In this document: positions 1 to 64,000 of the stretch, in pieces
How the letters are laid out: each line of letters opens with the position of its first letter
Position numbering within the stretch: position 1 is the stretch's first letter
From: Amycolatopsis sp. EV170708-02-1
GTDB taxonomy: Bacteria; Actinomycetota; Actinomycetes; Mycobacteriales; Pseudonocardiaceae
DNA: 64,000 nt
NCBI RefSeq assembly: GCF_022479115.1
Contig: NZ_CP092497.1
Span: 7,936,001-8,000,000, forward strand
Reading direction: 5' to 3'
Translations under genes and position numbers: made by a program
Notes under the pieces: model-generated
What the model was told of the DNA's origin: nothing
Databases searched by the model: none
What the model saw: only the letters and a program-made list of their open reading frames with translations

Positions 1-1
1 C

Positions 2-61
2 AACGCCGGCCCGGACGGCAACCACGTCCTCATCACCAAAACCGACCTCTTCACCCCGTGA
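2..61 (+). CDS. 3' end of an unidentified protein
   Basis: Only the last 19 codons are in the window, ending at a TGA. The tail reads as hydrophilic residues finishing in TKTDLFTP. The frame is chosen because it is open from the window edge and stops just before a strong hairpin, but it is too short to identify. It converges on the nnaR-like gene. Confidence 0.4.
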   Translation, partial: NAGPDGNHVLITKTDLFTP

Positions 62-70
62 CCCACCCCC

Positions 71-134
71 CGCATTTCGTCCTCTGAATGCGGTAGTTGC
101 ACGCGCAAGGACCGCATTCAGAGGACGAAACGCG
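71..134. terminator. Family A hairpin between convergent genes
   Basis: Two perfect 20-base arms (75-94 and 111-130) enclose a 16-base loop. There is no U-tract. It lies between the end of the leftmost gene and the end of the nnaR-like gene, so it probably terminates both. Close copies lie at 19301-19354 and 49811-49866, also between convergent ends. Confidence 0.7.
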
Positions 135-138
135 GGCG

Positions 139-1242
139 TCAGGGGTCGACGGCCAGGCGGTAGCCGCGTTTCACCACCGTCTGGACCAGTTTCGGCGTAC
201 CCAAGGAATTCCGCAGGCGGCCGATGGCGGTTTCGACGGCGTGTTCCTCGCCGCCGTCGGGCAACGCCGAGACCAGCTCACGCCGGGAGAACACCCGCCC
301 CGGCGATTCCGCCAGCGCCCGCAGTACGGCCATCGGCGCGGGCGCGATGTCGCACCACTGCCCGTCGACCAGCGCTGCCTGACCGCGTAGTTCGATACTC
401 CGCCCGCCGGCGGTCAGCCTCGGCGAACGGGATTCGAGCGCGTCGGACACCGTCCGCGCCAGCGCCCCGATCCGCGACCGCGCGGGCTGCACCGTCGGGA
501 TGCCCAGCGCGGCCAGCGGCGCCGCGGTGATCGGCCCGACGCAGGCCGCCACGACCCGTTTCTCCAGTGCCCGAACGACTCCCGGCAGCCGCCCGGTCCG
601 CTTCGCCACCGCCAGCATGGACGCGGCCGCGGGCGCGCTGGTGAACGGCAGCGCGTCCACCGAACCGTCGACGACGCCGTCCAGCAGCCGGTCCAGCGGT
701 CCCGGATCGGCAGGCCCGACCCACCGGTACACCGGCACCTCGATCACTTCGGCACCCGCGGAGCGCAGACTGTCCACAAAGTACGGAAGCGGCTCGCCGT
801 GCAGCTGCACCGCGATCCGCTGACCGTCCACACCGGAATCGAGCAGATGTCTCAGCACCTCGGCGTTGCTCTCCGAGGCGGGCGAGTAGTCCTCCGAGAG
901 CCCGGCTGCGCGGATCGCGCCCTTGGCCTTCGGACCGCGCGCGAGCAGCGCCGACTTCCCCAGCCTGCCCAGCAGCTCCTCCCCCAGCCCCCAGCCTTCG
1001 GCCGCCTCGACCCAGCCGCGGAAGCCGATCCCGGTCGTCGCGACGACGACGTCGACCCGGTCTTCCAGCAGGCGCATGGTGGCCGACCGCAGCTCCGTGT
1101 CGTCGGCGAGCGGCACGATCCGGATCGCCGGGCCGTAGCGCACGGTCGCGCCCTTGCGCACGAACAGCGCGCCGAGCTCGTCAGCCCGCCGCGCCGCCGT
1201 GATCCCGATGACGAATCCCGCCAGGGGAAGGACTTCTGTCAC
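139..1242 (-). CDS. nnaR: NnaR-type regulator: HemD-like domain plus winged helix
   Basis: The 367-residue protein has a uroporphyrinogen-III synthase-like domain (about 1-260) and a C-terminal OmpR-type winged-helix domain (about 275-367, ending in VVKRGYRLAVDP). This is the architecture of NnaR, described in Streptomyces and Mycobacterium as a partner of GlnR in nitrate/nitrite assimilation. The GTG start at 1242 overlaps the nirD stop codon, so it is the last gene of the nitrite reductase operon. A longer in-frame start at 1323 would run inside nirD and is not used. A role in siroheme synthesis cannot be excluded, but the fused DNA-binding domain and location favour regulation. Confidence 0.85.
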   Translation of the reverse strand: MTEVLPLAGFVIGITAARRADELGALFVRKGATVRYGPAIRIVPLADDTELRSATMRLLEDRVDVVVATTGIGFRGWVEAAEGWGLGEELLGRLGKSALLARGPKAKGAIRAAGLSEDYSPASESNAEVLRHLLDSGVDGQRIAVQLHGEPLPYFVDSLRSAGAEVIEVPVYRWVGPADPGPLDRLLDGVVDGSVDALPFTSAPAAASMLAVAKRTGRLPGVVRALEKRVVAACVGPITAAPLAALGIPTVQPARSRIGALARTVSDALESRSPRLTAGGRSIELRGQAALVDGQWCDIAPAPMAVLRALAESPGRVFSRRELVSALPDGGEEHAVETAIGRLRNSLGTPKLVQTVVKRGYRLAVDP

Positions 1243-1586
1243 GGCGAGAATTCCACCTCCACCACACCCCCGGTCACCCGGACCCGATACGCCGCGACCG
1301 ACACACCTTCGGCGTCGAGGCATTCACCGGTCCGCAGATCGAAGCGTTCCTTGTACACCGGCGAAGCCACCACCGGGACGCCGCCCGCGTCGCCCACGAT
1401 GCCTCGCGAAAGCACCGCCGCACCACTGATCGGGTCCACATTGGACAACGCGTGCCACCGGTCGCCGGGGAGCCGGAAGATCGCCACCTGCGTCCCGCCT
1501 TCGAGCAGGGCCGCGACACCGGACCATTCGGGGACGGCGCCCGCCGCGCAGACGGCGGTCCAGGTGCGCTCGATCGACGTCGTCAC
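1239..1586 (-). CDS. nirD: Nitrite reductase small subunit NirD
   Basis: This 115-residue protein has the NirD Rieske-like beta fold without Rieske Cys/His ligands: VAIFRLPGDRWHALSNVDP, then SPVYKERFDLRTGEC. It partners NirB in NADH-dependent reduction of nitrite to ammonium in the cytoplasm. The GTG start overlaps the nirB stop by 4 bases, and its own stop overlaps the nnaR-like start in the same way, so the three genes are translationally coupled. Confidence 0.92.
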   Translation of the reverse strand: MTTSIERTWTAVCAAGAVPEWSGVAALLEGGTQVAIFRLPGDRWHALSNVDPISGAAVLSRGIVGDAGGVPVVASPVYKERFDLRTGECLDAEGVSVAAYRVRVTGGVVEVEFSP

Positions 1587-4087
1587 TGTTTCACCTCCGG
1601 GATGCCCAGCAGCACGGGCACTTTCTGGTCGCGTTCGGTGCGGAACGAGATCGTCGGATCCGGTGTGCCCGGCGCGTTGACGAACGAGCTGAACTTCGCC
1701 AGCTTCTCCGGATCCTCCAGCACGCCGCGCCATTCGTCGGCGTAGTCGCCGACGTGTTTGGCCATCGCCGCGTCGAGATCCTCGCAGATGCCGAGCTTGT
1801 CGTCGACGATCACCGCGCGCAGGTGGTCGAGACCGCCTTCCATCTCCTCGACCCACGGCGCGGTGCGCTGCAGGCGGTCGGCCGTGCGGACGTAGAACAT
1901 CAGGAACCGGTCGATCGTCCGGATCAGCGTCTCGGTGTCCACTTCGGACACCAGCAGATCCGCGTGCCGCGGGGTCGCGCCGCCGTTCCCGCCGACGTAG
2001 AGGTTCCAGCCCTTGTCGGTGGCGATGACACCGAAGTCCTTGCTCCGCGCCTCCGCGCATTCCCGCGCACAACCCGAAACGGCCGACTTCAGCTTGTGCG
2101 GCGAACGCAGGCCGCGGTAACGCAGCTCCAGCTCGATCGCGAGCCCGACACTGTCCTGCACGCCGTAGCGGCACCACGTCGAACCCACGCAGGATTTGAC
2201 CGTGCGCAACGACTTCCCGTACGCGTGCCCCGACTCGAACCCGGCGTCGACGAGCCGCCGCCAGATCAGCGGAAGCTGGTCGACGGTGGCGCCGAACAGG
2301 TCGATCCGCTGGCCACCGGTGATCTTGGTGTACAGCCCGAAATCCATCGCCACCTGCGCGATCACCATGAGCTTCTCCGGCGTGACCTCGCCGCCGGGGA
2401 TCCGCGGCACCACCGAATAGGTGCCGTTGCGCTGGAGGTTCGCCAGGAACTTGTCGTTGGTGTCCTGCAGGGTCGCCTGCTCGCCGGCGAGGATATGCCC
2501 GTTGCCCAGCGTGGCCAGGATGGACGCGATCGCCGGTTTGCAGATCGCGCAGCCGGTTCCGGTGCCGTAGCGGTCGATCATCTCGCTGAACGTGGTGATC
2601 CGCGTGGCCTGGAGGATCTGGAACAGCTCCGCCCGCGACTGGGTGAAGTGCTCGCACAACGCCTTCGACTGCTCGACACCGCACGCCGTCAGCAGCTTGC
2701 CCAGCAGCGGGACACACGATCCGCAGGCCGTGCCCGCCCGGGTGCAGCCCTTGATCTTGGCGACCGAATCGCAGCCCTCTTCGGTGATCGCGTGCGTGAT
2801 CGCGCCCTTGGAAACCGCGTTGCAGGAACAGATCTGCGCGGCGTCCGGCAGCGCGTCGACCCCGACCGCCGCCCCGCCACCGGCCGGGGCGAGGATCGCG
2901 CCCGGTTCGGCGGGCAACGGCCTGCCGACCATCGCGCGCAGGGTGTTGAACTCGCTCGCGTCGCCGACCAGCACCCCGCCGAGCAGCGTCTTCGAGTCGT
3001 CTGAGACGACCAGCTTCTTGTACGTCCCGGCGACGGCGTCGTTGAACGCGACCTCCAGCGCGCCCTCGGTCGCCGCGTGCGCGTCGCCGAAGCTGGCGAC
3101 GTCGACGCCCATGAGCTTGAGTTTCGTCGACATGTCCGGCTCGGGGAACGTGCCCTCGCCGCCGGTCAGCCGCGCCGCGACGATCTCGGCCATCGCGTAC
3201 CCGGGCGCCACGATGCCGTACACCTTGCCGTCCACGGCCGCGCACTCACCGATCGCGTACACGGCGGGGTCGGCCGTCCGGCAGGTGTCGTCGACCAGGA
3301 TCCCGCCCCGCGCACCGACTTCCAGCCCGGACGAGCGGGCAAGATCGTCACGCGGCCGGATACCGGCGGAGAACACGACCAGGTCGACGTCGAGCTCGGT
3401 GCCGTTGCCGAGCTTCGCGATGTAGCGTTCGCCGTCCGGCTCGATGGCGTCGGTCGACGTTCCCGTGTGGACGGTCACGTCGAGGTCGGTGATCAGCCGC
3501 CGGAGCAGGCCGCCGCCGCCCTCGTCGACCTGCAGTGGCATCAGGCGCGGCGCCATCTCGACCACGTGCGGCGAAAGCCCCATGTCCCGCAACGCCTTCG
3601 CCGCTTCCAGCCCCAGGAGCCCGCCACCGATGACGACCGCCGAACGCCGTCCGCGCCCGGGCCGCTGAGCGGCCTCCCGGATGGCGTCGAGGTCTTCGAT
3701 CGTCCGGTAGACGAAGCAGCCGGGGAGGTCATGACCCGGCACCGGCGGGACGAACGGCCGCGAACCGGTCGCGAGGACGAGCGTGTCGTACGGCTGCTCG
3801 TGCCCCGCTTCGGTGACGACGATCTTGCGCTCGCGATCCACCGAAGCGACCGTGTCGCCGAGCCGAAGCTCGACCAGCGGATCGCCCGCGTAGTCCGCGC
3901 CTTCCAGAGCGAGGGAAGCCGGATCCCAGGTGTCCACATAGGACGTCAGAGCGACCCGGTCGTACGCGGGACGCGCCTCCTCGGCGAGCACCACGACCTG
4001 CCACTGGCCGGTCTTGTCCTCCGCGCGCACGGCCTCCACGAGCCGGTGCGCGACCATGCCATGTCCGACGACGACGAGTTTCCGCAT
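1583..4087 (-). CDS. nirB: NADH-dependent nitrite reductase large subunit NirB
   Basis: The 834-residue protein reduces nitrite to ammonium with NADH. Domains in order: FAD/NAD-binding oxidoreductase (GHGMVAHRLVE near residue 8 and VIGGGLLGLEAAKAL near 150), a BFD-like [2Fe-2S] domain with C420, C422, C455 and C458, then ferredoxin-like and siroheme/4Fe-4S domains with C633, C639, C673 and C677. All expected cluster cysteines are visible and the length is normal. The ATG start overlaps the narK stop by 4 bases; an upstream in-frame extension would run through narK and is rejected. Confidence 0.96.
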   Translation of the reverse strand: MRKLVVVGHGMVAHRLVEAVRAEDKTGQWQVVVLAEEARPAYDRVALTSYVDTWDPASLALEGADYAGDPLVELRLGDTVASVDRERKIVVTEAGHEQPYDTLVLATGSRPFVPPVPGHDLPGCFVYRTIEDLDAIREAAQRPGRGRRSAVVIGGGLLGLEAAKALRDMGLSPHVVEMAPRLMPLQVDEGGGGLLRRLITDLDVTVHTGTSTDAIEPDGERYIAKLGNGTELDVDLVVFSAGIRPRDDLARSSGLEVGARGGILVDDTCRTADPAVYAIGECAAVDGKVYGIVAPGYAMAEIVAARLTGGEGTFPEPDMSTKLKLMGVDVASFGDAHAATEGALEVAFNDAVAGTYKKLVVSDDSKTLLGGVLVGDASEFNTLRAMVGRPLPAEPGAILAPAGGGAAVGVDALPDAAQICSCNAVSKGAITHAITEEGCDSVAKIKGCTRAGTACGSCVPLLGKLLTACGVEQSKALCEHFTQSRAELFQILQATRITTFSEMIDRYGTGTGCAICKPAIASILATLGNGHILAGEQATLQDTNDKFLANLQRNGTYSVVPRIPGGEVTPEKLMVIAQVAMDFGLYTKITGGQRIDLFGATVDQLPLIWRRLVDAGFESGHAYGKSLRTVKSCVGSTWCRYGVQDSVGLAIELELRYRGLRSPHKLKSAVSGCARECAEARSKDFGVIATDKGWNLYVGGNGGATPRHADLLVSEVDTETLIRTIDRFLMFYVRTADRLQRTAPWVEEMEGGLDHLRAVIVDDKLGICEDLDAAMAKHVGDYADEWRGVLEDPEKLAKFSSFVNAPGTPDPTISFRTERDQKVPVLLGIPEVKQ

Positions 4088-5445
4088 CAGACCTCCGCTC
4101 CGGCGAGCGCCAGACCTCGGGTGCTCGCCACCTCCGACTGCTGTTTGCGCAGGTACACCGCCCACGTGACGGCGAAGCACAGCCCGTAGAAGACGAGGAA
4201 GGCGATGAACGCCGGCACCCCACTCTTGGTGTCCGCGAACGATTGGCGGAAGGCCAGGTTGATGAACAACCCGCCGAGCGCGCCGATCGCTCCGGCCAGC
4301 CCGATCAGAGCCCCGGAGAGCTTGCGGGCCTTGAGCATCTCCAGCGTCTCGTCGGCGCCCTCGCTGATCGCGACCTTCGCCTTGGCCCGGAAGATCGCCG
4401 GGATCATCTTGTACGTCGAGCCGTTGCCGATCCCGGTGAGCACGAACAGCACGATGAACGCGATGGTGAACAGCGCCAGCGAGTTCGACGTCGACGCGAG
4501 GATCAGCACCACGGTCGCCGCGGCCATGCCGACGAACGTCACGAAGGTGATCTTGCCGCCGCCGATCCGGTCGGCCAGCCAGCCGCCGGTCGGCCGCGAG
4601 AACGAGCCGAGCAGCGGGCCGAGGAAGGTCACCGCGGCCGCCTGCAGCGGGGTCCGGCCGAACTGGTTCTGCAGCACGAGGCCGAAAGCGAAGCTGTACC
4701 CGATGAACGAACCGAACGTGCCGACGTACAGGAACGACATCACCCAGGTGTGCGGATCCCTGACGACCTCGCGCATCGCCTTGGTGTCGTTCTTCATCGA
4801 AGCGAGGTTGTCCATGTAGAAGTACGCGCAGACCGCCGCGACCACGATCAGCGGGATGTAGATCGCGAGCACCACCCGCGGCGCGGTGGCGCCGACGGTC
4901 CCGATGACCAGCAGGCCGATCAGCTGGATCGCCGCCACACCGAGGTTCCCGCCGCCCGCGTTGAGCCCGAGCGCCCAGCCCTTGTGCTTCTCGGGGTAGA
5001 ACGCGTTGATGTTGGTCATCGACGACGCGAAGTTCCCGCCGCCGACCCCGCCGAGCGCGGCGATCAGCAGGAACGTGCCGAGCGAAGTGCCCGGCTGCAT
5101 GGCGATCGCCGCCAGGATCGTGGGCGCCAGCAACAGCAGCGCGCTGACGATCGTCCAGTTCCGGCCGCCGAACCGCGCCACCGCGAAGGTGTAGAGCGGC
5201 CGCATCAGCGCACCGATCAGCGTCGGCGTCGAGACCAGCAGGAACTTGTCGGCGGCGGAGAAACCGTACTGCGGGCCCATGAACAGGACCATGACCGACC
5301 ACAGTGTCCAGACGGAGAAGCCGATGTGCTCGGCCAGGATGGAGAACCAGAGGTTCCGCCGGGCGACCTTCTTCCCGGTCTCCTCCCAGAACTGCTCGTT
5401 CTCCGGATCCCAGTGCTCGATCCAGCGCTTTCCACGAGCGTGCAT
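4087..5445 (-). CDS. narK: Nitrate/nitrite transporter, NarK family
   Basis: This 452-residue MFS protein has about 12 membrane segments. It carries nitrate-porter signature stretches: GGGNFASSMTNINAFYP followed by KGWALGLNAGGGNLG. It probably imports nitrate or exchanges nitrite for the assimilatory enzymes around it. The ATG start has a good ribosome-binding site, AAGGAGG, about 5 bases upstream. It is 29 bases downstream of the reductase gene and coupled to nirB by an ATGA overlap. Confidence 0.93.
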   Translation of the reverse strand: MHARGKRWIEHWDPENEQFWEETGKKVARRNLWFSILAEHIGFSVWTLWSVMVLFMGPQYGFSAADKFLLVSTPTLIGALMRPLYTFAVARFGGRNWTIVSALLLLAPTILAAIAMQPGTSLGTFLLIAALGGVGGGNFASSMTNINAFYPEKHKGWALGLNAGGGNLGVAAIQLIGLLVIGTVGATAPRVVLAIYIPLIVVAAVCAYFYMDNLASMKNDTKAMREVVRDPHTWVMSFLYVGTFGSFIGYSFAFGLVLQNQFGRTPLQAAAVTFLGPLLGSFSRPTGGWLADRIGGGKITFVTFVGMAAATVVLILASTSNSLALFTIAFIVLFVLTGIGNGSTYKMIPAIFRAKAKVAISEGADETLEMLKARKLSGALIGLAGAIGALGGLFINLAFRQSFADTKSGVPAFIAFLVFYGLCFAVTWAVYLRKQQSEVASTRGLALAGAEV

Positions 5446-5474
5446 GAGGTCCTCCTTGGTGGATGCGTTCGGGT

Positions 5475-6902
5475 TCACTGGGCGGCCAGCCATTTCGCGA
5501 CCCCGCCGACGGCGTCCTTGCAGCCGCCGCAGCCGGTCGTCGCGCGGGTCGCCCCGGCGAGGGCGGGGACGTCGGTGGCGCCGCCGCGCCACGCTTCGAC
5601 GAGCCGTCCCTTGGTCACCGCGTTGCAGCGGCAGATGACCGCCGACGCGGGCAGATCGGCCGGGCTCGCCGCCGATGGCGCCCCGGGCGGCAGGGATCGT
5701 CCTAAAAGGACAGCCAGCCGGTCTTCGGGTACCGGCGTACCCCGGTCGTAGAGCTGCGTGATCGTCGCGGCCGCGTCGGGCAGGCCGAGCAGGATCGCGC
5801 CGGCCACGCGGTTCTCGCGGATGACGAGCTTGCCGTAGCGGCAGCCCGCCGGGTCGCTGAAGGTGAGCACTTCGGCGGTCGGGTCGTCCGCGCCGGTCAT
5901 CGTCTCGCCGAGCGCGGTGAGGTCGATGCCGCGCGCCTTGAGCCGGGTCACCGCCTGGGTGCCGCGGTAGCGCGAGGCGGATTTCGCGCCGGTGACCAGA
6001 TCCGCGACGACGGCGGCCTGTTCCCACGCGGGCTGCACGAGACCGCCGAACGCGCCCGGATGCTTCGCGCAGTCGCCGATCGCGTGGATCCGGCCGTCGC
6101 TGGTGCGTAGCAGATCGTCGACGACGATGCCGCCTTCGACGGTCAGCCCGGCGTCCACGGCCAGTTTCGTCTCCGGCCGGACGCCGGTGGAGACGACGAT
6201 GAGATCGGCGGGCACATGCGTGCCGTCGTCGAGTTTGAGCCCGTCGCCGCTGACGTAACGCGCGGCCCCGACACCGAGCCGGAAGGCGACGCCGAGTTCT
6301 TCGAGTTTCCTGGTCAGCACTCGCGCCGATTCCGCGTCCAGCTGACGTTCCATGATGTGCGGCATCGGGTGCACGACGGTGACGAGGTTCCCGCGTCCGG
6401 CGAGGCCTCGCGCGGCCTCCAGGCCGAGCAACCCGCCGCCGAGGACGGCCACCGGCGCGCCCAGTTTGGCGGCGTCGAGAATGCGCGCGCAGTCGTCGAG
6501 GGTGCGGAACGCGACGACGTCCGGGCCGGGTTCGAGCCCTTCGACCGGCGGCATCCACGGGTTGGCGCCGGTGGCGAGCACGAGCGCGTCGTAGTCCACA
6601 GTGGACCCGTCGTCGAGGTGGATCCGCCGCGCGTCCCGGTCGATCGACGTCGCGGAGACACCCCGGCGCAGATCCGCCCGGGTACGGGACGGCCATTCGT
6701 CGTCGTGCAGCCGGACGGCCTCGGGCCGCATGGTGCCGGCGACCACCGACGAGAGCAGCACCCGGTTGTAGGCCGTGTGCTCCTCCGCGCCGACGACCGT
6801 GAGCCGCACCCGCTCGCCTTCGGGATCGCGGCGCTGGATCTCGTCCGCGAGCCGCGCGCCCGCCATCCCGTATCCGGCGATGACCACCGACCGGGGGCTC
6901 AC
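5475..6902 (-). CDS. FAD/NAD(P) flavoprotein with BFD [2Fe-2S] domain, nitrate reductase electron donor
   Basis: The 475-residue protein is a pyridine nucleotide-disulphide oxidoreductase: GYGMAGARLADEI at the N-terminus and VLGGGLLGLEAARGL in the middle. It ends in a BFD-like domain with C424, C426, C458 and C461. It resembles the NirB N-terminal half without the siroheme part, as in NasB/NasC-type subunits that pass electrons from NAD(P)H to assimilatory nitrate reductase. The GTG start overlaps the nasA stop by 4 bases, supporting that pairing. A rubredoxin-reductase-like role is possible but less likely here. Confidence 0.85.
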   Translation of the reverse strand: MSPRSVVIAGYGMAGARLADEIQRRDPEGERVRLTVVGAEEHTAYNRVLLSSVVAGTMRPEAVRLHDDEWPSRTRADLRRGVSATSIDRDARRIHLDDGSTVDYDALVLATGANPWMPPVEGLEPGPDVVAFRTLDDCARILDAAKLGAPVAVLGGGLLGLEAARGLAGRGNLVTVVHPMPHIMERQLDAESARVLTRKLEELGVAFRLGVGAARYVSGDGLKLDDGTHVPADLIVVSTGVRPETKLAVDAGLTVEGGIVVDDLLRTSDGRIHAIGDCAKHPGAFGGLVQPAWEQAAVVADLVTGAKSASRYRGTQAVTRLKARGIDLTALGETMTGADDPTAEVLTFSDPAGCRYGKLVIRENRVAGAILLGLPDAAATITQLYDRGTPVPEDRLAVLLGRSLPPGAPSAASPADLPASAVICRCNAVTKGRLVEAWRGGATDVPALAGATRATTGCGGCKDAVGGVAKWLAAQ

Positions 6903-8968
6903 GCGGCGGCCTCGGCCGGGGCGAGCGCGACCGCGCACACCTTGAACTCGGGCATCCGGCTCGTCGGGTCGAGCGCCGGGTTGGTCAGCAGGTTCGCCCG
7001 GCCCTCGCCGGGGAAGTGGAACGGCAGGAACACCAGGTCGGGGCGCAGCGACGCCACGCAGCGGACACGGGCGACGGTCTCCCCGCGGCGGGAACGCACG
7101 ACGGCGAGGTCGCCCTCGGCCAGTCCCGCGCGAGCAGCGGTGTCGGGATGAACTTCCACGAAGGCCTCCGCCACGACGTCGTTGAGTTCCTTGACCAGCC
7201 GGGTCTGCGCCCCGGACTGGTAGTGCTGCAGGACCCGGCCGGTGGTGGCCTGCAAGGGGAATTCGGCGTCGGGCACCTCGGCGGGGCCGACGTGGTCCAC
7301 CGGCACGAACCGCGCGCGGCCGTCCGGGTGGGCGAAGCGGTCGAGGAACATCCGCGGCGTGCCGGGATGCGATTCCGCCGGGACCGGCCAGTAGAGGGCC
7401 TCGCCGTCGCGGAGCCGGTCGTAGGTGATGCCCGAGTAGTCGGCGACGCCGCCCTTGGACGCCTGGCGGAGCTCGGTGAAGACGGTCTCGGCGTCCGTCG
7501 GGAACCTGCCGTCGGGCTGGCCGAACCGGCGGGCGAGCTCGGAAAGCACGTAGAGATCGGTCTTCGCGCCGGACGGCGGATCGATCGCCTTGCGCCGCAG
7601 GAGGATCCGACCTTCGAGGTTGGTCATCGTGCCGTCCTCCTCGGCCCACTGGGTGACCGGCAGGACGACGTCGGCCATCGCCGCCGTCTCCGAGAGGACG
7701 AGGTCCGAGACCACCAGGAAGTCCAAAGAGGACACCTTGTCCTGGATGTTCCCGGCGCCGGGCGCGGAAACGACGAGGTTGCTGCCGAACACCATGAGCG
7801 CGCTCGGCCCGTCTTCGGTGCCGAGCGCCTCCAGCAGCTCGACGGCCGAACGGCCCGGCCCCGGCAGGGATTCCGGCGCCACACCCCAGACCCCGGCGAC
7901 GTACTCGCGGGCCGCGGGGTCGTCGATCTTGCGGTAGCCGGGCAGCTGGTCGGCCTTCTGCCCGTGCTCGCGACCGCCTTGGCCGTTGCCCTGCCCGGTC
8001 AGGCAGCCGAAGCCCGATCCCTTGCGTCCGGGCAGGCCGAGGGCGAGCGAGAGATTGATCCAGGCGTTGACCATCGCGGTGCCGTTGGCGTGCTGTTCGG
8101 TGCCTCGCGCGGTGAGGACGTAGGCGTTGCGGGCCGCGGCGAGCTTGGCGGCGACGCGGCGCTGGTCCGCGGCCGAGACGCCGGTGATCTGCTCGACGCG
8201 CTCCGGCCACCAGGCCGCGACCGACCGCCACAGCTCCTCGAAACCGTTCGTGCGCGTGTCCACATAGGACTGGTCGAGCAGGCCGTCGGCGACGACGGCG
8301 TGCAGGATGCCTTGCGCGAGCGCGAGGTCGGTGCCCGGCGCGGGTTGCAGATGCAGTCCGGCCAGTTCGGCGGTCGGCGTCCGGCGCGGGTCGACGACGA
8401 TGAGGTCCGCGCCCCGCAGGTGCTGGGTGAACGGCGGCATCGTCTCGGCCGGGTTCGCGCCGATCAGCAGGACCGCGTCGGCGTCGGCGAGATCCGTGAC
8501 CGGGAACGGCATGCCGCGGTCGGCGCCGAACGCCTTGATCCCGGCGGCGGCCGCCGACGACATGCAGAACCGGCCGTTGTAGTCGATCTGCGAGGTGCCC
8601 AGCGCGATCCGCGCGAATTTCCCCAGCAGATACGCCTTCTCGTTGGTCAGCCCACCGCCGCCGAAGACGGCGACCGCGTCGGCGCCCTTGGCCGCGCGGA
8701 TCTCGGTGAGCCGCCTGGCGACGAGGTCGAGCGCCTGCGGCCAGCTCGCGGGCCGGAGTTCGCCGTCGACCCTGATCAGCGGTGTCGTCAGGCGGGACGG
8801 CGAGGTGAGCAGCTCCCCCGACGTCCAGCCCTTCTGGCAGAGGCCGCCGGCGTTGACCGGGAAGTCGCGCGGGGCGACCCGGGCGCCGTCGAGGCTCATC
8901 CCGCACTGCAGGGCGCAGTACGGGCAGTGCGTGTCCACCGCGGTCACGGTGGGGGCGGCGAGCGGCAC
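6899..8968 (-). CDS. nasA: Assimilatory nitrate reductase catalytic subunit
   Basis: The 689-residue molybdopterin oxidoreductase starts with a [4Fe-4S] site at C15, C18, C22 and C44, followed by the Mo-bisMGD core (for example NGRFCMSSAAAAGIKAFG and GANPAETMPPF) and a C-terminal dinucleotide-binding domain. It has no Tat signal, as expected of a cytoplasmic assimilatory enzyme. The GTG at 8968 is preferred because GGAGGAGG lies 5 bases upstream; the GTG at 8974 overlaps that site. It is the first gene of the nitrate/nitrite cluster and is divergent from padR. Confidence 0.93.
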   Translation of the reverse strand: MPLAAPTVTAVDTHCPYCALQCGMSLDGARVAPRDFPVNAGGLCQKGWTSGELLTSPSRLTTPLIRVDGELRPASWPQALDLVARRLTEIRAAKGADAVAVFGGGGLTNEKAYLLGKFARIALGTSQIDYNGRFCMSSAAAAGIKAFGADRGMPFPVTDLADADAVLLIGANPAETMPPFTQHLRGADLIVVDPRRTPTAELAGLHLQPAPGTDLALAQGILHAVVADGLLDQSYVDTRTNGFEELWRSVAAWWPERVEQITGVSAADQRRVAAKLAAARNAYVLTARGTEQHANGTAMVNAWINLSLALGLPGRKGSGFGCLTGQGNGQGGREHGQKADQLPGYRKIDDPAAREYVAGVWGVAPESLPGPGRSAVELLEALGTEDGPSALMVFGSNLVVSAPGAGNIQDKVSSLDFLVVSDLVLSETAAMADVVLPVTQWAEEDGTMTNLEGRILLRRKAIDPPSGAKTDLYVLSELARRFGQPDGRFPTDAETVFTELRQASKGGVADYSGITYDRLRDGEALYWPVPAESHPGTPRMFLDRFAHPDGRARFVPVDHVGPAEVPDAEFPLQATTGRVLQHYQSGAQTRLVKELNDVVAEAFVEVHPDTAARAGLAEGDLAVVRSRRGETVARVRCVASLRPDLVFLPFHFPGEGRANLLTNPALDPTSRMPEFKVCAVALAPAEAAA

Positions 8969-9036
8969 GGGCACCTCCTCCAGGCGTCGATAGCGCTTGA
9001 AGGTAGGTAGGTCGTGTTACCTGAAAACTCCTGAAT

Positions 9037-9052
9037 GTTTCAGGCGTTTGAC
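9037..9052 (-). promoter_or_regulatory. Possible GlnR box upstream of nasA
   Basis: On the minus strand this reads GTCAA, six bases, GAAAC. That fits the actinomycete GlnR pattern gTnAC-n6-GaAAC with one mismatch in the first half. It is about 70 bases upstream of the nasA start. A second adjacent box is poor. GlnR control of nas/nir genes is established in related genera; binding here is inferred. Confidence 0.4.
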
Positions 9053-9106
9053 ATTGCCCGCCGACGATGGACGTCACACCGTGAGGTCGGCGAGGCGGCC
9101 CGGGAC

Positions 9107-9159
9107 GTCGCGAAAGCCACTTTCGGGACGTCAGATGTCCCGAAAGTGGCTTTCGCGAC
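9107..9159. repeat. Perfect 23-bp inverted repeat in the divergent nasA-padR gap
   Basis: Arms 9107-9129 and 9137-9159 are exact reverse complements with a 7-base loop. Unlike the other large hairpins here, it lies between divergent starts and not after a stop codon. It could insulate the two promoters or attenuate the nasA leader if transcription begins upstream. Confidence 0.75.
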
Positions 9160-9190
9160 ACCTTTTAGACGCGGCGCGGGCCCAAGGGGC

Positions 9191-9245
9191 CGAAGGGACC
9201 CTTCACCGCGTGAGCATGAATTGCGGGGAAAGGCCCCTTCAGCAG
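9191..9245. repeat. Family D-like degenerate hairpin
   Basis: An imperfect inverted repeat pairs GAAGGGACCCTTCACCGCG with CGGGGAAAGGCCCCTTC. It resembles the CTGAAGG..CCGC hairpins at 31191-31239 and 57292-57334, but pairing is weaker. It lies just upstream of the padR operator. Confidence 0.5.
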
Positions 9246-9277
9246 CTATACACTCGATGTATAGATCGTGTGTATAG
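9246..9277. promoter_or_regulatory. Probable PadR operator
   Basis: CTATACAC (9246-9253) and GTGTATAG (9270-9277) form an inverted pair, and a further TGTATAG lies between them at 9258-9264. PadR regulators typically bind ATGTATAC-like dyads over their own promoter. The site ends 8 bases before the padR start, so autorepression of padR and the ABC genes is likely. Confidence 0.65.
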
Positions 9278-9285
9278 TCGCCCGC

Positions 9286-9810
9286 ATGTCCATCGGGAAC
9301 ACGCTGCTCGGCCTGCTCGAAGCCGGCCCGAAGCACGGTTACGACCTCAAACAGCTCTACGACAAGCAGTTCCGCCAAGACCGCCCACTGCACTACGGGC
9401 AGGTCTACTCGACGCTGAACCGGCTCCTGAAGAACGGCCTCGTCGAGGAGAACGGCGTCGAAGCGGGCGGCGGTCCGGACCGGAAGCGGTACGCGATCAC
9501 CGACGCCGGCGTCACCAACGTCGAAGAATGGCTGAAAAGCCCGGAAAGCCCCTCGGTCTACCTGCAGAACACGCTCTACACCAAGGTCGTGCTCGCGCTC
9601 CTGTCCGGCCGCGGCGCCCAGGATCTGCTCGACGCGCAGCGGAGCTCCCACCTGCGCGCCATGCGCGAGCTCACCGCCCGCAAAACCGACGGCGACCTCG
9701 CCGACCAGCTGATCTGCGACCACGCGCTGTTCCACCTGGAAGCGGATCTGCGGTGGCTGGAGCTCACCGCGGCCCGCCTCGACGACCTCGCGCGCCAGCT
9801 GGCGCGCTGA
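9286..9810 (+). CDS. PadR-family transcriptional regulator
   Basis: This 174-residue protein has an N-terminal PadR winged helix (LLGLLEAGPKHGYDLKQLYD, then YGQVYSTLNRLLKNGLVEE, with a wing at DRKRYAITDAG) and a helical C-terminal dimerisation domain. The ATG at 9286 is preferred over an in-frame ATG at 9268 that would start inside the operator. It sits 15 bases upstream of an ABC exporter pair and probably represses it until an inducer, perhaps a drug or peptide, is present. Confidence 0.88.
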   Translation: MSIGNTLLGLLEAGPKHGYDLKQLYDKQFRQDRPLHYGQVYSTLNRLLKNGLVEENGVEAGGGPDRKRYAITDAGVTNVEEWLKSPESPSVYLQNTLYTKVVLALLSGRGAQDLLDAQRSSHLRAMRELTARKTDGDLADQLICDHALFHLEADLRWLELTAARLDDLARQLAR

Positions 9811-9825
9811 TCTGGGGACCACACA

Positions 9826-10506
9826 GTGGAAACACCGTTGTTACACGGGCTCGGCCTGCACAAGGCCTTCGGCCCGAATCGGGCGCTGGCCGGGGCCGGG
9901 CTGACGCTCGAACCCGGCGAGATCGTCGCGGTCATGGGGCCGTCCGGGTCCGGGAAGTCGACCCTGCTGCACTGCCTGTCCGGGATCGTCCGGCCCGACG
10001 AGGGGCAGGTCCTCTTCCGCGGGCGTGACCTCGCGAGCATGTCCGACGCCGAACGCAGTGCCCTGCGGCGCACCGAATTCGGTTTCGTCTTCCAGTTCGG
10101 GCAGCTCGTGCCGGAGCTGACCTGCCTGGAGAACGTCGCGCTGCCGCTGCGGCTGAGCGGGATGAGGCTCCGCCCCGCCGAGCGGATCGCGCGCGGCTGG
10201 CTCGACCGGCTGGCGGTCGGCGACACCGACGACAGCACCCCCGGCCAGGTTTCGGGCGGGCAGAGCCAGCGGGTCGCGATGGCCAGGGCGCTGGTCACCG
10301 AACCGTCGGTGATCTTCGCCGACGAACCGACCGGCGCGCTGGACACGCTCAGCGGAGAACTGGTCATGCGCCTGCTGTCCGAGGCGGCGAAACAGACCGA
10401 CGCCGCCGTGGTCCTGGTCACCCACGAACCGCGGGTGGCCGCTTACTCCGATCGGGAGGTCATCGTGCGCGACGGCCGGACACGGGAACCGGTGGTGACC
10501 CGATGA
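9826..10506 (+). CDS. ABC transporter ATP-binding protein, MacB/LolD type
   Basis: This 226-residue ATPase has Walker A GPSGSGKST at residues 38-46, signature VSGGQSQRVAMARAL, Walker B VIFADEPTGALD and a switch histidine in VLVTHEPR. It starts with GTG. Its stop overlaps the ATG of the FtsX-type permease, so the two form one transporter. The class usually drives peptide or drug efflux or lipoprotein handling by mechanotransmission; the substrate cannot be read from sequence. Confidence 0.92.
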   Translation: METPLLHGLGLHKAFGPNRALAGAGLTLEPGEIVAVMGPSGSGKSTLLHCLSGIVRPDEGQVLFRGRDLASMSDAERSALRRTEFGFVFQFGQLVPELTCLENVALPLRLSGMRLRPAERIARGWLDRLAVGDTDDSTPGQVSGGQSQRVAMARALVTEPSVIFADEPTGALDTLSGELVMRLLSEAAKQTDAAVVLVTHEPRVAAYSDREVIVRDGRTREPVVTR

Positions 10507-12746
10507 CCGGACGCGAAGACCTGATGCTCGGGTTCCGGCTGGCCGTCGGGGGCGGCCGGGGCTCGATCGTCAGGCTCGTCCTGAGCACCGCCGGGATCGG
10601 CCTGGCGGTGGCGATCCTGCTGATCGGTGCCTCCGCGGGCACCATCAAGGAGAACCGGGACCAGCGGACGTTCGCCGCTTCCGTGCGGGGCGAACCGATC
10701 CCGGGTGTCGCGCCACTGGACTACAGGGCGACGACGACCGATTTCCGCGGTCACGCGATCTCGCTCGTCCATCTGCGGGCCACGGGGCCGAATTCCCCGA
10801 TCCCGCCGGGCGTGGACCGGCTGCCCGCACCGGGCGAGGTCTTCCTTTCGCCGAAACTGGACGAACTCGTCGCTTCCGACACCAGCGGCCTGCTGCGGCC
10901 TCGTCTGCCCGGCAAGCCGGTCGGACTCATCGCCGCGGAGACCACGCTCAACCCCGGCGACCTGATCGCCTACGTCGGCACGGACGCGCTGCGGGACGGA
11001 CACGCGATCTACGGCTTCGGCGCCGAACCCGGGTACCACGACATGATCGAGAACGGGATCCTGATCCTCCTGCTGCTCGGTCTCTTCGTCCTGCTCACGC
11101 CGGTGTTCATCTTCGTCGGGACGGTCTCGCGGCTCGGCGGTGCCGCCCGGGACCGGCGGCTCGCCGCGTTGCGACTGGCGGGTTCGTCCCTCGCGCAGCT
11201 GCGCCGGATCACCGCCGCGGAATCCCTCGTGGGCGCGCTGGCCGGGCTCGTCGCGGGGACCGCGTTGTTCCTGCTCTTCCGCGGCGCGGTGGCGGACTTC
11301 CAGGTGTTCCGGTTCGGGGTGTACCCGAAGGATCTGACGCCGTCGTGGCCGTTGGTGGTGCTGATCGTGCTCGCGGTCCCGGCCCTGACCGTGGCGACGG
11401 CTTGGGCGTCCCAGCGGCATACGGTCGTCGAGCCGCTCGGAGTCGTCCGTGAGACCGCGCCGCCGAAGCGCCGGTTGTGGTGGCGGCTGCTGCCGGTCGT
11501 CGTCGGGATCCTCTTGATCGCCCCGGATCTCGGCGTCGCGAGCGAACTCGGCCGCTGGGCGCTGATCGGCGGCGCGGTGTTGCTGATGCTCGGGATTCCC
11601 GCGCTGCTGCCGTGGCTGCTGGAACGCGTCGTCTCCCGGGTCAAGGGCGGGCCGCCGTCGTTCCAGCTCGCGATCCGCCGTTTGCAGAGCGACAGCGGGA
11701 CCCCGTCACGGGTGGTCGCGGGCCTCTGCGTGGTGCTCGCCGGGGCGATCGCGCTGCAGAGCCTCCTGGCGGGACAGGCCGTGATGGAGGCCGGTCGCCA
11801 GGACGAGACGGCGGGCCGGATCACCGTGTACGCGGACGGTGCCGCGGCCGATCGGGCGATCGCCGCGGTCCGCGCGGTCCCCGGCGCGGCCGACTTCCAG
11901 GCCATACGCTCGATGTTCGTCGACTCGATTCGCGGGGACGGCACGCTCGTCCAGTTCGCCGTCGCCGACTGCGCCACGATCGAGGCGGCCACCACCGCGA
12001 CCGGTTGCCGCGACGGCGACGTGTTCGCCACCCCGTCCTTCGTCCATAAAGGACAGTCGATGAAGATCACCGACGACGGCAAACGAGAGCAGCCATGGAC
12101 CGTTCCCGCCGAGCCGCGACCGCTCGAAGCGAAACCATCGGGAATGGCCGAGCTACTGGGACCGCACGTGCTCGCGACGCCCGCCGCGATGACGGGTGTC
12201 GACCTGGCCGCCGCGTCGGTCACGGTGAGCCTGCGCGGGACGACCGGGAATCCGGATTTCACCGAACTGGTGCGGAACTCGGTGGCGCCGTACAGCGGAC
12301 AGGTCACCGTGGCGGCCTTCAACGGGGAGCGGGCCTCCACCGAGGCCCGGATGTTCGGCGACGCGCGGGACATCCTGCTCGGCGGTGCGCTGTGCGTTCT
12401 GCTGCTGGCCGCGGTGAGCCTGCTGGTGCTCGCCCAGGAACAGGTCCGTGAACGGCGGCGGGCGCTCGGCGCACTGTCCGCCACCGGCGTCCCGGTGCGC
12501 GTGATCGTCCGGTCCCTGCTGTGGCAGAACGGGATTCCGCTGCTGCTGGGCATCGTGATCGCGACAGGGACCGGGATCGCCGTCGCCGCGCTGGGCAAGC
12601 GGCTGTTCCGGGACGGGCTGTATGTCGACTGGTCCGCGGTCGCGCTGCTCGCCGCGGCGGCCGTCGTGATGGTGCTGCTGGTGACGGCGTCGACGGTGCC
12701 GTCCGTTCGCTCGGCGGCGAAGACGGAGAACCTGCGCACCGAGTGA
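10503..12746 (+). CDS. FtsX-type ABC transporter permease
   Basis: The 747-residue permease begins with a membrane helix (about 20-40), then a large extracellular region, a first FtsX block with about three helices (near residues 180-310), further helices, a second extracellular segment and a C-terminal FtsX block (about 620-735). The topology fits a duplicated FtsX permease working with the preceding ATPase. The ATG overlaps the ATPase stop codon. It ends one base before the stop of the convergent TIGR02569 gene, with no room for a separate terminator. Confidence 0.9.
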   Translation: MTGREDLMLGFRLAVGGGRGSIVRLVLSTAGIGLAVAILLIGASAGTIKENRDQRTFAASVRGEPIPGVAPLDYRATTTDFRGHAISLVHLRATGPNSPIPPGVDRLPAPGEVFLSPKLDELVASDTSGLLRPRLPGKPVGLIAAETTLNPGDLIAYVGTDALRDGHAIYGFGAEPGYHDMIENGILILLLLGLFVLLTPVFIFVGTVSRLGGAARDRRLAALRLAGSSLAQLRRITAAESLVGALAGLVAGTALFLLFRGAVADFQVFRFGVYPKDLTPSWPLVVLIVLAVPALTVATAWASQRHTVVEPLGVVRETAPPKRRLWWRLLPVVVGILLIAPDLGVASELGRWALIGGAVLLMLGIPALLPWLLERVVSRVKGGPPSFQLAIRRLQSDSGTPSRVVAGLCVVLAGAIALQSLLAGQAVMEAGRQDETAGRITVYADGAAADRAIAAVRAVPGAADFQAIRSMFVDSIRGDGTLVQFAVADCATIEAATTATGCRDGDVFATPSFVHKGQSMKITDDGKREQPWTVPAEPRPLEAKPSGMAELLGPHVLATPAAMTGVDLAAASVTVSLRGTTGNPDFTELVRNSVAPYSGQVTVAAFNGERASTEARMFGDARDILLGGALCVLLLAAVSLLVLAQEQVRERRRALGALSATGVPVRVIVRSLLWQNGIPLLLGIVIATGTGIAVAALGKRLFRDGLYVDWSAVALLAAAAVVMVLLVTASTVPSVRSAAKTENLRTE

Positions 12747-12747
12747 C

Positions 12748-13545
12748 CTACAGCACGGCGCTCACGTCCCGGGCGGCGGCACGGAGTCCGTCGTGCGCCG
12801 CCCGGGTCGACCGCGGGTCGAGGGCGTTGGCGGCAAGGCGGAAGAGCACGGCGCGCAGGAGAAGCTGAGGCCATTCGGGCAGATGCGCCCAGCGTTCGAG
12901 AAGATCGATGGTGGCGCCGCCCCAGGCCAGCGCGTCGACCGCGACGATCGCGGCGCCCCATTCACCGGGCCGGTAGTACGGCACGAAATCGACGATGCCG
13001 GGGGCCGCGTCGCCGTCGAACAGCACGCCGGCGAGAAGCTCCCCGTGGACGACCTGGTCCGGCAGTTTGACCGGTCTTCGGGATCCCGCCAGCACCTCGA
13101 ACCAGCGGCCGCCCTTGTTCTCGTCGAGGGACATGTCCGCCTCGCCCCAGGCGAGTTTGTCCGCCAGCGCCTCGATATCGGTGCGCCGTCCCAGGAAATC
13201 CGGCCGGGGCAGGCCCGCCGTCGCGCGATGCAGTTTGACCGCCGCGTGCACGACCTCGTCGTAGCGATGCTCGGCCGTGCCGGACACGAACCGGTTCGCC
13301 GACCAGCCGCCGACCACCCAACGACCGTCACTGGACCGGACGGGCTTCGCGACCCGCAGCCCCGGCTCGTCGACGGCTTCCAGCGCCCTGGCCGTCCACA
13401 GGGTCCGCGACTTGTCCACGACCGGCTTGAGCACGAGATCGTTGTAACGCCAGGAATCGGTGCCGGGCATCGGTTCCGCGTCACCGGTACGTCCGCCGAA
13501 CGCCGAACAGACGTGTTCCGGAGGGCTCTCAAGGGTGGCACGCAC
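12748..13545 (-). CDS. TIGR02569 family protein, Rv3205c-like
   Basis: This 265-residue protein matches my recollection of the actinobacterial TIGR02569 family: ESPPEHVCSAFG at the N-terminus, then LRVAKPVRSSDGRWVVGGW and AAVKLHRATAGLPRPDFL. The fold is probably related to aminoglycoside phosphotransferases (VVHGELLAGVLF, then IVDFVPYYRPGEW), but no reaction is established. The GTG at 13545 is chosen because the family starts near PPEHV; an extension to 13692 looks non-coding. In M. tuberculosis the homologue also neighbours moeZ. Confidence 0.82.
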   Translation of the reverse strand: MRATLESPPEHVCSAFGGRTGDAEPMPGTDSWRYNDLVLKPVVDKSRTLWTARALEAVDEPGLRVAKPVRSSDGRWVVGGWSANRFVSGTAEHRYDEVVHAAVKLHRATAGLPRPDFLGRRTDIEALADKLAWGEADMSLDENKGGRWFEVLAGSRRPVKLPDQVVHGELLAGVLFDGDAAPGIVDFVPYYRPGEWGAAIVAVDALAWGGATIDLLERWAHLPEWPQLLLRAVLFRLAANALDPRSTRAAHDGLRAAARDVSAVL

Positions 13546-13595
13546 GGCTCGGCACGTTACCCCGTCTTCCGCGCCACGAACGAGAAGACGCGCTG

Positions 13596-13619
13596 GTCTT
13601 GAGTAGCGATACTCAAGAC
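13596..13619. promoter_or_regulatory. Perfect 10-bp palindrome in a divergent promoter region
   Basis: GTCTTGAGTA and TACTCAAGAC flank a GCGA spacer exactly. The site is between the divergent TIGR02569 gene (start 13545) and the membrane protein gene (start 13651). Symmetry, spacing and position suggest an operator for a dimeric regulator encoded elsewhere. Confidence 0.5.
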
Positions 13620-13650
13620 ACGATCGCTTCTGACCTGCCATTCTTCGACC

Positions 13651-14618
13651 GTGATCCCCCGAACGGCGCAGCGCCGCCTCACCGACGGGCAACTCACCGC
13701 CCTCGCACTCGGTTCACTGTGGCTGCTCGGAACACTGGGCGCGGTCACCGTGGGCCTGTTGCTCCCGCTCGCCGCGTTCCTGCACGTCCCCTGGATCGCG
13801 TTGCCGGTTCCGCTCGTGTCGATCGGGGTGGTCTACCTCGTCGGTTTCGCGGCGCCAGAGGCCTTTCCGGCCGTCGCGAAGCCTTGGCCCCGGCTGGCGT
13901 GGGCTTTCGTGACCGGGATTTCCGGTGTCTTCGGTGCGATCTTCGTGCTGGAGGTGGCGGAGGCGTTCGATCCCTGGTTCGCGGTGCCGTTCCTCGGGGT
14001 GCCGGTGCTGCTCGTCGCGGGCCTGTTCGCGCGGGGACTCGGCGTCCGGGCAGGGGCGGGGTTCCTTCTGGTCGCGCTGGTCGCGGGCGGGATCACCGTC
14101 CCCGCGTCGCTGCCTCCGGACACCCCGCGCGGCGCCTCGCCGCGACCGGCGTCCCGCACGAACGCACCCTCGCCGCGGACCTCGGCGCGCATCGGCTCCC
14201 GACCAAGACGACCGAAGACTCCGGTTCGCTGATCGTCGAGTACGCGCCTCAACTGTGGATCTCGCCCGTCTGGACCTTCGCGACCGACGTCGTCGAGAGC
14301 TGCGAGACAGCGGTGAAGACCGCTTGGCGCCTCGAAAACGCGACGTGCACCCAGGTCGGTGAAGGCGAGTTCGTGCGGCGCGACGCCGAGCGGATCGAGT
14401 TCGTCCAGCGACGCGGCGCGCTGTCGGTACACGTCGCGGGCAACCACAACTGGAAACCCGAGGAGCTACGGGAACTGGCGGGGAAGACCCATCCGCTGAC
14501 CGACGCCGAGATCATCGCCGCCGTGCCGAAGTCGCGCGGCGGGAACCGGACCGATGTCCTGGCGGGGTTCACGGCCTTCGTGCGGGCGATCTTCGTGGGC
14601 CGGTCGCTCGGCTACTGA
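13651..14618 (+). pseudogene. Membrane protein gene broken by a one-base deletion
   Basis: The first frame (from GTG 13651) encodes about four to five membrane helices up to residue about 155 and then becomes implausible, stopping at 14232. A second frame takes over from about 14134 with a coherent soluble domain (ERTLAADLGAHRLPTKTTED ... FVGRSLGY). Adding one C to the GCC run near 14135 joins them as DTPRGALAATGVPHERT. The family is not recognised. Either the gene is a recent pseudogene or the base is missing from the assembly. The TGA at 14618 is followed by a dense hairpin cluster. Confidence 0.7.
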
Positions 14619-15022
14619 CGCCCGAGGAGCAAGGGACCTTTGCTACCAACCCGCTGCCTAGGTACATGAAGGCCCCCTTCACTACCTTCAGGGTAGGCAA
14701 GGAGGCCTTCACGGCATTGCCCGAAGTGCCCATCCACAAGGGGCCAAGACCAAAGCGAGCAAGGGACCTTTGCTACCACGGGCACGGCGAGCAGGAGGTG
14801 TGTGGAAATAGGGACATCCAGTGTCCCCATTTCCACACACCCCGCACTCCGCGTGACGACACCTACCGACCGTGTGGATCTTGGTGCGTCAGATGACCCG
14901 AAACCCACACAGTCACCGCGCCGACCTGCAAAAAGAGAGCAAGGGACCTTTGCTACCACTCGCGCGTGAAGGCCCCCTCCCCTCGACTGAGCCGAGAGAA
15001 GGAGGCCTTCACGCGCAAAACC
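14619..15022. repeat. Cluster of hairpin repeats between convergent genes
   Basis: This 404-base gap has no gene. It holds three copies of the family B hairpin AGCAAGGGACCTTTGCTACCA (14628, 14758, 14938), two family C inverted repeats (about 14666-14712 and 14966-15012, arms like GTGAAGGCC and GGCCTTCAC) and one unique hairpin at about 14799-14842 whose arms read TGTGTGGAAAT and ATTTCCACACA. All lie between the ends of the broken membrane gene and moeZ. Termination is the simplest role, but six hairpins exceed what that needs. Confidence 0.75.
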
Positions 15023-16201
15023 TCAGTAGGTCGGCAGGCTCTGGTCGATCTGCCGCGCCCAGGCCAGCACGCCGCCACCGAGGTGGGTCGCGTCCTTGAA
15101 CCCGGCCTTGTGCAACGCCGCGAGCGCCTCCGCCGAACGCGCGCCCGACTTGCAGTGCAGCACGATCGGCTTGTCCTGCGGCAGTTCCGAAAGCGCCTCG
15201 CCCGAGAGGATCTTGTCCTTCGGGATGAGCGTCGCGCCCTTGATGTTCACGATCTCGTACTCGTGCGGCTCGCGGACGTCGATGAGGGCGAAGTTGTCGC
15301 CGTTGTCGAACTTGGCCTTGAGCTCCGCCGGAGTGATCGTGCTTCCCGAAGCGGCCGAAGCGGCTTCGTCGGACACGACACCACAGAACGCTTCGTAGTC
15401 GATGAGTTCGGTGATCTTCGGGGTCTCCGGATCCTTGCGGATCTTGACCTCGCGGTACTTCATCTCCAGCGCGTCGTAGCTGACGAGCCTGCCCAGCAGC
15501 GGCTCACCGATACCGGTGATCAGCTTGATCGCCTCGTTGACCATGATCGAGCCGATCGACGCGCACAGCACGCCCAGCACGCCGCCCTCGGCGCACGACG
15601 GGACCATGCCGGGCGGCGGCGGCTCGGGGTAGAGGTCGCGGTAGTTGAGGCCCTTGCCGTTCGGCGCGTCCTCCCAGAACACGCTCGCCTGGCCCTCGAA
15701 CCGGTAGATCGAGCCCCACACGTAGGGCTTTCCGGTGAGCACGGCGGCGTCGTTCACCAGGTACCGCGTCGCGAAGTTGTCGGTGCCGTCGAGGATCAGG
15801 TCGTACTGCTCGAACAGTTCGAGCGCGTTCGACGATTCGAGCCGGTCGGTGTGCAGGTGCACCTTCACGAACGGATTGATCTCGGCGATCGTCTCCTGCG
15901 CCGACGCGGCCTTGAGCTTGCCGATGTCGGACTGTCCGTGGATGACCTGGCGGTGCAGATTCGATTCGTCGACCTCGTCGAAGTCGACGATGCCGAGCGT
16001 GCCGACCCCGGCCGCGGCCAGGTACAGCAGCGCGGGGCTGCCGAGGCCACCGGCACCGATGACCAGCACCTTGGCGTTCTTCAGCCGCTTCTGCCCGGTC
16101 ACCCCGACGTCCGGGATGATCAGGTGACGGCTGTACCGGGCCACCTCTTCCTTGGTGAGCTCGGCGGCCGGCTCTACGAGCGGCGGCAGCGTGCCTGACA
16201 T
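15023..16201 (-). CDS. moeZ: Adenylyltransferase/sulfurtransferase MoeZ
   Basis: The 392-residue protein fuses a ThiF/MoeB adenylyltransferase domain (GAGGLGSPALLYLAAAGVG near residue 50, then DFDEVDESNLHRQ) to a C-terminal rhodanese domain with active-site loop LHCKSGARSAEAL. Such proteins adenylate and thiocarboxylate small sulfur carriers for molybdopterin and other thio-cofactors; molybdopterin is also needed by nasA in this window. The ATG at 16201 is chosen because GGAGG lies 5 bases upstream; the ATG at 16213 lacks this. Confidence 0.94.
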   Translation of the reverse strand: MSGTLPPLVEPAAELTKEEVARYSRHLIIPDVGVTGQKRLKNAKVLVIGAGGLGSPALLYLAAAGVGTLGIVDFDEVDESNLHRQVIHGQSDIGKLKAASAQETIAEINPFVKVHLHTDRLESSNALELFEQYDLILDGTDNFATRYLVNDAAVLTGKPYVWGSIYRFEGQASVFWEDAPNGKGLNYRDLYPEPPPPGMVPSCAEGGVLGVLCASIGSIMVNEAIKLITGIGEPLLGRLVSYDALEMKYREVKIRKDPETPKITELIDYEAFCGVVSDEAASAASGSTITPAELKAKFDNGDNFALIDVREPHEYEIVNIKGATLIPKDKILSGEALSELPQDKPIVLHCKSGARSAEALAALHKAGFKDATHLGGGVLAWARQIDQSLPTY

Positions 16202-16319
16202 CGGGTCCTCCATCTCGCGTGGATCGCGGGTCGCATCCCAGTATCTACAACACGGACAGGCGGAAACGACTTCCCCTGTTTCATATCCTGGGATGTTCCA
16301 GCAGGTGAGACGGCTTGGA

Positions 16320-17492
16320 CTAAGGTGCCTGATTCGGCCAGGAGCCCGGCTTGCAGACCTTGCCGTCCGCGGGCACCTTGCCGCGGTCACCGCCGGGGAG
16401 ATTGTTCAGCTGCGCCACGAAGTCGTTGGAGACGCCGAACGTCTGCTGCATCATCACCGGCGCGATCCCGCCGTTCTCCTTGCAGCCCTGGTGCTTTCCG
16501 CCCAGGGCATGCCCGACCTCGTGATTGATGGCGTACTGGCGATACCCGGTCATGTCGCTCTCGAAGGCCATCGCCCCCCGCACCCAGCGGGCGAGGTTGA
16601 TCACCACGCGCTTGTCGAAGCTCGCGCGGTAGCACGAGGTCTCGTAGGTGATCTGGAACATGCAGACGTCCGCGCGATGCGTCGTGTTCGGTGTGGTGAG
16701 ACTCACCCGGAAGCTGGGGTTCGGGAAACTCGCGTCGACGCGCTGAAGCGCCTTCTTGCCGTCCCACGTCCAGCTCTTGGGATTGGACAGGGTGGCCTCC
16801 ACCATCGTGGCGAAGCTGTCGTCACCGCCGTAGCTGGCCTGGTCGATGCCGTCCTCGACCTCGACGGTGTACGTGTACAGCTGCCCCGTCCCGACCTTCT
16901 CGCCCTTGCCCGGCACCACGTGATAGGTGCCCTTGCCGGACTCGGTGAAGGGGCCGCCCTTGGGCAGGTCGGCGGTCGGGATCTTGAGGTCGATCGGTTT
17001 GGCCGGGTTCTCGGGGAGGACTTCGCCCCCGCCGTCGACGCCCGCGCCCGGCTCGCCGCCGTTGCCCGCGGAACCGTCGGCGGAAGTGAGGCCGGGCCCG
17101 TCGGTGGCGATCGGCTCGGCCGGGCCGGTTGCGGTGTTGAACACGACCAGCGCGGTGATCACCACGAGGATCGGCAGCGCGTACACGCGCCAGCCATAGG
17201 TCTTGGCGAACTGGCCGATACCGCCCTTGCGTTTGGCAGCCTTGGCCTTGACCTTGCCTGCCTCGTGCGGCTTCCAGGACGCGCTGAGCGGCTGGGCGCT
17301 CGTCCGGCGGCCGCCGGGACGGTAACGGTCCTCGTCGAGCCGCTGCGACGGCGGCGGCGTCGGCCGGTACTGGCCCGTGCGCGGCACGTCCGAAGACCGG
17401 GGCTGGGCACGCGGCGGACGGCGGGCGGATGCGGAGTACTGAGACCGCCGACCTTCGCCCTGCGCGCCTTGCTTTACCCGATCCACGCGCAC
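16320..17492 (-). CDS. DUF3152 protein with metzincin-like zinc motif
   Basis: The 390-residue protein has a basic, proline-rich N-terminus, one membrane helix (about 95-120, YALPILVVITALVVFN), a Gly/Pro/Glu-rich linker and an exported C-terminal DUF3152 domain. The motif HEVGHALGGKH at residues 324-334 matches HExxHxxGxxH, and a following VMMQ could be a Met-turn. It therefore looks like an anchored extracellular metalloprotease, although the family is formally of unknown function. The start is uncertain: GTG 17492 is used; GTG 17558 adds 22 residues. Confidence 0.8.
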   Translation of the reverse strand: MRVDRVKQGAQGEGRRSQYSASARRPPRAQPRSSDVPRTGQYRPTPPPSQRLDEDRYRPGGRRTSAQPLSASWKPHEAGKVKAKAAKRKGGIGQFAKTYGWRVYALPILVVITALVVFNTATGPAEPIATDGPGLTSADGSAGNGGEPGAGVDGGGEVLPENPAKPIDLKIPTADLPKGGPFTESGKGTYHVVPGKGEKVGTGQLYTYTVEVEDGIDQASYGGDDSFATMVEATLSNPKSWTWDGKKALQRVDASFPNPSFRVSLTTPNTTHRADVCMFQITYETSCYRASFDKRVVINLARWVRGAMAFESDMTGYRQYAINHEVGHALGGKHQGCKENGGIAPVMMQQTFGVSNDFVAQLNNLPGGDRGKVPADGKVCKPGSWPNQAP

Positions 17493-17567
17493 CAGGGTGC
17501 CATAACCGAACTGTGATGTTGTGAGCGACCGGCGCTTCGCACGGCGTGTCCTACCCACCCGAATGGG

Positions 17568-18557
17568 CTACCAGGTGTCCGATTCGACCGATTCCCACAT
17601 CCCCAAAACGGCCTTCGCTACGACATTCGGGCGTTCCATCTGCGCCACGTGGCCGGTTCGGGGCAGAACGAGCAACCGCGCGTGCGGAAGTAGCCGAGCG
17701 GTGCGCTCGGCGCGCCGGACGGAGATCACCCGGTCGTGCTGCCCCCACACGACGAGCGTCGGCGCGTCGACGGTCGGCGCGACCGCCCACAGCGACGCGG
17801 GACCGCGCGCGGACCACGTCCGGAAGATGCCGAACGTGCTGCGAGCCAGCGCGGGGGCGGCCCAGGCGAACCCGGCGCGGGCGCTGTGCTCCTCTTCGAG
17901 CTCGTCCAGCCTGCTCTCGGCGAAGCGGCCTGGGTCGGCGAAGCACAGCTTGATGACCTGCATGGCGCGTTCACGCGGGCCGAGCGCGGCGAGCCGACGG
18001 CGCACACTCGGGCCGATCAGCGGCAGGTAGGCGAACGCCATCCTCGGATCGGACAGCCGTTTCATGCTGGGCCGGAGATCCGGCATCGCGGGCGAGATCA
18101 GCGTCAGCGTCTTCACCAGTTCCGGACGGCGGGCCGCGACGAGCAGCGCGACGGCACCGCCCATCGAGTTGCCGAACAGGTGCACCGGCCCCGCGTCGAG
18201 GCTCTCGATGTGGCTCGCCACGACCTGGGCGTGCGAGTCGAGACTGAAGTCGAAGCCGTCCGGCGGCTCCGAATAGCCGAAACCCGGCAAATCGACCGAC
18301 GTACCTCCGGCCTGGGGCGCCAAGAGGGCGGCGAGGTCGGTCCAGTTCGTGGACGAACCGCCGAGACCGTGGACGTAGACGGCCGTCTCGGGGCCGCCCG
18401 GTGTCCGGCGGATGTGCAATTTCACCCCGCCGACACCTATTGTTTCCCCGGGCCAAGGGGGCGGCGCCGGGTCCAGCGACGGCAATGACCTGCGCGACAG
18501 CGGCACATGGGTCAGCGGCGGGCGGCCCCCGGCGGCACGGGAAACTGAAGAAGACAC
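17568..18557 (-). CDS. Alpha/beta hydrolase
   Basis: This 329-residue protein has an alpha/beta hydrolase core: oxyanion region VYVHGLGGSSTNW, nucleophile elbow LFGNSMGGA, acid VVWGQHDRVIS and histidine LPRTGHVAQMERP. The substrate is unknown; lipase or esterase activity is typical. It lies upstream of the DUF3152 gene on the same strand and is divergent from the TetR gene at 18670. It starts at GTG 18557 with only a weak ribosome-binding site. Confidence 0.85.
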   Translation of the reverse strand: MSSSVSRAAGGRPPLTHVPLSRRSLPSLDPAPPPWPGETIGVGGVKLHIRRTPGGPETAVYVHGLGGSSTNWTDLAALLAPQAGGTSVDLPGFGYSEPPDGFDFSLDSHAQVVASHIESLDAGPVHLFGNSMGGAVALLVAARRPELVKTLTLISPAMPDLRPSMKRLSDPRMAFAYLPLIGPSVRRRLAALGPRERAMQVIKLCFADPGRFAESRLDELEEEHSARAGFAWAAPALARSTFGIFRTWSARGPASLWAVAPTVDAPTLVVWGQHDRVISVRRAERTARLLPHARLLVLPRTGHVAQMERPNVVAKAVLGMWESVESDTW

Positions 18558-18669
18558 AGCACCAAGGATGCCCGACCCTTGGCGGTCCGGCTGTACCGGC
18601 GAGTAATCTCGAGCTCACTTCACGCGGCGGTGACCCCGCCCCGCGGAGCCCGCGGCTACTGGAGGAACG

Positions 18670-19293
18670 ATGACAGAAATGGCGCGACTGCAGGCCCGAG
18701 GTGTCCGCCTGCCCCGAACGGAACGCCGCGCCCAGCTGCTGGCCGCCGCGCAGCGGGTGTTCGCCGCGAACGGATACCACGCCGCCGCGATGGACGAGAT
18801 CGCCGAAGAGGCCGGAGTCAGCAAGCCGGTCCTCTATCAGCACTTCCCCGGCAAGCTCGACCTCTACATCGCGCTGCTGGAGAGCCACGTCGACGAACTG
18901 GTGCGGCGGGTCAAGGACGCCCTCGACTCCACGTCGGACAACAAGCAGCGCGTGCCGGCGACCGTCGGCGCGTTCTTCGACTTCGTCAACAACGACGCCG
19001 GCGCGTTCCGCATGGTCTTCGAGTCGGACCTGCGCGGCGAGCCCGCCGTCCAAGAGGCGGTGGACCGGGCGACGTCGGCCAGCGTCGACGCGATCACCGA
19101 GACCATCACCGCCGACGCCGGCCTCGACGAGGACAAGGCCCGGCTGCTCGCCGTCGGCCTCGTGGGCCTCTCGCAGGTCAGCGCGCGGTTCTGGCTGGCG
19201 CACCACAAGTCGATGAGCCGTGAAGAGGCCGTCGCGCTCACCGCCAACCTCGCCTGGCGAGGCATCGGCGGTGGTTTCCCGCTCCAGCACTGA
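18670..19293 (+). CDS. TetR-family regulator, Rv3208-like
   Basis: This 207-residue regulator has an N-terminal helix-turn-helix (RRAQLLAAAQRVFAANGYHA, then IAEEAGVSKPVLYQHFPGKLDLY) and a C-terminal ligand domain. The ATG has GGAGG 4 bases upstream. It matches the position of Rv3208 in the conserved Rv3205c-Rv3212 order, where TB9.4/DUF3107 is the next gene. Here about 13 kb of accessory genes separates it from DUF3107. Confidence 0.9.
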   Translation: MTEMARLQARGVRLPRTERRAQLLAAAQRVFAANGYHAAAMDEIAEEAGVSKPVLYQHFPGKLDLYIALLESHVDELVRRVKDALDSTSDNKQRVPATVGAFFDFVNNDAGAFRMVFESDLRGEPAVQEAVDRATSASVDAITETITADAGLDEDKARLLAVGLVGLSQVSARFWLAHHKSMSREEAVALTANLAWRGIGGGFPLQH

Positions 19294-19300
19294 CCCGCGT

Positions 19301-19354
19301 TTCGTCCTCTGAATGCGGTAGTTGCACGCGCAAGGACCGCATTCAGAGGACGAA
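19301..19354. terminator. Family A hairpin between convergent genes
   Basis: Arms 19301-19319 and 19336-19354 are perfectly complementary (19 bases) around a 16-base loop. Arms and loop are essentially identical to the copy at 75-130. It lies between the TetR gene and the convergent amidohydrolase gene. Confidence 0.75.
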
Positions 19355-19359
19355 CCGCG

Positions 19360-20778
19360 TCAAGGCAAGAGCTTCTTGATCCGGTCGGCGGCGGCCTGAG
19401 CGTCGGCGACGACCTTCGCGGTGTCGATACCGACGACACGGCCTTCGCGCTTGAGGGCGCGGCCGTCGACGAACACCCACGAGACGTTCGCGGGCTGGGT
19501 GTTGAAGACCAGCTGATTCACCCAGTCCACCTTCGGCGCGAAGTTGACCGACTGGGCGTCGACCAGCTGGAGATCCGCCCGCTTACCCGGCGTCAGCGAC
19601 CCGATCTCCTTGTCCATCCCGAGCGCCTCCGCGCCACCGAGGGTCGCCATGCGCAGGACGTCCGCCGTGGTCGGGTAGACCGCCGGATCGGTCGTGGTCG
19701 CCCGCTGGAGACCGACGGCCGCGCGCATCACGTTGAACATGTCGCTCGTGTCGTTGGTGCCGCCGTCGAGACCGAGCCCGACCTTCATGTTCCGCTTCTT
19801 CATCTCCGGCAGCCGGATGACGCCCGACGCGAGCCGCATGTTCGACAGCGGGTTGTGCGCCACGCTGACTCCGGCGGCCGCGAGCTCGTCGAGGTCGGCG
19901 TCGGTGGTCTGGATGACGTGGTTCGCCACCAGCCCGGGGTGCAACGCGTTCGCGCGCCGGAGCGCGTCCATCTGCCCCGCGGTCAGATCGGCCTTCGATT
20001 CGAGCAGGTGCACGTTCAGCGAGACGCCGAGTTCGCGCGCGAGCTTCTCCGAGGCCTCGACGCTCGGGAAGTTCCCCGTGGACGGATGAGTGCCGATCTG
20101 CAGGTGTGCCAACGGGTTCGGATCGATGACCTCGCGCTTCACGCGGCGGATCTCGTTCTGCAGCGCGGGATCGGTGGTGCCGTTGTAGGAGTAGAGGAAC
20201 CTCAGCTTCGACTCGCCGAGCGCGCGGAGACCGCCCTTGGCGAAGTCGGTGTTGAACGCGTGCGACCAGTCGGTGACCGTGGTGATACCGGTCGAGACGA
20301 CGTCGGCCGCGGCGAGTTTCGTACCCGCGTACGCGTCCGCGTCGGTCACCGGGGCGCGGTACAGCGGGATGACGCATTTGCCGAGCCAGCCGATGAGTTC
20401 CTTGTCGGCCGCGCAACCGCGGATGAGCGACTGCCACAGGTGGTTGTGCAGGTCCACGAAGCCCGGCAGCACGATCTTGCCTCGGCCGTCGACGACTTTC
20501 GCGGTGCCCGCGTCGAGGTCCTTGCCGACCTGCTTGATCTTGGTGCCTTCGAGCACGACGTCGGCGTCGGCGAGGGCGCCGAGCGGTCCTTCGCCGAGGC
20601 TGGGATCCATCGTGAGCACCATCGACGCGTCACGGATGACGACCCGGCCGGCACCGGTGAATTCCGCGTCGCTCCCGGCTTCGGTGGTCTCGCCACCCAG
20701 GTTCGTGAGCAGGGCCGCGCCGAGGACCACGGCGATGGTGAGGCTGAAAACGGACAGGATCGATCTGTTTCGTTTCAT
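19360..20778 (-). CDS. Exported or membrane-anchored amidohydrolase
   Basis: This 472-residue protein has an N-terminal hydrophobic segment (SILSVFSLTIAVVLGAAL), so it is secreted or anchored. The rest is a cytosine-deaminase/AtzB-like amidohydrolase: metal site DLHNHLWQSL, later HPSTGN, a histidine in VAHNPLSNMR and the aspartate in GLDGGTNDTSD. It probably hydrolyses a C-N bond in a small ring or amide compound. An export signal is unusual for this mostly cytosolic superfamily. It is 34 bases downstream of a second amidohydrolase gene, so both may be one operon. Confidence 0.85.
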   Translation of the reverse strand: MKRNRSILSVFSLTIAVVLGAALLTNLGGETTEAGSDAEFTGAGRVVIRDASMVLTMDPSLGEGPLGALADADVVLEGTKIKQVGKDLDAGTAKVVDGRGKIVLPGFVDLHNHLWQSLIRGCAADKELIGWLGKCVIPLYRAPVTDADAYAGTKLAAADVVSTGITTVTDWSHAFNTDFAKGGLRALGESKLRFLYSYNGTTDPALQNEIRRVKREVIDPNPLAHLQIGTHPSTGNFPSVEASEKLARELGVSLNVHLLESKADLTAGQMDALRRANALHPGLVANHVIQTTDADLDELAAAGVSVAHNPLSNMRLASGVIRLPEMKKRNMKVGLGLDGGTNDTSDMFNVMRAAVGLQRATTTDPAVYPTTADVLRMATLGGAEALGMDKEIGSLTPGKRADLQLVDAQSVNFAPKVDWVNQLVFNTQPANVSWVFVDGRALKREGRVVGIDTAKVVADAQAAADRIKKLLP

Positions 20779-20812
20779 CGTTCAACTCCCCAGTCGAGAA
20801 GATCACGTTAGC

Positions 20813-21853
20813 TCACCTGACGCGGACGCCCCGCAGAATTACCGCGACGGGATGCTCCAGCTGTCCGAGGTCTTCGCGCGGGTCCTCCGCGTAGACGACG
20901 GCGTCCGCGGGCGCGCCCGGAACCAGCCCGGGCAGCCCCAGGTATTCGCGCGCGGCCCACGAGCCCGCGGCGAGTGCGTCGTGCGGCCGCAACCCGGCTT
21001 CCGCGAGGGCGCGGATTTCGTCGCCTACCCGGCCATGCGGCCGGGAATCCGTACCGGCGAGGATCTTCACCCCGGCTTCCGCCGCCGCCACGACCAGCGC
21101 CGGATGCGCCTCCGCTCCGCCGTCGAACCAACGTTTCTGGGGGCTGTCCTCACGGTTCCGCCCCCGCCCCAGCGCCGCCTGGAACACCGAAAGCGTCGGG
21201 GTCAGCGCGGTGCCGCGAGCCGCCATGTCCGGCAGGTGGCCGGGATCGAGCCACATCCCGTGCTCGACGGAATCGACTCCCGCGGCCACCGCCGCTTCTC
21301 CGCCGGCGGCGTGCTGCGAGTGCACCGCGAGCCGCCCGCCCACCGCGTGTACCGCCTCGGCGATCGCGGCCATGACGTCGAGCGGTACGGCGTCGTCCCC
21401 GACCCGCCAGTCGGCGATGATCTTGGCCCAACCGGTGCGTTTCGCTTGCGCCGCGGCCAATCCGGGCAGCTCCGCGTGGGTGGCGCGGCGGCCCCAGCCG
21501 TCGAAGAACTGGCCGTGCTGGGCGATCCACGGCCCGGCGTGCACCGCGCGGGGCAGGCCGGGTTCGGCGCCGAACCACTCGGGCGGCTCACCGGGCAGCC
21601 CCGGCGAGCGGATCATCGTGACCCCGGCGTCGACGTGGCGGTGCAGATCGGCGCGCAGGATCTCTTCGTCCATCGGGTCGCCGGGCTCCTCGGCCCCGGG
21701 GTGGGTGTGGGCGTCGACGAGGCCCGGCAAGAGCCAGCCTTCGGCGACCAGGTCCGCCCCTGGGACCGGATCGGTGGTCCAGCGGTCGCCGTCGGCGTAG
21801 AGATCGACGTACTCGCCGTCGGGAAGCGCACGCCCCCGGATCCTGATGATCAC
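20813..21853 (-). CDS. Cytoplasmic amidohydrolase
   Basis: This 346-residue imidazolonepropionase-like amidohydrolase has metal ligands in VDAHTHPG, a possible bridging lysine in WAKIIADW, histidines in AVHSQHAAG and DSVEHGMW, and the aspartate in LAGTDSRPHG. It has no signal peptide. The GTG start has GAGGGGG upstream at normal spacing. It probably acts with the exported amidohydrolase 34 bases downstream, perhaps on a successive product; no substrate can be named. Confidence 0.85.
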   Translation of the reverse strand: MIIRIRGRALPDGEYVDLYADGDRWTTDPVPGADLVAEGWLLPGLVDAHTHPGAEEPGDPMDEEILRADLHRHVDAGVTMIRSPGLPGEPPEWFGAEPGLPRAVHAGPWIAQHGQFFDGWGRRATHAELPGLAAAQAKRTGWAKIIADWRVGDDAVPLDVMAAIAEAVHAVGGRLAVHSQHAAGGEAAVAAGVDSVEHGMWLDPGHLPDMAARGTALTPTLSVFQAALGRGRNREDSPQKRWFDGGAEAHPALVVAAAEAGVKILAGTDSRPHGRVGDEIRALAEAGLRPHDALAAGSWAAREYLGLPGLVPGAPADAVVYAEDPREDLGQLEHPVAVILRGVRVR

Positions 21854-21956
21854 AATGCCCCCTCGCTCACGTTGTCGAGCAATCCAGCGGCAGCGCGGTG
21901 AGCCGGGTTTCGGCTATGAATCGAGCGACCGCGTTGCCGATCCGCGAGGAGTCACC

Positions 21957-22493
21957 ATGCCCCATATCGCGCTCGACGAGAACCTTCCCGGCATCACCGG
22001 CTTGTTCGCCTATCGGCCGGAGACGGCGGCGCCGCTCGGGCAACTCGCCGAGGTCCTGCTTCGCGGCCCGAACAGCCTCAGCGTGGGAGAACGCGAACTG
22101 ATCGGCGCGGTCGTCTCACGCGGCAACGACTGCACGTTCTGCTCACGCAGCCATGCCGCCGTCGCCGCCGAAGCGCTCGAAGGAGGCATGCCGGTCGTGG
22201 AGGCGGCTTGGAAGGACGTCGACGGCGCGCCTGTGCCGGCGAAGGTGCGGGCGCTCCTGCACGTCGCGCTCGCCGTTCGCGAAAGCGGGAAGTCGGTGGG
22301 CGACGAGCTGATCGAGACCGCCCGCGCGGAGGGCGCGACGGACGTGGAAATCCACGACACGGTCCTGATCGCGGCCGCGTTCTGCATGTTCAACCGCTAC
22401 GTCGACGGGCTGGCCACGCTCGCCGTCGACGACCAGGACGCCTACCGGGAAGCCGGCGTGCGGCTCCTGGAGCACGGCTACACGAACCTCTGA
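21957..22493 (+). CDS. AhpD-like / carboxymuconolactone decarboxylase-family protein
   Basis: This 178-residue all-helical protein carries the AhpD CxxC motif (NDCTFCSRSH), so it is probably a peroxidase-related disulphide oxidoreductase and not a decarboxylase. The ATG at 21957 has GAGGAG 5 bases upstream; an in-frame start at 21846 would overlap the divergent amidohydrolase start. It converges on the hydrolase gene at 22569. Confidence 0.87.
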   Translation: MPHIALDENLPGITGLFAYRPETAAPLGQLAEVLLRGPNSLSVGERELIGAVVSRGNDCTFCSRSHAAVAAEALEGGMPVVEAAWKDVDGAPVPAKVRALLHVALAVRESGKSVGDELIETARAEGATDVEIHDTVLIAAAFCMFNRYVDGLATLAVDDQDAYREAGVRLLEHGYTNL

Positions 22494-22497
22494 CGGG

Positions 22498-22561
22498 AGC
22501 AAGGGACCTTTGCTACCACTTGTCTCAATGTCGAGAGAAGCGGTAGCAAAGGTCCCTTGCT
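22498..22561. terminator. Paired family B hairpins between convergent genes
   Basis: A plus-orientation copy (22498-22518) and a minus-orientation copy (22542-22561) of AGCAAGGGACCTTTGCTACC face each other. Each can fold alone, and together they form a larger hairpin with a 23-base loop. They fill the gap between the AhpD-like and hydrolase stop codons. Confidence 0.75.
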
Positions 22562-22568
22562 CCCCTTT

Positions 22569-23491
22569 TCAGACCCTCGCGGCGCGGCGGACGAGTGCCG
22601 CGATGCGGTCCGAAACCTCCTGAGCCCGTTCCTGCGGAAGCATGTGCCCCGCCCCGGGTAGCGCACGAATTCGGCTTCCGGCAGTTCGTCGGCGATGACC
22701 TTGGCGTGCGGCGGCGGACAGAGCCGGTCCCGCTCCCCCGCCAGCACGATCACCGGTTTGCCCTGAAGCGCGGCCAGCGTGACCCGGCAGTCGTGCCGCG
22801 AAATCGCGTCCTGGAATCCCGCGACGCTCGCCGGATGCGCGCACAGCAGCTGTTCGGCGACCGAGTCCACATCGGCCCGCTGAGGCCGCCGACCGAAGAC
22901 GAGCAGCCGCGCACCGGGCCGCACCACCGACAGCGGCAGCGGCAAGGCGTCCCGGCGGTTCTTCGCGAGCAGCTTCGCGAGCCTCCGTTCGAACCTCGCC
23001 GCGCCGCTGCCCGCGATCCCCGGCAGGCCGAGGGTGATCCGGTCCATCTCACCGGACGACGTGGCGACGAACGCGACCCCTGCGACGCGCCGGGCCACGA
23101 GATCGGGATGCCTGCGGGACAATTCCATGATCGTCATGCCGCCCATGGAGTGCCCGGCGAGCACGATCGGCCCGTTCGGGACACGATCCTGGATCAGCTC
23201 GGCGAGGTCGTCGGCGAGGGTCGCGATCGTGGCCGTCCCCGGTTTCGCCGGCGCGGAACCGCCGTGGCCGCGCAGGTCGTAGCGCAGGGTCCGGACGGAG
23301 TCGCCGAGCCGCGACACCACGCCGTCCCAGGTCCGGTGGTCCTGTGTCCAGCCGTGCACGAGCACCAGCGTGAGCTCGGAGTCGGCTGGCCCGCCCGGCT
23401 CGACGTGCAGGGCGGTGCCGTCACCGGTCACGAACCGATGCCGCCGCGACGGGTCCCACGAGACGGCGTCGCGCTGCTTGACGCTCCTCAT
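22569..23491 (-). pseudogene. Alpha/beta hydrolase gene with one-base frameshift
   Basis: The frame from ATG 23491 encodes a hydrolase (LVLVHGWTQDHRTW, nucleophile LAGHSMGGMT, acid LAGERDRLCPP) but departs from the family just before the catalytic histidine. The other frame then supplies the expected end (GAGHMLPQERAQEVSDRIA ... LVRRAARV) with a stop at 22569. One extra C in the C-run at 22652-22655 restores AEFVRYPGAGHMLPQE. As read, translation would continue to about 22478 without the catalytic His. The start overlaps the AurF-type stop (ATGA), so the two form an operon. Confidence 0.75.
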
Positions 23492-24396
23492 CGCTTCCCC
23501 GGCAGCAGGAAGGACTTGCGCCAGAAGTACATGCCCGGCTTGCCGACCAGCCCGGATTCCTGCAGGAACGGCATGATCTTCTCGCCCGCCCACTGGATGC
23601 TTTCGCGCCAGTGAGGGTTGTTCAGCGCGGCCTCGACGCCGTCGCGCGGACGGATGCCGACGGCCTTGTAGACGTTCGGGTTGATGAAGGCCCGGGTCAC
23701 GAAATACGAAATGAGCGCGATGATGAACTGCTGGTAGAGGATTTCCTTCTTCGACAGTTTCGCCATCCCGCGAGTCACCTCTTCGCGGGCGAAGGTGACG
23801 TGCCGGGCTTCTTCGAGCACGTGGATCCGGTTGACCATGCGCACCAGCGGCTGGATGTCCGGGTCGTTCATCTGCTCGCGCTGAAGACGGTCGAGGACCT
23901 CTTCGGCGACGAGGATCGCGCCGTAGCGCGCGGGACCGTAGCTGATGGTCGGCATCAGCTTCGCCAGCCGCCGCAACCACGGCACCGGCCCGTAGGACGG
24001 GCAGCCGATCCGCGAAGCCATCCGCGCGAACATCGTCGAATGACGGCATTCGTCCGCGATCTCGGTTAACGCGTACTGGGCGTGCGAACTGGTCGGGTCC
24101 TCTTCGTAGACCTCCTTGAGCAGCATCTGCATCAGGAGGATCTCGAACCACAGCCCCGTCGTGGCGACGCTCGCGACCTCGTGCTTGCCGAGTTCGATGC
24201 GCTGCTCTTCGGACAGCGAGTCCCACAACTTCGTGCCGTAGAGCGAAGAACGGTGTGCCGGGATGAAGCGCTTCCCGTCGACGAGCGGGGCGGTCCAGTC
24301 GATGTCGACGTCGGGATCGTAGAACTTGTTCGCGGAGGACTTGAGCAGCCGCTCGGCCGTCTTCTCCCGGTCTGTTTCCTTCAGCGCCCGCGTCAT
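23488..24396 (-). CDS. AurF-type diiron oxygenase
   Basis: This 302-residue helical protein has two E-x-x-R-H-type metal motifs, ADECRHSTMFA and LEEARHVTFAREE, plus upstream glutamates, typical of the AurF p-aminobenzoate N-oxygenase family. It probably uses two irons and O2 to oxidise a small substrate. The ATG at 24396 has GGGGTG 8 bases upstream; GTG 24405 is an alternative. The frameshifted hydrolase follows in the operon. Its promoter overlaps the left 62-bp repeat, and it was probably once divergent from the TetR gene at 30100. Confidence 0.82.
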   Translation of the reverse strand: MTRALKETDREKTAERLLKSSANKFYDPDVDIDWTAPLVDGKRFIPAHRSSLYGTKLWDSLSEEQRIELGKHEVASVATTGLWFEILLMQMLLKEVYEEDPTSSHAQYALTEIADECRHSTMFARMASRIGCPSYGPVPWLRRLAKLMPTISYGPARYGAILVAEEVLDRLQREQMNDPDIQPLVRMVNRIHVLEEARHVTFAREEVTRGMAKLSKKEILYQQFIIALISYFVTRAFINPNVYKAVGIRPRDGVEAALNNPHWRESIQWAGEKIMPFLQESGLVGKPGMYFWRKSFLLPGKR

Positions 24397-24413
24397 TGCC
24401 GACACACCCCTAT

Positions 24414-24475
24414 CTGTAACTCGTGGTAACAGTTACCTCCGGTAGCATGACTGGGGTGATCGAACGTGTCAAGCG
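24414..24475. repeat. Left direct repeat flanking the helicase-nuclease gene
   Basis: This 62-base stretch matches 30059-30119 in the same orientation at roughly four bases in five, with a perfect 20-base core at 24456-24475. It contains the operator-like GTAACAGTTAC (24426-24436) and a dead copy of the first seven codons of the TetR gene (VIERVKR). The helicase-nuclease stop codon (complement of TCA, 24469-24471) lies inside it. Confidence 0.8.
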
Positions 24476-27400
24476 TTACCGCGACTCTCCAAGTGGCCGT
24501 GACTTCGGTCCATCGCACCTGCACGAACCAGCCCCTCAACGACCCCTTCGAGCGCCGCGCGGATATCCGGGCCGACCCGCTGCCAGCCGAACAAGCGGGC
24601 GACGCTGCTCATCAGCTCGTCGTCCGAGATGGAATGCACCTCATCGACCAGTCGAGAGACAGCGAGCCGGAGCTCCTCACGCGGCAGATGCTTGACATCT
24701 CGCTGAGTCACCGGATCAGCTCCTGGGACCCGAACAGTGTTCATTTCCTTCGAACGCGCACGCAGAAAGCCCAGTCCATCCATCTCGAACCCGTCCCGGA
24801 CGACCTCGTCTACCGCAAGCCTGAAGGCCTCCTTGATCCTTGGACCCGATCGCTGGCCACCCCACGCTTCCCGAATGGTCCGAAGCACCCGGTCCTGATG
24901 CACCGGTCCTTCCGCCTGGACAACCGCCCTGATCAGGTCACGTAGGCGCCCGCGCGCTTCGGGCTGGTGCAGCTGCCAAGGCGAAGTCACCGCACCCAGC
25001 TCAACGGCGCGATATGGCACGACCCAGGCCGGCCGGGCATCGAAGTCGACTTCCTCATGCTCGACCTCGGGGACGGCAGGCAAAGCCGCCACCACCGCAT
25101 CGCCGGACTCTTCGCCGGCGAGAGCCGCCTCAATCGCCCGCCGCAGTCGAGCCTCCTGCCCTTGGCGATCCCGATACCAGGCGGTTCCCCAAATCCGATG
25201 GATCCGCCATCCGAGCCCTTCGAGCACGGACTGCCGCAACCGGTCCCGGTCGCGAGTGACCTTGGCCGAGTGATACATGGCCCCGTCACATTCCACACCC
25301 AGAACATAAGTACCGTCGGATTCGCCACCGCGGACACCCAGATCGATTCGATAGCCGGCGACACCGACCTGAGGAACCACGTCATATCCCCAGCTTCTGA
25401 TGGACCTGAGCACTTCTTCCTCAAAGGGGCTCTCGGCATCTCCTCCAGAGTCATCGAGCTCCAACGCCAGCGCGGGCACACCACGTAGCGCGAAGTCGAG
25501 ATAGCCGCGCAAATGTCGCACACCGTCCGCCGACGAATTGCCGACGAACTGACCAGGCGTAACCGAGCTGATGATTTCTACCCGTCGCTGCGCTCTCGTG
25601 ATGGCGACGTTCAGCCTCCGCCAGCCATCTTTTTTATTCAGCGGCCCCATATTGAGCGTGAACTTCCCATGCTCGTCCGGACCGTACCCGATGCTGAAGA
25701 TGATGATGTCCCGCTCATCACCTTGGACGTTTTCCAGACTCTTGACGAAGAACCCGTGGAGTCGATCGTCACCTGGCAGCTGAGCAAGTTCCGGGAATCG
25801 CTCCGCTTGCGCCTCCAGTTCGCGCTCGATCGCATCCTGCTGCGCGCCGGAGAAAGTGACCACACCGAGAGTTCGTCCGGGGTGATGACGACGATGATAA
25901 AGAACACGTTCTATGACCTTCTGCGCCTCCACAGGGTTGTCCCGCGCACCACCCCGCCGATAGACGCCGTCCACCTTGAACAGTTCTACGCCGACATCCG
26001 GGGCCTTCTCCGTTGCACCGGGGAAGGTCAGCAGCTTTCCATCGTAGAACCGATAATTCGAGTAGGTGATCAATGATTCATGCTGACTACGATAGTGCCA
26101 GCTCAACGGAAGCGACTTGAGCGCACCGGCGGCCTTGCAGAGATCGAGTAGCGACTCGAACTCGTCGACCTGATCCTCGTCATAGGTGTCGTCTTCGACC
26201 ATATCTGCGGTAGCGAAGAAGTTCGATGGCGGCAACTGCTTCTGATCACCGGCCACCACCAGTTGCCGACCCCGGTACACACAGTTGATCGCATCCGCCG
26301 GCCTCACCTGAGACGCCTCATCGAAGATCACGGCGTCGAACCGCAGCGCGGCTGGGAGGTACTGGGAAACCGCCAACGGGCTCATCATGAAGCACGGCTT
26401 CAGCAGCTGTGCCACGTTTCCAGCTTTGCCAAGCAGGTCCCGGATCGGCATATGCCGCCGCTGCTTCTGCGCCTCACGCTGCAGGATCGCGGCGGCCCCG
26501 AGATTCGAATTCGGCCTGCGCCCGGAACAGGAATTGATAACCGCAGCGGACGCGTTTGCGATCTGCGCCCGGTCGAGCTCCCCGAACTCCGCGACAAGAG
26601 CGTCTCGATCAGCTGCTCGCAGCGCACCCAACCGAACCGCATCCGTCTTCAGTACATCATCGGCCCACGATTCCGACAGCGCTCGCTCAACGATGGATCT
26701 GACTTGCCCCGCCTCCACCTGCCGCTCGACACAAAAGGAAACGACCGCCCCCAGCCCAGCTTCTGACAATTTTTCCCTGGCAGTCGCGTAGGCCGCCCAT
26801 TCGTCGATATCACCGACCGAATCCGCCAACTCGACCAAGAAGTGTCGGACGTACTCGAAGTCATCGTCGTTCAAAGATTCCGTAGCGACGCCTGCCTGGC
26901 GTCCGGTGAATCCTCCCGCGATCCTGGCGGCACATTTGGTCCACGCCTCCTGCCGCACACGGATGTCGGCCGACGTGAACGAGGTTCCGAGAACGGCTTC
27001 CGCAAGAGCAAGGCGCACCGAGCCACCCAGGTGTGCTCGAACTCTCTCCGCCCAGGCAAGCTCTTCGTTCATCGACTCCCAGTTCGTATCGACACCTCGA
27101 AAACCGGTTCCCAACAGCTGTCGATCTTCCTCGAGCCGAGCCTCGATCCGTTCTCGTAACGAGCGGACCTTGACGACCTGCCGTAACGCCCTGACCGCGA
27201 AAGGCACCGAAACCGGACGCCCGGCGGCGCCACCTACCCGGTCGACGACCTCGGTCACGATGTCGAGCAGATCAGCGACCTGCTCCACCCACTCGAGCAA
27301 CCTATCGATCGAGGTTCTCCGCAGCTGTTTGGTCTTGGGCCCGGCTATTACTCTCGCATCGTCCAGCCATGCCCTTGCCGCTTCTTCCAACCGCCGGGCG

Positions 27401-29928
27401 ACGACGGAGAGCTGGGGATCGGGAGCACCTTCTCTGGCCAGCTGACGAACAATCCGCTGCTCACCGATCTTCTCCCCAGCGAGGACGACTGCCTGCCTTG
27501 CGACTTCGATCGCGTTGGCGATTCGCGTGAAGTCCGCGTCCACACGCTGGTAGTAGTGACCGCCAAGTGTGTTGGCATGTCTGGCTTCCGCGGTCGAGAG
27601 ACGTTGCTCGGCCTCTTTCCAACTCACCGCGTCGGCAAGCCGGGACCTGACCTCCTCATCGACCCTGCCGAGCACCGTGCACTCCGCCAACAGCCGCTTG
27701 TCCTCGCGATACGCTCGCCGCAGCTTGCCCAGCCCTTTGTGCACTTTGGCGAACCGCGCGTTCAGACCCGCCAGATCCAGCGCAAGGGCTTCATCACGGA
27801 AGACATCGCGCAGCTCGTCCCTGCGCCGATGGAACTCACGGTGCAACTCGCCTAGCGTGTCGGCCGCCTGAGTCAGCGCGGCCTGCGCAGCCGGGTTGAG
27901 CCAGTCAGCCTCCGGACGGTTCGGCGAATCCGCTAGGGACCCGAGGGCTGCGAGCTCGACCGCACGATCGAGCGACAAACCTTCCTTCGGTAGTCCCAAT
28001 ATCTCTGCCACGTTCCGAGCGTCCGTCCCAAGGGAACCGAGGTCCCCCGAACTGGCACGGAGGAACCGCGCGGCCCCTCGGAGCTGATCGACATCTGCCT
28101 GCTCCGCCACGTTCCAGCGCGGTTCTCGCTCACTCAACGCGGTGAGTGCGCCCTCGAGCTCAGCGGAGTGATCCGGGTCGAGCCCGTCCGCCCCTGGACC
28201 GACCAGTGCGGTCAGGGTGGCCCTTGCATCCGCGTGTTCGGCGGTCAGCTTCGCCAGCTCATCCATCCGAGCCTTGACCGGCTTGAGATCGCGCCTGCTC
28301 AGCCAATCGGCCGGAATAGCGGGACGATCGTCTAGCAGGGTCATGAGCCCGAGCATGCGCTGCCCGTCGCGAGGGCCGGCCGTCCAACCGAGGCCGAGAT
28401 CCTCGTCGACCGCGCCGACCAAGCCCTCGAGAGCGTCCAATGACTGCCGCGCGTCATCGAGCATGCGGACGACTTCGCTGCGCCGAGACGCGGACATGGT
28501 CGTGTCGGCCAAGTCCCGCCAAAGGAAGTCATCACCTCGAACCACCGGCCCCCAGGAACGGCCGAGAGCCGCGGCGGTCTCGACAAGGCGGGTGAACTCA
28601 GACGGTGAGAGCGACGCTCCGAAGCCGACGGGGACGGGCGCCTGAGGCAACGAGGACAAACGTGCGATCGCGCCGAGTACCTGGTGCAGTGAGCGGCCAA
28701 GGGGTTTCCGGACCTCATTCATCGCCTGGGCGTACGAGGCCAGTTCCCCACGTCGCCGTTGCAGGTCCGCACGATCGGTAGCCGAGAACGACCCACTGGC
28801 GGTCGGCCGGAAAGCCAGCGCTCGCCCGAGTTCCGCCGCCACCGCTTTGCGGTTCGCGTCATGACTGTGCAGCTTCAGTGCGAAATCAGCGAGATTCGCT
28901 TTCCTCAGCCGGTCGTATACCACGTCCAGCGCCGCGGCTTTCTCGCTGACGAAAAGCACTGTTCTCCCCGAATGGAGCAGCTCTGCGATGATGTTGGTGA
29001 TCGTCTGACTCTTCCCACTGCCTGGCGGGCCGTCCATGACGAAACTGTGGCCGTCGCGAGCCGCGATCACGCAGCGACGCTGACTCGCATCCGCGTTCAT
29101 CACACTGACGAGTGTTTCCGGCTCGACGTACTGTTCCAGCTGTTCCTCGGGAATAGAGGGAAAATCGAAATCCCCCGCGCTCGGTGCATCCGGCCCCAAA
29201 GCGAGGACCTGAACCATCGGGTTCTCCACCAGCAGGTCCTCGTTCACCTGGAGGTCGCGATACATCGCCTCCTTATGGAAGGTGAAGGTCGTCAGTACCG
29301 CACGCTCAGCCACCGACCAGCCGTGACGTTTCCGGACTAGTCGCTCGACACTACGCATGATCCCGGCGATTCCGACCTCCTCGAACTCCTCCACGGTAGG
29401 GAGCGAGATCCCGAAGTCGGCTTGGAGTTTGACCGCGAGCGCGGGATTGAGCACCGGATCGTCATCAGTACGACGTAGCCTGAAGGGTTCTCGGAGATTT
29501 TCCCGGGATATCGTGACGGGGAGCAGGATGAGCGGACTGACCGCGACGGCGTCATCGTCATCGGACTCGGTCCAGCTCAGCATTCCCAGGCCGAGGTGCA
29601 GCACCCACAAGCCTTTGTCGTCGGACTCCTGCTTCGCCTTGCGCTCGAGCAGCTGCAATGCGCGAAGGATCTGCGCCCGCTGTTTACCGGCGATCACCAA
29701 CTCACCCGGCTTCGGCCGGGGCATCTCCTCTTCCTCGGCGGGCAAGCAGAAACTCCAGTGCCCGGAGCTGCCACGGTTGAGCCTCTCCAACAGTGCTTCA
29801 GGTCCGGGGGTAACCACTTCGAGGGAGGCTGTTTTTGTATGTTTGAAGTACAGGAGCCGGTTCGTGCGCGACATGTTGATGAGTTCATCGCGCTGCTTTT
29901 CCAACCAGGCGCGCACCCGCTTGTCCAT
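24469..29928 (-). CDS. Large SF1 helicase-nuclease fusion (DUF4011/COG1112 type), candidate defence protein
   Basis: The 1,819-residue protein has an N-terminal DUF4011-like domain (about 1-280), Walker A GPPGSGKSQT (300-309, K306), a long alpha-helical insertion (about 380-1090), Walker B VIFDEASQ (DE at 1203-1204), GDQKQLPPS from 1227, then LSWHYRSQHES, ENVQGDERDIIIFS and LNVAITRAQRR, all SF1/Upf1-like motifs. A Vsr/DUF559-like nuclease follows, with E1503, D1529, E1546 and D1548. Two similar C-terminal units of about 75 residues resemble DUF3320. ATG 29928 is chosen for its GGAGGGGG site. Its GC content is lower than its neighbours'. It probably acts on foreign DNA or RNA; this is inferred. 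Confidence 0.88.
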   Translation of the reverse strand: MDKRVRAWLEKQRDELINMSRTNRLLYFKHTKTASLEVVTPGPEALLERLNRGSSGHWSFCLPAEEEEMPRPKPGELVIAGKQRAQILRALQLLERKAKQESDDKGLWVLHLGLGMLSWTESDDDDAVAVSPLILLPVTISRENLREPFRLRRTDDDPVLNPALAVKLQADFGISLPTVEEFEEVGIAGIMRSVERLVRKRHGWSVAERAVLTTFTFHKEAMYRDLQVNEDLLVENPMVQVLALGPDAPSAGDFDFPSIPEEQLEQYVEPETLVSVMNADASQRRCVIAARDGHSFVMDGPPGSGKSQTITNIIAELLHSGRTVLFVSEKAAALDVVYDRLRKANLADFALKLHSHDANRKAVAAELGRALAFRPTASGSFSATDRADLQRRRGELASYAQAMNEVRKPLGRSLHQVLGAIARLSSLPQAPVPVGFGASLSPSEFTRLVETAAALGRSWGPVVRGDDFLWRDLADTTMSASRRSEVVRMLDDARQSLDALEGLVGAVDEDLGLGWTAGPRDGQRMLGLMTLLDDRPAIPADWLSRRDLKPVKARMDELAKLTAEHADARATLTALVGPGADGLDPDHSAELEGALTALSEREPRWNVAEQADVDQLRGAARFLRASSGDLGSLGTDARNVAEILGLPKEGLSLDRAVELAALGSLADSPNRPEADWLNPAAQAALTQAADTLGELHREFHRRRDELRDVFRDEALALDLAGLNARFAKVHKGLGKLRRAYREDKRLLAECTVLGRVDEEVRSRLADAVSWKEAEQRLSTAEARHANTLGGHYYQRVDADFTRIANAIEVARQAVVLAGEKIGEQRIVRQLAREGAPDPQLSVVARRLEEAARAWLDDARVIAGPKTKQLRRTSIDRLLEWVEQVADLLDIVTEVVDRVGGAAGRPVSVPFAVRALRQVVKVRSLRERIEARLEEDRQLLGTGFRGVDTNWESMNEELAWAERVRAHLGGSVRLALAEAVLGTSFTSADIRVRQEAWTKCAARIAGGFTGRQAGVATESLNDDDFEYVRHFLVELADSVGDIDEWAAYATAREKLSEAGLGAVVSFCVERQVEAGQVRSIVERALSESWADDVLKTDAVRLGALRAADRDALVAEFGELDRAQIANASAAVINSCSGRRPNSNLGAAAILQREAQKQRRHMPIRDLLGKAGNVAQLLKPCFMMSPLAVSQYLPAALRFDAVIFDEASQVRPADAINCVYRGRQLVVAGDQKQLPPSNFFATADMVEDDTYDEDQVDEFESLLDLCKAAGALKSLPLSWHYRSQHESLITYSNYRFYDGKLLTFPGATEKAPDVGVELFKVDGVYRRGGARDNPVEAQKVIERVLYHRRHHPGRTLGVVTFSGAQQDAIERELEAQAERFPELAQLPGDDRLHGFFVKSLENVQGDERDIIIFSIGYGPDEHGKFTLNMGPLNKKDGWRRLNVAITRAQRRVEIISSVTPGQFVGNSSADGVRHLRGYLDFALRGVPALALELDDSGGDAESPFEEEVLRSIRSWGYDVVPQVGVAGYRIDLGVRGGESDGTYVLGVECDGAMYHSAKVTRDRDRLRQSVLEGLGWRIHRIWGTAWYRDRQGQEARLRRAIEAALAGEESGDAVVAALPAVPEVEHEEVDFDARPAWVVPYRAVELGAVTSPWQLHQPEARGRLRDLIRAVVQAEGPVHQDRVLRTIREAWGGQRSGPRIKEAFRLAVDEVVRDGFEMDGLGFLRARSKEMNTVRVPGADPVTQRDVKHLPREELRLAVSRLVDEVHSISDDELMSSVARLFGWQRVGPDIRAALEGVVEGLVRAGAMDRSHGHLESRGNA

Positions 29929-30058
29929 ATTCCCCCTCCGGTCCCGTTGTGCCATAGTCGCCCTGACTGGATCATCAGACAACATCTGGAGACGACCTAT
30001 CCCACGTCGGCACTAATGCCGGAAGCGTTAACCGGGGTCATCAAAACGTTGCCACAAC

Positions 30059-30119
30059 CTGTTACTGCCAGTAACAGTTACTTCTGGTAGCATCGATCTG
30101 TGATCGAACGTGTCAAGCG
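30059..30119. repeat. Right direct repeat flanking the helicase-nuclease gene
   Basis: This is the counterpart of 24414-24475. The shared core GTGATCGAACGTGTCAAGCG (30100-30119) is here the real start of the TetR gene. Together the repeats bracket about 5.6 kb containing only the helicase-nuclease gene and its upstream region. Confidence 0.8.
30061..30081. promoter_or_regulatory. Probable TetR operator
   Basis: Two overlapping palindromes are present: GTTACTGCCAGTAAC (30061-30075) and GTAACAGTTAC (30071-30081). They end 18 bases upstream of the TetR GTG start. The second palindrome is kept exactly at 24426-24436 upstream of the AurF-type gene, which suggests one regulator for both promoters. 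Confidence 0.65.
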
Positions 30120-30858
30120 CAACAGCAAGCAGTCGAGCAAGCACCCCACGGCGGGTGAGGCCGACACGGGCGACGCCCGTCGTGACCGCTGGCGCAAGCA
30201 CCGGATCGCCCGCCGCGCGGAGTTCGTCGAGGCCGCCCTGCGCGCGCTCGACACCCACGGGCCGGATCTCGGCATGGAAGACGTCGCCGCCGAAGCGGGC
30301 GTCACGAAGCCAGTGCTGTACAGGCACTTCGACGACAAGGCGGATCTGTACGTCGCGCTCGGGCAGCGCGGTACGGAGATCCTCTTCCAGCGGCTGATCC
30401 CGGCCATCAACTCCGAGCTGGCCCCGGTCCCCCGGATCCGGATGGCGCTCGACTCCTTCTTCAGCGTCATCGAGGAGCACCCCAACCTGTACCGCTTGCT
30501 CGCGCGCGGCGGCCTGCAGGAGAAGGTGGTCGTCAAATCCGACGTCGTCGCCGAGGACAAGGAACTGATCGCCACCGCGCTGACCGCGCTGCTCGGCGAC
30601 TACATGCGGATGTTCAACATGGACTCCGGCGCCGCCGAACCGTGGGCGCACGGCATCGTCGGCATGGTGCAGAGCACCGGTGAATGGTGGCTGGACCGGC
30701 GTTCGATGGGCCGCGACAGTGTCGTCGAGTACCTGACGCAGATCATCTGGGCCGCGATCGACGGCCTCTCCCGGCAGCAGGGCATCGTCATCGACCCGAA
30801 CCTGCCGCTCGAAGAGAACAAGGTCGTCCAAATGCGGAAGGAATCGGAGGCACAGTGA
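30100..30858 (+). CDS. TetR-family regulator
   Basis: This 252-residue regulator has a basic 35-residue N-terminal tail, a helix-turn-helix (RRAEFVEAALRALDTHGPDL, then VAAEAGVTKPVLYRHFDDKADLY) and a C-terminal effector domain. The GTG start lies in the right repeat. It is coupled to DUF4873 by a 4-base overlap. It probably represses itself and the AurF/hydrolase operon, whose operator copy is now 5.6 kb away. Confidence 0.88.
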   Translation: MIERVKRNSKQSSKHPTAGEADTGDARRDRWRKHRIARRAEFVEAALRALDTHGPDLGMEDVAAEAGVTKPVLYRHFDDKADLYVALGQRGTEILFQRLIPAINSELAPVPRIRMALDSFFSVIEEHPNLYRLLARGGLQEKVVVKSDVVAEDKELIATALTALLGDYMRMFNMDSGAAEPWAHGIVGMVQSTGEWWLDRRSMGRDSVVEYLTQIIWAAIDGLSRQQGIVIDPNLPLEENKVVQMRKESEAQ

Positions 30859-31181
30859 GCGAGCACGACGAAGACGGTTACGCCGGCGAAGCGGTCCTCG
30901 TGATCGACGGGACCGAGATCGCGACCACGGTCGACCTGCGGGGCTACTTCCAGCCCATCGACGGGTACTACCGCTGGTACGGCCGCGTCGCCGCCAACGA
31001 GCAGGTGTCCGCGGCCGCGGGCGGCAAGAAGACCGCCGTCGAGATCCGCGCGGGCGAGTACAGCGCGAAGGGCGAACTCTCCGACCCGGACCCGTGGGAC
31101 CGCTACCGCATCATGGGCACCAGCACGCCGCCCTTCCACGTGCCGACCAGCCTCGAAGAGCTGAACGAACTCAACGCCTGA
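30855..31181 (+). CDS. DUF4873 protein
   Basis: This 108-residue protein matches the DUF4873 family (GYAGEAVLVIDGTEIATTVDL, then GYFQPIDGYYRWYGRV). The domain is small, beta-rich and of unknown function; it is often found next to or fused with oxygenases, which fits the AurF-type gene nearby. The GTG start overlaps the TetR stop and has GGAGG upstream. Confidence 0.8.
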   Translation: MSEHDEDGYAGEAVLVIDGTEIATTVDLRGYFQPIDGYYRWYGRVAANEQVSAAAGGKKTAVEIRAGEYSAKGELSDPDPWDRYRIMGTSTPPFHVPTSLEELNELNA

Positions 31182-31190
31182 CCCCAAGCG

Positions 31191-31239
31191 GCTGAAGGGC
31201 GCTTTCCCCGCATCTCATGCGGGGAAAGCGCCCTTCAGC
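31191..31239. terminator. Family D hairpin, perfect 23-bp stem
   Basis: Arms 31191-31213 and 31217-31239 are exact complements around a 3-base loop. A partial second copy follows to about 31260. It lies between convergent ends (DUF4873 and the acyltransferase). No U-tract follows. Confidence 0.75.
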
Positions 31240-31264
31240 GCGTAAGACGAGGGGAAAGTCCCCT

Positions 31265-32545
31265 TCAGCCCCGCCGCTGAGCGGGCACCCGGGCACCGGG
31301 CACCAGGTACTTCGGCCAGCTCGACAGCTTGTTCATCGCCCATTCCAGCGGCCCGCGCCCGATGAACTTCCGCCACAGCACCGCGGCGGTCAGCGCCACC
31401 ACCGAGAACTCGACGAAGTGCAGCACGCTGAAGATCGAATCGCCGTCGCTTTCGTCCCACAGCAGCGCGATCGCCACGAAATGCAGCACGTACGCGCTCA
31501 GCACCCGCCCGCCCAGATCCGAAAGCGGGCGCAGCGCGCGCTCGAACTTCGGCATCAGCAGCTGGCAGCCACCGATCACCGCCGCCGCGATCCCGATCGA
31601 GATCAGCAGGTCGAACGGCGTGTACGAGGTACCCGTCGGCAGCAGTTCCCAGGCCCAGCTGGTGGTCGGCGGGGTGCCGTGGATCCAGGTCTGGTGCAGC
31701 CGCAGGAATTCCGGCGGCGTCATGCCCATCTGCGCCGCGGCCGGCTCCAGCGAGCGGTAGATCGCCTGCATGCCACCGAGCGGTCCGGTCGCGAGCCACG
31801 ACACGAAGTACCCGCCCACGGCGAGGGCCGAACCGCCGAAGAACAGCCGGCGGCACACGCTGCGCGAAGTCAGGTCCATCCGCCCGATCGCCATCCCGGC
31901 GAACACGTACGCCATCAGCGTCAACGCGGGGAACGTGCCGGTCAGGACGAGAACGGTCGCGGCCTTCAGCAGCCCGGTCGAGGTGACGTCGTCCGCGGTC
32001 AGGTCCGGCGCGAAGAAGAGCAGGTCACGGGGAAGCAGCTGCGCCCTGATCAGATGTGAGAGCAGCGGGCCCGCCACGGCGACGACGACCGCCGCGATCG
32101 CGAGCGCCTTCGCGCCCGCTCGCAGCCACGGGATCGCGAAGAGGAAACAAGCCCCGTAATAGGCCAGGATCACCATGTAGCCGGTCTCGAGGCTGGTCAG
32201 CCACAGTCCCAGCGCCACCAGAAGCGGGGCACGGGTCGCCAGTTTGAGCGCGACACGGGTCCGGTCGCGGCCCTCTTTGGGGCGGCGTCCGCCGGACATC
32301 AGCGCGATCGAGACCCCGGCCAGCACCGCGAACAACGCCGCGGAGTGGCCTTCGAACGGTTTGAACAGCACCCCGACGCCGCCTTTGGCCGGATCGGGGC
32401 CGACATGCACCGCGTACATGCCGAGAACGGCCAGGCCGCGGGCGACGTCGATACCGGTCAGCCGCCCAGCGACCCGTTTGCCTTGTTCGGGAACAGTGCG
32501 CACGCCGCCGAGCAGCGCGCGGTCCATCACAGTGACGCCGTCCAC
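31265..32545 (-). CDS. Multi-pass membrane protein, DUF1624/DUF418-like acyltransferase family
   Basis: The 426-residue protein has about ten membrane helices and begins with GRLTGIDVARGLAVLGMYAVHV, the signature of the heparan-alpha-glucosaminide acetyltransferase/DUF418 group. A conserved histidine lies in VGPDPAKGG..FKPFEGHSAALFAV. It may transfer an acyl group to a cell-surface or small molecule, but the substrate is unknown. The start is uncertain: GTG 32545 or ATG 32527, neither with a clear ribosome-binding site. The 114 bases upstream, before DUF3107, contain no gene. Confidence 0.8.
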   Translation of the reverse strand: MDGVTVMDRALLGGVRTVPEQGKRVAGRLTGIDVARGLAVLGMYAVHVGPDPAKGGVGVLFKPFEGHSAALFAVLAGVSIALMSGGRRPKEGRDRTRVALKLATRAPLLVALGLWLTSLETGYMVILAYYGACFLFAIPWLRAGAKALAIAAVVVAVAGPLLSHLIRAQLLPRDLLFFAPDLTADDVTSTGLLKAATVLVLTGTFPALTLMAYVFAGMAIGRMDLTSRSVCRRLFFGGSALAVGGYFVSWLATGPLGGMQAIYRSLEPAAAQMGMTPPEFLRLHQTWIHGTPPTTSWAWELLPTGTSYTPFDLLISIGIAAAVIGGCQLLMPKFERALRPLSDLGGRVLSAYVLHFVAIALLWDESDGDSIFSVLHFVEFSVVALTAAVLWRKFIGRGPLEWAMNKLSSWPKYLVPGARVPAQRRG

Positions 32546-32659
32546 CTCATTTCTCGGCTAGCCCCCTGCCGTCCCCGCCTTAGCGTGACGATCAAATCTG
32601 AGAGCTGGCTGAGACGCGGCGGTGACGCCACTGTGACATCCGACTACAACCCGATCGGG

Positions 32660-32890
32660 TTAGTCACCAACGGCGAAGCCGACCTTGCGAACATCCGACG
32701 GCGCGATCTCGACGTAGGCGATCCGGTCGGTGGGCACGATGTACTTACGGCCCTTTTCGTCGTCGAGGCGGAAGATCCCGTCGCCGGCCCTCAAGGCGTT
32801 CGCGACCAGTTCCTCGACCTCGTCGGGCGACTGGCTGCTGGACACCACGAGCTCCCGCGGCGTGTCCTTGATGCCGATCTTGACCTCCAC
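32660..32890 (-). CDS. DUF3107 protein, TB9.4-like
   Basis: This 76-residue protein matches DUF3107 (VKIGIKDTPRELVVSSSQSP near the start, then KGRKYIVPTDRIAYVEIA). The M. tuberculosis homologue TB9.4 (Rv3208A) occupies the equivalent place. The function is unknown. The ATG start follows GGAGGTC on the coding strand. It resumes the conserved block interrupted after the TetR gene at 18670. Confidence 0.88.
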   Translation of the reverse strand: MEVKIGIKDTPRELVVSSSQSPDEVEELVANALRAGDGIFRLDDEKGRKYIVPTDRIAYVEIAPSDVRKVGFAVGD

Positions 32891-32949
32891 GTGGGACCTC
32901 CGCTTGAAAGTTCGAAATTACTGGTGCGCCAAGGCTAGCCGAAGTGACC

Positions 32950-33603
32950 TCAGCCCAGCCCCAGCACCTGCATGCGCTTGGTGTGCCCCTGCTGCAACCG
33001 GCGGAACAGCGCGGCGATTCCCGAAAGGTCGCCCGAACCCTCGACGATCAGCTCGGCAAGCCCGTCCCGCTCGGCGACGACGTACTGGGCCTGCGTCAAC
33101 GCCTCGCCCAGCAGGCGGCGGCCCCACAGCGCGAGCTTGTCGCGCGCCTTCGGGTCGGCCTCGATACCGGCCGCGACTTCGCGTTCGGCGAACGCCGAAT
33201 GCCCCGTGTCGGCGAGCACGGTGAGCACCAGATCCTTGGTCTCGGGGTCGAGCCAGCTGGCCATCTCGCGGTAGAGGTCCGCGGCGAGCCCGTCGCCGAC
33301 GTAGGCCTTCACGAGGGACTCGAGCCAGGAGCGCGGCGCCGTGGAGGCGTGCCAAGCGTCGATGTGCCCGACGAAGGGCCGCATCGCGTCCTCGATCGCG
33401 ACGCCGTGCGCCCCGAGGTGCTTGGTGAGCAGGTCGTAGTGCCCGATCTCGGCGGCCGCCATCGACGCCAGCGCGGCCCGGCCGGACAGCGTCGGCGCGG
33501 TGCGCGCGTCCTCGGCCATGCGATCGAATGCGGACAATTCCCCATAGGCGAGTACGCCGAGCAAATCGACTACGCCTTCACTGATCTGCTTTGCCTCGGT
33601 CAC
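32950..33603 (-). CDS. Ferritin-like fold protein, Rv3210c-like
   Basis: This 217-residue helical protein has ferritin-like metal-site residues spread over a four-helix bundle ([18 protein letters not shown], then [11 protein letters not shown], later [11 protein letters not shown]). Related proteins are annotated as ferritin-like or tRNA hydroxylase-like; its function is unproven. GTG 33603 (VTEAKQIS) is used as start; GTG 33627 adds eight residues and neither has a strong ribosome-binding site. Confidence 0.78.
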
Positions 33604-33937
33604 GGCGGAAAGGGTATCGCCGAACACACCCGCACGGACCGGAAGAGACCGATCCCACCTTCGTCGGCGCGGCGGGGGCTATCGAAAAACCGCAGATCAG
33701 GTAGACTGGCCGCCGGATACGACGGATCTTCCGTCCCGGATCGGGACGCCGCTGCGGCTGAAGGACAGCCGGTGTGGCCCCGGTCAGCGCAAGAATGATG
33801 TGCGTGCACGCCATCCTGCGGCATTCCCACGAAGGGCCGCTCCAGCGCCAGTAGCGCGGAGCCCGAGCGAAATTTCGTGGTCGAGTGTCGATCGGTGACC
33901 AGGGCAGTGCGCGCTGGTCACGAGAGAGGCGAGCACC
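33604..33937. other. Divergent intergenic region with long helicase leader
   Basis: No gene is visible in these 334 bases. TAGACT at about 33703-33708 could be a -10 element for the helicase, which would give a leader of over 200 bases. Long structured leaders are common for DEAD-box helicase genes, but I recognise no known RNA family here. Confidence 0.35.
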
Positions 33938-35662
33938 CTGACCACGAACGAAATCACAACCGAAGAGAACACCACCACCGGCGTCCCGGAGGCCGTCGCG
34001 CTGGAGCACAGCGAGACAGGCCCGGCCGCGCTGGACACCTCACACCCGCTGCAGGCGGGCGCACCGGTGGAACCCGAATCCCCCACCTTCGCCTCCTTCG
34101 GCGTCAAGCCGGAGATCGTGAAGGCCCTCGGCGAGGCCGGGATCGAGCGCACCTTCGCCATCCAGGCGCTGACGCTGCCGCTGGCCATGGCCGGCGACGA
34201 CCTGATCGGCCAGGCCCGCACCGGTATGGGCAAGACGCTGGGCTTCGGCGTCCCGCTGCTGCACCGCGTCGAGGTCCCCGGCGACGGCACCCCGCAGGTG
34301 CTGGTCGTCGTCCCGACCCGTGAGCTGTGCATCCAGGTCGCGAACGACCTCAAGGGCGCGGGCAAGCACCTCGGCATCCGCACGCTGGCCATCTACGGCG
34401 GCCGCCCGTACGAGCCGCAGATCGAGGCGCTCCGCAAGGGCGTCGACGTCGTCATCGGCACGCCCGGCCGCCTGCTGGACCTGGCCGAGCAGCAGCACCT
34501 GGTGCTCGGCAAGATCCGCGGCCTGGTGCTGGACGAGGCCGACGAAATGCTCGACCTGGGCTTCCTGCCCGACATCGAGCGCATCCTGCGGATGGTCCCG
34601 GACGCGCGCCAGACGATGCTGTTCTCGGCGACCATGCCGGGGCCGATCATCACGCTGGCCCGCACGTTCCTGAACCAGCCGACGCACATCCGCGCCGAGG
34701 AGAACGACGCCGGCGCCATCCACGAGCGCACCACCCAGTTCGTCTACCGGGCGCACTCGATGGACAAGCCCGAACTGATCGCCCGCGCGCTGCAGGCCGA
34801 GGGCCGTGGCCTGACGATGATCTTCACCCGCACCAAGCGCACCGCGCAGAAGGTCGCCGACGATCTGGTCGAGCGCGGCTTCGCGGCCGCCGCCGTGCAC
34901 GGTGACCTGGGCCAGGGCGCCCGTGAGCAGGCGCTGCGCGCGTTCCGCTCCGGCAAGGTCGACGTGCTGGTCGCCACCGATGTCGCCGCCCGCGGTATCG
35001 ACATCGACGACGTCACGCACGTGATCAACTACCAGACGCCGGAGGACGAGAAGACCTACGTCCACCGCATCGGCCGCACCGGCCGCGCAGGGCGCACCGG
35101 CGTCGCGATCACCCTCGTCGACTGGGACGAGGAGCCGCGCTGGAAGCTGATCTCCGACACCCTGGGCCTCGACAAGCCCGAGCCGGTCGAGACGTACTCG
35201 TCGTCGAAGCACCTGTTCAGCGACCTCGGCATCCCCGAGGGCACCACCGGGCGCCTGCCGCTGTCGAAGCGGACCCGCGCCGGTCTTTCGGCCGAGGTCG
35301 AAGAGGACCTTGGCGGCAAGCGCCGTGGCCGTGGCCAGGGCCCGAAGGAAGAAGAAGCCCCCCGTAAGCGCAACCGCGCGCCGCGCAAGCGGACCCGCGG
35401 CGGGGCGAACGCGGCCGCCAAGATCGAGGCCGCCGACGCCGCGGCGAGCGCTTCCGCGGACAGCGCCGAAAGCCAGAGCGAGGCCGCGTCGGAGGGCCGC
35501 ACGCGGACCCGTCGCCGCAGCCGTGGTGCCGCGAAGCCGAGCCCCGAGGTCAGCGGCCCGGCGGTCGAGAAGGAGGCGGGCGACAGCGCCGAGCGTCCGG
35601 CTCGCCGACGCCGCCGTCGCCGTCCGTCGGCGACTTCTGATACACCTGCGTCGGCAGACTGA
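33938..35662 (+). CDS. DEAD-box RNA helicase, RhlE-like, probable CTG start
   Basis: The protein has all DEAD-box motifs: ARTGMGKT, VVPTRELCIQVA, GTPGRLLDL, VLDEADEMLDLGF, SAT, TDVAARGIDI and HRIGRTGRAGR. A long basic Arg/Lys/Ala-rich tail follows and probably binds RNA. The frame contains no ATG or GTG between an in-frame stop at 33896 and GTG 34067. CTG 33938 (LTTNEITTEEN) has GAGAGAGG 8 bases upstream, whereas GTG 34067 has none, so a CTG start adding 43 acidic residues is favoured. It remodels RNA, possibly in cold adaptation or ribosome assembly. Confidence 0.9.
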   Translation: MTTNEITTEENTTTGVPEAVALEHSETGPAALDTSHPLQAGAPVEPESPTFASFGVKPEIVKALGEAGIERTFAIQALTLPLAMAGDDLIGQARTGMGKTLGFGVPLLHRVEVPGDGTPQVLVVVPTRELCIQVANDLKGAGKHLGIRTLAIYGGRPYEPQIEALRKGVDVVIGTPGRLLDLAEQQHLVLGKIRGLVLDEADEMLDLGFLPDIERILRMVPDARQTMLFSATMPGPIITLARTFLNQPTHIRAEENDAGAIHERTTQFVYRAHSMDKPELIARALQAEGRGLTMIFTRTKRTAQKVADDLVERGFAAAAVHGDLGQGAREQALRAFRSGKVDVLVATDVAARGIDIDDVTHVINYQTPEDEKTYVHRIGRTGRAGRTGVAITLVDWDEEPRWKLISDTLGLDKPEPVETYSSSKHLFSDLGIPEGTTGRLPLSKRTRAGLSAEVEEDLGGKRRGRGQGPKEEEAPRKRNRAPRKRTRGGANAAAKIEAADAAASASADSAESQSEAASEGRTRTRRRSRGAAKPSPEVSGPAVEKEAGDSAERPARRRRRRRPSATSDTPASAD

Positions 35663-35697
35663 GCTTTCAGACCGCGGACGTGGGGAGCTAGGGGCAC

Positions 35698-37077
35698 GTG
35701 AGCGAACGCTGGGACGCCGCGCCGGACAACGAACCGGCGCGGCCCGTGCCCGCCGATCCCGAGCAGCCCGAAACGGCTGAAAACACGATCGGCACGGAAG
35801 ACGTGCTGGACGCCGACCCCGCTCAGCCGGTGGCCACCGAGCCGCCGCTGGGCGGGAAACGCGCCAGGCCCTCGCCCTGGAACCGCAAACGGGATCGCGT
35901 GATCGCCGCGGCGATCGTGGTGGTCGTCGCGGTCACCGGTGTGATCATCGGCGTGAACAGCGACAACGCGGCGACGGTCGCGCAGGTCGCCACCACCCTG
36001 CCGCCCGGGCTCCCGCCGGCGCCGGCGCAGGTCCCCGGCTCGTTGAGCGAGCTGTGGCAGGCGCCGAGCTCGTCGACCCCCGTCCCGATCGGCGAGGCCA
36101 ACAGCGTCGTCACCGCCGACAAGGGCGAAGTACTCGGCCGGGATCCGTACACCGGCGAAGTCCGCTGGCGCTACTCGCGCGATCTCGAACTGTGCACCGT
36201 CGCGCTCGCCGGGATCAAGGTGGACGCGGTGTACCGCAAGGACACCGGCTGCAGCGAGGTCACCCAGCTCGACGCGGGCACCGGGCGCCGCACCGCGCAA
36301 CGCAACGGCGACGCCGAACTCGGGACGAGGCTGGTCGTCGACGGATCGCACGTCACCACGACCGGCAAGAAACTGCTGAACACCTGGCGCGACGACCTGG
36401 TCAAGAGCATGGAATACGGCCAGGTCCCCGCCATCGTGAACCCGAACAAGCAGCCGAGGACGGGCTGCACCTACGGCACGGTGGCCGCCGCGGCGGGCAA
36501 GATCGGCGTGATCGAGCGTTGCCCCGGCGACCCGGCCGACCGCTTCACCGTCTACCGCGCGACCAACGACGAGGCCGACGACCCGAAGGTCGACTACAGC
36601 ACCGTGCTCGCCGGCAAGAACGCGAAGGTCGTCGCGATGTCCGGCGATCTCGCGCTGATCGTGCTGCCCGAACAGAAACTGCTGGTCATCTACGGCGGCG
36701 ACGGCCTGCAGAAATCGGCGTACCCGCTCGACCTGCCCGAAGCGGAGATCACGCAGGATCCGGTGGGCGGTGTCATGACGACCTCGTGGACCGCGCAGGG
36801 CGTCTACTGGTTCACCGGCTCGAAGACCATGGCGTTCTCTCGGGACGACCTCACCCCGCGCTGGACGCTGAACAACTCGACCGGCCCGGGCGTGACCTTC
36901 GGGGAACAGCTGGTCGTGCCCATCCAGGGCGGGCTGGCCGTGCTCGACGAGACGACCGGCGCCACCATCCGCACCGTCGGCGTCGACAGGCGCGGCTACG
37001 CCGGGCCGGTGCAGCTCTCGTCGGTCGGGCCGGTGCTGCTGGAACAACGCGGCGCCACCCTGGTCGCCCTCAAGTGA
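35698..37077 (+). CDS. Membrane-anchored PQQ-like beta-propeller protein, Rv3212-like
   Basis: The 459-residue protein has an acidic cytoplasmic N-terminus (about 1-60), one membrane helix (about 62-82, VIAAAIVVVVAVTGVIIGV) and an extracellular repeat region with WD/PQQ-like blades (DPYTGEVRWRYSRD, LDAGTGRRTAQRN, VLDETTGATIRTVG). It starts with GTG 35 bases after the helicase stop, so both are probably co-transcribed, as with Rv3211-Rv3212. The function is unknown; a surface scaffold or sensor is plausible. Confidence 0.82.
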   Translation: MSERWDAAPDNEPARPVPADPEQPETAENTIGTEDVLDADPAQPVATEPPLGGKRARPSPWNRKRDRVIAAAIVVVVAVTGVIIGVNSDNAATVAQVATTLPPGLPPAPAQVPGSLSELWQAPSSSTPVPIGEANSVVTADKGEVLGRDPYTGEVRWRYSRDLELCTVALAGIKVDAVYRKDTGCSEVTQLDAGTGRRTAQRNGDAELGTRLVVDGSHVTTTGKKLLNTWRDDLVKSMEYGQVPAIVNPNKQPRTGCTYGTVAAAAGKIGVIERCPGDPADRFTVYRATNDEADDPKVDYSTVLAGKNAKVVAMSGDLALIVLPEQKLLVIYGGDGLQKSAYPLDLPEAEITQDPVGGVMTTSWTAQGVYWFTGSKTMAFSRDDLTPRWTLNNSTGPGVTFGEQLVVPIQGGLAVLDETTGATIRTVGVDRRGYAGPVQLSSVGPVLLEQRGATLVALK

Positions 37078-37086
37078 CCGGCGCGC

Positions 37087-37109
37087 GGTAGCAAAGGTCC
37101 CTTGCTACC
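37087..37109. terminator. Family B hairpin between convergent genes
   Basis: This is a minus-orientation copy of the family B hairpin extended to GGTAGC ... GCTACC. It lies 10 bases after the propeller gene stop and just before the end of the convergent DUF4878-like gene. Confidence 0.7.
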
Positions 37110-37118
37110 GGCTCGCCG

Positions 37119-37781
37119 TCATCGCGTCGTCGAAGTCCTGCTGGTCCGCAGCCTGCTGACTTCCTTCCAGCACCACTTGCCGCCTTCGTTGGCGAGCGTG
37201 CCGGTGGCGGTGCCCGGTCGGCCGGCGATGCTCAGCGTGACGGCCACCGTGTACTTGGTTTCGGAGACCTTCGTGACCGCGCCGAGCGAGGCGTCCGACG
37301 CTTCGCTGACTCGCTCGATGACCTGGTCGATGTCCTTTTCCGCGGTGCCGCACTTGAGCGCCGTCAGCGCGCTCTGATCGTGGGCGTTGATGCCGTCGAT
37401 GATCGCCTGCGCGGTCCCCTCGGGGCCGGACGCCTTTTCGGTGGCCTTGTCGTCGCCGAGGAAGAACCCGGGAGCGACGAACCCGGTGATACCCAACGTG
37501 ACCACCACGACGGCCGCGGCGGCGATGCCCACGATCAGGCCGGTCTTGGTGTTCTTCGGAGGCGCGGGCGGCCCGCCGAAGCCCTGTCCGTACTGCTGCT
37601 GGCCGTAGCCGGGGTATTGCTGCTGCGGGTACGCGCCGCTCTGGTCGTAACCGCCCTGCTGGTATTGCGGCTGGCCCGGGTACTGCTGTTGCCCTGGGTA
37701 CGGCTGGCCCGGCTGCTGTCCCGGGTACTGCTGCCCGCCTTGGCCGTGGTCGGGCTGTCCTGGCTGGGGTGGGTAGGTCAT
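37119..37781 (-). CDS. Gln/Pro/Tyr-rich membrane protein with DUF4878-like domain
   Basis: The 220-residue protein has a cytoplasmic QQYPGQ-type low-complexity N-terminus (about 1-75), a membrane helix (about 82-105) and an extracellular domain with AQAIIDGINAHDQSALTAL and EGGKWCWKEVS, typical of DUF4878/lumazine-binding-like proteins. The last 12 residues (RLRTSRTSTTR) look out of frame: the -1 frame gives QQAADQQDFDDAMTASR with a stop near 37105. A one-base deletion near 37147-37160 is possible. The function is unknown. Confidence 0.75.
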   Translation of the reverse strand: MTYPPQPGQPDHGQGGQQYPGQQPGQPYPGQQQYPGQPQYQQGGYDQSGAYPQQQYPGYGQQQYGQGFGGPPAPPKNTKTGLIVGIAAAAVVVVTLGITGFVAPGFFLGDDKATEKASGPEGTAQAIIDGINAHDQSALTALKCGTAEKDIDQVIERVSEASDASLGAVTKVSETKYTVAVTLSIAGRPGTATGTLANEGGKWCWKEVSRLRTSRTSTTR

Positions 37782-37901
37782 TTCAACGGTGCCCTTCGTC
37801 CTCGCTGCGGGGCAGCGTGTTCATCTACGACCTGCCCAGTGAGCCACAGTTTCGCAGGGGTGGAAGGGGTTTTCGCCCAAACTGGCACTTTCCTGCCGTG
37901 T

Positions 37902-38240
37902 TCAGCTCCACCAGAACAGGCTCAGCGCGGCCGTCACGCTCACCACGACACCGAGACCCGCGAAGCCCGCGACGCGGCCATTACGCGTGTCAGCGACCCG
38001 TTGTGCCAGCAAGGCGGCGACCGCCGCGACTGGATGACCGATCAGCATCAGCGCCCCTGGCCCTGGCGCACCGGTGAGCAGGCAGATCCCGGCGATCGCG
38101 AGGACGCACACCGCGAGCACGACCATCCCGGCGGCGAGCGATCCGGTCAGCCCTCGCCAGAACCGGCCGCTTCCGGGCGTCTCGGGCTCGTTCGCGGGCG
38201 GCGGGATGGTCGCGAGCTCTTCGGTGTCCGGTGACGACAC
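37902..38240 (-). CDS. Small membrane protein
   Basis: This 112-residue protein has an acidic, proline-containing N-terminus (PDTEELATIPPPANEPETPG) and three membrane helices in the remainder (GSLAAGMVVLAVCVLAIAGI, then ALMLIGHPVAAVAALL and VAGFAGLGVVVSVTAALSL). The GTG start at 38240 follows GAGG at short spacing. It is 34 bases downstream of the RecB-like gene on the same strand. The family is not recognised. Confidence 0.7.
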   Translation of the reverse strand: MSSPDTEELATIPPPANEPETPGSGRFWRGLTGSLAAGMVVLAVCVLAIAGICLLTGAPGPGALMLIGHPVAAVAALLAQRVADTRNGRVAGFAGLGVVVSVTAALSLFWWS

Positions 38241-38274
38241 GTCCTCGCCTGTCCAATCGTCGTGTCTCGGGAAT

Positions 38275-39135
38275 CTAGGGCGCCAGCAGCTCCCACGGCT
38301 GAGCCGCGGGCCCGGCCTCCTGGCCCGCCGCGCAGCTGGGCCGGAAGTCGCACCATGAGCAGCGGCGGCCCGGGCGCGCCGGGAACAGGACGTCCTCGTC
38401 GCCGCCGGCGTCCAGGGTATCCGTTGCCAGCCGCAGATCTCCGGCGGTCTCGTCGGCGCGTTGGAGATGCCGTTCGAGGCTCTGCTCGGTGTGCTCGGCG
38501 GCCGCGACGGTCCCGGTGGGGACGTGGTGCAGCTCGACCTGGTAGCACGGCGTCCGCAGTGTCCTGGCGGCCGCGACCGCGTACAGCGCCAAGGCCTGCG
38601 ACGAGCGCGCCTCGTACTCGTCCGGTTCACGGCGGCCGGTCTTGTAGTCGATGATCACCAATTCCCGGCCGCGCTGGTCGATCCGGTCGGCGCGGCCCTC
38701 GATGATGAGGCTGGGCCCGCTGCCCGGCTCGAGCGTGACCGGCGCCGAAACCCAGCGCTCCAGCCCGACCGGATCGACGGTGACGTCGTTGTGCTCGACG
38801 TACTCCGCGACCCAGCCCTTGGCCCTGGCGCGGTACCGGGCGGCCTGGTCGGCGTCTTCGAACCCGGCGTCCTTCCAGTGTTCGGCGACGAGCGCCATCG
38901 CCCGCTGTGGCACGCGTTTGACCACCGGGAGGTCGAACAACGCCCGCAAAGCGTTGTGCACCACCGCACCCAGCGTGCTGTGCGCCCACGCGCCGGTGCG
39001 TGCCGGGGACGGACGGTCCAGATACGACATGCGGTAGCGGCGCGGGCAATCTTCGAACGTCGCGAGGCGCGCGGGCGAGACCTTCGTCAGCTTGCGCGGC
39101 GCTTCGACGCCGAAGTCGAAACCAATCTGCTCCAT
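38275..39135 (-). CDS. RecB-family PD-(D/E)XK nuclease with likely Fe-S cysteines
   Basis: This 286-residue protein is a Cas4/RecB-like exonuclease: GAVVHNALRALFD, GRADRIDQR, catalytic LVIIDYKTGRREPDEYEARS with QALALYA, and cysteines in FEDCPRRYR and RRCSWCDFRPSC that could bind a [4Fe-4S] cluster. It has no helicase part. It probably takes part in DNA repair or recombination; no cas genes are nearby. It starts at ATG 39135. Confidence 0.87.
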   Translation of the reverse strand: MEQIGFDFGVEAPRKLTKVSPARLATFEDCPRRYRMSYLDRPSPARTGAWAHSTLGAVVHNALRALFDLPVVKRVPQRAMALVAEHWKDAGFEDADQAARYRARAKGWVAEYVEHNDVTVDPVGLERWVSAPVTLEPGSGPSLIIEGRADRIDQRGRELVIIDYKTGRREPDEYEARSSQALALYAVAAARTLRTPCYQVELHHVPTGTVAAAEHTEQSLERHLQRADETAGDLRLATDTLDAGGDEDVLFPARPGRRCSWCDFRPSCAAGQEAGPAAQPWELLAP

Positions 39136-39493
39136 CGGATCACCCCGCCCGCAACGCTACGCACCCCCACCGACACTTTTCGAGGGGATCCCCGCCGAAG
39201 GGAGCAAGGGACCTTTGCTACCACCTCGGGCCTCAGGCGAGCGTGGCGGTCCGTGAAGGTCGCCTTGAGGGACCCAGAGTCCGTGAGGGCCTCCTTCCCT
39301 ACCCTCAAGGTAGTGAAGGAGGCCCTCACGGCACGCCTGCGAAGCCAGAAGACAGCAAGGGACCTTTGCTACCACCTGGCTCCACAAACCGAGGCCATGG
39401 GCTGAAAGGGCCCATCACCGCATCCGACGCGGCGAAGGGAGCTTTCGCCGCATGACATGCGGGGAAAGTCCCCTTCAGCCCACCGCAGCCCGG
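39136..39493. repeat. Cluster of hairpin repeats
   Basis: This 358-base gap has no gene. It holds two family B copies (39203-39223, 39354-39374), a family C inverted repeat at about 39280-39330 (GTGAGGGCCTCCTTC with GAAGGAGGCCCTCAC) preceded by a half copy, and family D material at about 39404-39481. It follows the marC stop and precedes the RecB-like start, both on the minus strand, so it probably ends the marC transcript. Confidence 0.75.
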
Positions 39494-40123
39494 TCACGTG
39501 CCCGAGATGAAGCCCTTCACCGAGTTCGCCACCAGCTCGACCGCGATCGCGGCCAGCAGCAGACCGGCGATCTTCGCCAGCAGGGTGATCCCGCTTTCCT
39601 TGATCAGCCGGATGACCACACCCGAGTACCGCATGCACAGGTACAGCACGAAGTGCACCGTCACGATCGAAAGCGCGAGAGCCACGTACGCGCCGACGTG
39701 CCCATCGGCCTGCCGCACGAAGACGATGGTCGCGGCGATCGCGCCCGGGCCGGCGAGCAGCGGCGTCCCGAGCGGCACGAGGGCGACGTTGACGTCGTCA
39801 CCGGCCGCCTCGGCCTCGCCGCCGGTCTTGCCGGTCAGCAGCTGCAGCGCGATGAGCAGCAGCAACAGCCCGCCCGCGCCCTGCAACGCCGGGATCCCGA
39901 TGCCGAGGTACGACAGGATCGCCTGTCCCGCGACGGCGAACAGCGAGATCACCAGCAGGGACACCAGCACCGCCTGCCGCGCGGCCTTGGCGCGGAACGC
40001 CACCGACTTGCGGCCGGTCAGGCTCAGGAACACCGGCACCGTGCCGGGCGGGTCCATGATGACGATCAGCGTGATCGTCGCGCTCATGAACAGGCGCGCG
40101 TCGAAGAAGTCCGTGATCGTCAC
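39494..40123 (-). CDS. MarC-family membrane protein
   Basis: This 209-residue protein has six membrane helices and the MarC signature (TLIVIMDPPGTVPVFLSLT; VPLGTPLLAGPGAIAATIVF). MarC proteins are of uncertain function; the early antibiotic-resistance link was not upheld. The GTG start overlaps the PHP phosphatase stop by 4 bases. Confidence 0.92.
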   Translation of the reverse strand: MTITDFFDARLFMSATITLIVIMDPPGTVPVFLSLTGRKSVAFRAKAARQAVLVSLLVISLFAVAGQAILSYLGIGIPALQGAGGLLLLLIALQLLTGKTGGEAEAAGDDVNVALVPLGTPLLAGPGAIAATIVFVRQADGHVGAYVALALSIVTVHFVLYLCMRYSGVVIRLIKESGITLLAKIAGLLLAAIAVELVANSVKGFISGT

Positions 40124-40983
40124 CGGGTCACGACCTGATAGCCGGTGGAACGCGCGACGAGTTCTTCGAGCGCGAGCGGATCGGTGGTCTCGTCGCCGAG
40201 GTCGATGGTCTTGTTCGTGCCGTGGTAGTCGCTCGACCCGGTGCGCACCAGCCCCAGCTCCCCCGCCAGGCCGTGCAGCCGGACGCGGGTCTCCTCGTCG
40301 TGGTTCGGGTGGTCGACCTCGACACCGGTGAGCCCGTGCTCGGCCAGTCCGGCGAGCACGTCCACGGTGATGGTCGCCCCGCGTGTGTAAGCGAAGGGAT
40401 GCGCGATGACGGTGACCCCGCCCGCCGCCGCGATCATGTCGATCGCGTCCTCCACGAGCGTGTCCTGCCGCGCCACGAAGTAGCCGCTGCCGTTGCCGAG
40501 ATAGCTCGCGAACGCCTCGTTCACCGACGAGACGACACCGGCACGCACCAAAGCCTGCGCGAGATGCGGCCGTCCGGCGGAACCGTCCTCGGGCAGCAGC
40601 GACATGACCTCGTCGGGATCCACGGGGAGACCGTCGGCGGCCATCCGCTCGGCCATCACCCGCAGCCGCCAGCGCCGCTCCGACCGCAGCCGGGTCTGCT
40701 CGGCGACGACCGCCGCCGACTCCGGGTCGAAGAGGTACGCGAGCAGGTGGACGCTGATGTGCCGCCCGGTCACCGGGTCGACGGAGATCGTGGACAGCTC
40801 GGCGCCGGGCACCAGGGTGAGCCCGGCCGGAAGTGCCTCGGCGGCCGGGGCCCAGCCGGCCGTGGTGTCGTGATCGGTGATCGCGACGACGTCGAGGCCC
40901 GCCTTCGCGGCGGCGGCGACCAGCCCGGCAGGGCTGTCGGTGCCGTCGGAGGCGGTGGAGTGGGCGTGCAGGTCGATGCGCAT
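40120..40983 (-). CDS. PHP-domain phosphoesterase, YciV/TrpH-like
   Basis: The 287-residue protein has PHP metal-binding motifs DLHAHSTASDGTDSP, AITDHDTTAGW, a histidine cluster in TGRHISVHLLAYLF and VIAHPFAYTRG, and GSSDYHG near the end. The related E. coli YciV is a 3',5'-nucleotide phosphatase/5'-3' exoribonuclease (RNase AM); a similar cytosolic role is likely. It starts at ATG 40983 and is coupled to marC. Confidence 0.88.
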   Translation of the reverse strand: MRIDLHAHSTASDGTDSPAGLVAAAAKAGLDVVAITDHDTTAGWAPAAEALPAGLTLVPGAELSTISVDPVTGRHISVHLLAYLFDPESAAVVAEQTRLRSERRWRLRVMAERMAADGLPVDPDEVMSLLPEDGSAGRPHLAQALVRAGVVSSVNEAFASYLGNGSGYFVARQDTLVEDAIDMIAAAGGVTVIAHPFAYTRGATITVDVLAGLAEHGLTGVEVDHPNHDEETRVRLHGLAGELGLVRTGSSDYHGTNKTIDLGDETTDPLALEELVARSTGYQVVTR

Positions 40984-41034
40984 CGCCGCTCAGTATCGAC
41001 GATGCTCCAGGTCACAGCGACCCCGGGACCTGCG

Positions 41035-41595
41035 CTAACCGACCTTCTTCTTGCCGCGGGCCGCACGCTGCGCCTTGATCATCGAAAAGCGCTCGGCCTG
41101 CTTCTGTTTGTCGCCGAAGACGAGCTCGGAAATCGTGTCGTAGAACTCTTCCGGCTTCGGCAGGTAGTCGATGCGGTTCAGCGCCTGGATCTGACCGGCG
41201 GACTCGACCACCATCGTCCCGTACCCCATCATCCGGCCCCACGCCGAACGTTCGTAGGTGAGGTCGGTGACCTTGGTGATCGGCATCATCAGCACCTTGG
41301 TGGTGTAGACGCCGGTCGTCATCACGAAGCGTTTGTCCGTGACGACCAATCGCTCGACCCACCACTCCATCACCACGTACGCGAAGCGCAGGATGACGAG
41401 CAACGCGGCATACCAGAGAATGTTCTGGATGACCCACGCGGCGGGCGGCAGCAGGTAGGACACGAGGACGCAGATGGCCAGCAAGGCCACCGCCTCGAAG
41501 GTGTCCCACAGGAGCACCGCCCAGTGACGGCGGATCCTGATGACCCGCCGCTCGGTGTCGAGGAGATACTCGTCTGGATCGCGTGGGGCGAACAT
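41035..41595 (-). CDS. PH-domain (DUF304) membrane protein
   Basis: This 186-residue protein has two membrane helices (about 25-65) followed by a bacterial PH domain (ERLVVTDKRFVMTTGVYTTKV, MPITKVTDLTYERSAWGR). The C-terminus is basic (RAARGKKKVG). It probably works at the membrane, but no partner is known. It starts at ATG 41595. Confidence 0.82.
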   Translation of the reverse strand: MFAPRDPDEYLLDTERRVIRIRRHWAVLLWDTFEAVALLAICVLVSYLLPPAAWVIQNILWYAALLVILRFAYVVMEWWVERLVVTDKRFVMTTGVYTTKVLMMPITKVTDLTYERSAWGRMMGYGTMVVESAGQIQALNRIDYLPKPEEFYDTISELVFGDKQKQAERFSMIKAQRAARGKKKVG

Positions 41596-41619
41596 ACCGA
41601 TAGAGTATCCGCTCCCCCG

Positions 41620-41781
41620 CTAGCTGAAGACGTTGCTGACGAAGGTGATCACCGATTCGGCCGAGTCACGCAGGAAGCCGATGATGTTTCCCACGAGGCC
41701 CGCGGCCTGACCTGGCTGCGCGATCACGAAGAACAGCACCAACGCGATTCCTGCGAAAGTGAGGAGCTTTTTCGCGTTCAC
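41620..41781 (-). CDS. Small membrane or secreted peptide, 53 residues
   Basis: From GTG 41781 the frame reads VNAKKLLTFAGIALVLFFVI with a basic start and a hydrophobic stretch, then AQPGQAAGLVGN and a final IGFLRDSAESVITFVSNVFS, ending in TAG. It could be a signal peptide followed by a short amphipathic segment. AGGA lies about 9 bases upstream. It is 24 bases upstream of the PH-domain gene on the same strand, so a joint operon is likely. Confidence 0.7.
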   Translation of the reverse strand: MNAKKLLTFAGIALVLFFVIAQPGQAAGLVGNIIGFLRDSAESVITFVSNVFS

Positions 41782-41967
41782 AGCGATCAATCCTGTCTCT
41801 TACGGTGACTGACTGCGGATACTGACCATTCATTTTGTACCGCACCTTCCACCGGCGCGGGAGAGAAGTCCCGCGCTTGGGTCAGCCGGCAAGGGGAAGT
41901 GTACCGCACGGCTACTCTCCGTGTACAGGACAGCCATTGTCAGGAAGCCCGCGTCTACCATTCGGGA

Positions 41968-42381
41968 ATGAACACCGTTTCGGACAGCACCGTCCGCTGT
42001 GTCGGCGGCATCGTCCACGACGAGCTCGGCCGGATTCTGCTGATCCGGCGCGCGAATGAACCCGGACGTGGACTGTGGTCGGTCCCCGGCGGGCGCGTCG
42101 AACCAGGCGAAACGGACGAAGCGGCCGTCATTCGCGAGATGTGCGAAGAGACCGGGCTGGACGTGATACCGGGCACACATGTCGGCAGCGTCCGCCGCGG
42201 CTCGTACGACATCCACGACTACGCCTGCAGAGTCACCGGCGGCACTCTCCGTGCCGGGGACGACGCCGACGACGCCCGGTGGATCGACGCCGAAACCTTG
42301 ATCGAACTCGACAAAGGCGGCCGCTTGGCCGAACTCCTGTTCGTCACTCTCCGCGACTGGGGAGTGCTGCCGACCGGGTAG
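41968..42381 (+). CDS. Nudix hydrolase
   Basis: This 137-residue protein has a complete Nudix box (GGRVEPGETDEAAVIREM, then CEETG) with Glu ligands in place. It hydrolyses a nucleoside diphosphate linked to another group; the substrate is unknown. The ATG at 41968 is preferred to a GTG at 41899, which would add unconserved sequence. The 95 bases after it contain no gene. Confidence 0.87.
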   Translation: MNTVSDSTVRCVGGIVHDELGRILLIRRANEPGRGLWSVPGGRVEPGETDEAAVIREMCEETGLDVIPGTHVGSVRRGSYDIHDYACRVTGGTLRAGDDADDARWIDAETLIELDKGGRLAELLFVTLRDWGVLPTG

Positions 42382-42476
42382 CCCGCCCGCTCGCGAAAGA
42401 CACGGGGATAAAGCCGCGCGAGAGGTGAAAATTATCCTCGCCGATGCTTTCCCGTCATCTCCGAAGAGCGGAAACG

Positions 42477-43580
42477 CTAAACCGGCAGCCAGGTCATCCG
42501 CTGTCCGTGCGGAGCCGTTCTGGCCAGCGCCCGCACGTCCGGGACGCCGGAATCCCAGCGGACGAGCCCGAGCACGGCCTGGTCCACCGGTTCGGCCAGG
42601 TCGGTCCTGCCGGGCGCCAGCGGCTCCAGCGCGGCGGCGTAGAACTCCTCGCTGACCCACCACAGCGGCCGGTCCGCGGCGAGCTTGCGGAGCGCCTCGA
42701 GGAAGTCGGCCCGCCGCTCCCCCAGGTACGCCAGCACGTGGCTGGTCAGCACCACGAGCGGGACGTCGGCGGGCAGCGTGGCGGCCGCCGAGGCGAGATC
42801 GTCGACGGCGTCGCCGGCGATCAGCTCCGGCCGCTGCTTGCCCTGTGCCGCCGCGGCCGTGCGCAGGAGCCGGATCCGGTCCGGCTGGTCGGCCCAGACG
42901 CAGGCTTCGAGCCAGGCCAGTTCGTCTTCGTCGGCCAGGTCCACCGGGGCGCGGTCGAGGCCGGCGCGGGCGGTGATCGTCAGCTTCTTCGGCACCTTCG
43001 GCGTGACGGCGCCGGGCGCGAGGTCCAGGGCGCAGTGCAGGCCGACCGCGGTCTTCGCGGGCCCGGCGGTGAGCTGCTCGCCGCCGTCGCACTGGTAGCG
43101 GTAGGCGTACTTGTCCAGGCCGAGGAGCAGCCCCGCGCTGCAGCCGACTTCGAGCAACGCGATCTTGCCGCCGGCCTCCTTCGCCGCTGTCGTCATCGCC
43201 GGGTAGAGCAGCGCGGCACGGCGGACCTCGTTGGTCTGTGTGTACCGCGAGGAGATGATCGCGCGCGCCTTGTCCGCCCGTTCCAGCAGGAACGAGCGGA
43301 ACAAGGGCCACGTCTCCGAGTCCACGCCGTCGAAACCGCCGACGGAGGGGTAGTACCGCGAGAGCGGGTGGATGGGATCGGCCTGGATGAGGCGGTGCGC
43401 GGTCGCCAGGAGCAGCGTTCCGCGTGCTTCACCGCCGCGGGCGCCGGTCAGCAGCCCGGCGACGTCGTCGTCCTCGGCCGCCTTCGCCGCCAGGTGCTCG
43501 TACAGCGGCGAAACGCCCGCCGCCTCGACCGTCGCGAACTTCCGCAGGCGGCTTTTGATCTCATCCAGCCCGATGGGCAT
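42477..43580 (-). CDS. DUF2332 protein, possible methyltransferase fold
   Basis: This 367-residue protein matches DUF2332 (LYEHLAAKAAEDDDVAGLL, HPLSRYYPSVGGFDG and the glycine-rich LLEVGCSAGLLLGLDKY, which resembles an S-adenosylmethionine site). The function is unknown. The start is ATG 43580, shortly after the MaoC-like stop at 43614 on the same strand. Confidence 0.83.
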   Translation of the reverse strand: MPIGLDEIKSRLRKFATVEAAGVSPLYEHLAAKAAEDDDVAGLLTGARGGEARGTLLLATAHRLIQADPIHPLSRYYPSVGGFDGVDSETWPLFRSFLLERADKARAIISSRYTQTNEVRRAALLYPAMTTAAKEAGGKIALLEVGCSAGLLLGLDKYAYRYQCDGGEQLTAGPAKTAVGLHCALDLAPGAVTPKVPKKLTITARAGLDRAPVDLADEDELAWLEACVWADQPDRIRLLRTAAAAQGKQRPELIAGDAVDDLASAAATLPADVPLVVLTSHVLAYLGERRADFLEALRKLAADRPLWWVSEEFYAAALEPLAPGRTDLAEPVDQAVLGLVRWDSGVPDVRALARTAPHGQRMTWLPV

Positions 43581-43613
43581 CGACGCGCTCCCTCAATCCG
43601 TTCGTGACACCCG

Positions 43614-44117
43614 TCATTCGTGCGGCACGGGACGGCCGGGCTGTTCACCGCCCCTGGTGTCACCGTAAGACCGCTTCGGCACCATGACCTTGCGACGGAA
43701 CACACAGACGATCGTGCCGTCCTGCTTGTAGCCACGGGTCTCGACGTAGACGACGCCCCGGTCGTCCTTCGACTTCGACGGCGTCTTGTCCAGCACCTCG
43801 GTCTCGCCGTAGATGGTGTCACCGTGGAAGGTCGGCTTCACGTGTTTCAGCGATTCGACCTCGAGGTTGGCGATCGCCTTGCCGGACACGTCCGGCACCG
43901 ACATCCCCAGCAGCAGCGAGTAGATGTAGTTGCCGACCACGACGTTCTTGCCGAAGTCGGTGGTCTCCTCGGCGTAGTGCGCGTCGAGGTGCAGCGGATG
44001 GTGGTTCATGGTGATGAGGCAGAACAGGTGGTCGTCGTACTCGGTGACCGTTTTGCCCGGCCAGTGCTTGTAGACCGCACCGACCTCGAACTCTTCGTAA
44101 TAGCGACCGAACTGCAC
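43614..44117 (-). CDS. MaoC-family dehydratase
   Basis: This 167-residue hot-dog protein begins FGRYYEEFEVGAVYKHWPGK and contains the MaoC-like hydratase segment ITMNHHPLHLDAHYAEET. It probably hydrates an enoyl-thioester, for example in fatty acid or branched acid breakdown. GTG 44117 is chosen because AGGAGG lies 5 bases upstream; an in-frame ATG at 44192 would add 25 poorly conserved residues. Confidence 0.85.
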   Translation of the reverse strand: MQFGRYYEEFEVGAVYKHWPGKTVTEYDDHLFCLITMNHHPLHLDAHYAEETTDFGKNVVVGNYIYSLLLGMSVPDVSGKAIANLEVESLKHVKPTFHGDTIYGETEVLDKTPSKSKDDRGVVYVETRGYKQDGTIVCVFRRKVMVPKRSYGDTRGGEQPGRPVPHE

Positions 44118-44264
44118 CCATTCCTCCTGCACGAGTAACGCGGCGTGAGCCTGGAACGACAGGCCTTCGTGTTGAGGAGTACCCTCGACCATTGGTGTCA
44201 GGTCGTCAACGCGACCCGCACCACTGCGTAACCGTCCGCCGAGCCGAAGGAGGTGAGGAACCCG

Positions 44265-44348
44265 ATGTCCAGTGGCGATAGTCCGCTTCCTAGTAGTCGC
44301 AGCGTTTCCGCCTTCACATCTCGCCGGATCCCCACCTGGCAGGGCTGA
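44265..44348 (+). CDS. Possible 27-residue leader peptide upstream of corA
   Basis: ATG 44265 follows AAGGAGGTGAGGAACCCG, the strongest ribosome-binding match I saw in the window. The frame reads MSSGDSPLPSSRSVSAFTSR and ends in TGA after WQG. It stops 94 bases before corA. Enterobacterial corA and mgtA are controlled by leader peptides (corL, mgtL), so a similar role is possible, though there is no sequence likeness. Alternatively the site serves no peptide. Confidence 0.4.
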   Translation: MSSGDSPLPSSRSVSAFTSRRIPTWQG

Positions 44349-44442
44349 CGAAACCGGGAACGCTGGCCTAGCCGAGCGGCCCCCCGACCGCTTGGCCCGT
44401 CGTCTTCGCGCACCAACGCACGACGTCTGCCCAGGAGATCCC

Positions 44443-45531
44443 ATGCCTGCCATTCCCTCGCTCGGCGGCCTTCGCGGCCGGAGCAACGGCCGCGCCAAGA
44501 GCGTCCCCGAACGCCCGCTGCCCGTCCCCCTTTCGGCGTACGTCGTCGATTGCGCGGTGTACGTGGACGGAAAGCGCCTGCCCGGCCGCTGGACGCACGC
44601 CGAGGCCATCAAAGAGGTGCGCAAACGGCACGCCGGGTTCGTCTGGATCGGCCTGCACGAGCCCGACGCGGTCCAGATCCAGGGCATCGCGGACACCTTC
44701 GGCCTGCACGAGCTGGCCGTCGAAGACGCGCTCGAAGCACACCAGCGGCCCAAGCTGGAGCGCTACGACGACACGCTGTTCATGGTGCTGAAGACCGTCC
44801 GGTACGTCGAGCACGAGTCGCCCGCGACGGCGAACGAGATCGTCGAGACCGGCGAGCTGATGGCCTTCCTCGGCCGCGACTTCGTGATCACCGTGCGGCA
44901 CGGGAACCACTCGGGGCTCGCCAGGCTGCGCCGCGAGCTCGACCAGGATCCGGAGCGGCTCGACCTCGGGCCGTCCGCGGTGCTGCACGCGATCGCGGAC
45001 CACGTCGTCGACCACTACCTCGACGTCACCACCGCGATCGAGTCGGACATCGACGAGATGGAGACGCACGTCTTCGCGCCGCGCTCCAAGGTGAGCGCCG
45101 AGCAGATCTACTTCATGAAGCGCGAGGTGCTGGAACTGCGCCGCGCGGTCATGCCGCTCGGCACCCCGCTGCAGCGGCTCGCCGAGGGCTACACGCGGCT
45201 GATCCCGGACGAGGTCCGTTCCTACTTCCGCGACGTCTCCGACCACTTGACGACCGTTTCGGAGCGCGTCTCGAACTTCGACGAGCTGCTGACCACCTTG
45301 GTCGACGCCACACTGGCGAAGATCACGCTCCAGCAGAACACCGACATGCGCAAGATCACCGCGTGGGCGGCGATCATCGCGGTCCCGACGGCGCTCGCCG
45401 GCATCTACGGGATGAACTTCGACTACATGCCGGAGCTGCATTGGCGGTTCGGCTACCCCGTGGCGATGACGGTCATCTTCGGCGTCTGCATCCTGCTCTA
45501 CCGAATATTCAGGAAGAACCGCTGGCTCTGA
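44443..45531 (+). CDS. corA: CorA-family magnesium/cobalt transporter
   Basis: This 362-residue protein has the long CorA cytoplasmic domain and two C-terminal helices with the GMN motif (AGIYGMNFDYMPELHW), ending in a basic RKNRWL tail. It is probably a pentameric Mg2+ channel. The ATG at 44443 has AGGAG 7 bases upstream; a GTG at 44272 in the same frame lacks support. In M. tuberculosis corA (Rv1239c) lies next to sugC; here about 6.5 kb separates them. Confidence 0.93.
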   Translation: MPAIPSLGGLRGRSNGRAKSVPERPLPVPLSAYVVDCAVYVDGKRLPGRWTHAEAIKEVRKRHAGFVWIGLHEPDAVQIQGIADTFGLHELAVEDALEAHQRPKLERYDDTLFMVLKTVRYVEHESPATANEIVETGELMAFLGRDFVITVRHGNHSGLARLRRELDQDPERLDLGPSAVLHAIADHVVDHYLDVTTAIESDIDEMETHVFAPRSKVSAEQIYFMKREVLELRRAVMPLGTPLQRLAEGYTRLIPDEVRSYFRDVSDHLTTVSERVSNFDELLTTLVDATLAKITLQQNTDMRKITAWAAIIAVPTALAGIYGMNFDYMPELHWRFGYPVAMTVIFGVCILLYRIFRKNRWL

Positions 45532-45566
45532 CCTCTTCCCGCTTTCGGTAGTACCTGGAGTTCCCC

Positions 45567-45683
45567 ATGCCAAGGATCCTGACCAACCTCAAGTTCTGGG
45601 CGCTGGCCTTCTGCCTCGTCTGGCTGGGCATCGTGATCGCGATCATCGCCAAGGACCCCGCCTTCGCGCACGGCACCAAGTAA
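45567..45683 (+). CDS. Small membrane protein, 38 residues
   Basis: The frame reads MPRILTNLKFWALAFCLVWL, continues hydrophobic (GIVIAIIAKD), and ends PAFAHGTK then TAA. It has one membrane helix and GGAG 8 bases before the ATG. It lies 35 bases after corA and 25 bases before the phosphoesterase, on the same strand. It may be a CorA-associated or phosphoesterase-associated peptide; the function is unknown. Confidence 0.7.
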   Translation: MPRILTNLKFWALAFCLVWLGIVIAIIAKDPAFAHGTK

Positions 45684-45708
45684 CGCCTCCGGGCTTACCC
45701 TGGAGCGC

Positions 45709-46356
45709 ATGAAAGCGCTGGTGGTCGCGGACGAGGTCGAAGAGCGGCTGTGGACGTCCGCCGTCCGCAACCACCCGGCCGACCTCGTGATCGGCGCAGG
45801 CGACCTGCCGTACGACTATCTCGAGTTCCTGGCGAGCGCGCTCGACGTGCCGTGCGTGTTCGTGCCCGGCAACCACGACCCCGACCTGTCCGGCTACACG
45901 CGCTACGGCGGACTGTCCATGAAGGACGGTTTCCCCACGGCGTGGCCGGGGCCGGCGGGCGGGGTTAACGCGGACGTCCGGATCGTCGACGTCGGCGGGC
46001 TCCGGTTCGCCGGGCTCGGCGGCTCGGTCCGCTACAACGACGGCCCCAACCAGTGGACGCAACGCCAGCAGGCGCGGCGTGCCCGGAGGCTGGTGCGCCG
46101 GGCCCGGTTCCGTCGCTGGCGGGACGGGCGGGACGTCGATGTCCTGCTCACGCACGCGCCGCCGCGGCACTGCGGCGACCGCGAGGATCCGCCGCACCGC
46201 GGGTTCGACTGTCTGCATCGCACGATCGAGTCGCTGCGGCCGAAGTGGTTGCTGCACGGGCATATCCACCCGCACGGTGAACCCGTGCCGGACCGGGTGG
46301 TCGGCGGGACCACGGTACGCAACGTGGTCGGGCACCGGATCATGGAGTTCGTATGA
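45709..46356 (+). CDS. Metallophosphoesterase
   Basis: This 215-residue protein shows calcineurin-like motifs: DLVIGAGDLPYDYLEFL, PGNHDPDLSG, VLLTHAPPRHCGD and LLHGHIHPHG; the usual first D-x-H is replaced by VVADEVEER. It probably hydrolyses a phosphodiester or monoester. The ParB-like gene start overlaps its stop by 4 bases, so the two act as a pair. Confidence 0.85.
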   Translation: MKALVVADEVEERLWTSAVRNHPADLVIGAGDLPYDYLEFLASALDVPCVFVPGNHDPDLSGYTRYGGLSMKDGFPTAWPGPAGGVNADVRIVDVGGLRFAGLGGSVRYNDGPNQWTQRQQARRARRLVRRARFRRWRDGRDVDVLLTHAPPRHCGDREDPPHRGFDCLHRTIESLRPKWLLHGHIHPHGEPVPDRVVGGTTVRNVVGHRIMEFV

Positions 46357-47198
46357 AGGACACCGGATTTCCCCGTGCGGACGCGGAACACGACTTCCTC
46401 CGCGCGCGACGACGCCAGGTGTTGTCACGGCTGGCGAACTGGCTGCGCCGCGAGCCGGACGACGTGAACATCATGCTGCCGTTCCACGAGGTGGTCGACG
46501 CGCTCGGCTATCTCGGCGAGCGGAAGATCGGGGCACGGGTGATCCGGCTCGACTCGATCGTCGGCAGCGTCGACCGCGGCCGCGACTTCGACCGTCGCTT
46601 CCGCCCGACGTCCGGGCGGGTGCGCGAACGCTGGGAACGGCTGGCGCTCGCCACCCGGCGCGGCGAAGCGATCCCGCCGATCGAGGTGTACCGCGTCGGC
46701 GAACTGCATTTCATCATCGACGGGCACCATCGCGTCTCCGTGGCGCACGCGATGCGACTGTCCACAATAGAGGCGATGGTCACCGAGGTGCGGACCAAAC
46801 TGGACCCGAGCGGGATCCGGTACCGCGGCGACCTGATCGTCAAGGACTACCGGCGGCTGTTCCTGGAACGCGTCCCGCTTTCGGGGCACGCGCGGGCTTC
46901 GGTGGTGTTCACCGATCCGTGGGACTACGCGCGGCTCGGCGAGCACGTGGAGGCCTGGGGTTTCCGGCTCATGCAGGACGAAGGGACGTACTCGGACCGA
47001 GCGACGCTCGCGCAGCGATGGTTCGACGAGGAGTTCGTGCCGGTGGTGGCGATGCTGCGGCAGGCCGACCTGATCGGCGCGCGGACCGACGCCGAGGCGT
47101 ATCTGTGGGTGGCTTGCGAACGGTACCGGCTGATCCGGACGCACCGATGGGACGACGAGGTCTTCGAAGCGGTGCGGTCGCAGTCGCGGCCCACCTAG
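46353..47198 (+). CDS. ParB-like nuclease-domain protein
   Basis: The 281-residue protein has a ParB/sulfiredoxin-like segment (RRGEAIPPIEVYRVGELHFI, then DGHHRVSVAHAM) but no ParB DNA-binding helix-turn-helix. It may bind or hydrolyse nucleotides, since ParB-fold domains use CTP. Overlap with a phosphoesterase suggests joint action on a nucleotide substrate. The stop codon TAG sits in the left arm of a hairpin. Confidence 0.75.
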   Translation: MKDTGFPRADAEHDFLRARRRQVLSRLANWLRREPDDVNIMLPFHEVVDALGYLGERKIGARVIRLDSIVGSVDRGRDFDRRFRPTSGRVRERWERLALATRRGEAIPPIEVYRVGELHFIIDGHHRVSVAHAMRLSTIEAMVTEVRTKLDPSGIRYRGDLIVKDYRRLFLERVPLSGHARASVVFTDPWDYARLGEHVEAWGFRLMQDEGTYSDRATLAQRWFDEEFVPVVAMLRQADLIGARTDAEAYLWVACERYRLIRTHRWDDEVFEAVRSQSRPT

Positions 47199-47258
47199 GT
47201 ACAGGAAGGCCCCCTTCCTGTACCTAGACGCAAGGAAGGGGGCCTTCATGTACTTGGC
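47195..47258. terminator. Family C hairpin overlapping a stop codon
   Basis: Arms 47195-47209 and 47213-47227 form a perfect 15-bp stem around CCC. A second arm GAAGGGGGCCTTCATGTAC follows. The first arm includes the ParB-like TAG stop, and the element abuts the MFS gene end, so it serves a convergent pair. Confidence 0.7.
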
Positions 47259-48784
47259 TACATGTGCACGGCGACCGGTGCGGCATCCGAAGAAGCGCCT
47301 TCGGGAGCCTTCGCCGGAGCACCGGACCGCAGAAGCAGCCCGCAGATCACCGCACCGATGACGAAGATCCACCCGCCCCACACGAAAGCGGTCGTGTAAC
47401 TGTGGACGGCGGCTTCGGCCGCGAGTTGCGCCGAAGGCACCTTCCCGGCCGTGAACGACGTCGCCGCGTTACCGGCAAGCGTGCTCAGCAGCGCGGTCCC
47501 GATCGAACCGCCGACCTGCTGCGCGGTGTTGACCGCGGCCGACGCGACACCCGCGTCGTGCGTGTCGACGCCGAAGGTCGCGACGCTCATCGCGGGCGCC
47601 ATGGCGAGGCCGATGCCGACGCCCATGACCATCAGCGGGAACAGCACCCCACCCGCGTAGGTACTGGTGGTGTCGATGGCCGAGAGCCAGAACAGCCCCG
47701 CACCCGCGATCAGCATTCCCAGTGACACCAACGGTTTCGCACCGAACTTGGGCAGCAGCACGGCCGTGGCCGAGGTCGCGCTGGCCATCAGGGTGGCCAC
47801 CATCGGCAGGAACGCGACACCGCTCTGCACGGGCGTGAACTGGAGATTCAGCTGGATGTAGAAGGTGAGGAACAGGAAAATCGAGAACATCCCGATCGCG
47901 AGCAGGAACATCGCGAGGTAGGAGCCGCCCCGGTCGCGGTCGAGCAGCACCCGCAGCGGCAGCAGCGGATGCGAGACCCGCTGCTGGATCACCACGAACG
48001 CGGCGAGGAGCACCACACCGACGGTGAGGAAACCCCACACCGAGATCGAGGACCATGAGTCACGCTCGGCGTTCGCGAAGCCGTAGACGAGCGCGAAGAG
48101 ACCGGCCGACGCGGTGATCGTGCCCGGGATGTCGAGCTTCGGGCGCGGGCCGTCGGTCTCGGAGTTCTTCAGCAGCACGGCCGAACCGGCGAACGCGATC
48201 ACCGCGAAGATGATGTTGACGTACATCGACCAGCGCCAGTCGAGGTACTCGGTCAGCACGCCTCCAAGCAGCAGGCCGATCGCCGCGCCGCCACCACCGA
48301 TGGCGCCGAACACGCCGAACGCCTTGCCGCGTTCCTTCGGGTCGGTGAAGGTCGTGGTCAGCAGCGAGAGGGCCGCCGGGGCGAGAAGCGCGCCGAAGAC
48401 ACCCTGCGCGGCGCGGGCGACGAGCAGCATTTCGATGCTGGTGGCGGCGCCACCGATCGCGGACACGATGGCGAAGCCGGCCAGCCCCACGAGGAACGCG
48501 CGTTTGCGGCCGAAGAGGTCCGCGAGCCGCCCGCCCAGCAGGAGCAGGCTGCCGAACGCGAGCGCGTACGCGGTGACGACCCATTGGCGGGCGTCGTTCG
48601 AGAACTGAAGGTCCTGCTGCGCCGACGGGAGCGCGATGTTCACGACGGTGGCGTCGAGCACCACCATCAGCTGGGCGAGCCCGATCATCACCAGGATCAG
48701 CCATCTCCTGGCGTGGTGCGGGTTGGTGTGCTGCGCGGCCGCGTCCCCCGGCGGCGTGACGACAGCGGTGGATGAGTCAGACAT
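47258..48784 (-). CDS. DHA2-type MFS drug exporter
   Basis: This 508-residue transporter has about 14 membrane helices and the motif LGGRLADLFGRKRAF between helices 2 and 3, typical of the EmrB/QacA drug:H+ antiporters; motif C-like AIGGGGAAIGLLLGG is also present. It is divergent from a TetR gene with an operator-like repeat between, so it is probably induced by a toxic compound. ATG 48784 is used; the gene continues open upstream but without homology. Confidence 0.9.
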   Translation of the reverse strand: MSDSSTAVVTPPGDAAAQHTNPHHARRWLILVMIGLAQLMVVLDATVVNIALPSAQQDLQFSNDARQWVVTAYALAFGSLLLLGGRLADLFGRKRAFLVGLAGFAIVSAIGGAATSIEMLLVARAAQGVFGALLAPAALSLLTTTFTDPKERGKAFGVFGAIGGGGAAIGLLLGGVLTEYLDWRWSMYVNIIFAVIAFAGSAVLLKNSETDGPRPKLDIPGTITASAGLFALVYGFANAERDSWSSISVWGFLTVGVVLLAAFVVIQQRVSHPLLPLRVLLDRDRGGSYLAMFLLAIGMFSIFLFLTFYIQLNLQFTPVQSGVAFLPMVATLMASATSATAVLLPKFGAKPLVSLGMLIAGAGLFWLSAIDTTSTYAGGVLFPLMVMGVGIGLAMAPAMSVATFGVDTHDAGVASAAVNTAQQVGGSIGTALLSTLAGNAATSFTAGKVPSAQLAAEAAVHSYTTAFVWGGWIFVIGAVICGLLLRSGAPAKAPEGASSDAAPVAVHM

Positions 48785-48863
48785 ACGGGCGGTTTCCTCA
48801 CCGATAGTGACGAAGAAGCTATGTGGAGTAGGTATCTCCCCTTTCCGCGCCCAAGGTACACAA

Positions 48864-48888
48864 GAAGTGGAGAAGTGTCCTCTACTTC
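48864..48888. promoter_or_regulatory. Probable TetR operator between the MFS and TetR genes
   Basis: GAAGTGGAG (48864-48872) and CTCTACTTC (48880-48888) are inverted with one mismatch around 7 bases. It lies 18 bases before the TetR ATG and about 80 bases upstream of the MFS start. Control of both genes is inferred from position. Confidence 0.6.
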
Positions 48889-48906
48889 GTTTGTTAAGCT
48901 GGACGA

Positions 48907-49587
48907 ATGGCTCGGGACCTCGCTCCCGCCGCACCGGCGCGGCCGCTGCGGCGCGACGCTGAACTCAATCGGCAACGCATCATCGCGGCGGCACGCGATG
49001 TCTTCGGCGAGCGCGGGCTCGAAGCGACGCTCGACGACGTCGCGCATCACGCCGGCGTCGGCGTCGGCACCGTCTACCGCCGCTTTCCCAGCAAGGAACA
49101 CCTGGTCGAGGCGATGTTCGTCGACCAGTTCGAGACGATCCGCGAGTTCGCCGAAGAAGCGCTTCGCGCCGAAGACCCGTGGGAAGGCTTCGCGGACTTC
49201 ACCTGGCGCGCGGCCGAACTGCACGCCGGTGACCGCGGGTTACGGGAAGTCATGCTGTCGAACGTCTTCGGCCAGGAGCGCGTCGCCGAGGCGAAATCGC
49301 GCATGGTGCCGTTGATCACACAGCTCGTCGAACGCGCTCAGGCGGCGGGCGTCCTGCGCGCGGATATCGTGCCCACGGACATGCCGCTGCTGCACCAGAT
49401 GATCGGCTCCGTCATCGAGTTCACGCACGGTATCCAGCCGGACCTGTGGCGCCGGTGCCTCGCGATGCTGCTGGACGGCCTGCGCGCCGAACCCGGCCGC
49501 GCCACCCCGCTGCCGCATCCGCCGCTGGACTTCGAGGCACTGGAAGAAGTCATGTGCTCCTTCCGGCTGCCCAAGCTGCGCTGCTGA
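48907..49587 (+). CDS. TetR-family regulator
   Basis: This 226-residue regulator has a helix-turn-helix of the form NRQRIIAAARDVFGERGLEA, then VAHHAGVGVGTVYRRFPSKEHL, and a C-terminal effector domain. It is divergent from the DHA2 exporter and probably its repressor. It ends 7 bases before a mixed repeat region. Confidence 0.88.
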   Translation: MARDLAPAAPARPLRRDAELNRQRIIAAARDVFGERGLEATLDDVAHHAGVGVGTVYRRFPSKEHLVEAMFVDQFETIREFAEEALRAEDPWEGFADFTWRAAELHAGDRGLREVMLSNVFGQERVAEAKSRMVPLITQLVERAQAAGVLRADIVPTDMPLLHQMIGSVIEFTHGIQPDLWRRCLAMLLDGLRAEPGRATPLPHPPLDFEALEEVMCSFRLPKLRC

Positions 49588-49593
49588 CCCCGC

Positions 49594-49868
49594 GTTTCGT
49601 CCTCTGAATGGCGGCGCTTCGCGTGCTCGGAGCCGCAACACGCGTGCTTACGGCCGTAACTCGCGTGCTTGAGGACGTAACTCACGTGTCCAGACGGACG
49701 CCACGCGCCGAACCCGGCGTCACGCGAGTTACGCCTCCAAGCACGCGAGTTACGTCCCTGAGCACGTGAGTTACGCCTTCGGGTACGCGCCCTGGAGCGG
49801 GGCCCATGCGTTTAGTCCTCTGGATGCGGTCCTTGCGCGTGCAACTACCGCATTCAGAGGACGAAATG
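49594..49868. repeat. Nested palindromes: half and full family A elements around family F repeats
   Basis: A half family A arm (about 49594-49611) is followed by alternating copies of GTAACTCGCGTGCTTGAGG-like units in direct and inverted orientation (about 49640-49782), and then a full reversed family A hairpin (arms 49811-49830 and 49847-49866, two mismatches). The whole lies between the convergent TetR and lipoprotein genes. No gene is visible. Confidence 0.7.
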
Positions 49869-49870
49869 CG

Positions 49871-50797
49871 TCAGGGGAGCTTCGGGAACACGGCGGCGGC
49901 GACCTCGCGGGCCGCCGCGCAGGTGGCATCCTCCGCCGCCCCGTCGACACCGACGACGGAAAGCGCCGCCTGCTCGACCCGGTCCGGGGTGCCCGGGATC
50001 GGCCGGTGCGTGGTCACCTGGCAGAACGCGCCGGAAGTGGCGACCTCGACCTGCCGCCCGCCCAGCGCCTCCGTCGCGCCCGGCGTGGTGTCCGCGCCGA
50101 CGGACAGCGAGAAGCTGACCTTGCCGCGGATGCAGTTGTGCCCGGACAGCGCCGGGGCCGGTTTGGTCTCCGCTCCGGCGGCGGCGTCGAGTTCGTGCTG
50201 GTCGAGCAGCGCGCACGGGGCGACGCGGCCCCACGAGCGCTGGTCCAGGTTCAGCCGCCCGACCTTGCGCGCGGCGATCACCCCGGCCGCGCTGCCCACG
50301 GTCGCGTCGGCGGTCCGGCAGCGGTCGGCCTGGTCGGCCGGGGCCTTGTCGTCGGAGGTGACTGTGATGGACAGCCGGATCCCGTCGGCGAAGGTCAGCA
50401 GCCGCGTGCAGGCGGTGTCCTCGTTGAACGTCGACTGCTGGACGCTGATGCCTTCCGGCAGCGGCCCGGCGTATTCGTACGGCTGATTGTTCGGATCCTG
50501 CCCGGAAGTGATCGGGCCGGTGGTCACGGTGTAGCGATTGGCGCCTTCGACGAATTCAAGGCGGCAGAACTCGAATGAGGTCAGCGGCGGTTTGACCGCG
50601 TTTCCGCCGCCGATCACTTTCCGCTGGTCGACGAGGCTGCAGTAATCGAGCGACGAGTATTCGCCGAGCGCCTCGGAAGCGGTCAAGGCCTCGTCGCCCG
50701 CCGTGGTCGGCGGAGGCGTCGCCGCCGGTTCCGGCGTGGCACAGGCCGCGGCGAGGAACAGGCCGCAGAGTACTGCGCTCAGTCTCTTCGGGGGCAC
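49871..50797 (-). CDS. Secreted lipoprotein, DUF3558-like
   Basis: This 308-residue protein has a signal peptide and lipobox (LFLAAAC) and then a Pro/Thr-rich linker. It holds paired cysteine-containing repeats (SLDYCSLVDQRKVIGGG; VAPCALLDQHELDAAAG), a pattern of actinobacterial DUF3558 lipoproteins. Function unknown. GTG 50797 is the likely start; no better start is seen. The 199-base gap to PspC contains no gene. Confidence 0.8.
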   Translation of the reverse strand: MPPKRLSAVLCGLFLAAACATPEPAATPPPTTAGDEALTASEALGEYSSLDYCSLVDQRKVIGGGNAVKPPLTSFEFCRLEFVEGANRYTVTTGPITSGQDPNNQPYEYAGPLPEGISVQQSTFNEDTACTRLLTFADGIRLSITVTSDDKAPADQADRCRTADATVGSAAGVIAARKVGRLNLDQRSWGRVAPCALLDQHELDAAAGAETKPAPALSGHNCIRGKVSFSLSVGADTTPGATEALGGRQVEVATSGAFCQVTTHRPIPGTPDRVEQAALSVVGVDGAAEDATCAAAREVAAAVFPKLP

Positions 50798-50996
50798 CGG
50801 AGCAGTATCGTCAAAAGATCCGGAAACACCACCCCCTACGGGCGAACAACACAGGGCTCGCCACGTTTTCCCAGGTGGGTGCTTTACCTCGATTTCACGC
50901 CCTTAGGGGTGCGTTTCGTTCCGCGGTGGGATGCGGCCGGGCCGCCGCGCGACGAAAATGGGTTTCACACACAGTGATGACAGAGAGGGAAGACCC

Positions 50997-51197
50997 GTGA
51001 CGAACCCCGTAGCCGCCCGCCTGACCCGCCCGCGCCAGGGCCGCATGATCGGCGGCGTCTGCGCCGGTCTCGCCAAACGCTTCGGCACCACGCCGGGCAA
51101 GGTCCGCCTGCTCGCCGTGCTGTCCTGCCTGCTGCCCGGCCCGCAGTTCATCGTCTATCTCGTGCTGTGGCTCGCCCTGCCCGAGAGCGAGTACTGA
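50997..51197 (+). CDS. Small PspC-domain membrane protein
   Basis: This 66-residue protein is a bare PspC domain: RLTRPRQGRMIGGVCAGLAK, then a membrane helix (FIVYLVLWLALPE). PspC proteins are linked to envelope stress, but short ones are of unknown role. GTG 50997 has GAGAGGGA about 6 bases upstream; an in-frame ATG at 50931 lacks a ribosome site. It ends right at the stop of the convergent NLP gene. Confidence 0.87.
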   Translation: MTNPVAARLTRPRQGRMIGGVCAGLAKRFGTTPGKVRLLAVLSCLLPGPQFIVYLVLWLALPESEY

Positions 51198-51959
51198 TCA
51201 GGCGTTGGGATCGAAGGGGATGCCCGCCGGTTTGGCCTTCCCCAGGTTGTATTCGAACGAGCCGTCCTTGATCGCCAGGCTCGCGCTGCCGAAGTCGGCG
51301 CGGACGAGCGTGTCGCGGATACCGGGCGGGAATCCGTCCCAGCTGACGAGATCCGGGTACTGCCAGGCGTTGTAGTGGTTCTCCGGCGGCTCGGTCGCGC
51401 TCGCGATGCGGAAGCAGTGGGTGCTCGCGCCGTCCTTGTGATAGACGATCTTCGGATGGGTCCCCTCCCAGGAGACCTTCGAGCGGTCGTAAGTCGAGTA
51501 GTTGCCGTGCGCCGACGTCGAGACGTACCGGGCTTGGCCCTCGTTGACCCAGACGACGACGTGTTCGATGTCGTGCCGGTGCCCGCAGCAGTCGATACCC
51601 GGGACGGCTTGGTCCTTCTCGAAGTACAGGTCGTAGAGGTGGGCGCACCAGCCGTTGTTGCACTTCGACCGCGCGTAGGAGTTGGTGTTGTCGAGGTCCG
51701 ACCGGTCGCGGCATTGACCGTTGAGGGCTCCGGAGTTCTTGAGCCCGGTGGCCACCGCGCCGGTGGGCGAGATCGCGGGGGTCGGGTAGCAGCCGTCGGT
51801 GTCGTAGTCGAAGGCGGGCTGCCAGGTGCGGTCGGCCTCGGTCGCGTTCGAGGGCAACGCTTGCGGGGGTTCGGCCCAGGCGACGGCCGGGGCGAGCGTG
51901 GTGAGGAGGACCGCTCCGACGAGGCCCTGCAGGAGACGGCGGGTCAGCTTCTTCGGCAA
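51198..51959 (-). CDS. Secreted NPP1/NLP-family protein
   Basis: This 253-residue protein has a signal peptide (RRLLQGLVGAVLLTTLAPAV, AWA) and an NPP1 domain with GHRHDIE at residues 126-132, where the family motif is GHRHDWE. NLPs of plant pathogens bind glycosylinositol-phosphoceramides and kill plant cells; the Trp to Ile change may alter activity. Four cysteines fit disulphides. The TTG start at 51959 is chosen for a GAAGGG site 8 bases upstream; GTG 52001 is the longer alternative. Confidence 0.85.
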   Translation of the reverse strand: MPKKLTRRLLQGLVGAVLLTTLAPAVAWAEPPQALPSNATEADRTWQPAFDYDTDGCYPTPAISPTGAVATGLKNSGALNGQCRDRSDLDNTNSYARSKCNNGWCAHLYDLYFEKDQAVPGIDCCGHRHDIEHVVVWVNEGQARYVSTSAHGNYSTYDRSKVSWEGTHPKIVYHKDGASTHCFRIASATEPPENHYNAWQYPDLVSWDGFPPGIRDTLVRADFGSASLAIKDGSFEYNLGKAKPAGIPFDPNA

Positions 51960-52036
51960 GGCAGTCGCCCTTCTCTCGGTACCGGCAGGATTCCCGATCA
52001 CCTCAGGTGACGTAAACCGCCGAAGGTGGGGAAGCG

Positions 52037-52084
52037 CGTGAAGGCCCCTTCCTTCGGCTGAGCCGAGGGAAGGGGGCCTTCACG
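52037..52084. terminator. Family C hairpin after the sug operon
   Basis: CGTGAAGGCCCCTTCC and GGAAGGGGGCCTTCACG-like arms enclose a loop that itself holds an inverted TTCGGCT/AGCCGAG pair. It lies 8 bases after the sugC stop and before the NLP gene on the same strand. Confidence 0.7.
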
Positions 52085-52091
52085 TCGATGC

Positions 52092-53270
52092 CTAGTCGGT
52101 GTAGGTCAGGTTCTTGCCGCTGGCCCCGTCGAACAACTTGATCTTGTCCGCGTCGAACCACAGCTCGACGTTCTGGTTCTCCGCCGCGGAAGAGGCCGCC
52201 GAGAGGCGGGCCACGATCTGCGACTCGGAGCCGGGGACGTCCGAGGAACCGCTGTCGGCGGCGAGATCCGCGAGGTCGGACGACGACGCGGCCTCACCTT
52301 CGACCGAGAAGTGCGCGAACTTCTCCGAACCCATCGACTCGAGGACGTCGACGTGGGCGGTGAACGTCGCACCCTGGCGGGCGGCGGCGTCCACCAGCGC
52401 GGCGTCCTCGAAATGCTCCGGCCGGATACCGACGATGACCTCGCGAGGCGCGTCGGCGGCTTCGACCAGCTGCCGCACCCGGTCGGTGAGCGGGATGTCG
52501 CCCAGCGCGCTGCGGGCCGTCCCGTTCTCCAGCGTGGCAGGCACGAAGTTCATCGACGGGCTGCCGATGAATCCGGCCACGAACAGGTTCGCCGGGTTGT
52601 CGTAGAGGAACTGCGGCGACCCGATCTGCTGCACGTAGCCTGCCCGGAGCACGACGACCCGGTCGCCGAGGGTCATCGCCTCGGTCTGGTCGTGCGTGAC
52701 GTAGAGCGTCGTCGTGCCCAGCTGTTTCTGGATCTTCGACACCGAGGTCCGCATCTGGCCGCGGAGCTTGGCGTCCAAGTTGGACAGTGGCTCGTCCATC
52801 AGGAACGCCTTGGGGTTGCGGACGATCGCGCGCCCCATCGCGACGCGCTGCCGCTGACCACCGGAGAGGTTCGCCGGCTTGCGGTCGAGATGCCCGGTCA
52901 GATCGAGGATCTGCGCCGCCTCCTCGACCTTGGCCCGCACCGTCCGGTCGTCGACCTTGGCCAGCCGCAACGGGAACGCCATGTTCTCCCGCACGCTCAT
53001 ATGCGGGTACAGCGCGTACGACTGGAACACCATCGCGATGTCCCGGTCCTTCGGCGCCTTCTCGTTGACGCGCTGTCCGTCGATGCGCAGCTCGCCGGAG
53101 GAGATGTCCTCCAGGCCCGCGACCATGTTCAGGGTCGTGGACTTCCCGCAGCCGGACGGGCCGACCAGGATGATGAACTCACCGTCGGCGATCGTGATGT
53201 CCACTTCGGACACCGCGAGGGCGCCGTCGGGGTACTTCTTGGACACTTTTTCGAGAACGATTTCAGCCAT
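52092..53270 (-). CDS. sugC: Trehalose/maltose-type ABC importer ATPase SugC
   Basis: This 392-residue ATPase has Walker A GPSGCGKSTT, the long Q-loop region, signature LSGGQRQRVAMGRA, Walker B LMDEPLSN, an H-loop THDQTEAM and a C-terminal MOP-like domain, as in MalK/SugC. It energises LpqY-SugAB. It starts 3 bases after sugB stops. Confidence 0.93.
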   Translation of the reverse strand: MAEIVLEKVSKKYPDGALAVSEVDITIADGEFIILVGPSGCGKSTTLNMVAGLEDISSGELRIDGQRVNEKAPKDRDIAMVFQSYALYPHMSVRENMAFPLRLAKVDDRTVRAKVEEAAQILDLTGHLDRKPANLSGGQRQRVAMGRAIVRNPKAFLMDEPLSNLDAKLRGQMRTSVSKIQKQLGTTTLYVTHDQTEAMTLGDRVVVLRAGYVQQIGSPQFLYDNPANLFVAGFIGSPSMNFVPATLENGTARSALGDIPLTDRVRQLVEAADAPREVIVGIRPEHFEDAALVDAAARQGATFTAHVDVLESMGSEKFAHFSVEGEAASSSDLADLAADSGSSDVPGSESQIVARLSAASSAAENQNVELWFDADKIKLFDGASGKNLTYTD

Positions 53271-53273
53271 GGG

Positions 53274-54116
53274 TCAGCCCTTCACCGCACCGGACGTCAG
53301 CCCCGCCACGATGCGACGCTGGAAGAACAACACGAACAGGATGATCGGGACGGTGATCACCACGGCGGCCGCGGAGATCGTCCCGGTCGGGTCTTCGAAC
53401 TGCGAGGACCCGGTGAAGAACGACAACGCCGCCGGGACCGTGCGCGAGGCCTCCGTGGAGGTCAGCGAGATCGCGAACAGGAAGTCGTTCCAGCAGAAGA
53501 TGAACACCAGGATCGCGGTGGTGAACACCCCCGGCGCCGCCAGGGGCGCGATCACCTTCCGGAACGCCTGCGCCGGTGTCGCGCCGTCCATCTTCGCCGC
53601 CTTTTCCAGCTCCCACGGGATTTCCCGGAAGAACGCGGACAGCGTGTAGATCGACAGCGGCAGCGCGAACGTGATGTAGGGCAGGATCAGCCCCGGCCAG
53701 GTGTCGAACAACCCCAGCTCACGTTCGATGTTGAACAGCGGCGTCACCAGCGAGACCTGCGGGAACATCGCGATCAGCAGCGACATCCCGACCAGCACCT
53801 GCTTGCCGGGGAAGTCCAGCCGCGCGATCGCGTACGCCGCCATAGTGCCGAGGACGACCGCGATCACCGTCGCGATGATCGCGATCCCGATCGAGTTCAC
53901 CAGCGCCCTGATGAACTCCGTGGTCTCGAAGATGTCCGCGTAGTTCTGCCACGTCCACTCCGACGGGATGAAGTTCCCGTCGTCCAAGGTCTCCTTGGTC
54001 TTGAACGACAGCGAGACCACCCAGAGCACCGGGAACAGCGCGAACACCAGGACCAGGATGTCGACGAGGCCCCATTTGAGTTTGCGGCCGGGCGTGACCG
54101 CTCCACCGATGGCCAT
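53274..54116 (-). CDS. sugB: ABC importer permease SugB
   Basis: This 280-residue MalG-type permease has six membrane helices and the EAA motif [20 protein letters not shown]. With SugA it forms the channel for the sugar bound by LpqY; in mycobacteria this recycles trehalose released from cell-wall mycolyl transfer. The ATG start overlaps the sugA stop by 4 bases. Confidence 0.92.
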
Positions 54117-55066
54117 CAGCGCTTACCCCCATTGTCACTGCCGGGTGCGGCCGTGCCGAACACCTTGATGAAGATGAACGCGATGATCGCCACCGTGATG
54201 AAGATCAGCACCGCCATCGTCGACCCGATCCCGAGGTTCAACCCCTTGACCAGGTTGTTGTAGGTCTGCATCGACACCGACGACGTGTCCTGCGCGCCGT
54301 TGGTGAGCACGAAGATGTTGTCGAAGATGCGGAACGCGTCCAATGTGCGGAACAGCAGCGCCACCAGGATCGCCGGCTTCATCACCGGCAGCATCACCTT
54401 CGTGAACCGCTGCCACGCCGTCGCACCGTCCATCGACGCCGCCTTCAGCAGGTCGTCCGGCACCAGGGCCAGCCCCGCCATCAGCAGCAGCGCCATGAAC
54501 GGCGTCGTCTTCCACACCTCGGCCAGCACGATGATCGCCAGCGAAGGCCAGTATTCGGTCAGCGGCGCGCTGTCCGGGAAGAACAGGTTGGCCAGGTAAC
54601 CCGTGTCCGGCGTCCAGGCGTAGTACCAGGAGAACGCGGCGACCACGGTCACGATGCCGTACGGGATCAGGGCGACCGTCCGCACGAGGCCCCGGCCGAC
54701 CAGCGTCCGGTGCATGATCAGCGCCAGGCCCATGCCGAGGACGAACTCGATCACCACCGAAACGATGGTCAGCCCCATCGTCGTCCCGAACGCCGTCCAC
54801 CAGTAGCCGTTGGACAGCACCGCGATGTAGTTGTCGAGGCCGACGAACTCCTGCTGCGCCGGGAACCTGAGGTCGTAGCGCTGCAGGGAGAGCCAGATCG
54901 AGTAGATGATCGGATACCCGGTGACCGCGATCATCACGATCGCCGCCGGGGCGCACAGCCACAGCCCGAGCCTGCGCTCGGCCTTCTTTCCTTCACTGAG
55001 AACGGGTTTCGCCTTCTTGCCCGGTTTGCTCGCGGCCGCCGGACCGGCGGTCTCCTGCACGGTCAC
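54116..55066 (-). CDS. sugA: ABC importer permease SugA
   Basis: This 316-residue MalF-type permease has six membrane helices after a hydrophilic Lys-rich N-terminus ([19 protein letters not shown]) and the EAA motif [22 protein letters not shown] 55066 overlaps the lpqY stop by 4 bases (GTGA), so it is translationally coupled. Confidence 0.92.
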
Positions 55067-56385
55067 GGGATCACCCCCTTCGACTGGAGCGCGTCGGCGA
55101 GCTGTTCCTTCAGCTTCTCCGCCGTTTTCTGCGGATCGATTTCGGAAGGCGGGGAAAGCACCTTCGACAACACCGTCGAAGCGTTCTGGTACGCCGGGGT
55201 CAGCGGGCGGACCGCCGCGTCCTTGAGCGCGTCCAGGATCGTCTCCCGCATCGGGTACTTCGTTTCCATGCTCGGGTTGTCGTCGCTCTGCGGCGCCGTC
55301 GCGTCGAGCGGCAGCGTGTCCGTGTAGAGCGATTCGATCGTCGGCGGGACGCCGTCCTTGAGCGCGGAGAACTTCTGGTTCTTCGCGCTGCGCAGGCACA
55401 GCGCGACCTCGGTGGCCTCGGCCTTGTGCTTCGAGGTCGAGCTGACCGCCAGGTTGTAGCCACCGATCGTGGTCTTGGCGGGCTTACCCGCTTCGAACTG
55501 CGGATAGGTGGTCCACTTGAAATGCTTCAGTTCGTCCTTCTTCTCCTTGGCGTAGGAGGCGTAGACGAACGGCCAGTTCAACTCGAAGGCGGCGTTGCCG
55601 CGCTGGAAGGACTGACGGACCTCGTCCTCCTTCGAGTTGGTCAGCGACGGGTCGGTGATCCCGGCCGTGGTGACCTTCTTGAGCATCTCCAGCGCCTTGA
55701 CCGCGCCCGCGTCCATCACGACCGATTTACCGTCGTCGGAAAGGATCTTGCCGCCCGCGGACTCGACGAGCGTGTTGTAGATGACGACGAGGCCTTCGTA
55801 CTGCGCGCCGGTGAACACGACGTTCGCCGGTTTGCCCTGCGCCTTGAGCGCCTGCGCCTGCTGGATCATCTCGTCCCAGGTCTTCGGCGGCGCCGGGGTC
55901 AGCCTGTCGTCGTACCAGAGCAACTGGACGTTGGTGTTCTTGGTCGCCGCGTAGAGTTTTCCGTTCCACGTGGCGGTTTCGAGCGGTCCTGGCAGGACAC
56001 CTTCGGTCGCCTCTGCCTTGGCCTCGCCCGTCCATTCGTCGATCCAGCCCGCCTCGGCGAACTCCGAGACCCACGTGACGTCCAGCCCCAGTACGTCGAG
56101 CGAATCGTCCCCGGCGGCCAGGCGGCGCACCATCTGTTCCCGCTGGCCGTCGGCCGGTCGCGGGAGCTTGTTGTAGACGACCTCGTACCGCCCGCCCGAG
56201 GCCTTGGTGCAATCGTCCACAACGGACTGGAAATTGTCTTCGGGCGCGTAGTAGACGTTGATCTTCAGCCCGGCATCCGAACCGCAGCCCGCCAGCAGGC
56301 CGACCGTCAGCGCTGTCGCGCCGAGTAGCGAGCCGGTGCGGCCTGGTGAGCGGCCCCTCCGGCTCGCGCTCATCCTCTTCCCCAT
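55063..56385 (-). CDS. lpqY: Sugar-binding lipoprotein LpqY
   Basis: This 440-residue solute-binding protein has a signal peptide with lipobox LLAGC (C34), so it is membrane-anchored outside. The rest has the family 1 binding fold (for example DVLGLDVTWVSEFAEAGWID and SFQRGNAAFELNWPFVYAS). By order and family it is LpqY, the trehalose receptor, though maltose or another disaccharide is possible. ATG 56385 has GAGGAGG 4 bases upstream. The 243-base gap before it contains no gene and presumably holds the promoter. Confidence 0.9.
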   Translation of the reverse strand: MGKRMSASRRGRSPGRTGSLLGATALTVGLLAGCGSDAGLKINVYYAPEDNFQSVVDDCTKASGGRYEVVYNKLPRPADGQREQMVRRLAAGDDSLDVLGLDVTWVSEFAEAGWIDEWTGEAKAEATEGVLPGPLETATWNGKLYAATKNTNVQLLWYDDRLTPAPPKTWDEMIQQAQALKAQGKPANVVFTGAQYEGLVVIYNTLVESAGGKILSDDGKSVVMDAGAVKALEMLKKVTTAGITDPSLTNSKEDEVRQSFQRGNAAFELNWPFVYASYAKEKKDELKHFKWTTYPQFEAGKPAKTTIGGYNLAVSSTSKHKAEATEVALCLRSAKNQKFSALKDGVPPTIESLYTDTLPLDATAPQSDDNPSMETKYPMRETILDALKDAAVRPLTPAYQNASTVLSKVLSPPSEIDPQKTAEKLKEQLADALQSKGVIP

Positions 56386-56628
56386 GAGGCCTCCTCACCC
56401 GCGCACGCCTGGGGAACGGCGGCACTAGGACGCGTTGAAGAAGCCCGCGCGCCAGCACCCCGACGTGCTAGTGCTCGGGCGGACACGCTGGAGTACATGA
56501 CCGCCCGACTGGTGTTGTGCAACCTATTCCGGGCGATCACCGCCCGCAAGCAGTATCGGTAACGATTCAGCGGACTGCACGACGAACAGGTGAACGAGTA
56601 CCGCCGAATGTCAGTGGCCCGCCCCGGG

Positions 56629-57144
56629 TCAGCCGGTCGGGCGGCCGCCCAACGCCAGCTGGGCGAGCAGCTCACGGCCCTGTTCGGCCGAACGCGGCTG
56701 GCACAACACGTCGTAGCGGCCGGCGACCAATTGGCTCGCGGAGGAGAAGTCACGGCGGGACATGCTGTAGCTGATCGCCGCGAAGACCGTCCACGCCAGG
56801 ATGCCGAGCACGAGCCCGCCGATCATGGGCTGCCAGGCGAAACCCTGGTTGTTGAACATACCCAGCAGCAGCCCGATGATCAGGCCGAACCACGCGCCGG
56901 ACACCGCGCCGGTGCCCAGCACCCGGCCCCAGCTCAGCCTGCCGACGACGCGCTCGACGAGCATCAGGTCGACACCGACGATGGTCACGTCGGAGACCCC
57001 GAACTCCTTCTCCGCCAGGAAGCCGACGGCTTGCTGGGCTTCGCCGTACGTCGCGTAGGAACCGATCGGCCAGCCGGTAGGCGGGGTCGGCAGCCTGGGC
57101 AGCCCGCCCGCGGCCCGGCCGCTTCCGCCAAAGGGAGCACTCAC
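56629..57144 (-). CDS. General stress protein 17M-like, Rv1234-like
   Basis: This 171-residue protein has an N-terminal segment IGSYATYGEAQQAVGFLAEK typical of the general stress protein 17M family and two central membrane helices (SGAWFGLIIGLLLGM; GGLVLGILAWTVFA). Rv1234 occupies the equivalent position next to lpqY in M. tuberculosis. Function unknown. GTG 57144 has AGAGG 8 bases upstream. Confidence 0.83.
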   Translation of the reverse strand: MSAPFGGSGRAAGGLPRLPTPPTGWPIGSYATYGEAQQAVGFLAEKEFGVSDVTIVGVDLMLVERVVGRLSWGRVLGTGAVSGAWFGLIIGLLLGMFNNQGFAWQPMIGGLVLGILAWTVFAAISYSMSRRDFSSASQLVAGRYDVLCQPRSAEQGRELLAQLALGGRPTG

Positions 57145-57291
57145 GTAATCACCTCTCGCCCGTCCTGCTCCATCTTCTCAAGGACGGGCGAAAGGCGCGA
57201 ATGTGAGCTGAAGGACGCCTTCACCGCATAGTTCCAGGCTGGGCGCGCAGCGTCTCCGTTGAGGGTGGCGGCGGGGCATGGATGGAGCGGC

Positions 57292-57334
57292 GAAGGACGC
57301 TTTCACCGCATGAGACGCGGTGAAAGCGTCCTTC
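57292..57334. terminator. Family D hairpin, 18-bp perfect stem
   Basis: Arms 57292-57309 and 57317-57334 are exact complements around a 7-base loop. It lies 8 bases after the acyl-CoA dehydrogenase stop. A half copy of the same family is at about 57206-57232. Confidence 0.7.
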
Positions 57335-57341
57335 AGCTCCT

Positions 57342-58538
57342 TCAGGAGCGGGACTTGTATTCGCGGAGCAGGCCGCGGCTGATGATGGTCTTCTGGATCT
57401 CGCTGGTGCCTTCGCCGATGAGCAGGAACGGCGCCTCGCGCATGAGGCGCTCGATCTCGTACTCCTTGGAGTAGCCGTAGCCGCCGTGGATGCGGAACGA
57501 GTCCTGGGTGACCTCGGCGCAGTACTCGCTCGCGATCAGCTTCGCCATGCCGGCCTCGACGTCGTTGCGGGCGCCGGAGTCCTTGAGGCGGGCGGCGTTG
57601 ACCATCATCAGGTGCGCGGCCTCGACCTTGGTGGCCATCTCGGCGAGCTTGAACGCGATCGCCTGGTGCTCGGCGATGGCCTTGCCGAAGGTCTTGCGCT
57701 GCTGGGCGTACTCCACCGCGAGCTCGAACGCGCGGATCGCGATGCCGCAGGCGCGGGCGGCGACGTTGACGCGGCCGACCTCGACACCGTCCATCATGTA
57801 CGCGAAGCCCTTGCCGGGCGCTTCGCCGAGGACCTTGTCGGCGCCGATCTTGTAGCCGTCGAACACCGCTTCGGTGGTGTCGACGCCCTTGTAGCCCATC
57901 TTGTCAATCTTGCCGGGGATGGTGAGGCCGGGCGCAACCTCGCCGAAGCCCTCGGGCTTCTCGACCAGGAACGTGGTGAGGTTCTGGTGGGCCTTCTCCG
58001 CGCCTTCGTCGGTCTTGACGAGCAGCGCGATCAGGTTGGAGCTGCCGCCGTTGGTCAGCCACATCTTCGAACCGTCGATGACGTAACCGTCGTCGGTCTT
58101 GCGGGCGCGGGTCTTGATCGCGGCGACGTCGGAGCCGAGATCCGGTTCGGACATCGAGAACGAGCCGCGGACCTCGCCGGTCGCCATGCGCGGCAGGAAG
58201 TGCTGCTTCTGCTCCGGCGTCCCGTGCTGCTTGATCATGTGCGCCACGATGAAGTGCGTGTTGATGACACCGGAGACGCTCATCCAGCCGCGTGCGATCT
58301 CCTCGACCACGAGCGCGTAGGTCAGCAGCGATTCGCCGAGGCCGCCGTACTCCTCCGGGATGGTGAGCCCGAACAGGCCCATCTCCTTCATCCCCTCGAC
58401 GATGTCGGCGGGATAGGTGTCGGAGTGCTCCAGCTCCTGCGCGCGCGGGATGACCTCCTTGTCCACGAACTGGCGGACCGTGGCCAGGATTTCGGACTGC
58501 ACGTCGGTCAAACCGGCGGTCTGGGCGAGGCGAGCCAT
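57342..58538 (-). CDS. Acyl-CoA dehydrogenase
   Basis: This 398-residue flavoenzyme shows ACAD motifs: FSMSEPDLGSDVAAIKT, MWLTNGGSSNLIALL, IHGGYGYSKEYEIERLMRE and the catalytic-base region LIGEGTSEIQKTI. It oxidises an acyl-CoA to the enoyl-CoA with FAD; chain-length preference is unknown. ATG 58538 has AGGAG 5 bases upstream; a further ATG at 58562 is not needed. Confidence 0.93.
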   Translation of the reverse strand: MARLAQTAGLTDVQSEILATVRQFVDKEVIPRAQELEHSDTYPADIVEGMKEMGLFGLTIPEEYGGLGESLLTYALVVEEIARGWMSVSGVINTHFIVAHMIKQHGTPEQKQHFLPRMATGEVRGSFSMSEPDLGSDVAAIKTRARKTDDGYVIDGSKMWLTNGGSSNLIALLVKTDEGAEKAHQNLTTFLVEKPEGFGEVAPGLTIPGKIDKMGYKGVDTTEAVFDGYKIGADKVLGEAPGKGFAYMMDGVEVGRVNVAARACGIAIRAFELAVEYAQQRKTFGKAIAEHQAIAFKLAEMATKVEAAHLMMVNAARLKDSGARNDVEAGMAKLIASEYCAEVTQDSFRIHGGYGYSKEYEIERLMREAPFLLIGEGTSEIQKTIISRGLLREYKSRS

Positions 58539-58696
58539 CGCTGCTCCTAAATTCGCGCGCACCGGGCTCCCGGCGCTGGGTTACCGGTGAGTATGCCGCC
58601 TGAGGTGGGACCTCGCTATGAGCGCAGTCACGCGTACGCCATCCGTGACCGTGGCACTACAGTGACAAGCCGATCACAGTCCGAGGGGGACGAAAC

Positions 58697-59014
58697 ATGG
58701 CTCAGCAGCCCTTTGGTGGATTCCCGCCGCAACAGCAGTACGCCTTTCCGAACCAGGCCCCGGCGCGAAGCAAGGATTCCGGTCTCGCCACGGCCGCCCT
58801 GATCTTTTCACTCTTCGGGCTGATCGGGCTGGTGTCCGTGATCCCCGGGATCGTCCTGGGCCACGTCGCCTTCGCGAAGGCGCGGCGCGGCGAAGTGGGC
58901 GGCAAGGGTATGGCGCTCGCCGCGTTCGTCGTCGGCTATCTGATGATCGTCCTATACGCCATCGCGATTCCGGTCCTGCTCAACGTCGCCGCGAAACACG
59001 GCGCTTTCCGGTAG
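58697..59014 (+). CDS. DUF4190 membrane protein (1 of 3)
   Basis: This 105-residue protein has a Gln/Pro-rich start (FGGFPPQQQYAFPNQAP) and a DUF4190 core of two helices joined by a basic loop with GHVAFAKARRGEVGGKGMA. It is the first of three tandem paralogues. Function unknown; a membrane scaffold is plausible. Confidence 0.82.
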   Translation: MAQQPFGGFPPQQQYAFPNQAPARSKDSGLATAALIFSLFGLIGLVSVIPGIVLGHVAFAKARRGEVGGKGMALAAFVVGYLMIVLYAIAIPVLLNVAAKHGAFR

Positions 59015-59046
59015 CGATACGGTCCTCGTCGACGAGGGGACCCCGC

Positions 59047-59421
59047 ATGACGAATCCGCACGACCCGTACGGGCAGCAGCCGTCCGGGCAGTTCGAGCAG
59101 CCCTACGGACTCCAGCCGTATCAACCGCCGCCGCAGCAGTACTACGTCCAGCAGACCTATGTGCGGCCACCGGATCAGGGCATGGCGGTGGCGTCACTGG
59201 TGTGCTCGCTGATCGGGCTGGTCATGTGCTTCCCGGCGATCCTGGGGATCATCTTCGGGCACATCGCGCTCTCGAAGGCCAAACGCGGTGAAGCCGGCGG
59301 CCAGGGCATGGCGCAGGCGGGCATGATCATCGGATACGTCGTCACCGCGCTGTGGCTGATCCCGGTCATCCTGTGGTTCGTTTTCGTGGTGCTCGCGATC
59401 GGTGCCGCGGGCGTCTCGTGA
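59047..59421 (+). CDS. DUF4190 membrane protein (2 of 3)
   Basis: This 124-residue protein has a longer Gln/Pro/Tyr-rich N-terminus (YGQQPSGQFEQPYGLQPYQP) and the same DUF4190 core (MAVASLVCSLIGLVMCFPAI, then GHIALSKAKRGEAGGQGMA). It lies 32 bases after paralogue 1, and paralogue 3 follows 49 bases later on the same strand, so the three are probably one transcript. Confidence 0.82.
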   Translation: MTNPHDPYGQQPSGQFEQPYGLQPYQPPPQQYYVQQTYVRPPDQGMAVASLVCSLIGLVMCFPAILGIIFGHIALSKAKRGEAGGQGMAQAGMIIGYVVTALWLIPVILWFVFVVLAIGAAGVS

Positions 59422-59470
59422 CCCGTTCGGACGATACGGTGGTGTCCCGCACGAACCAGGGGGCCACCGG

Positions 59471-60109
59471 ATGAGCAGTTCCGACTCGCAGGACACACCG
59501 TCGACGTCGTCCTACACCGACTCGAACACCTTCTCGGACCCGACTTCGGCGTCCGAGACCGTGTCGAGCCCGCAGCCCTTTCAGCCGCCGGAGCCCTTCA
59601 CCCCGCCGCCGCCGTTCGTGCCGCCCGCTCCGTTCGAGGCGCCTTCGGCCTCCGCGCCCGACCCGGAACCGGTTCCCGAGCCGACCCCTGTCCCGGTCGA
59701 GACGTATGGGCAGGCCATCGATCCGCTGACCGCCGAGCCGGTTCCGCCGCCCTACGCGACTCCGGAAATTTCGGCTCCTCTTCCGGTGTACACGCCGGTA
59801 CCGCTCCCGGCCGCGTACCCGGCGCCGCAGCCGTATAACCCGTACGCGATGGCGGCACCGCCGCGATCGCAGGACAACGGGATGGCGATCGCCGGGCTGG
59901 TGTGCTCGCTCGTCGGGATCTGCTCGTGCGTGACCGTGATCGTCGGGCTGATCCTCGGGCATATCGGGCTGGCGAAGGCGAACCGCGGCGAGGCGGGCGG
60001 ACGCGGCATCGCGCTCGCGGCGGTGATCATCGCGTACGTCGTCATCGCGCTGTACGTCGGATTCTTCGGGACTTTGATCATTCTCGGGGTGAACGGCGAG
60101 CTCGACTAG
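59471..60109 (+). CDS. DUF4190 membrane protein (3 of 3), Pro-rich
   Basis: This 212-residue version has a 140-residue Pro/Glu/Ser-rich cytoplasmic region (for example PFTPPPPFVPPAPFEAPSA) before the core MAIAGLVCSLVGICSCVTVI and GHIGLAKANRGEAGGRGIA. The N-terminal length grows from one paralogue to the next, so the three may differ mainly in partner binding. The ATG at 59471 is preferred to an upstream in-frame ATG that lies across the previous stop region. Confidence 0.8.
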   Translation: MSSSDSQDTPSTSSYTDSNTFSDPTSASETVSSPQPFQPPEPFTPPPPFVPPAPFEAPSASAPDPEPVPEPTPVPVETYGQAIDPLTAEPVPPPYATPEISAPLPVYTPVPLPAAYPAPQPYNPYAMAAPPRSQDNGMAIAGLVCSLVGICSCVTVIVGLILGHIGLAKANRGEAGGRGIALAAVIIAYVVIALYVGFFGTLIILGVNGELD

Positions 60110-60112
60110 CGC

Positions 60113-60952
60113 TCACGAGACTTGACCCACGTCGCCCGGTTCCCTCGGCGCCGGCGCCACTTGACCGTTGGCCGCCGCGTCCTCCGCGGGTGCCTCCTTC
60201 TTCGGCGTGTTCGCGTCGAGGAAGCGCAACAGCTCCACCGGGAACGGCAGGACCAGTGTCGAGTTCTTCTCCGCCGAGACCTGCACGACCGTCTCCAGCA
60301 GCCGCAACTGCAGCGCCGCCGGGGTGTCGGCCATCGTCGCGGCGGCCTGTGAGAGCTTGTGCGACGCCTGGAGTTCGCCGTCGGCCGAGATGACCCGCGC
60401 CCGCCGTTCGCGTTCGGCTTCGGCCTGGCGCGACATCGAGCGCTTCATCGACTCCGGCAGTGCGACGTCCTTGATCTCGACCCGGTCGATGTGGATGCCC
60501 CAGTCCAGCGCCGGGCTGTCGATCATCAGCTCCAGGCCCTCGTTCAGCCGTTCACGGTTGGACAGCAGGTCGTCCAGGTCGCTCTTGCCGATGATGGATC
60601 GCAGCGAGGTCTGCGCGACCTGGCCGACGGCCGAGCGGTAATCCTGGACGTTGACCGCGGCCAGTACCGGGTCGATCACCTTGAAGTACACGACCGCGTC
60701 CACCCGGACGGTGACGTTGTCGCGGGTGATGCCGTCCTGTGCGGGGATCGGCATCGTGACGATCTGCATGTTGACCTTCTGCAGTCTGTCCGCGATCGGC
60801 ACCAGCAGCGCGAGCCCCGGCTCCCGGATGGCCGGGCGCACCCGCCCGAACCGGAACACGAGGCCGCGTTCGTACTGTTTCACCACGCGAAGGCTGGCCG
60901 CGAGCCAAGCTCCGCCCGCGACGGCGACCGCACTGAGAATCTCCACCACCAT
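60113..60952 (-). CDS. SPFH/Band 7 (slipin-like) protein
   Basis: This 279-residue protein has a short N-terminal membrane anchor, then a Band 7 domain: RVVKQYERGLVFRFGRVRPAI, MPIPAQDGITRDNVTVRVDA, and a coiled region rich in Glu/Arg/Ala (RQAEAERERRARVISADGEL). Slipins form membrane rings that organise lipids and proteases. No partner NfeD or protease is next to it. The ATG has GGGAG upstream. Confidence 0.88.
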   Translation of the reverse strand: MVVEILSAVAVAGGAWLAASLRVVKQYERGLVFRFGRVRPAIREPGLALLVPIADRLQKVNMQIVTMPIPAQDGITRDNVTVRVDAVVYFKVIDPVLAAVNVQDYRSAVGQVAQTSLRSIIGKSDLDDLLSNRERLNEGLELMIDSPALDWGIHIDRVEIKDVALPESMKRSMSRQAEAERERRARVISADGELQASHKLSQAAATMADTPAALQLRLLETVVQVSAEKNSTLVLPFPVELLRFLDANTPKKEAPAEDAAANGQVAPAPREPGDVGQVS

Positions 60953-61040
60953 GGCTGCTCCCGGGGTTGTTCTCGCTGTTCACGGTACGCCCGGCGAGTC
61001 ACGGGGGAAACACGGTGGACAAGCCTGCCAAGGTGGGTTC

Positions 61041-61952
61041 GTGACCGGTTTCAAGATCCCGCCCAAGTTCCTCGACCGCGCCGCCGAACTCGGCCCCGGA
61101 GCCGCCGAGTGGCTCGATTCCCTCCCGTTCCTCGCCGAGAAGTACACCGCCAAGTGGCAGCTCGAATACGACGGCGAGGCCATGCACGGTTTCGTCGGTG
61201 TCGCGCAGCCCGTGCGCCGCGCGGACGGCTCCCCCGCGATCCTCAAGCTCGGCTGGCCGCACGAGGAGTCGGACGACGAACCGCTCGCACTGTCCACTTG
61301 GGCCGGTCGCGGCGCGGTCCTGATGTACGACAACGTGCCGGAGGACGGCGTGCTGCTCCTTGAGCGGCTCGACGCCACCCGGTCGCTGGAAACCGAGCCG
61401 ATCCAGGAGGCCGTCGAGACCGTCGGCGCGCTGGCGCGGCGGCTGGCCGTTCCCGCTCCCGAGGCGCTGCGGCGATCTCTTCGGGAAGAGGCCGCAGAGC
61501 TGGTCACCGAACTCCCGGAGACCTGGAGCGAACTGGGCGAACCGTTCGGCCGCGAGTACATCGACGCGGCGGTGGAGATCTGCGTGAACCTCGGCCCGGA
61601 AGCCGGTGAGCTGATGGTGAACGAGGATCTGCATTTCGAGAACGTCCTCGCCGGGGCACGCGACCCGTGGCTGGTGATCGACCCGAAGCCGCTTTCGGGT
61701 GATCTGGAGTTCGGCGCGATCTCGATCCTCTGGAACCGGGCGAATGAGTCCACAATGGACGAAAAGATCAAGTGGTTCACCGCGGCCGCCGGGATGGACG
61801 CCGAACGCACGCGGGCTTGGACGCTCGTGCGCGCGGTGCAGAACTGGACCTGGCTGTACGAAGACCTCGCCGAGGGCGCCTCGCCCGAGACCATCGCCGA
61901 AGACCCGGCCTACGCCGCCGTCCCCGAAATCGCCGCGTGGGCATTGCGGTGA
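61041..61952 (+). CDS. Aminoglycoside/hydroxyurea kinase-like protein
   Basis: This 303-residue protein matches the APH(6)/hydroxyurea phosphotransferase family (ILKLGWPHEESDDEPLALST; catalytic loop VNEDLHFENVLAG; metal-binding IDPKPLSGDLEF). The usual HGDLH is EDLH here. It may phosphorylate an antibiotic or an endogenous hydroxy compound; genuine resistance is unproven. GTG 61041 is chosen for AAGG 9 bases upstream. Confidence 0.8.
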   Translation: MTGFKIPPKFLDRAAELGPGAAEWLDSLPFLAEKYTAKWQLEYDGEAMHGFVGVAQPVRRADGSPAILKLGWPHEESDDEPLALSTWAGRGAVLMYDNVPEDGVLLLERLDATRSLETEPIQEAVETVGALARRLAVPAPEALRRSLREEAAELVTELPETWSELGEPFGREYIDAAVEICVNLGPEAGELMVNEDLHFENVLAGARDPWLVIDPKPLSGDLEFGAISILWNRANESTMDEKIKWFTAAAGMDAERTRAWTLVRAVQNWTWLYEDLAEGASPETIAEDPAYAAVPEIAAWALR

Positions 61953-61996
61953 TCACACGAATCGTCGCGGGCCCCAGGAGCGGATAACCTTCGGGC

Positions 61997-63295
61997 ATGG
62001 CAGCCGTGAACAGGGTATTCGCAGCTCAGCTGGCCGGTTTGCCGGTTTTCGGCCCCGATGGCGAATCGATCGGCAAGGTGCGGGACCTGGTGGCGGGCCT
62101 GCGCCTGGACCAGCAGCCGCCGCGGATCCTGGGCATCGTGGTGGAGCTGACGACGAGGCGCCGCGTGTTCGTGCCGATGTTGCGGGTGACCTCGATCGAG
62201 CCCAGCGCGATCACGCTCGCCACCGGATCGGTGAACATGCGGCGCTTCCATCAGCGGCCCAACGAGGTGCTGGTGGTCGGGCAGCTCTTCGACGCGCACG
62301 CCTCGCTGGCGGGCTCGGACACCAGGATCACCGTCGTCGACGCCGCGATGGAACCGACGCGGACCCGGGACTGGGTGCTCGCGAAACTCGCGATCCGCGA
62401 ACGGTCGAGCAGGCTCGGCCTCGGCAGACGGCGTTCGGCGATGCAGGTGCTGCCGTGGTCGGAGGTGTCCGGGCTCGGGCTCACCGACCTCACCGGCCAG
62501 CCCCAGGGCGCGGCGCAGCTGCTGATGCTGTTCGACACCATGCGCCCGGCCGACGTCGCCGCCACGGTCCGCGACCTGCCGCTCAAACGACGGCACGAGG
62601 TCGCCGACGCGATGGACGACGAGCACCTCGCCGACGTCATCGAGGAACTCCCCGAGGACGACCAGAAGGAACTGCTGTCCTACCTCGCCGAGGAGCGGGC
62701 CGCCGACATCCTCGAAGCGATGGACCCCGACGACGCCGCCGACCTGCTGGCCGAACTGGCGCCCGCCGAACAGAACCGGTTCCTGGAACTGATGGAACCC
62801 GAGGAGTCGGCGCCGGTGAAGCGGCTGCTGGAGTACTCCTCCGACACCGCGGGCGGTCTGATGACGCCCGAGCCGGTGGTCCTGACGCCGGACGCCACGG
62901 TCGCCGAGGCACTCGCGCACATCCGCAACGCCGACCTTCCGGTGGCGCTGGCGAGCATGGTGTTCGTCTGCCGGCCGCCGACGGAGACGCCGACCGGGCG
63001 CTTCGTCGGCGTCGTCCACTTCCAGCGGCTGCTGCGCGAACCACCGGCGGAGATGGTGGCGAGCGCCGTCGACTCCCAGCTGCCCGCGCTGAAGCCGAAC
63101 GCCACCTTGTCCGAGGTCACGCGCTACTTCGCCGCCTACAACCTCACCTGCGGGCCGGTGGTGGACGCCGAAGACCACCTGCTCGGGGCGGTCACCGTCG
63201 ACGACGTGCTCGACCACCTGCTCCCGGAGGACTGGCGCGAGACCGGGCTGCACGACATCACCGGCGAGATCACCGAGGAGGCCGAACGTGCCTGA
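61997..63295 (+). CDS. MgtE N-terminal/CBS protein without membrane domain
   Basis: This 432-residue protein has an N-terminal PRC-barrel-like part (GLPVFGPDGESIGKVRDLVA), an MgtE-N superhelix (LADVIEELPEDDQKELLSYL, DPDDAADLLAEL), and a CBS pair (AGGLMTPEPVVLTPDATVAE; LGAVTVDDVLDHLL). It lacks the MgtE channel helices. It could sense magnesium for another transporter. Rv1232c is the positional equivalent. Confidence 0.88.
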   Translation: MAAVNRVFAAQLAGLPVFGPDGESIGKVRDLVAGLRLDQQPPRILGIVVELTTRRRVFVPMLRVTSIEPSAITLATGSVNMRRFHQRPNEVLVVGQLFDAHASLAGSDTRITVVDAAMEPTRTRDWVLAKLAIRERSSRLGLGRRRSAMQVLPWSEVSGLGLTDLTGQPQGAAQLLMLFDTMRPADVAATVRDLPLKRRHEVADAMDDEHLADVIEELPEDDQKELLSYLAEERAADILEAMDPDDAADLLAELAPAEQNRFLELMEPEESAPVKRLLEYSSDTAGGLMTPEPVVLTPDATVAEALAHIRNADLPVALASMVFVCRPPTETPTGRFVGVVHFQRLLREPPAEMVASAVDSQLPALKPNATLSEVTRYFAAYNLTCGPVVDAEDHLLGAVTVDDVLDHLLPEDWRETGLHDITGEITEEAERA

Positions 63296-63797
63296 ACTGA
63301 CGTCCGGGCGGCGGCTGGACCAGCCCCGCGGCCAGAGCCGGTTCAGGCTGAACATCGACCCCGACTCGTTCGGCCGGTTCACCGAACGGATCGCGCGGTT
63401 CCTCGGCACCGGCAAGTACCTGTTCTGGCAGACGCTGATCGTCATCGTCTGGATCGTGCTGAACCTGGTCGCGGTCTCGCTGCGGTGGGACCCGTACCCG
63501 TTCATCCTGCTGAACCTGGCGTTCTCGACGCAGGCCGCGTACGCCGCGCCGCTGATCCTGCTGGCGCAGAACCGGCAGGACGACCGCGACCGCGTCTCGC
63601 TGGAGGAGGACCGGAACCGCGCCGCGCAGACCAAGGCCGACACCGAGTACCTCGCGCGGGAGCTCGCGTCGCTGCGGATCGCGCTCGGCGAGGTCGCCAC
63701 CCGGGACTTCCTGCGGGGCGAGCTCGACCGGCTCCGTGAGGATCTTGACGCCAGGCCGCGCAAGGCCAAACCCGACCGCACGCCTACCGGTACGTAA
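63288..63797 (+). CDS. DUF1003 membrane protein
   Basis: This 169-residue protein has the DUF1003 core of two helices (KYLFWQTLIVIVWIVLNLVA and PFILLNLAFSTQAAYAAPLIL) and a C-terminal coiled region. GTG 63288 overlaps the MgtE-N stop by 8 bases, which suggests the two work together. Function unknown. Confidence 0.87.
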   Translation: MPELTSGRRLDQPRGQSRFRLNIDPDSFGRFTERIARFLGTGKYLFWQTLIVIVWIVLNLVAVSLRWDPYPFILLNLAFSTQAAYAAPLILLAQNRQDDRDRVSLEEDRNRAAQTKADTEYLARELASLRIALGEVATRDFLRGELDRLREDLDARPRKAKPDRTPTGT

Positions 63798-63806
63798 CAT
63801 GGACGT

Positions 63807-64000
63807 GTGACCAGTACGCAGCAACTCCCCAGCGTCGACGATGTCCGCACCGCGCTGAAGGCCGTGTACGACCCGGAGATCAAGAAACCGATCACCGAAC
63901 TCGGCATGGTCAAGGACGTGGAGGTCGGCTCGGACGGTGTGGTCACCGTCGGGATCTACCTGACGGTCGCCGGCTGCCCGCTGAAGGCGACGCTGACCAA
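63807..64000 (+). CDS. mrp: Mrp/ApbC-type Fe-S carrier ATPase, 5' part
   Basis: The window holds the first 64 codons from GTG 63807, a MIP18/DUF59 domain (LPSVDDVRTALKAVYDPEIK, ELGMVKDVEV, TVAGCPLKATL). In Mrp proteins this precedes a P-loop NTPase that delivers Fe-S clusters. It continues past the window end. The order MgtE-N, DUF1003, mrp agrees with Rv1232c-Rv1229c. Confidence 0.85.
   Translation, partial: MTSTQQLPSVDDVRTALKAVYDPEIKKPITELGMVKDVEVGSDGVVTVGIYLTVAGCPLKATLT

Follow-up and report, generated by a model that had tools for sequence, protein, structure and literature searches.

A single helicase-nuclease gene inserted between a native and a diverged copy of the AurF-TetR promoter in an Amycolatopsis chromosome

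The window (the whole stretch of DNA analyzed here, 64,000 nucleotides of the chromosome of Amycolatopsis sp. EV170708-02-1) contains an AurF-type gene (PF11583, E 1.5e-108; 23488-24405, minus strand), which shows 97% nucleotide identity to its nearest relatives, and an intact gene for a TetR-family regulator (30100-30858, plus strand), whose protein is 100% identical to that of genome G020. Between them lies a gene for a helicase-nuclease of 1819 amino acids (24469-29928, minus strand), the only long gene between two direct repeats at 24414-24475 and 30059-30119. The repeats are identical in 49 of 62 aligned columns (79%), and their best local score is 62; none of 20 shuffles scored above 34, and the inverted comparison gave 28. 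The left repeat is a promoter copy with the operator-like motif GTAACAGTTAC (24426-24436) and the first TetR codons. The right repeat comprises a diverged promoter copy (30059-30099, hereafter P'), which retains GTAACAGTTAC (30071-30081) and now precedes TetR, and the first TetR codons. Both repeats end in the same 20-bp core, GTGATCGAACGTGTCAAGCG, which on the plus strand corresponds, on the left (24456-24475), to the former GTG start of TetR with its initial codons and, on the right (30100-30119), to the start of the intact TetR gene. A further extension of the right copy toward an AurF start codon (GTCAT, with a like spacing of 17 nt) matches at 9/23 positions, a level reached by 13% of insert windows and not significant. 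No tRNA was found in the window and no Rfam family matched at gathering score in 22000-32500. An earlier note on this DNA had reported the two direct repeats, the operator and first TetR codons in each, the identity of the 20-base core, and the absence of a transposase, an integrase and a tRNA; all of these observations hold, the insert being filled by the helicase gene. With one mismatch allowed, GTAACNGTTAC occurs nowhere else in the window beyond the two repeats, and the operator-promoter motif GTAACAGTTACNNNNGGTA has exactly two sites in the 9.66-Mb genome (control matches, 0). Thus, it is not a widespread operator, and the reading of the repeats as such, which the earlier note had named as one that would overturn its interpretation, is rejected. 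Inverted repeats at 22495-22564 (32 nt, 94%) and 31191-31239 (23 nt, 100%) are terminator-like and lie between convergent genes.

The same site was compared among 80 genomes of the genus, this one included. The best TetR hit was recovered in 80/80 and that of AurF in 79/80 (congener G073 gave no AurF hit at E <= 1e-60), and the two genes are divergent and adjacent on one contig in 78 of the 79 congeners, separated by 53-125 bp (median 58), versus 5,697 bp in the present genome. When the right copy was used as a DNA query, exactly one promoter match was obtained in 77/79 congeners (G004 and G032 gave none at the threshold) and two in this genome. Across the 390 genomes of the family, with at most two candidates scored per genome, 111 match the promoter query, with two matches here and one in each of the other 110; 33 of the matching genomes belong to other genera, and AurF and TetR are adjacent at all 20 of the loci examined among these. 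Base-by-base alignment of 29 empty sites with both repeat copies, together with the adjacency in 78 congeners, supplies the comparison of relatives that the earlier note had proposed, and agrees with its view that AurF and a divergent TetR gene ancestrally shared a single promoter. The contrary outcome, in which all relatives would carry the gene and both repeats, did not occur, because no congener contains a match to the helicase gene above 41% identity. A second AurF-type gene, approximately 76% identical to the one here, is present in three congeners (G014:C1:6245888, G043:C2:92326, and G034:C7:268690).

Comparison with the empty sites defines an inserted stretch without counterpart at the AurF-TetR site of relatives (24476-30058), which P' follows at 30059, and both of its joints fall at the identical core, that is, at the first seven TetR codons. 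At the left joint, the bases after the core are TTACCGC (the final helicase codons read in antisense), whereas the empty sites of the clade continue with CAACAGC of TetR; at the right joint, the core is followed by normal TetR sequence and the TetR frame is intact. The helicase stop codon (TGA, 24469-24471, minus strand) and the last alanine codon both lie inside the core. Thus, about 5.6 kb with one helicase-nuclease gene, and then a diverged promoter copy, have been inserted at TetR codon 7. The first 83 nt of TetR are identical to those of the nearest empty-site relative (L015), and no foreign tract is therefore visible beyond the core. Upstream of the helicase gene is a region of its own (29929-30058, minus strand) with a ribosome-binding-like stretch, GGAGGGGG. 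As a by-product, the old TetR start now opens a 79-codon fusion frame (24456-24695, plus strand) that runs antisense into the 3' end of the helicase gene; no function is expected of it, and it could in principle oppose helicase expression. The 8-mer AAGCGTTA stands at both ends of the insert (24471-24478 and 30023-30030), its sole two occurrences in the 64 kb.

The two promoter copies differ in their relationship to the empty sites. The left copy shows 1/42 differences from L015 and is, on this comparison, native. The right copy shows 12/42, one of them a deletion of a single base between the GTG and the -10-like element TAGCAT. At four-fold sites, AurF and TetR diverge from the nearest relative in 25/293 positions (8.5%), so that drift since the split predicts approximately 3.6 differences at most; the probability of 12 or more is 3.4e-4 at 8.5%, and 1.4e-5 at 6% per site, the value set beforehand. 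Drift of the right copy in situ is disfavored by these figures, and the right copy most likely arrived together with the insert. The proposals of the earlier note that the insert carried its own diverged promoter, and that the repeats are not a fresh target-site duplication, are both supported by the same counts. The best DNA match to P' among the 390 family genomes is in congener G059 (87% over 67 nt); for the 36-mer of P', the best match is 32/36 in other genera (L135, L137, and L138) and 31/36 within the genus (L126, which is G059). These values leave P' with no close match, and hence no evident donor, in the 390 family genomes; P' was found in neither plasmids nor phages, and the left copy was likewise absent from plasmids. 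Base composition was dropped as a sign of foreign origin, since a similarly low GC content is found in the native AurF gene (0.636) and in the insert (0.627; TetR 0.669, window 0.681). A scan for sigma-70 patterns found none. P' retains GTAACAGTTAC and the -10-like element, and TetR should therefore still be produced and still bind the operator-like motif.

The inserted gene encodes DUF4011, an SF1 helicase (AAA_11/AAA_12), an MTES_1575 endonuclease and DUF3320, as judged from Pfam matches; the listed open reading frame begins at 29985, whereas the database protein and the two closest homologs begin at its codon 20. It is a candidate for the PADLOC family PDC-S37, which has the same DUF4011 - SF1 helicase - MTES_1575 nuclease - DUF3320 architecture and matches strongly (1283.5 bits; best-matching stretch 931-1833, against positions 645-1545 of 1550 in the profile), whereas the PADLOC model Hhe matches with 570.3 bits, under half of that score. 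Sequence matches in the PDB are to the distant SF1-type helicases SMUBP-2, SEN1 and DNA2. In an alignment of 12 sequences, the Walker-A stretch is GPPGSGKSQ in 11 and GPPGTGKSQ in one, and all 12 share the nuclease stretch ECDGAMYHS. The putative helicase-nuclease is possibly a stand-alone anti-phage protein. The term PDC-S37 is absent from the literature searched; a DUF4011 gene has been used, in the part of the source that treats it, as the right-flank marker of a defence hotspot in Pseudomonas aeruginosa.

Homologs of the gene occur in other genomes. In 25 of the 79 congeners, with five candidates scored per genome, the helicase query matches part of a protein with at most 41% identity. The closest homologs, P0002 and P0003 (Amycolatopsis sp. 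NPDC051071), are 86% and 79% identical, respectively, and both end in ..NA-stop, the same two last residues as in the helicase here. This shared end would fit the same core joint, and plain homology is another possible explanation; at 79-86% identity, it is weak evidence. A query with the C-terminal third retrieved 4 of the 389 other family genomes at E <= 1e-130, none of them a congener, and the best flanking repeat of each of these four scores within its shuffles. The best of them, G091, is 66% identical over the C-terminal third and carries the gene elsewhere in its genome, its own AurF-TetR site being empty. This G091 gene (the 54% homolog at L160:4951-15847) lies beside a McrBC pair, one gene matching AAA_5 and the other the McrBC family. 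Matches to the gene occur in 324 plasmid records, all below 60% identity and none covering 80%; phages yielded one partial match, and viral contigs no confirmed match. The neighbors of relatives were surveyed at 24 chosen loci of 80, where a simple coding score yielded 88 flanking proteins, of which 61 (22 loci) were scanned. Single PADLOC models match no more than 6 of these 61, among them ZacC (6), DpdE (6), DrmD (5), and DrmA (4), counts in which the models overlap and general helicases cross-match. One flanking protein matches BREX BrxC/BrxD, and several neighbors are ordinary metabolic enzymes, e.g., phosphoglucose isomerase and malate synthase. Together with the McrBC-family neighbor, these matches suggest that some relatives reside in apparent defence islands and others beside ordinary genes, as here.

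How could a gene without any mobility enzyme have come to lie between two copies of a host promoter? It is probable, judging from the position of the joints and the divergence of P', that foreign DNA consisting of the gene and P' recombined into the chromosome through the 20-bp core and left one promoter copy on each side. P' and the conserved TetR start would already have been part of the incoming DNA. A feasible model is a single crossover in the core between the chromosome and a circle containing the gene, P' and the core, which would place the host promoter and the core on the left, and P', the core and TetR on the right. Alternatively, a donor chromosome in which the gene already lay between two promoter copies could have given the same product. 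The helicase would then depend for expression on its own upstream region or on the leftward side of P'. Such an insertion should be harmless, because AurF retains the native promoter and TetR is supplied with P', including the operator-like motif. Counting against recombination through the core, a perfect stretch of 20 bp is short for ordinary homologous recombination. The filled site is known from one strain, and neither a donor nor a circle was observed.

Homology-facilitated illegitimate recombination, in which a linear donor (gene - P' - TetR') would be joined by homology at its TetR end and illegitimately at the other, is a rather unlikely alternative. It is a known process (PMC3240628, PMC2884548) and would account for a foreign P' beside a native TetR; the 8-mer shared by the two insert ends (at 24471 and 30023, unique in 64 kb) could also be read in its favor. 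However, 728 of 18590 random pairs of positions (3.9%) share an 8-mer likewise, and the microhomology is therefore weak evidence; moreover, the illegitimate joint would have to hit by chance the same core as the homologous joint. It is quite improbable that the insertion took place with long target duplication in this lineage, i.e., that insertion produced a second copy of the target and that the right copy then diverged rapidly. The anatomy fits, with one promoter in relatives and two around the insert, and insertions of this kind have been described for restriction-modification genes, according to the passages concerned (PMC3874152, PMC3031569, PMC1643837); however, the excess of changes in the right copy over the left and over the drift expected from four-fold sites (P = 3.4e-4) would then require strong positive selection. 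Least probable of all is site-specific integration by an integrase acting in trans with the core as attachment site, since, despite the short identical core, the substitution of element sequence for the promoter of the host gene and the real analogues in HK022 and SXT (in the relevant parts of PMC6814406 and PMC4344509), the helicase gene leaves no room for an integrase in the insert, the AurF-TetR site holds no insert in 78 of 79 congeners, neither promoter copy was found in plasmids nor P' in phages, and the core 17-mer gives two matches in viral contigs, neither with an adjoining promoter motif.

If recombination of foreign DNA through the core is taken as the starting point, it is tempting to speculate on target-addressed cassettes. 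A defence gene captured within a pair of copies of a conserved host promoter might excise as a circle that retains one of them, and homology alone might then guide the circle into the orthologous site in a different species, the carried promoter serving as both address label and repair patch for the interrupted gene. This extension is doubtful. P0002 and P0003 would perhaps be further copies at the same site, and the flanking repeats found around three of 76 relatives would perhaps be further cases. These repeats come from a survey of 80 loci, of which four had too little flank, leaving 76 testable. Direct repeats scoring at least 45 surround 3/76 relatives (L058, L078, and L105) versus 0/131 control pairs; when full 1-kb flanks are required, the figures are 1/71 versus 0/131 at a score of 45, and 1/71 versus 2/131 at a score of 40. 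By the last comparison, the wider repeat pattern is weak, and it is regarded as a lead only. In L058 (Streptomyces sp. SM1), identical direct repeats of 784 bp (1-784 and 6802-7585) lie on either side of the helicase relative, at the very ends of the contig, which may reflect a circular contig, an effect of assembly or a target that is truly duplicated; in G810, another Streptomyces genome, the module forms a contiguous stretch. In L078 (Streptomyces boncukensis), direct repeats at 545-689 and 6096-6238, 71% identical, flank the helicase relative; they resemble a tRNA 3' end by eye only, and ARAGORN at its default setting finds no tRNA in them. In L105 (6992-13190, Streptomyces sp. PR69), a peptidase-like gene has its 3' end on one side of the helicase relative, and a diverged copy of that end, approximately 64 nt long, stands on the other; the interval also contains two small genes that by eye resemble a toxin-antitoxin pair but have no Pfam match. 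The left copy is similar to the 3'-terminal part of the adjoining peptidase-like gene, which lies within a repeat-type domain (Flg_new_2), and the resemblance may therefore be domain kinship; the best other homolog is 37% identical.

The locus offers a clean case in which a lone defence-type gene without a mobility enzyme could enter a chromosome without cost, a foreign promoter copy repairing the gene into which the insert lands. With sharp joints and with 78 relatives that have the empty site, the mechanism can be put to the test, and diverged copies of a host promoter around one gene provide a signature by which other unrecognized insertions may be sought. The literature searched, as judged by title and abstract, contains no single-gene insertion between diverged, foreign repeats. 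In terms of integrase-type genomic islands, the integrase gene is absent here, and a short identical core that restores the target gene is present. Among such elements, SXT/R391 gives prfC a new promoter and start. As described in the pertinent passages, its integration is in the 5' end of a gene, as here, but it is conjugative and encodes an integrase, unlike the present insert (PMC4344509), and measures about 100 kb versus about 5.6 kb (PMC2654960). Similarly, the HK022 prophage lies between torS and torT, in a short intergenic region between divergent genes with a common repressor site, where cis-acting sequences of the element replace those of the host; there, in the account given by the part of the source concerned, the insert is a prophage and regulation is altered, whereas both sides of the present insert retain the operator-like motif (PMC6814406). 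The nearest known phenomenon is the insertion of restriction-modification genes with long target duplication (Nobusato et al., 2000, cited in PMC3874152, PMC3031569, PMC1643837), in which, as far as the citing passages report, the direct copies are in the order of 100 bp and the genes move without a link to a mobile element. As here, the target is single in relatives and present in two copies around an insert that contains no transposase or integrase. By contrast, an origin of both copies from the recipient target is not what the counts for the right (12/42) and left (1/42) copies indicate: the copy there is made from the target, whereas one copy here is foreign-like and 79% identical to the other, and the cargo there is a restriction-modification pair, whereas here it is a helicase-nuclease.
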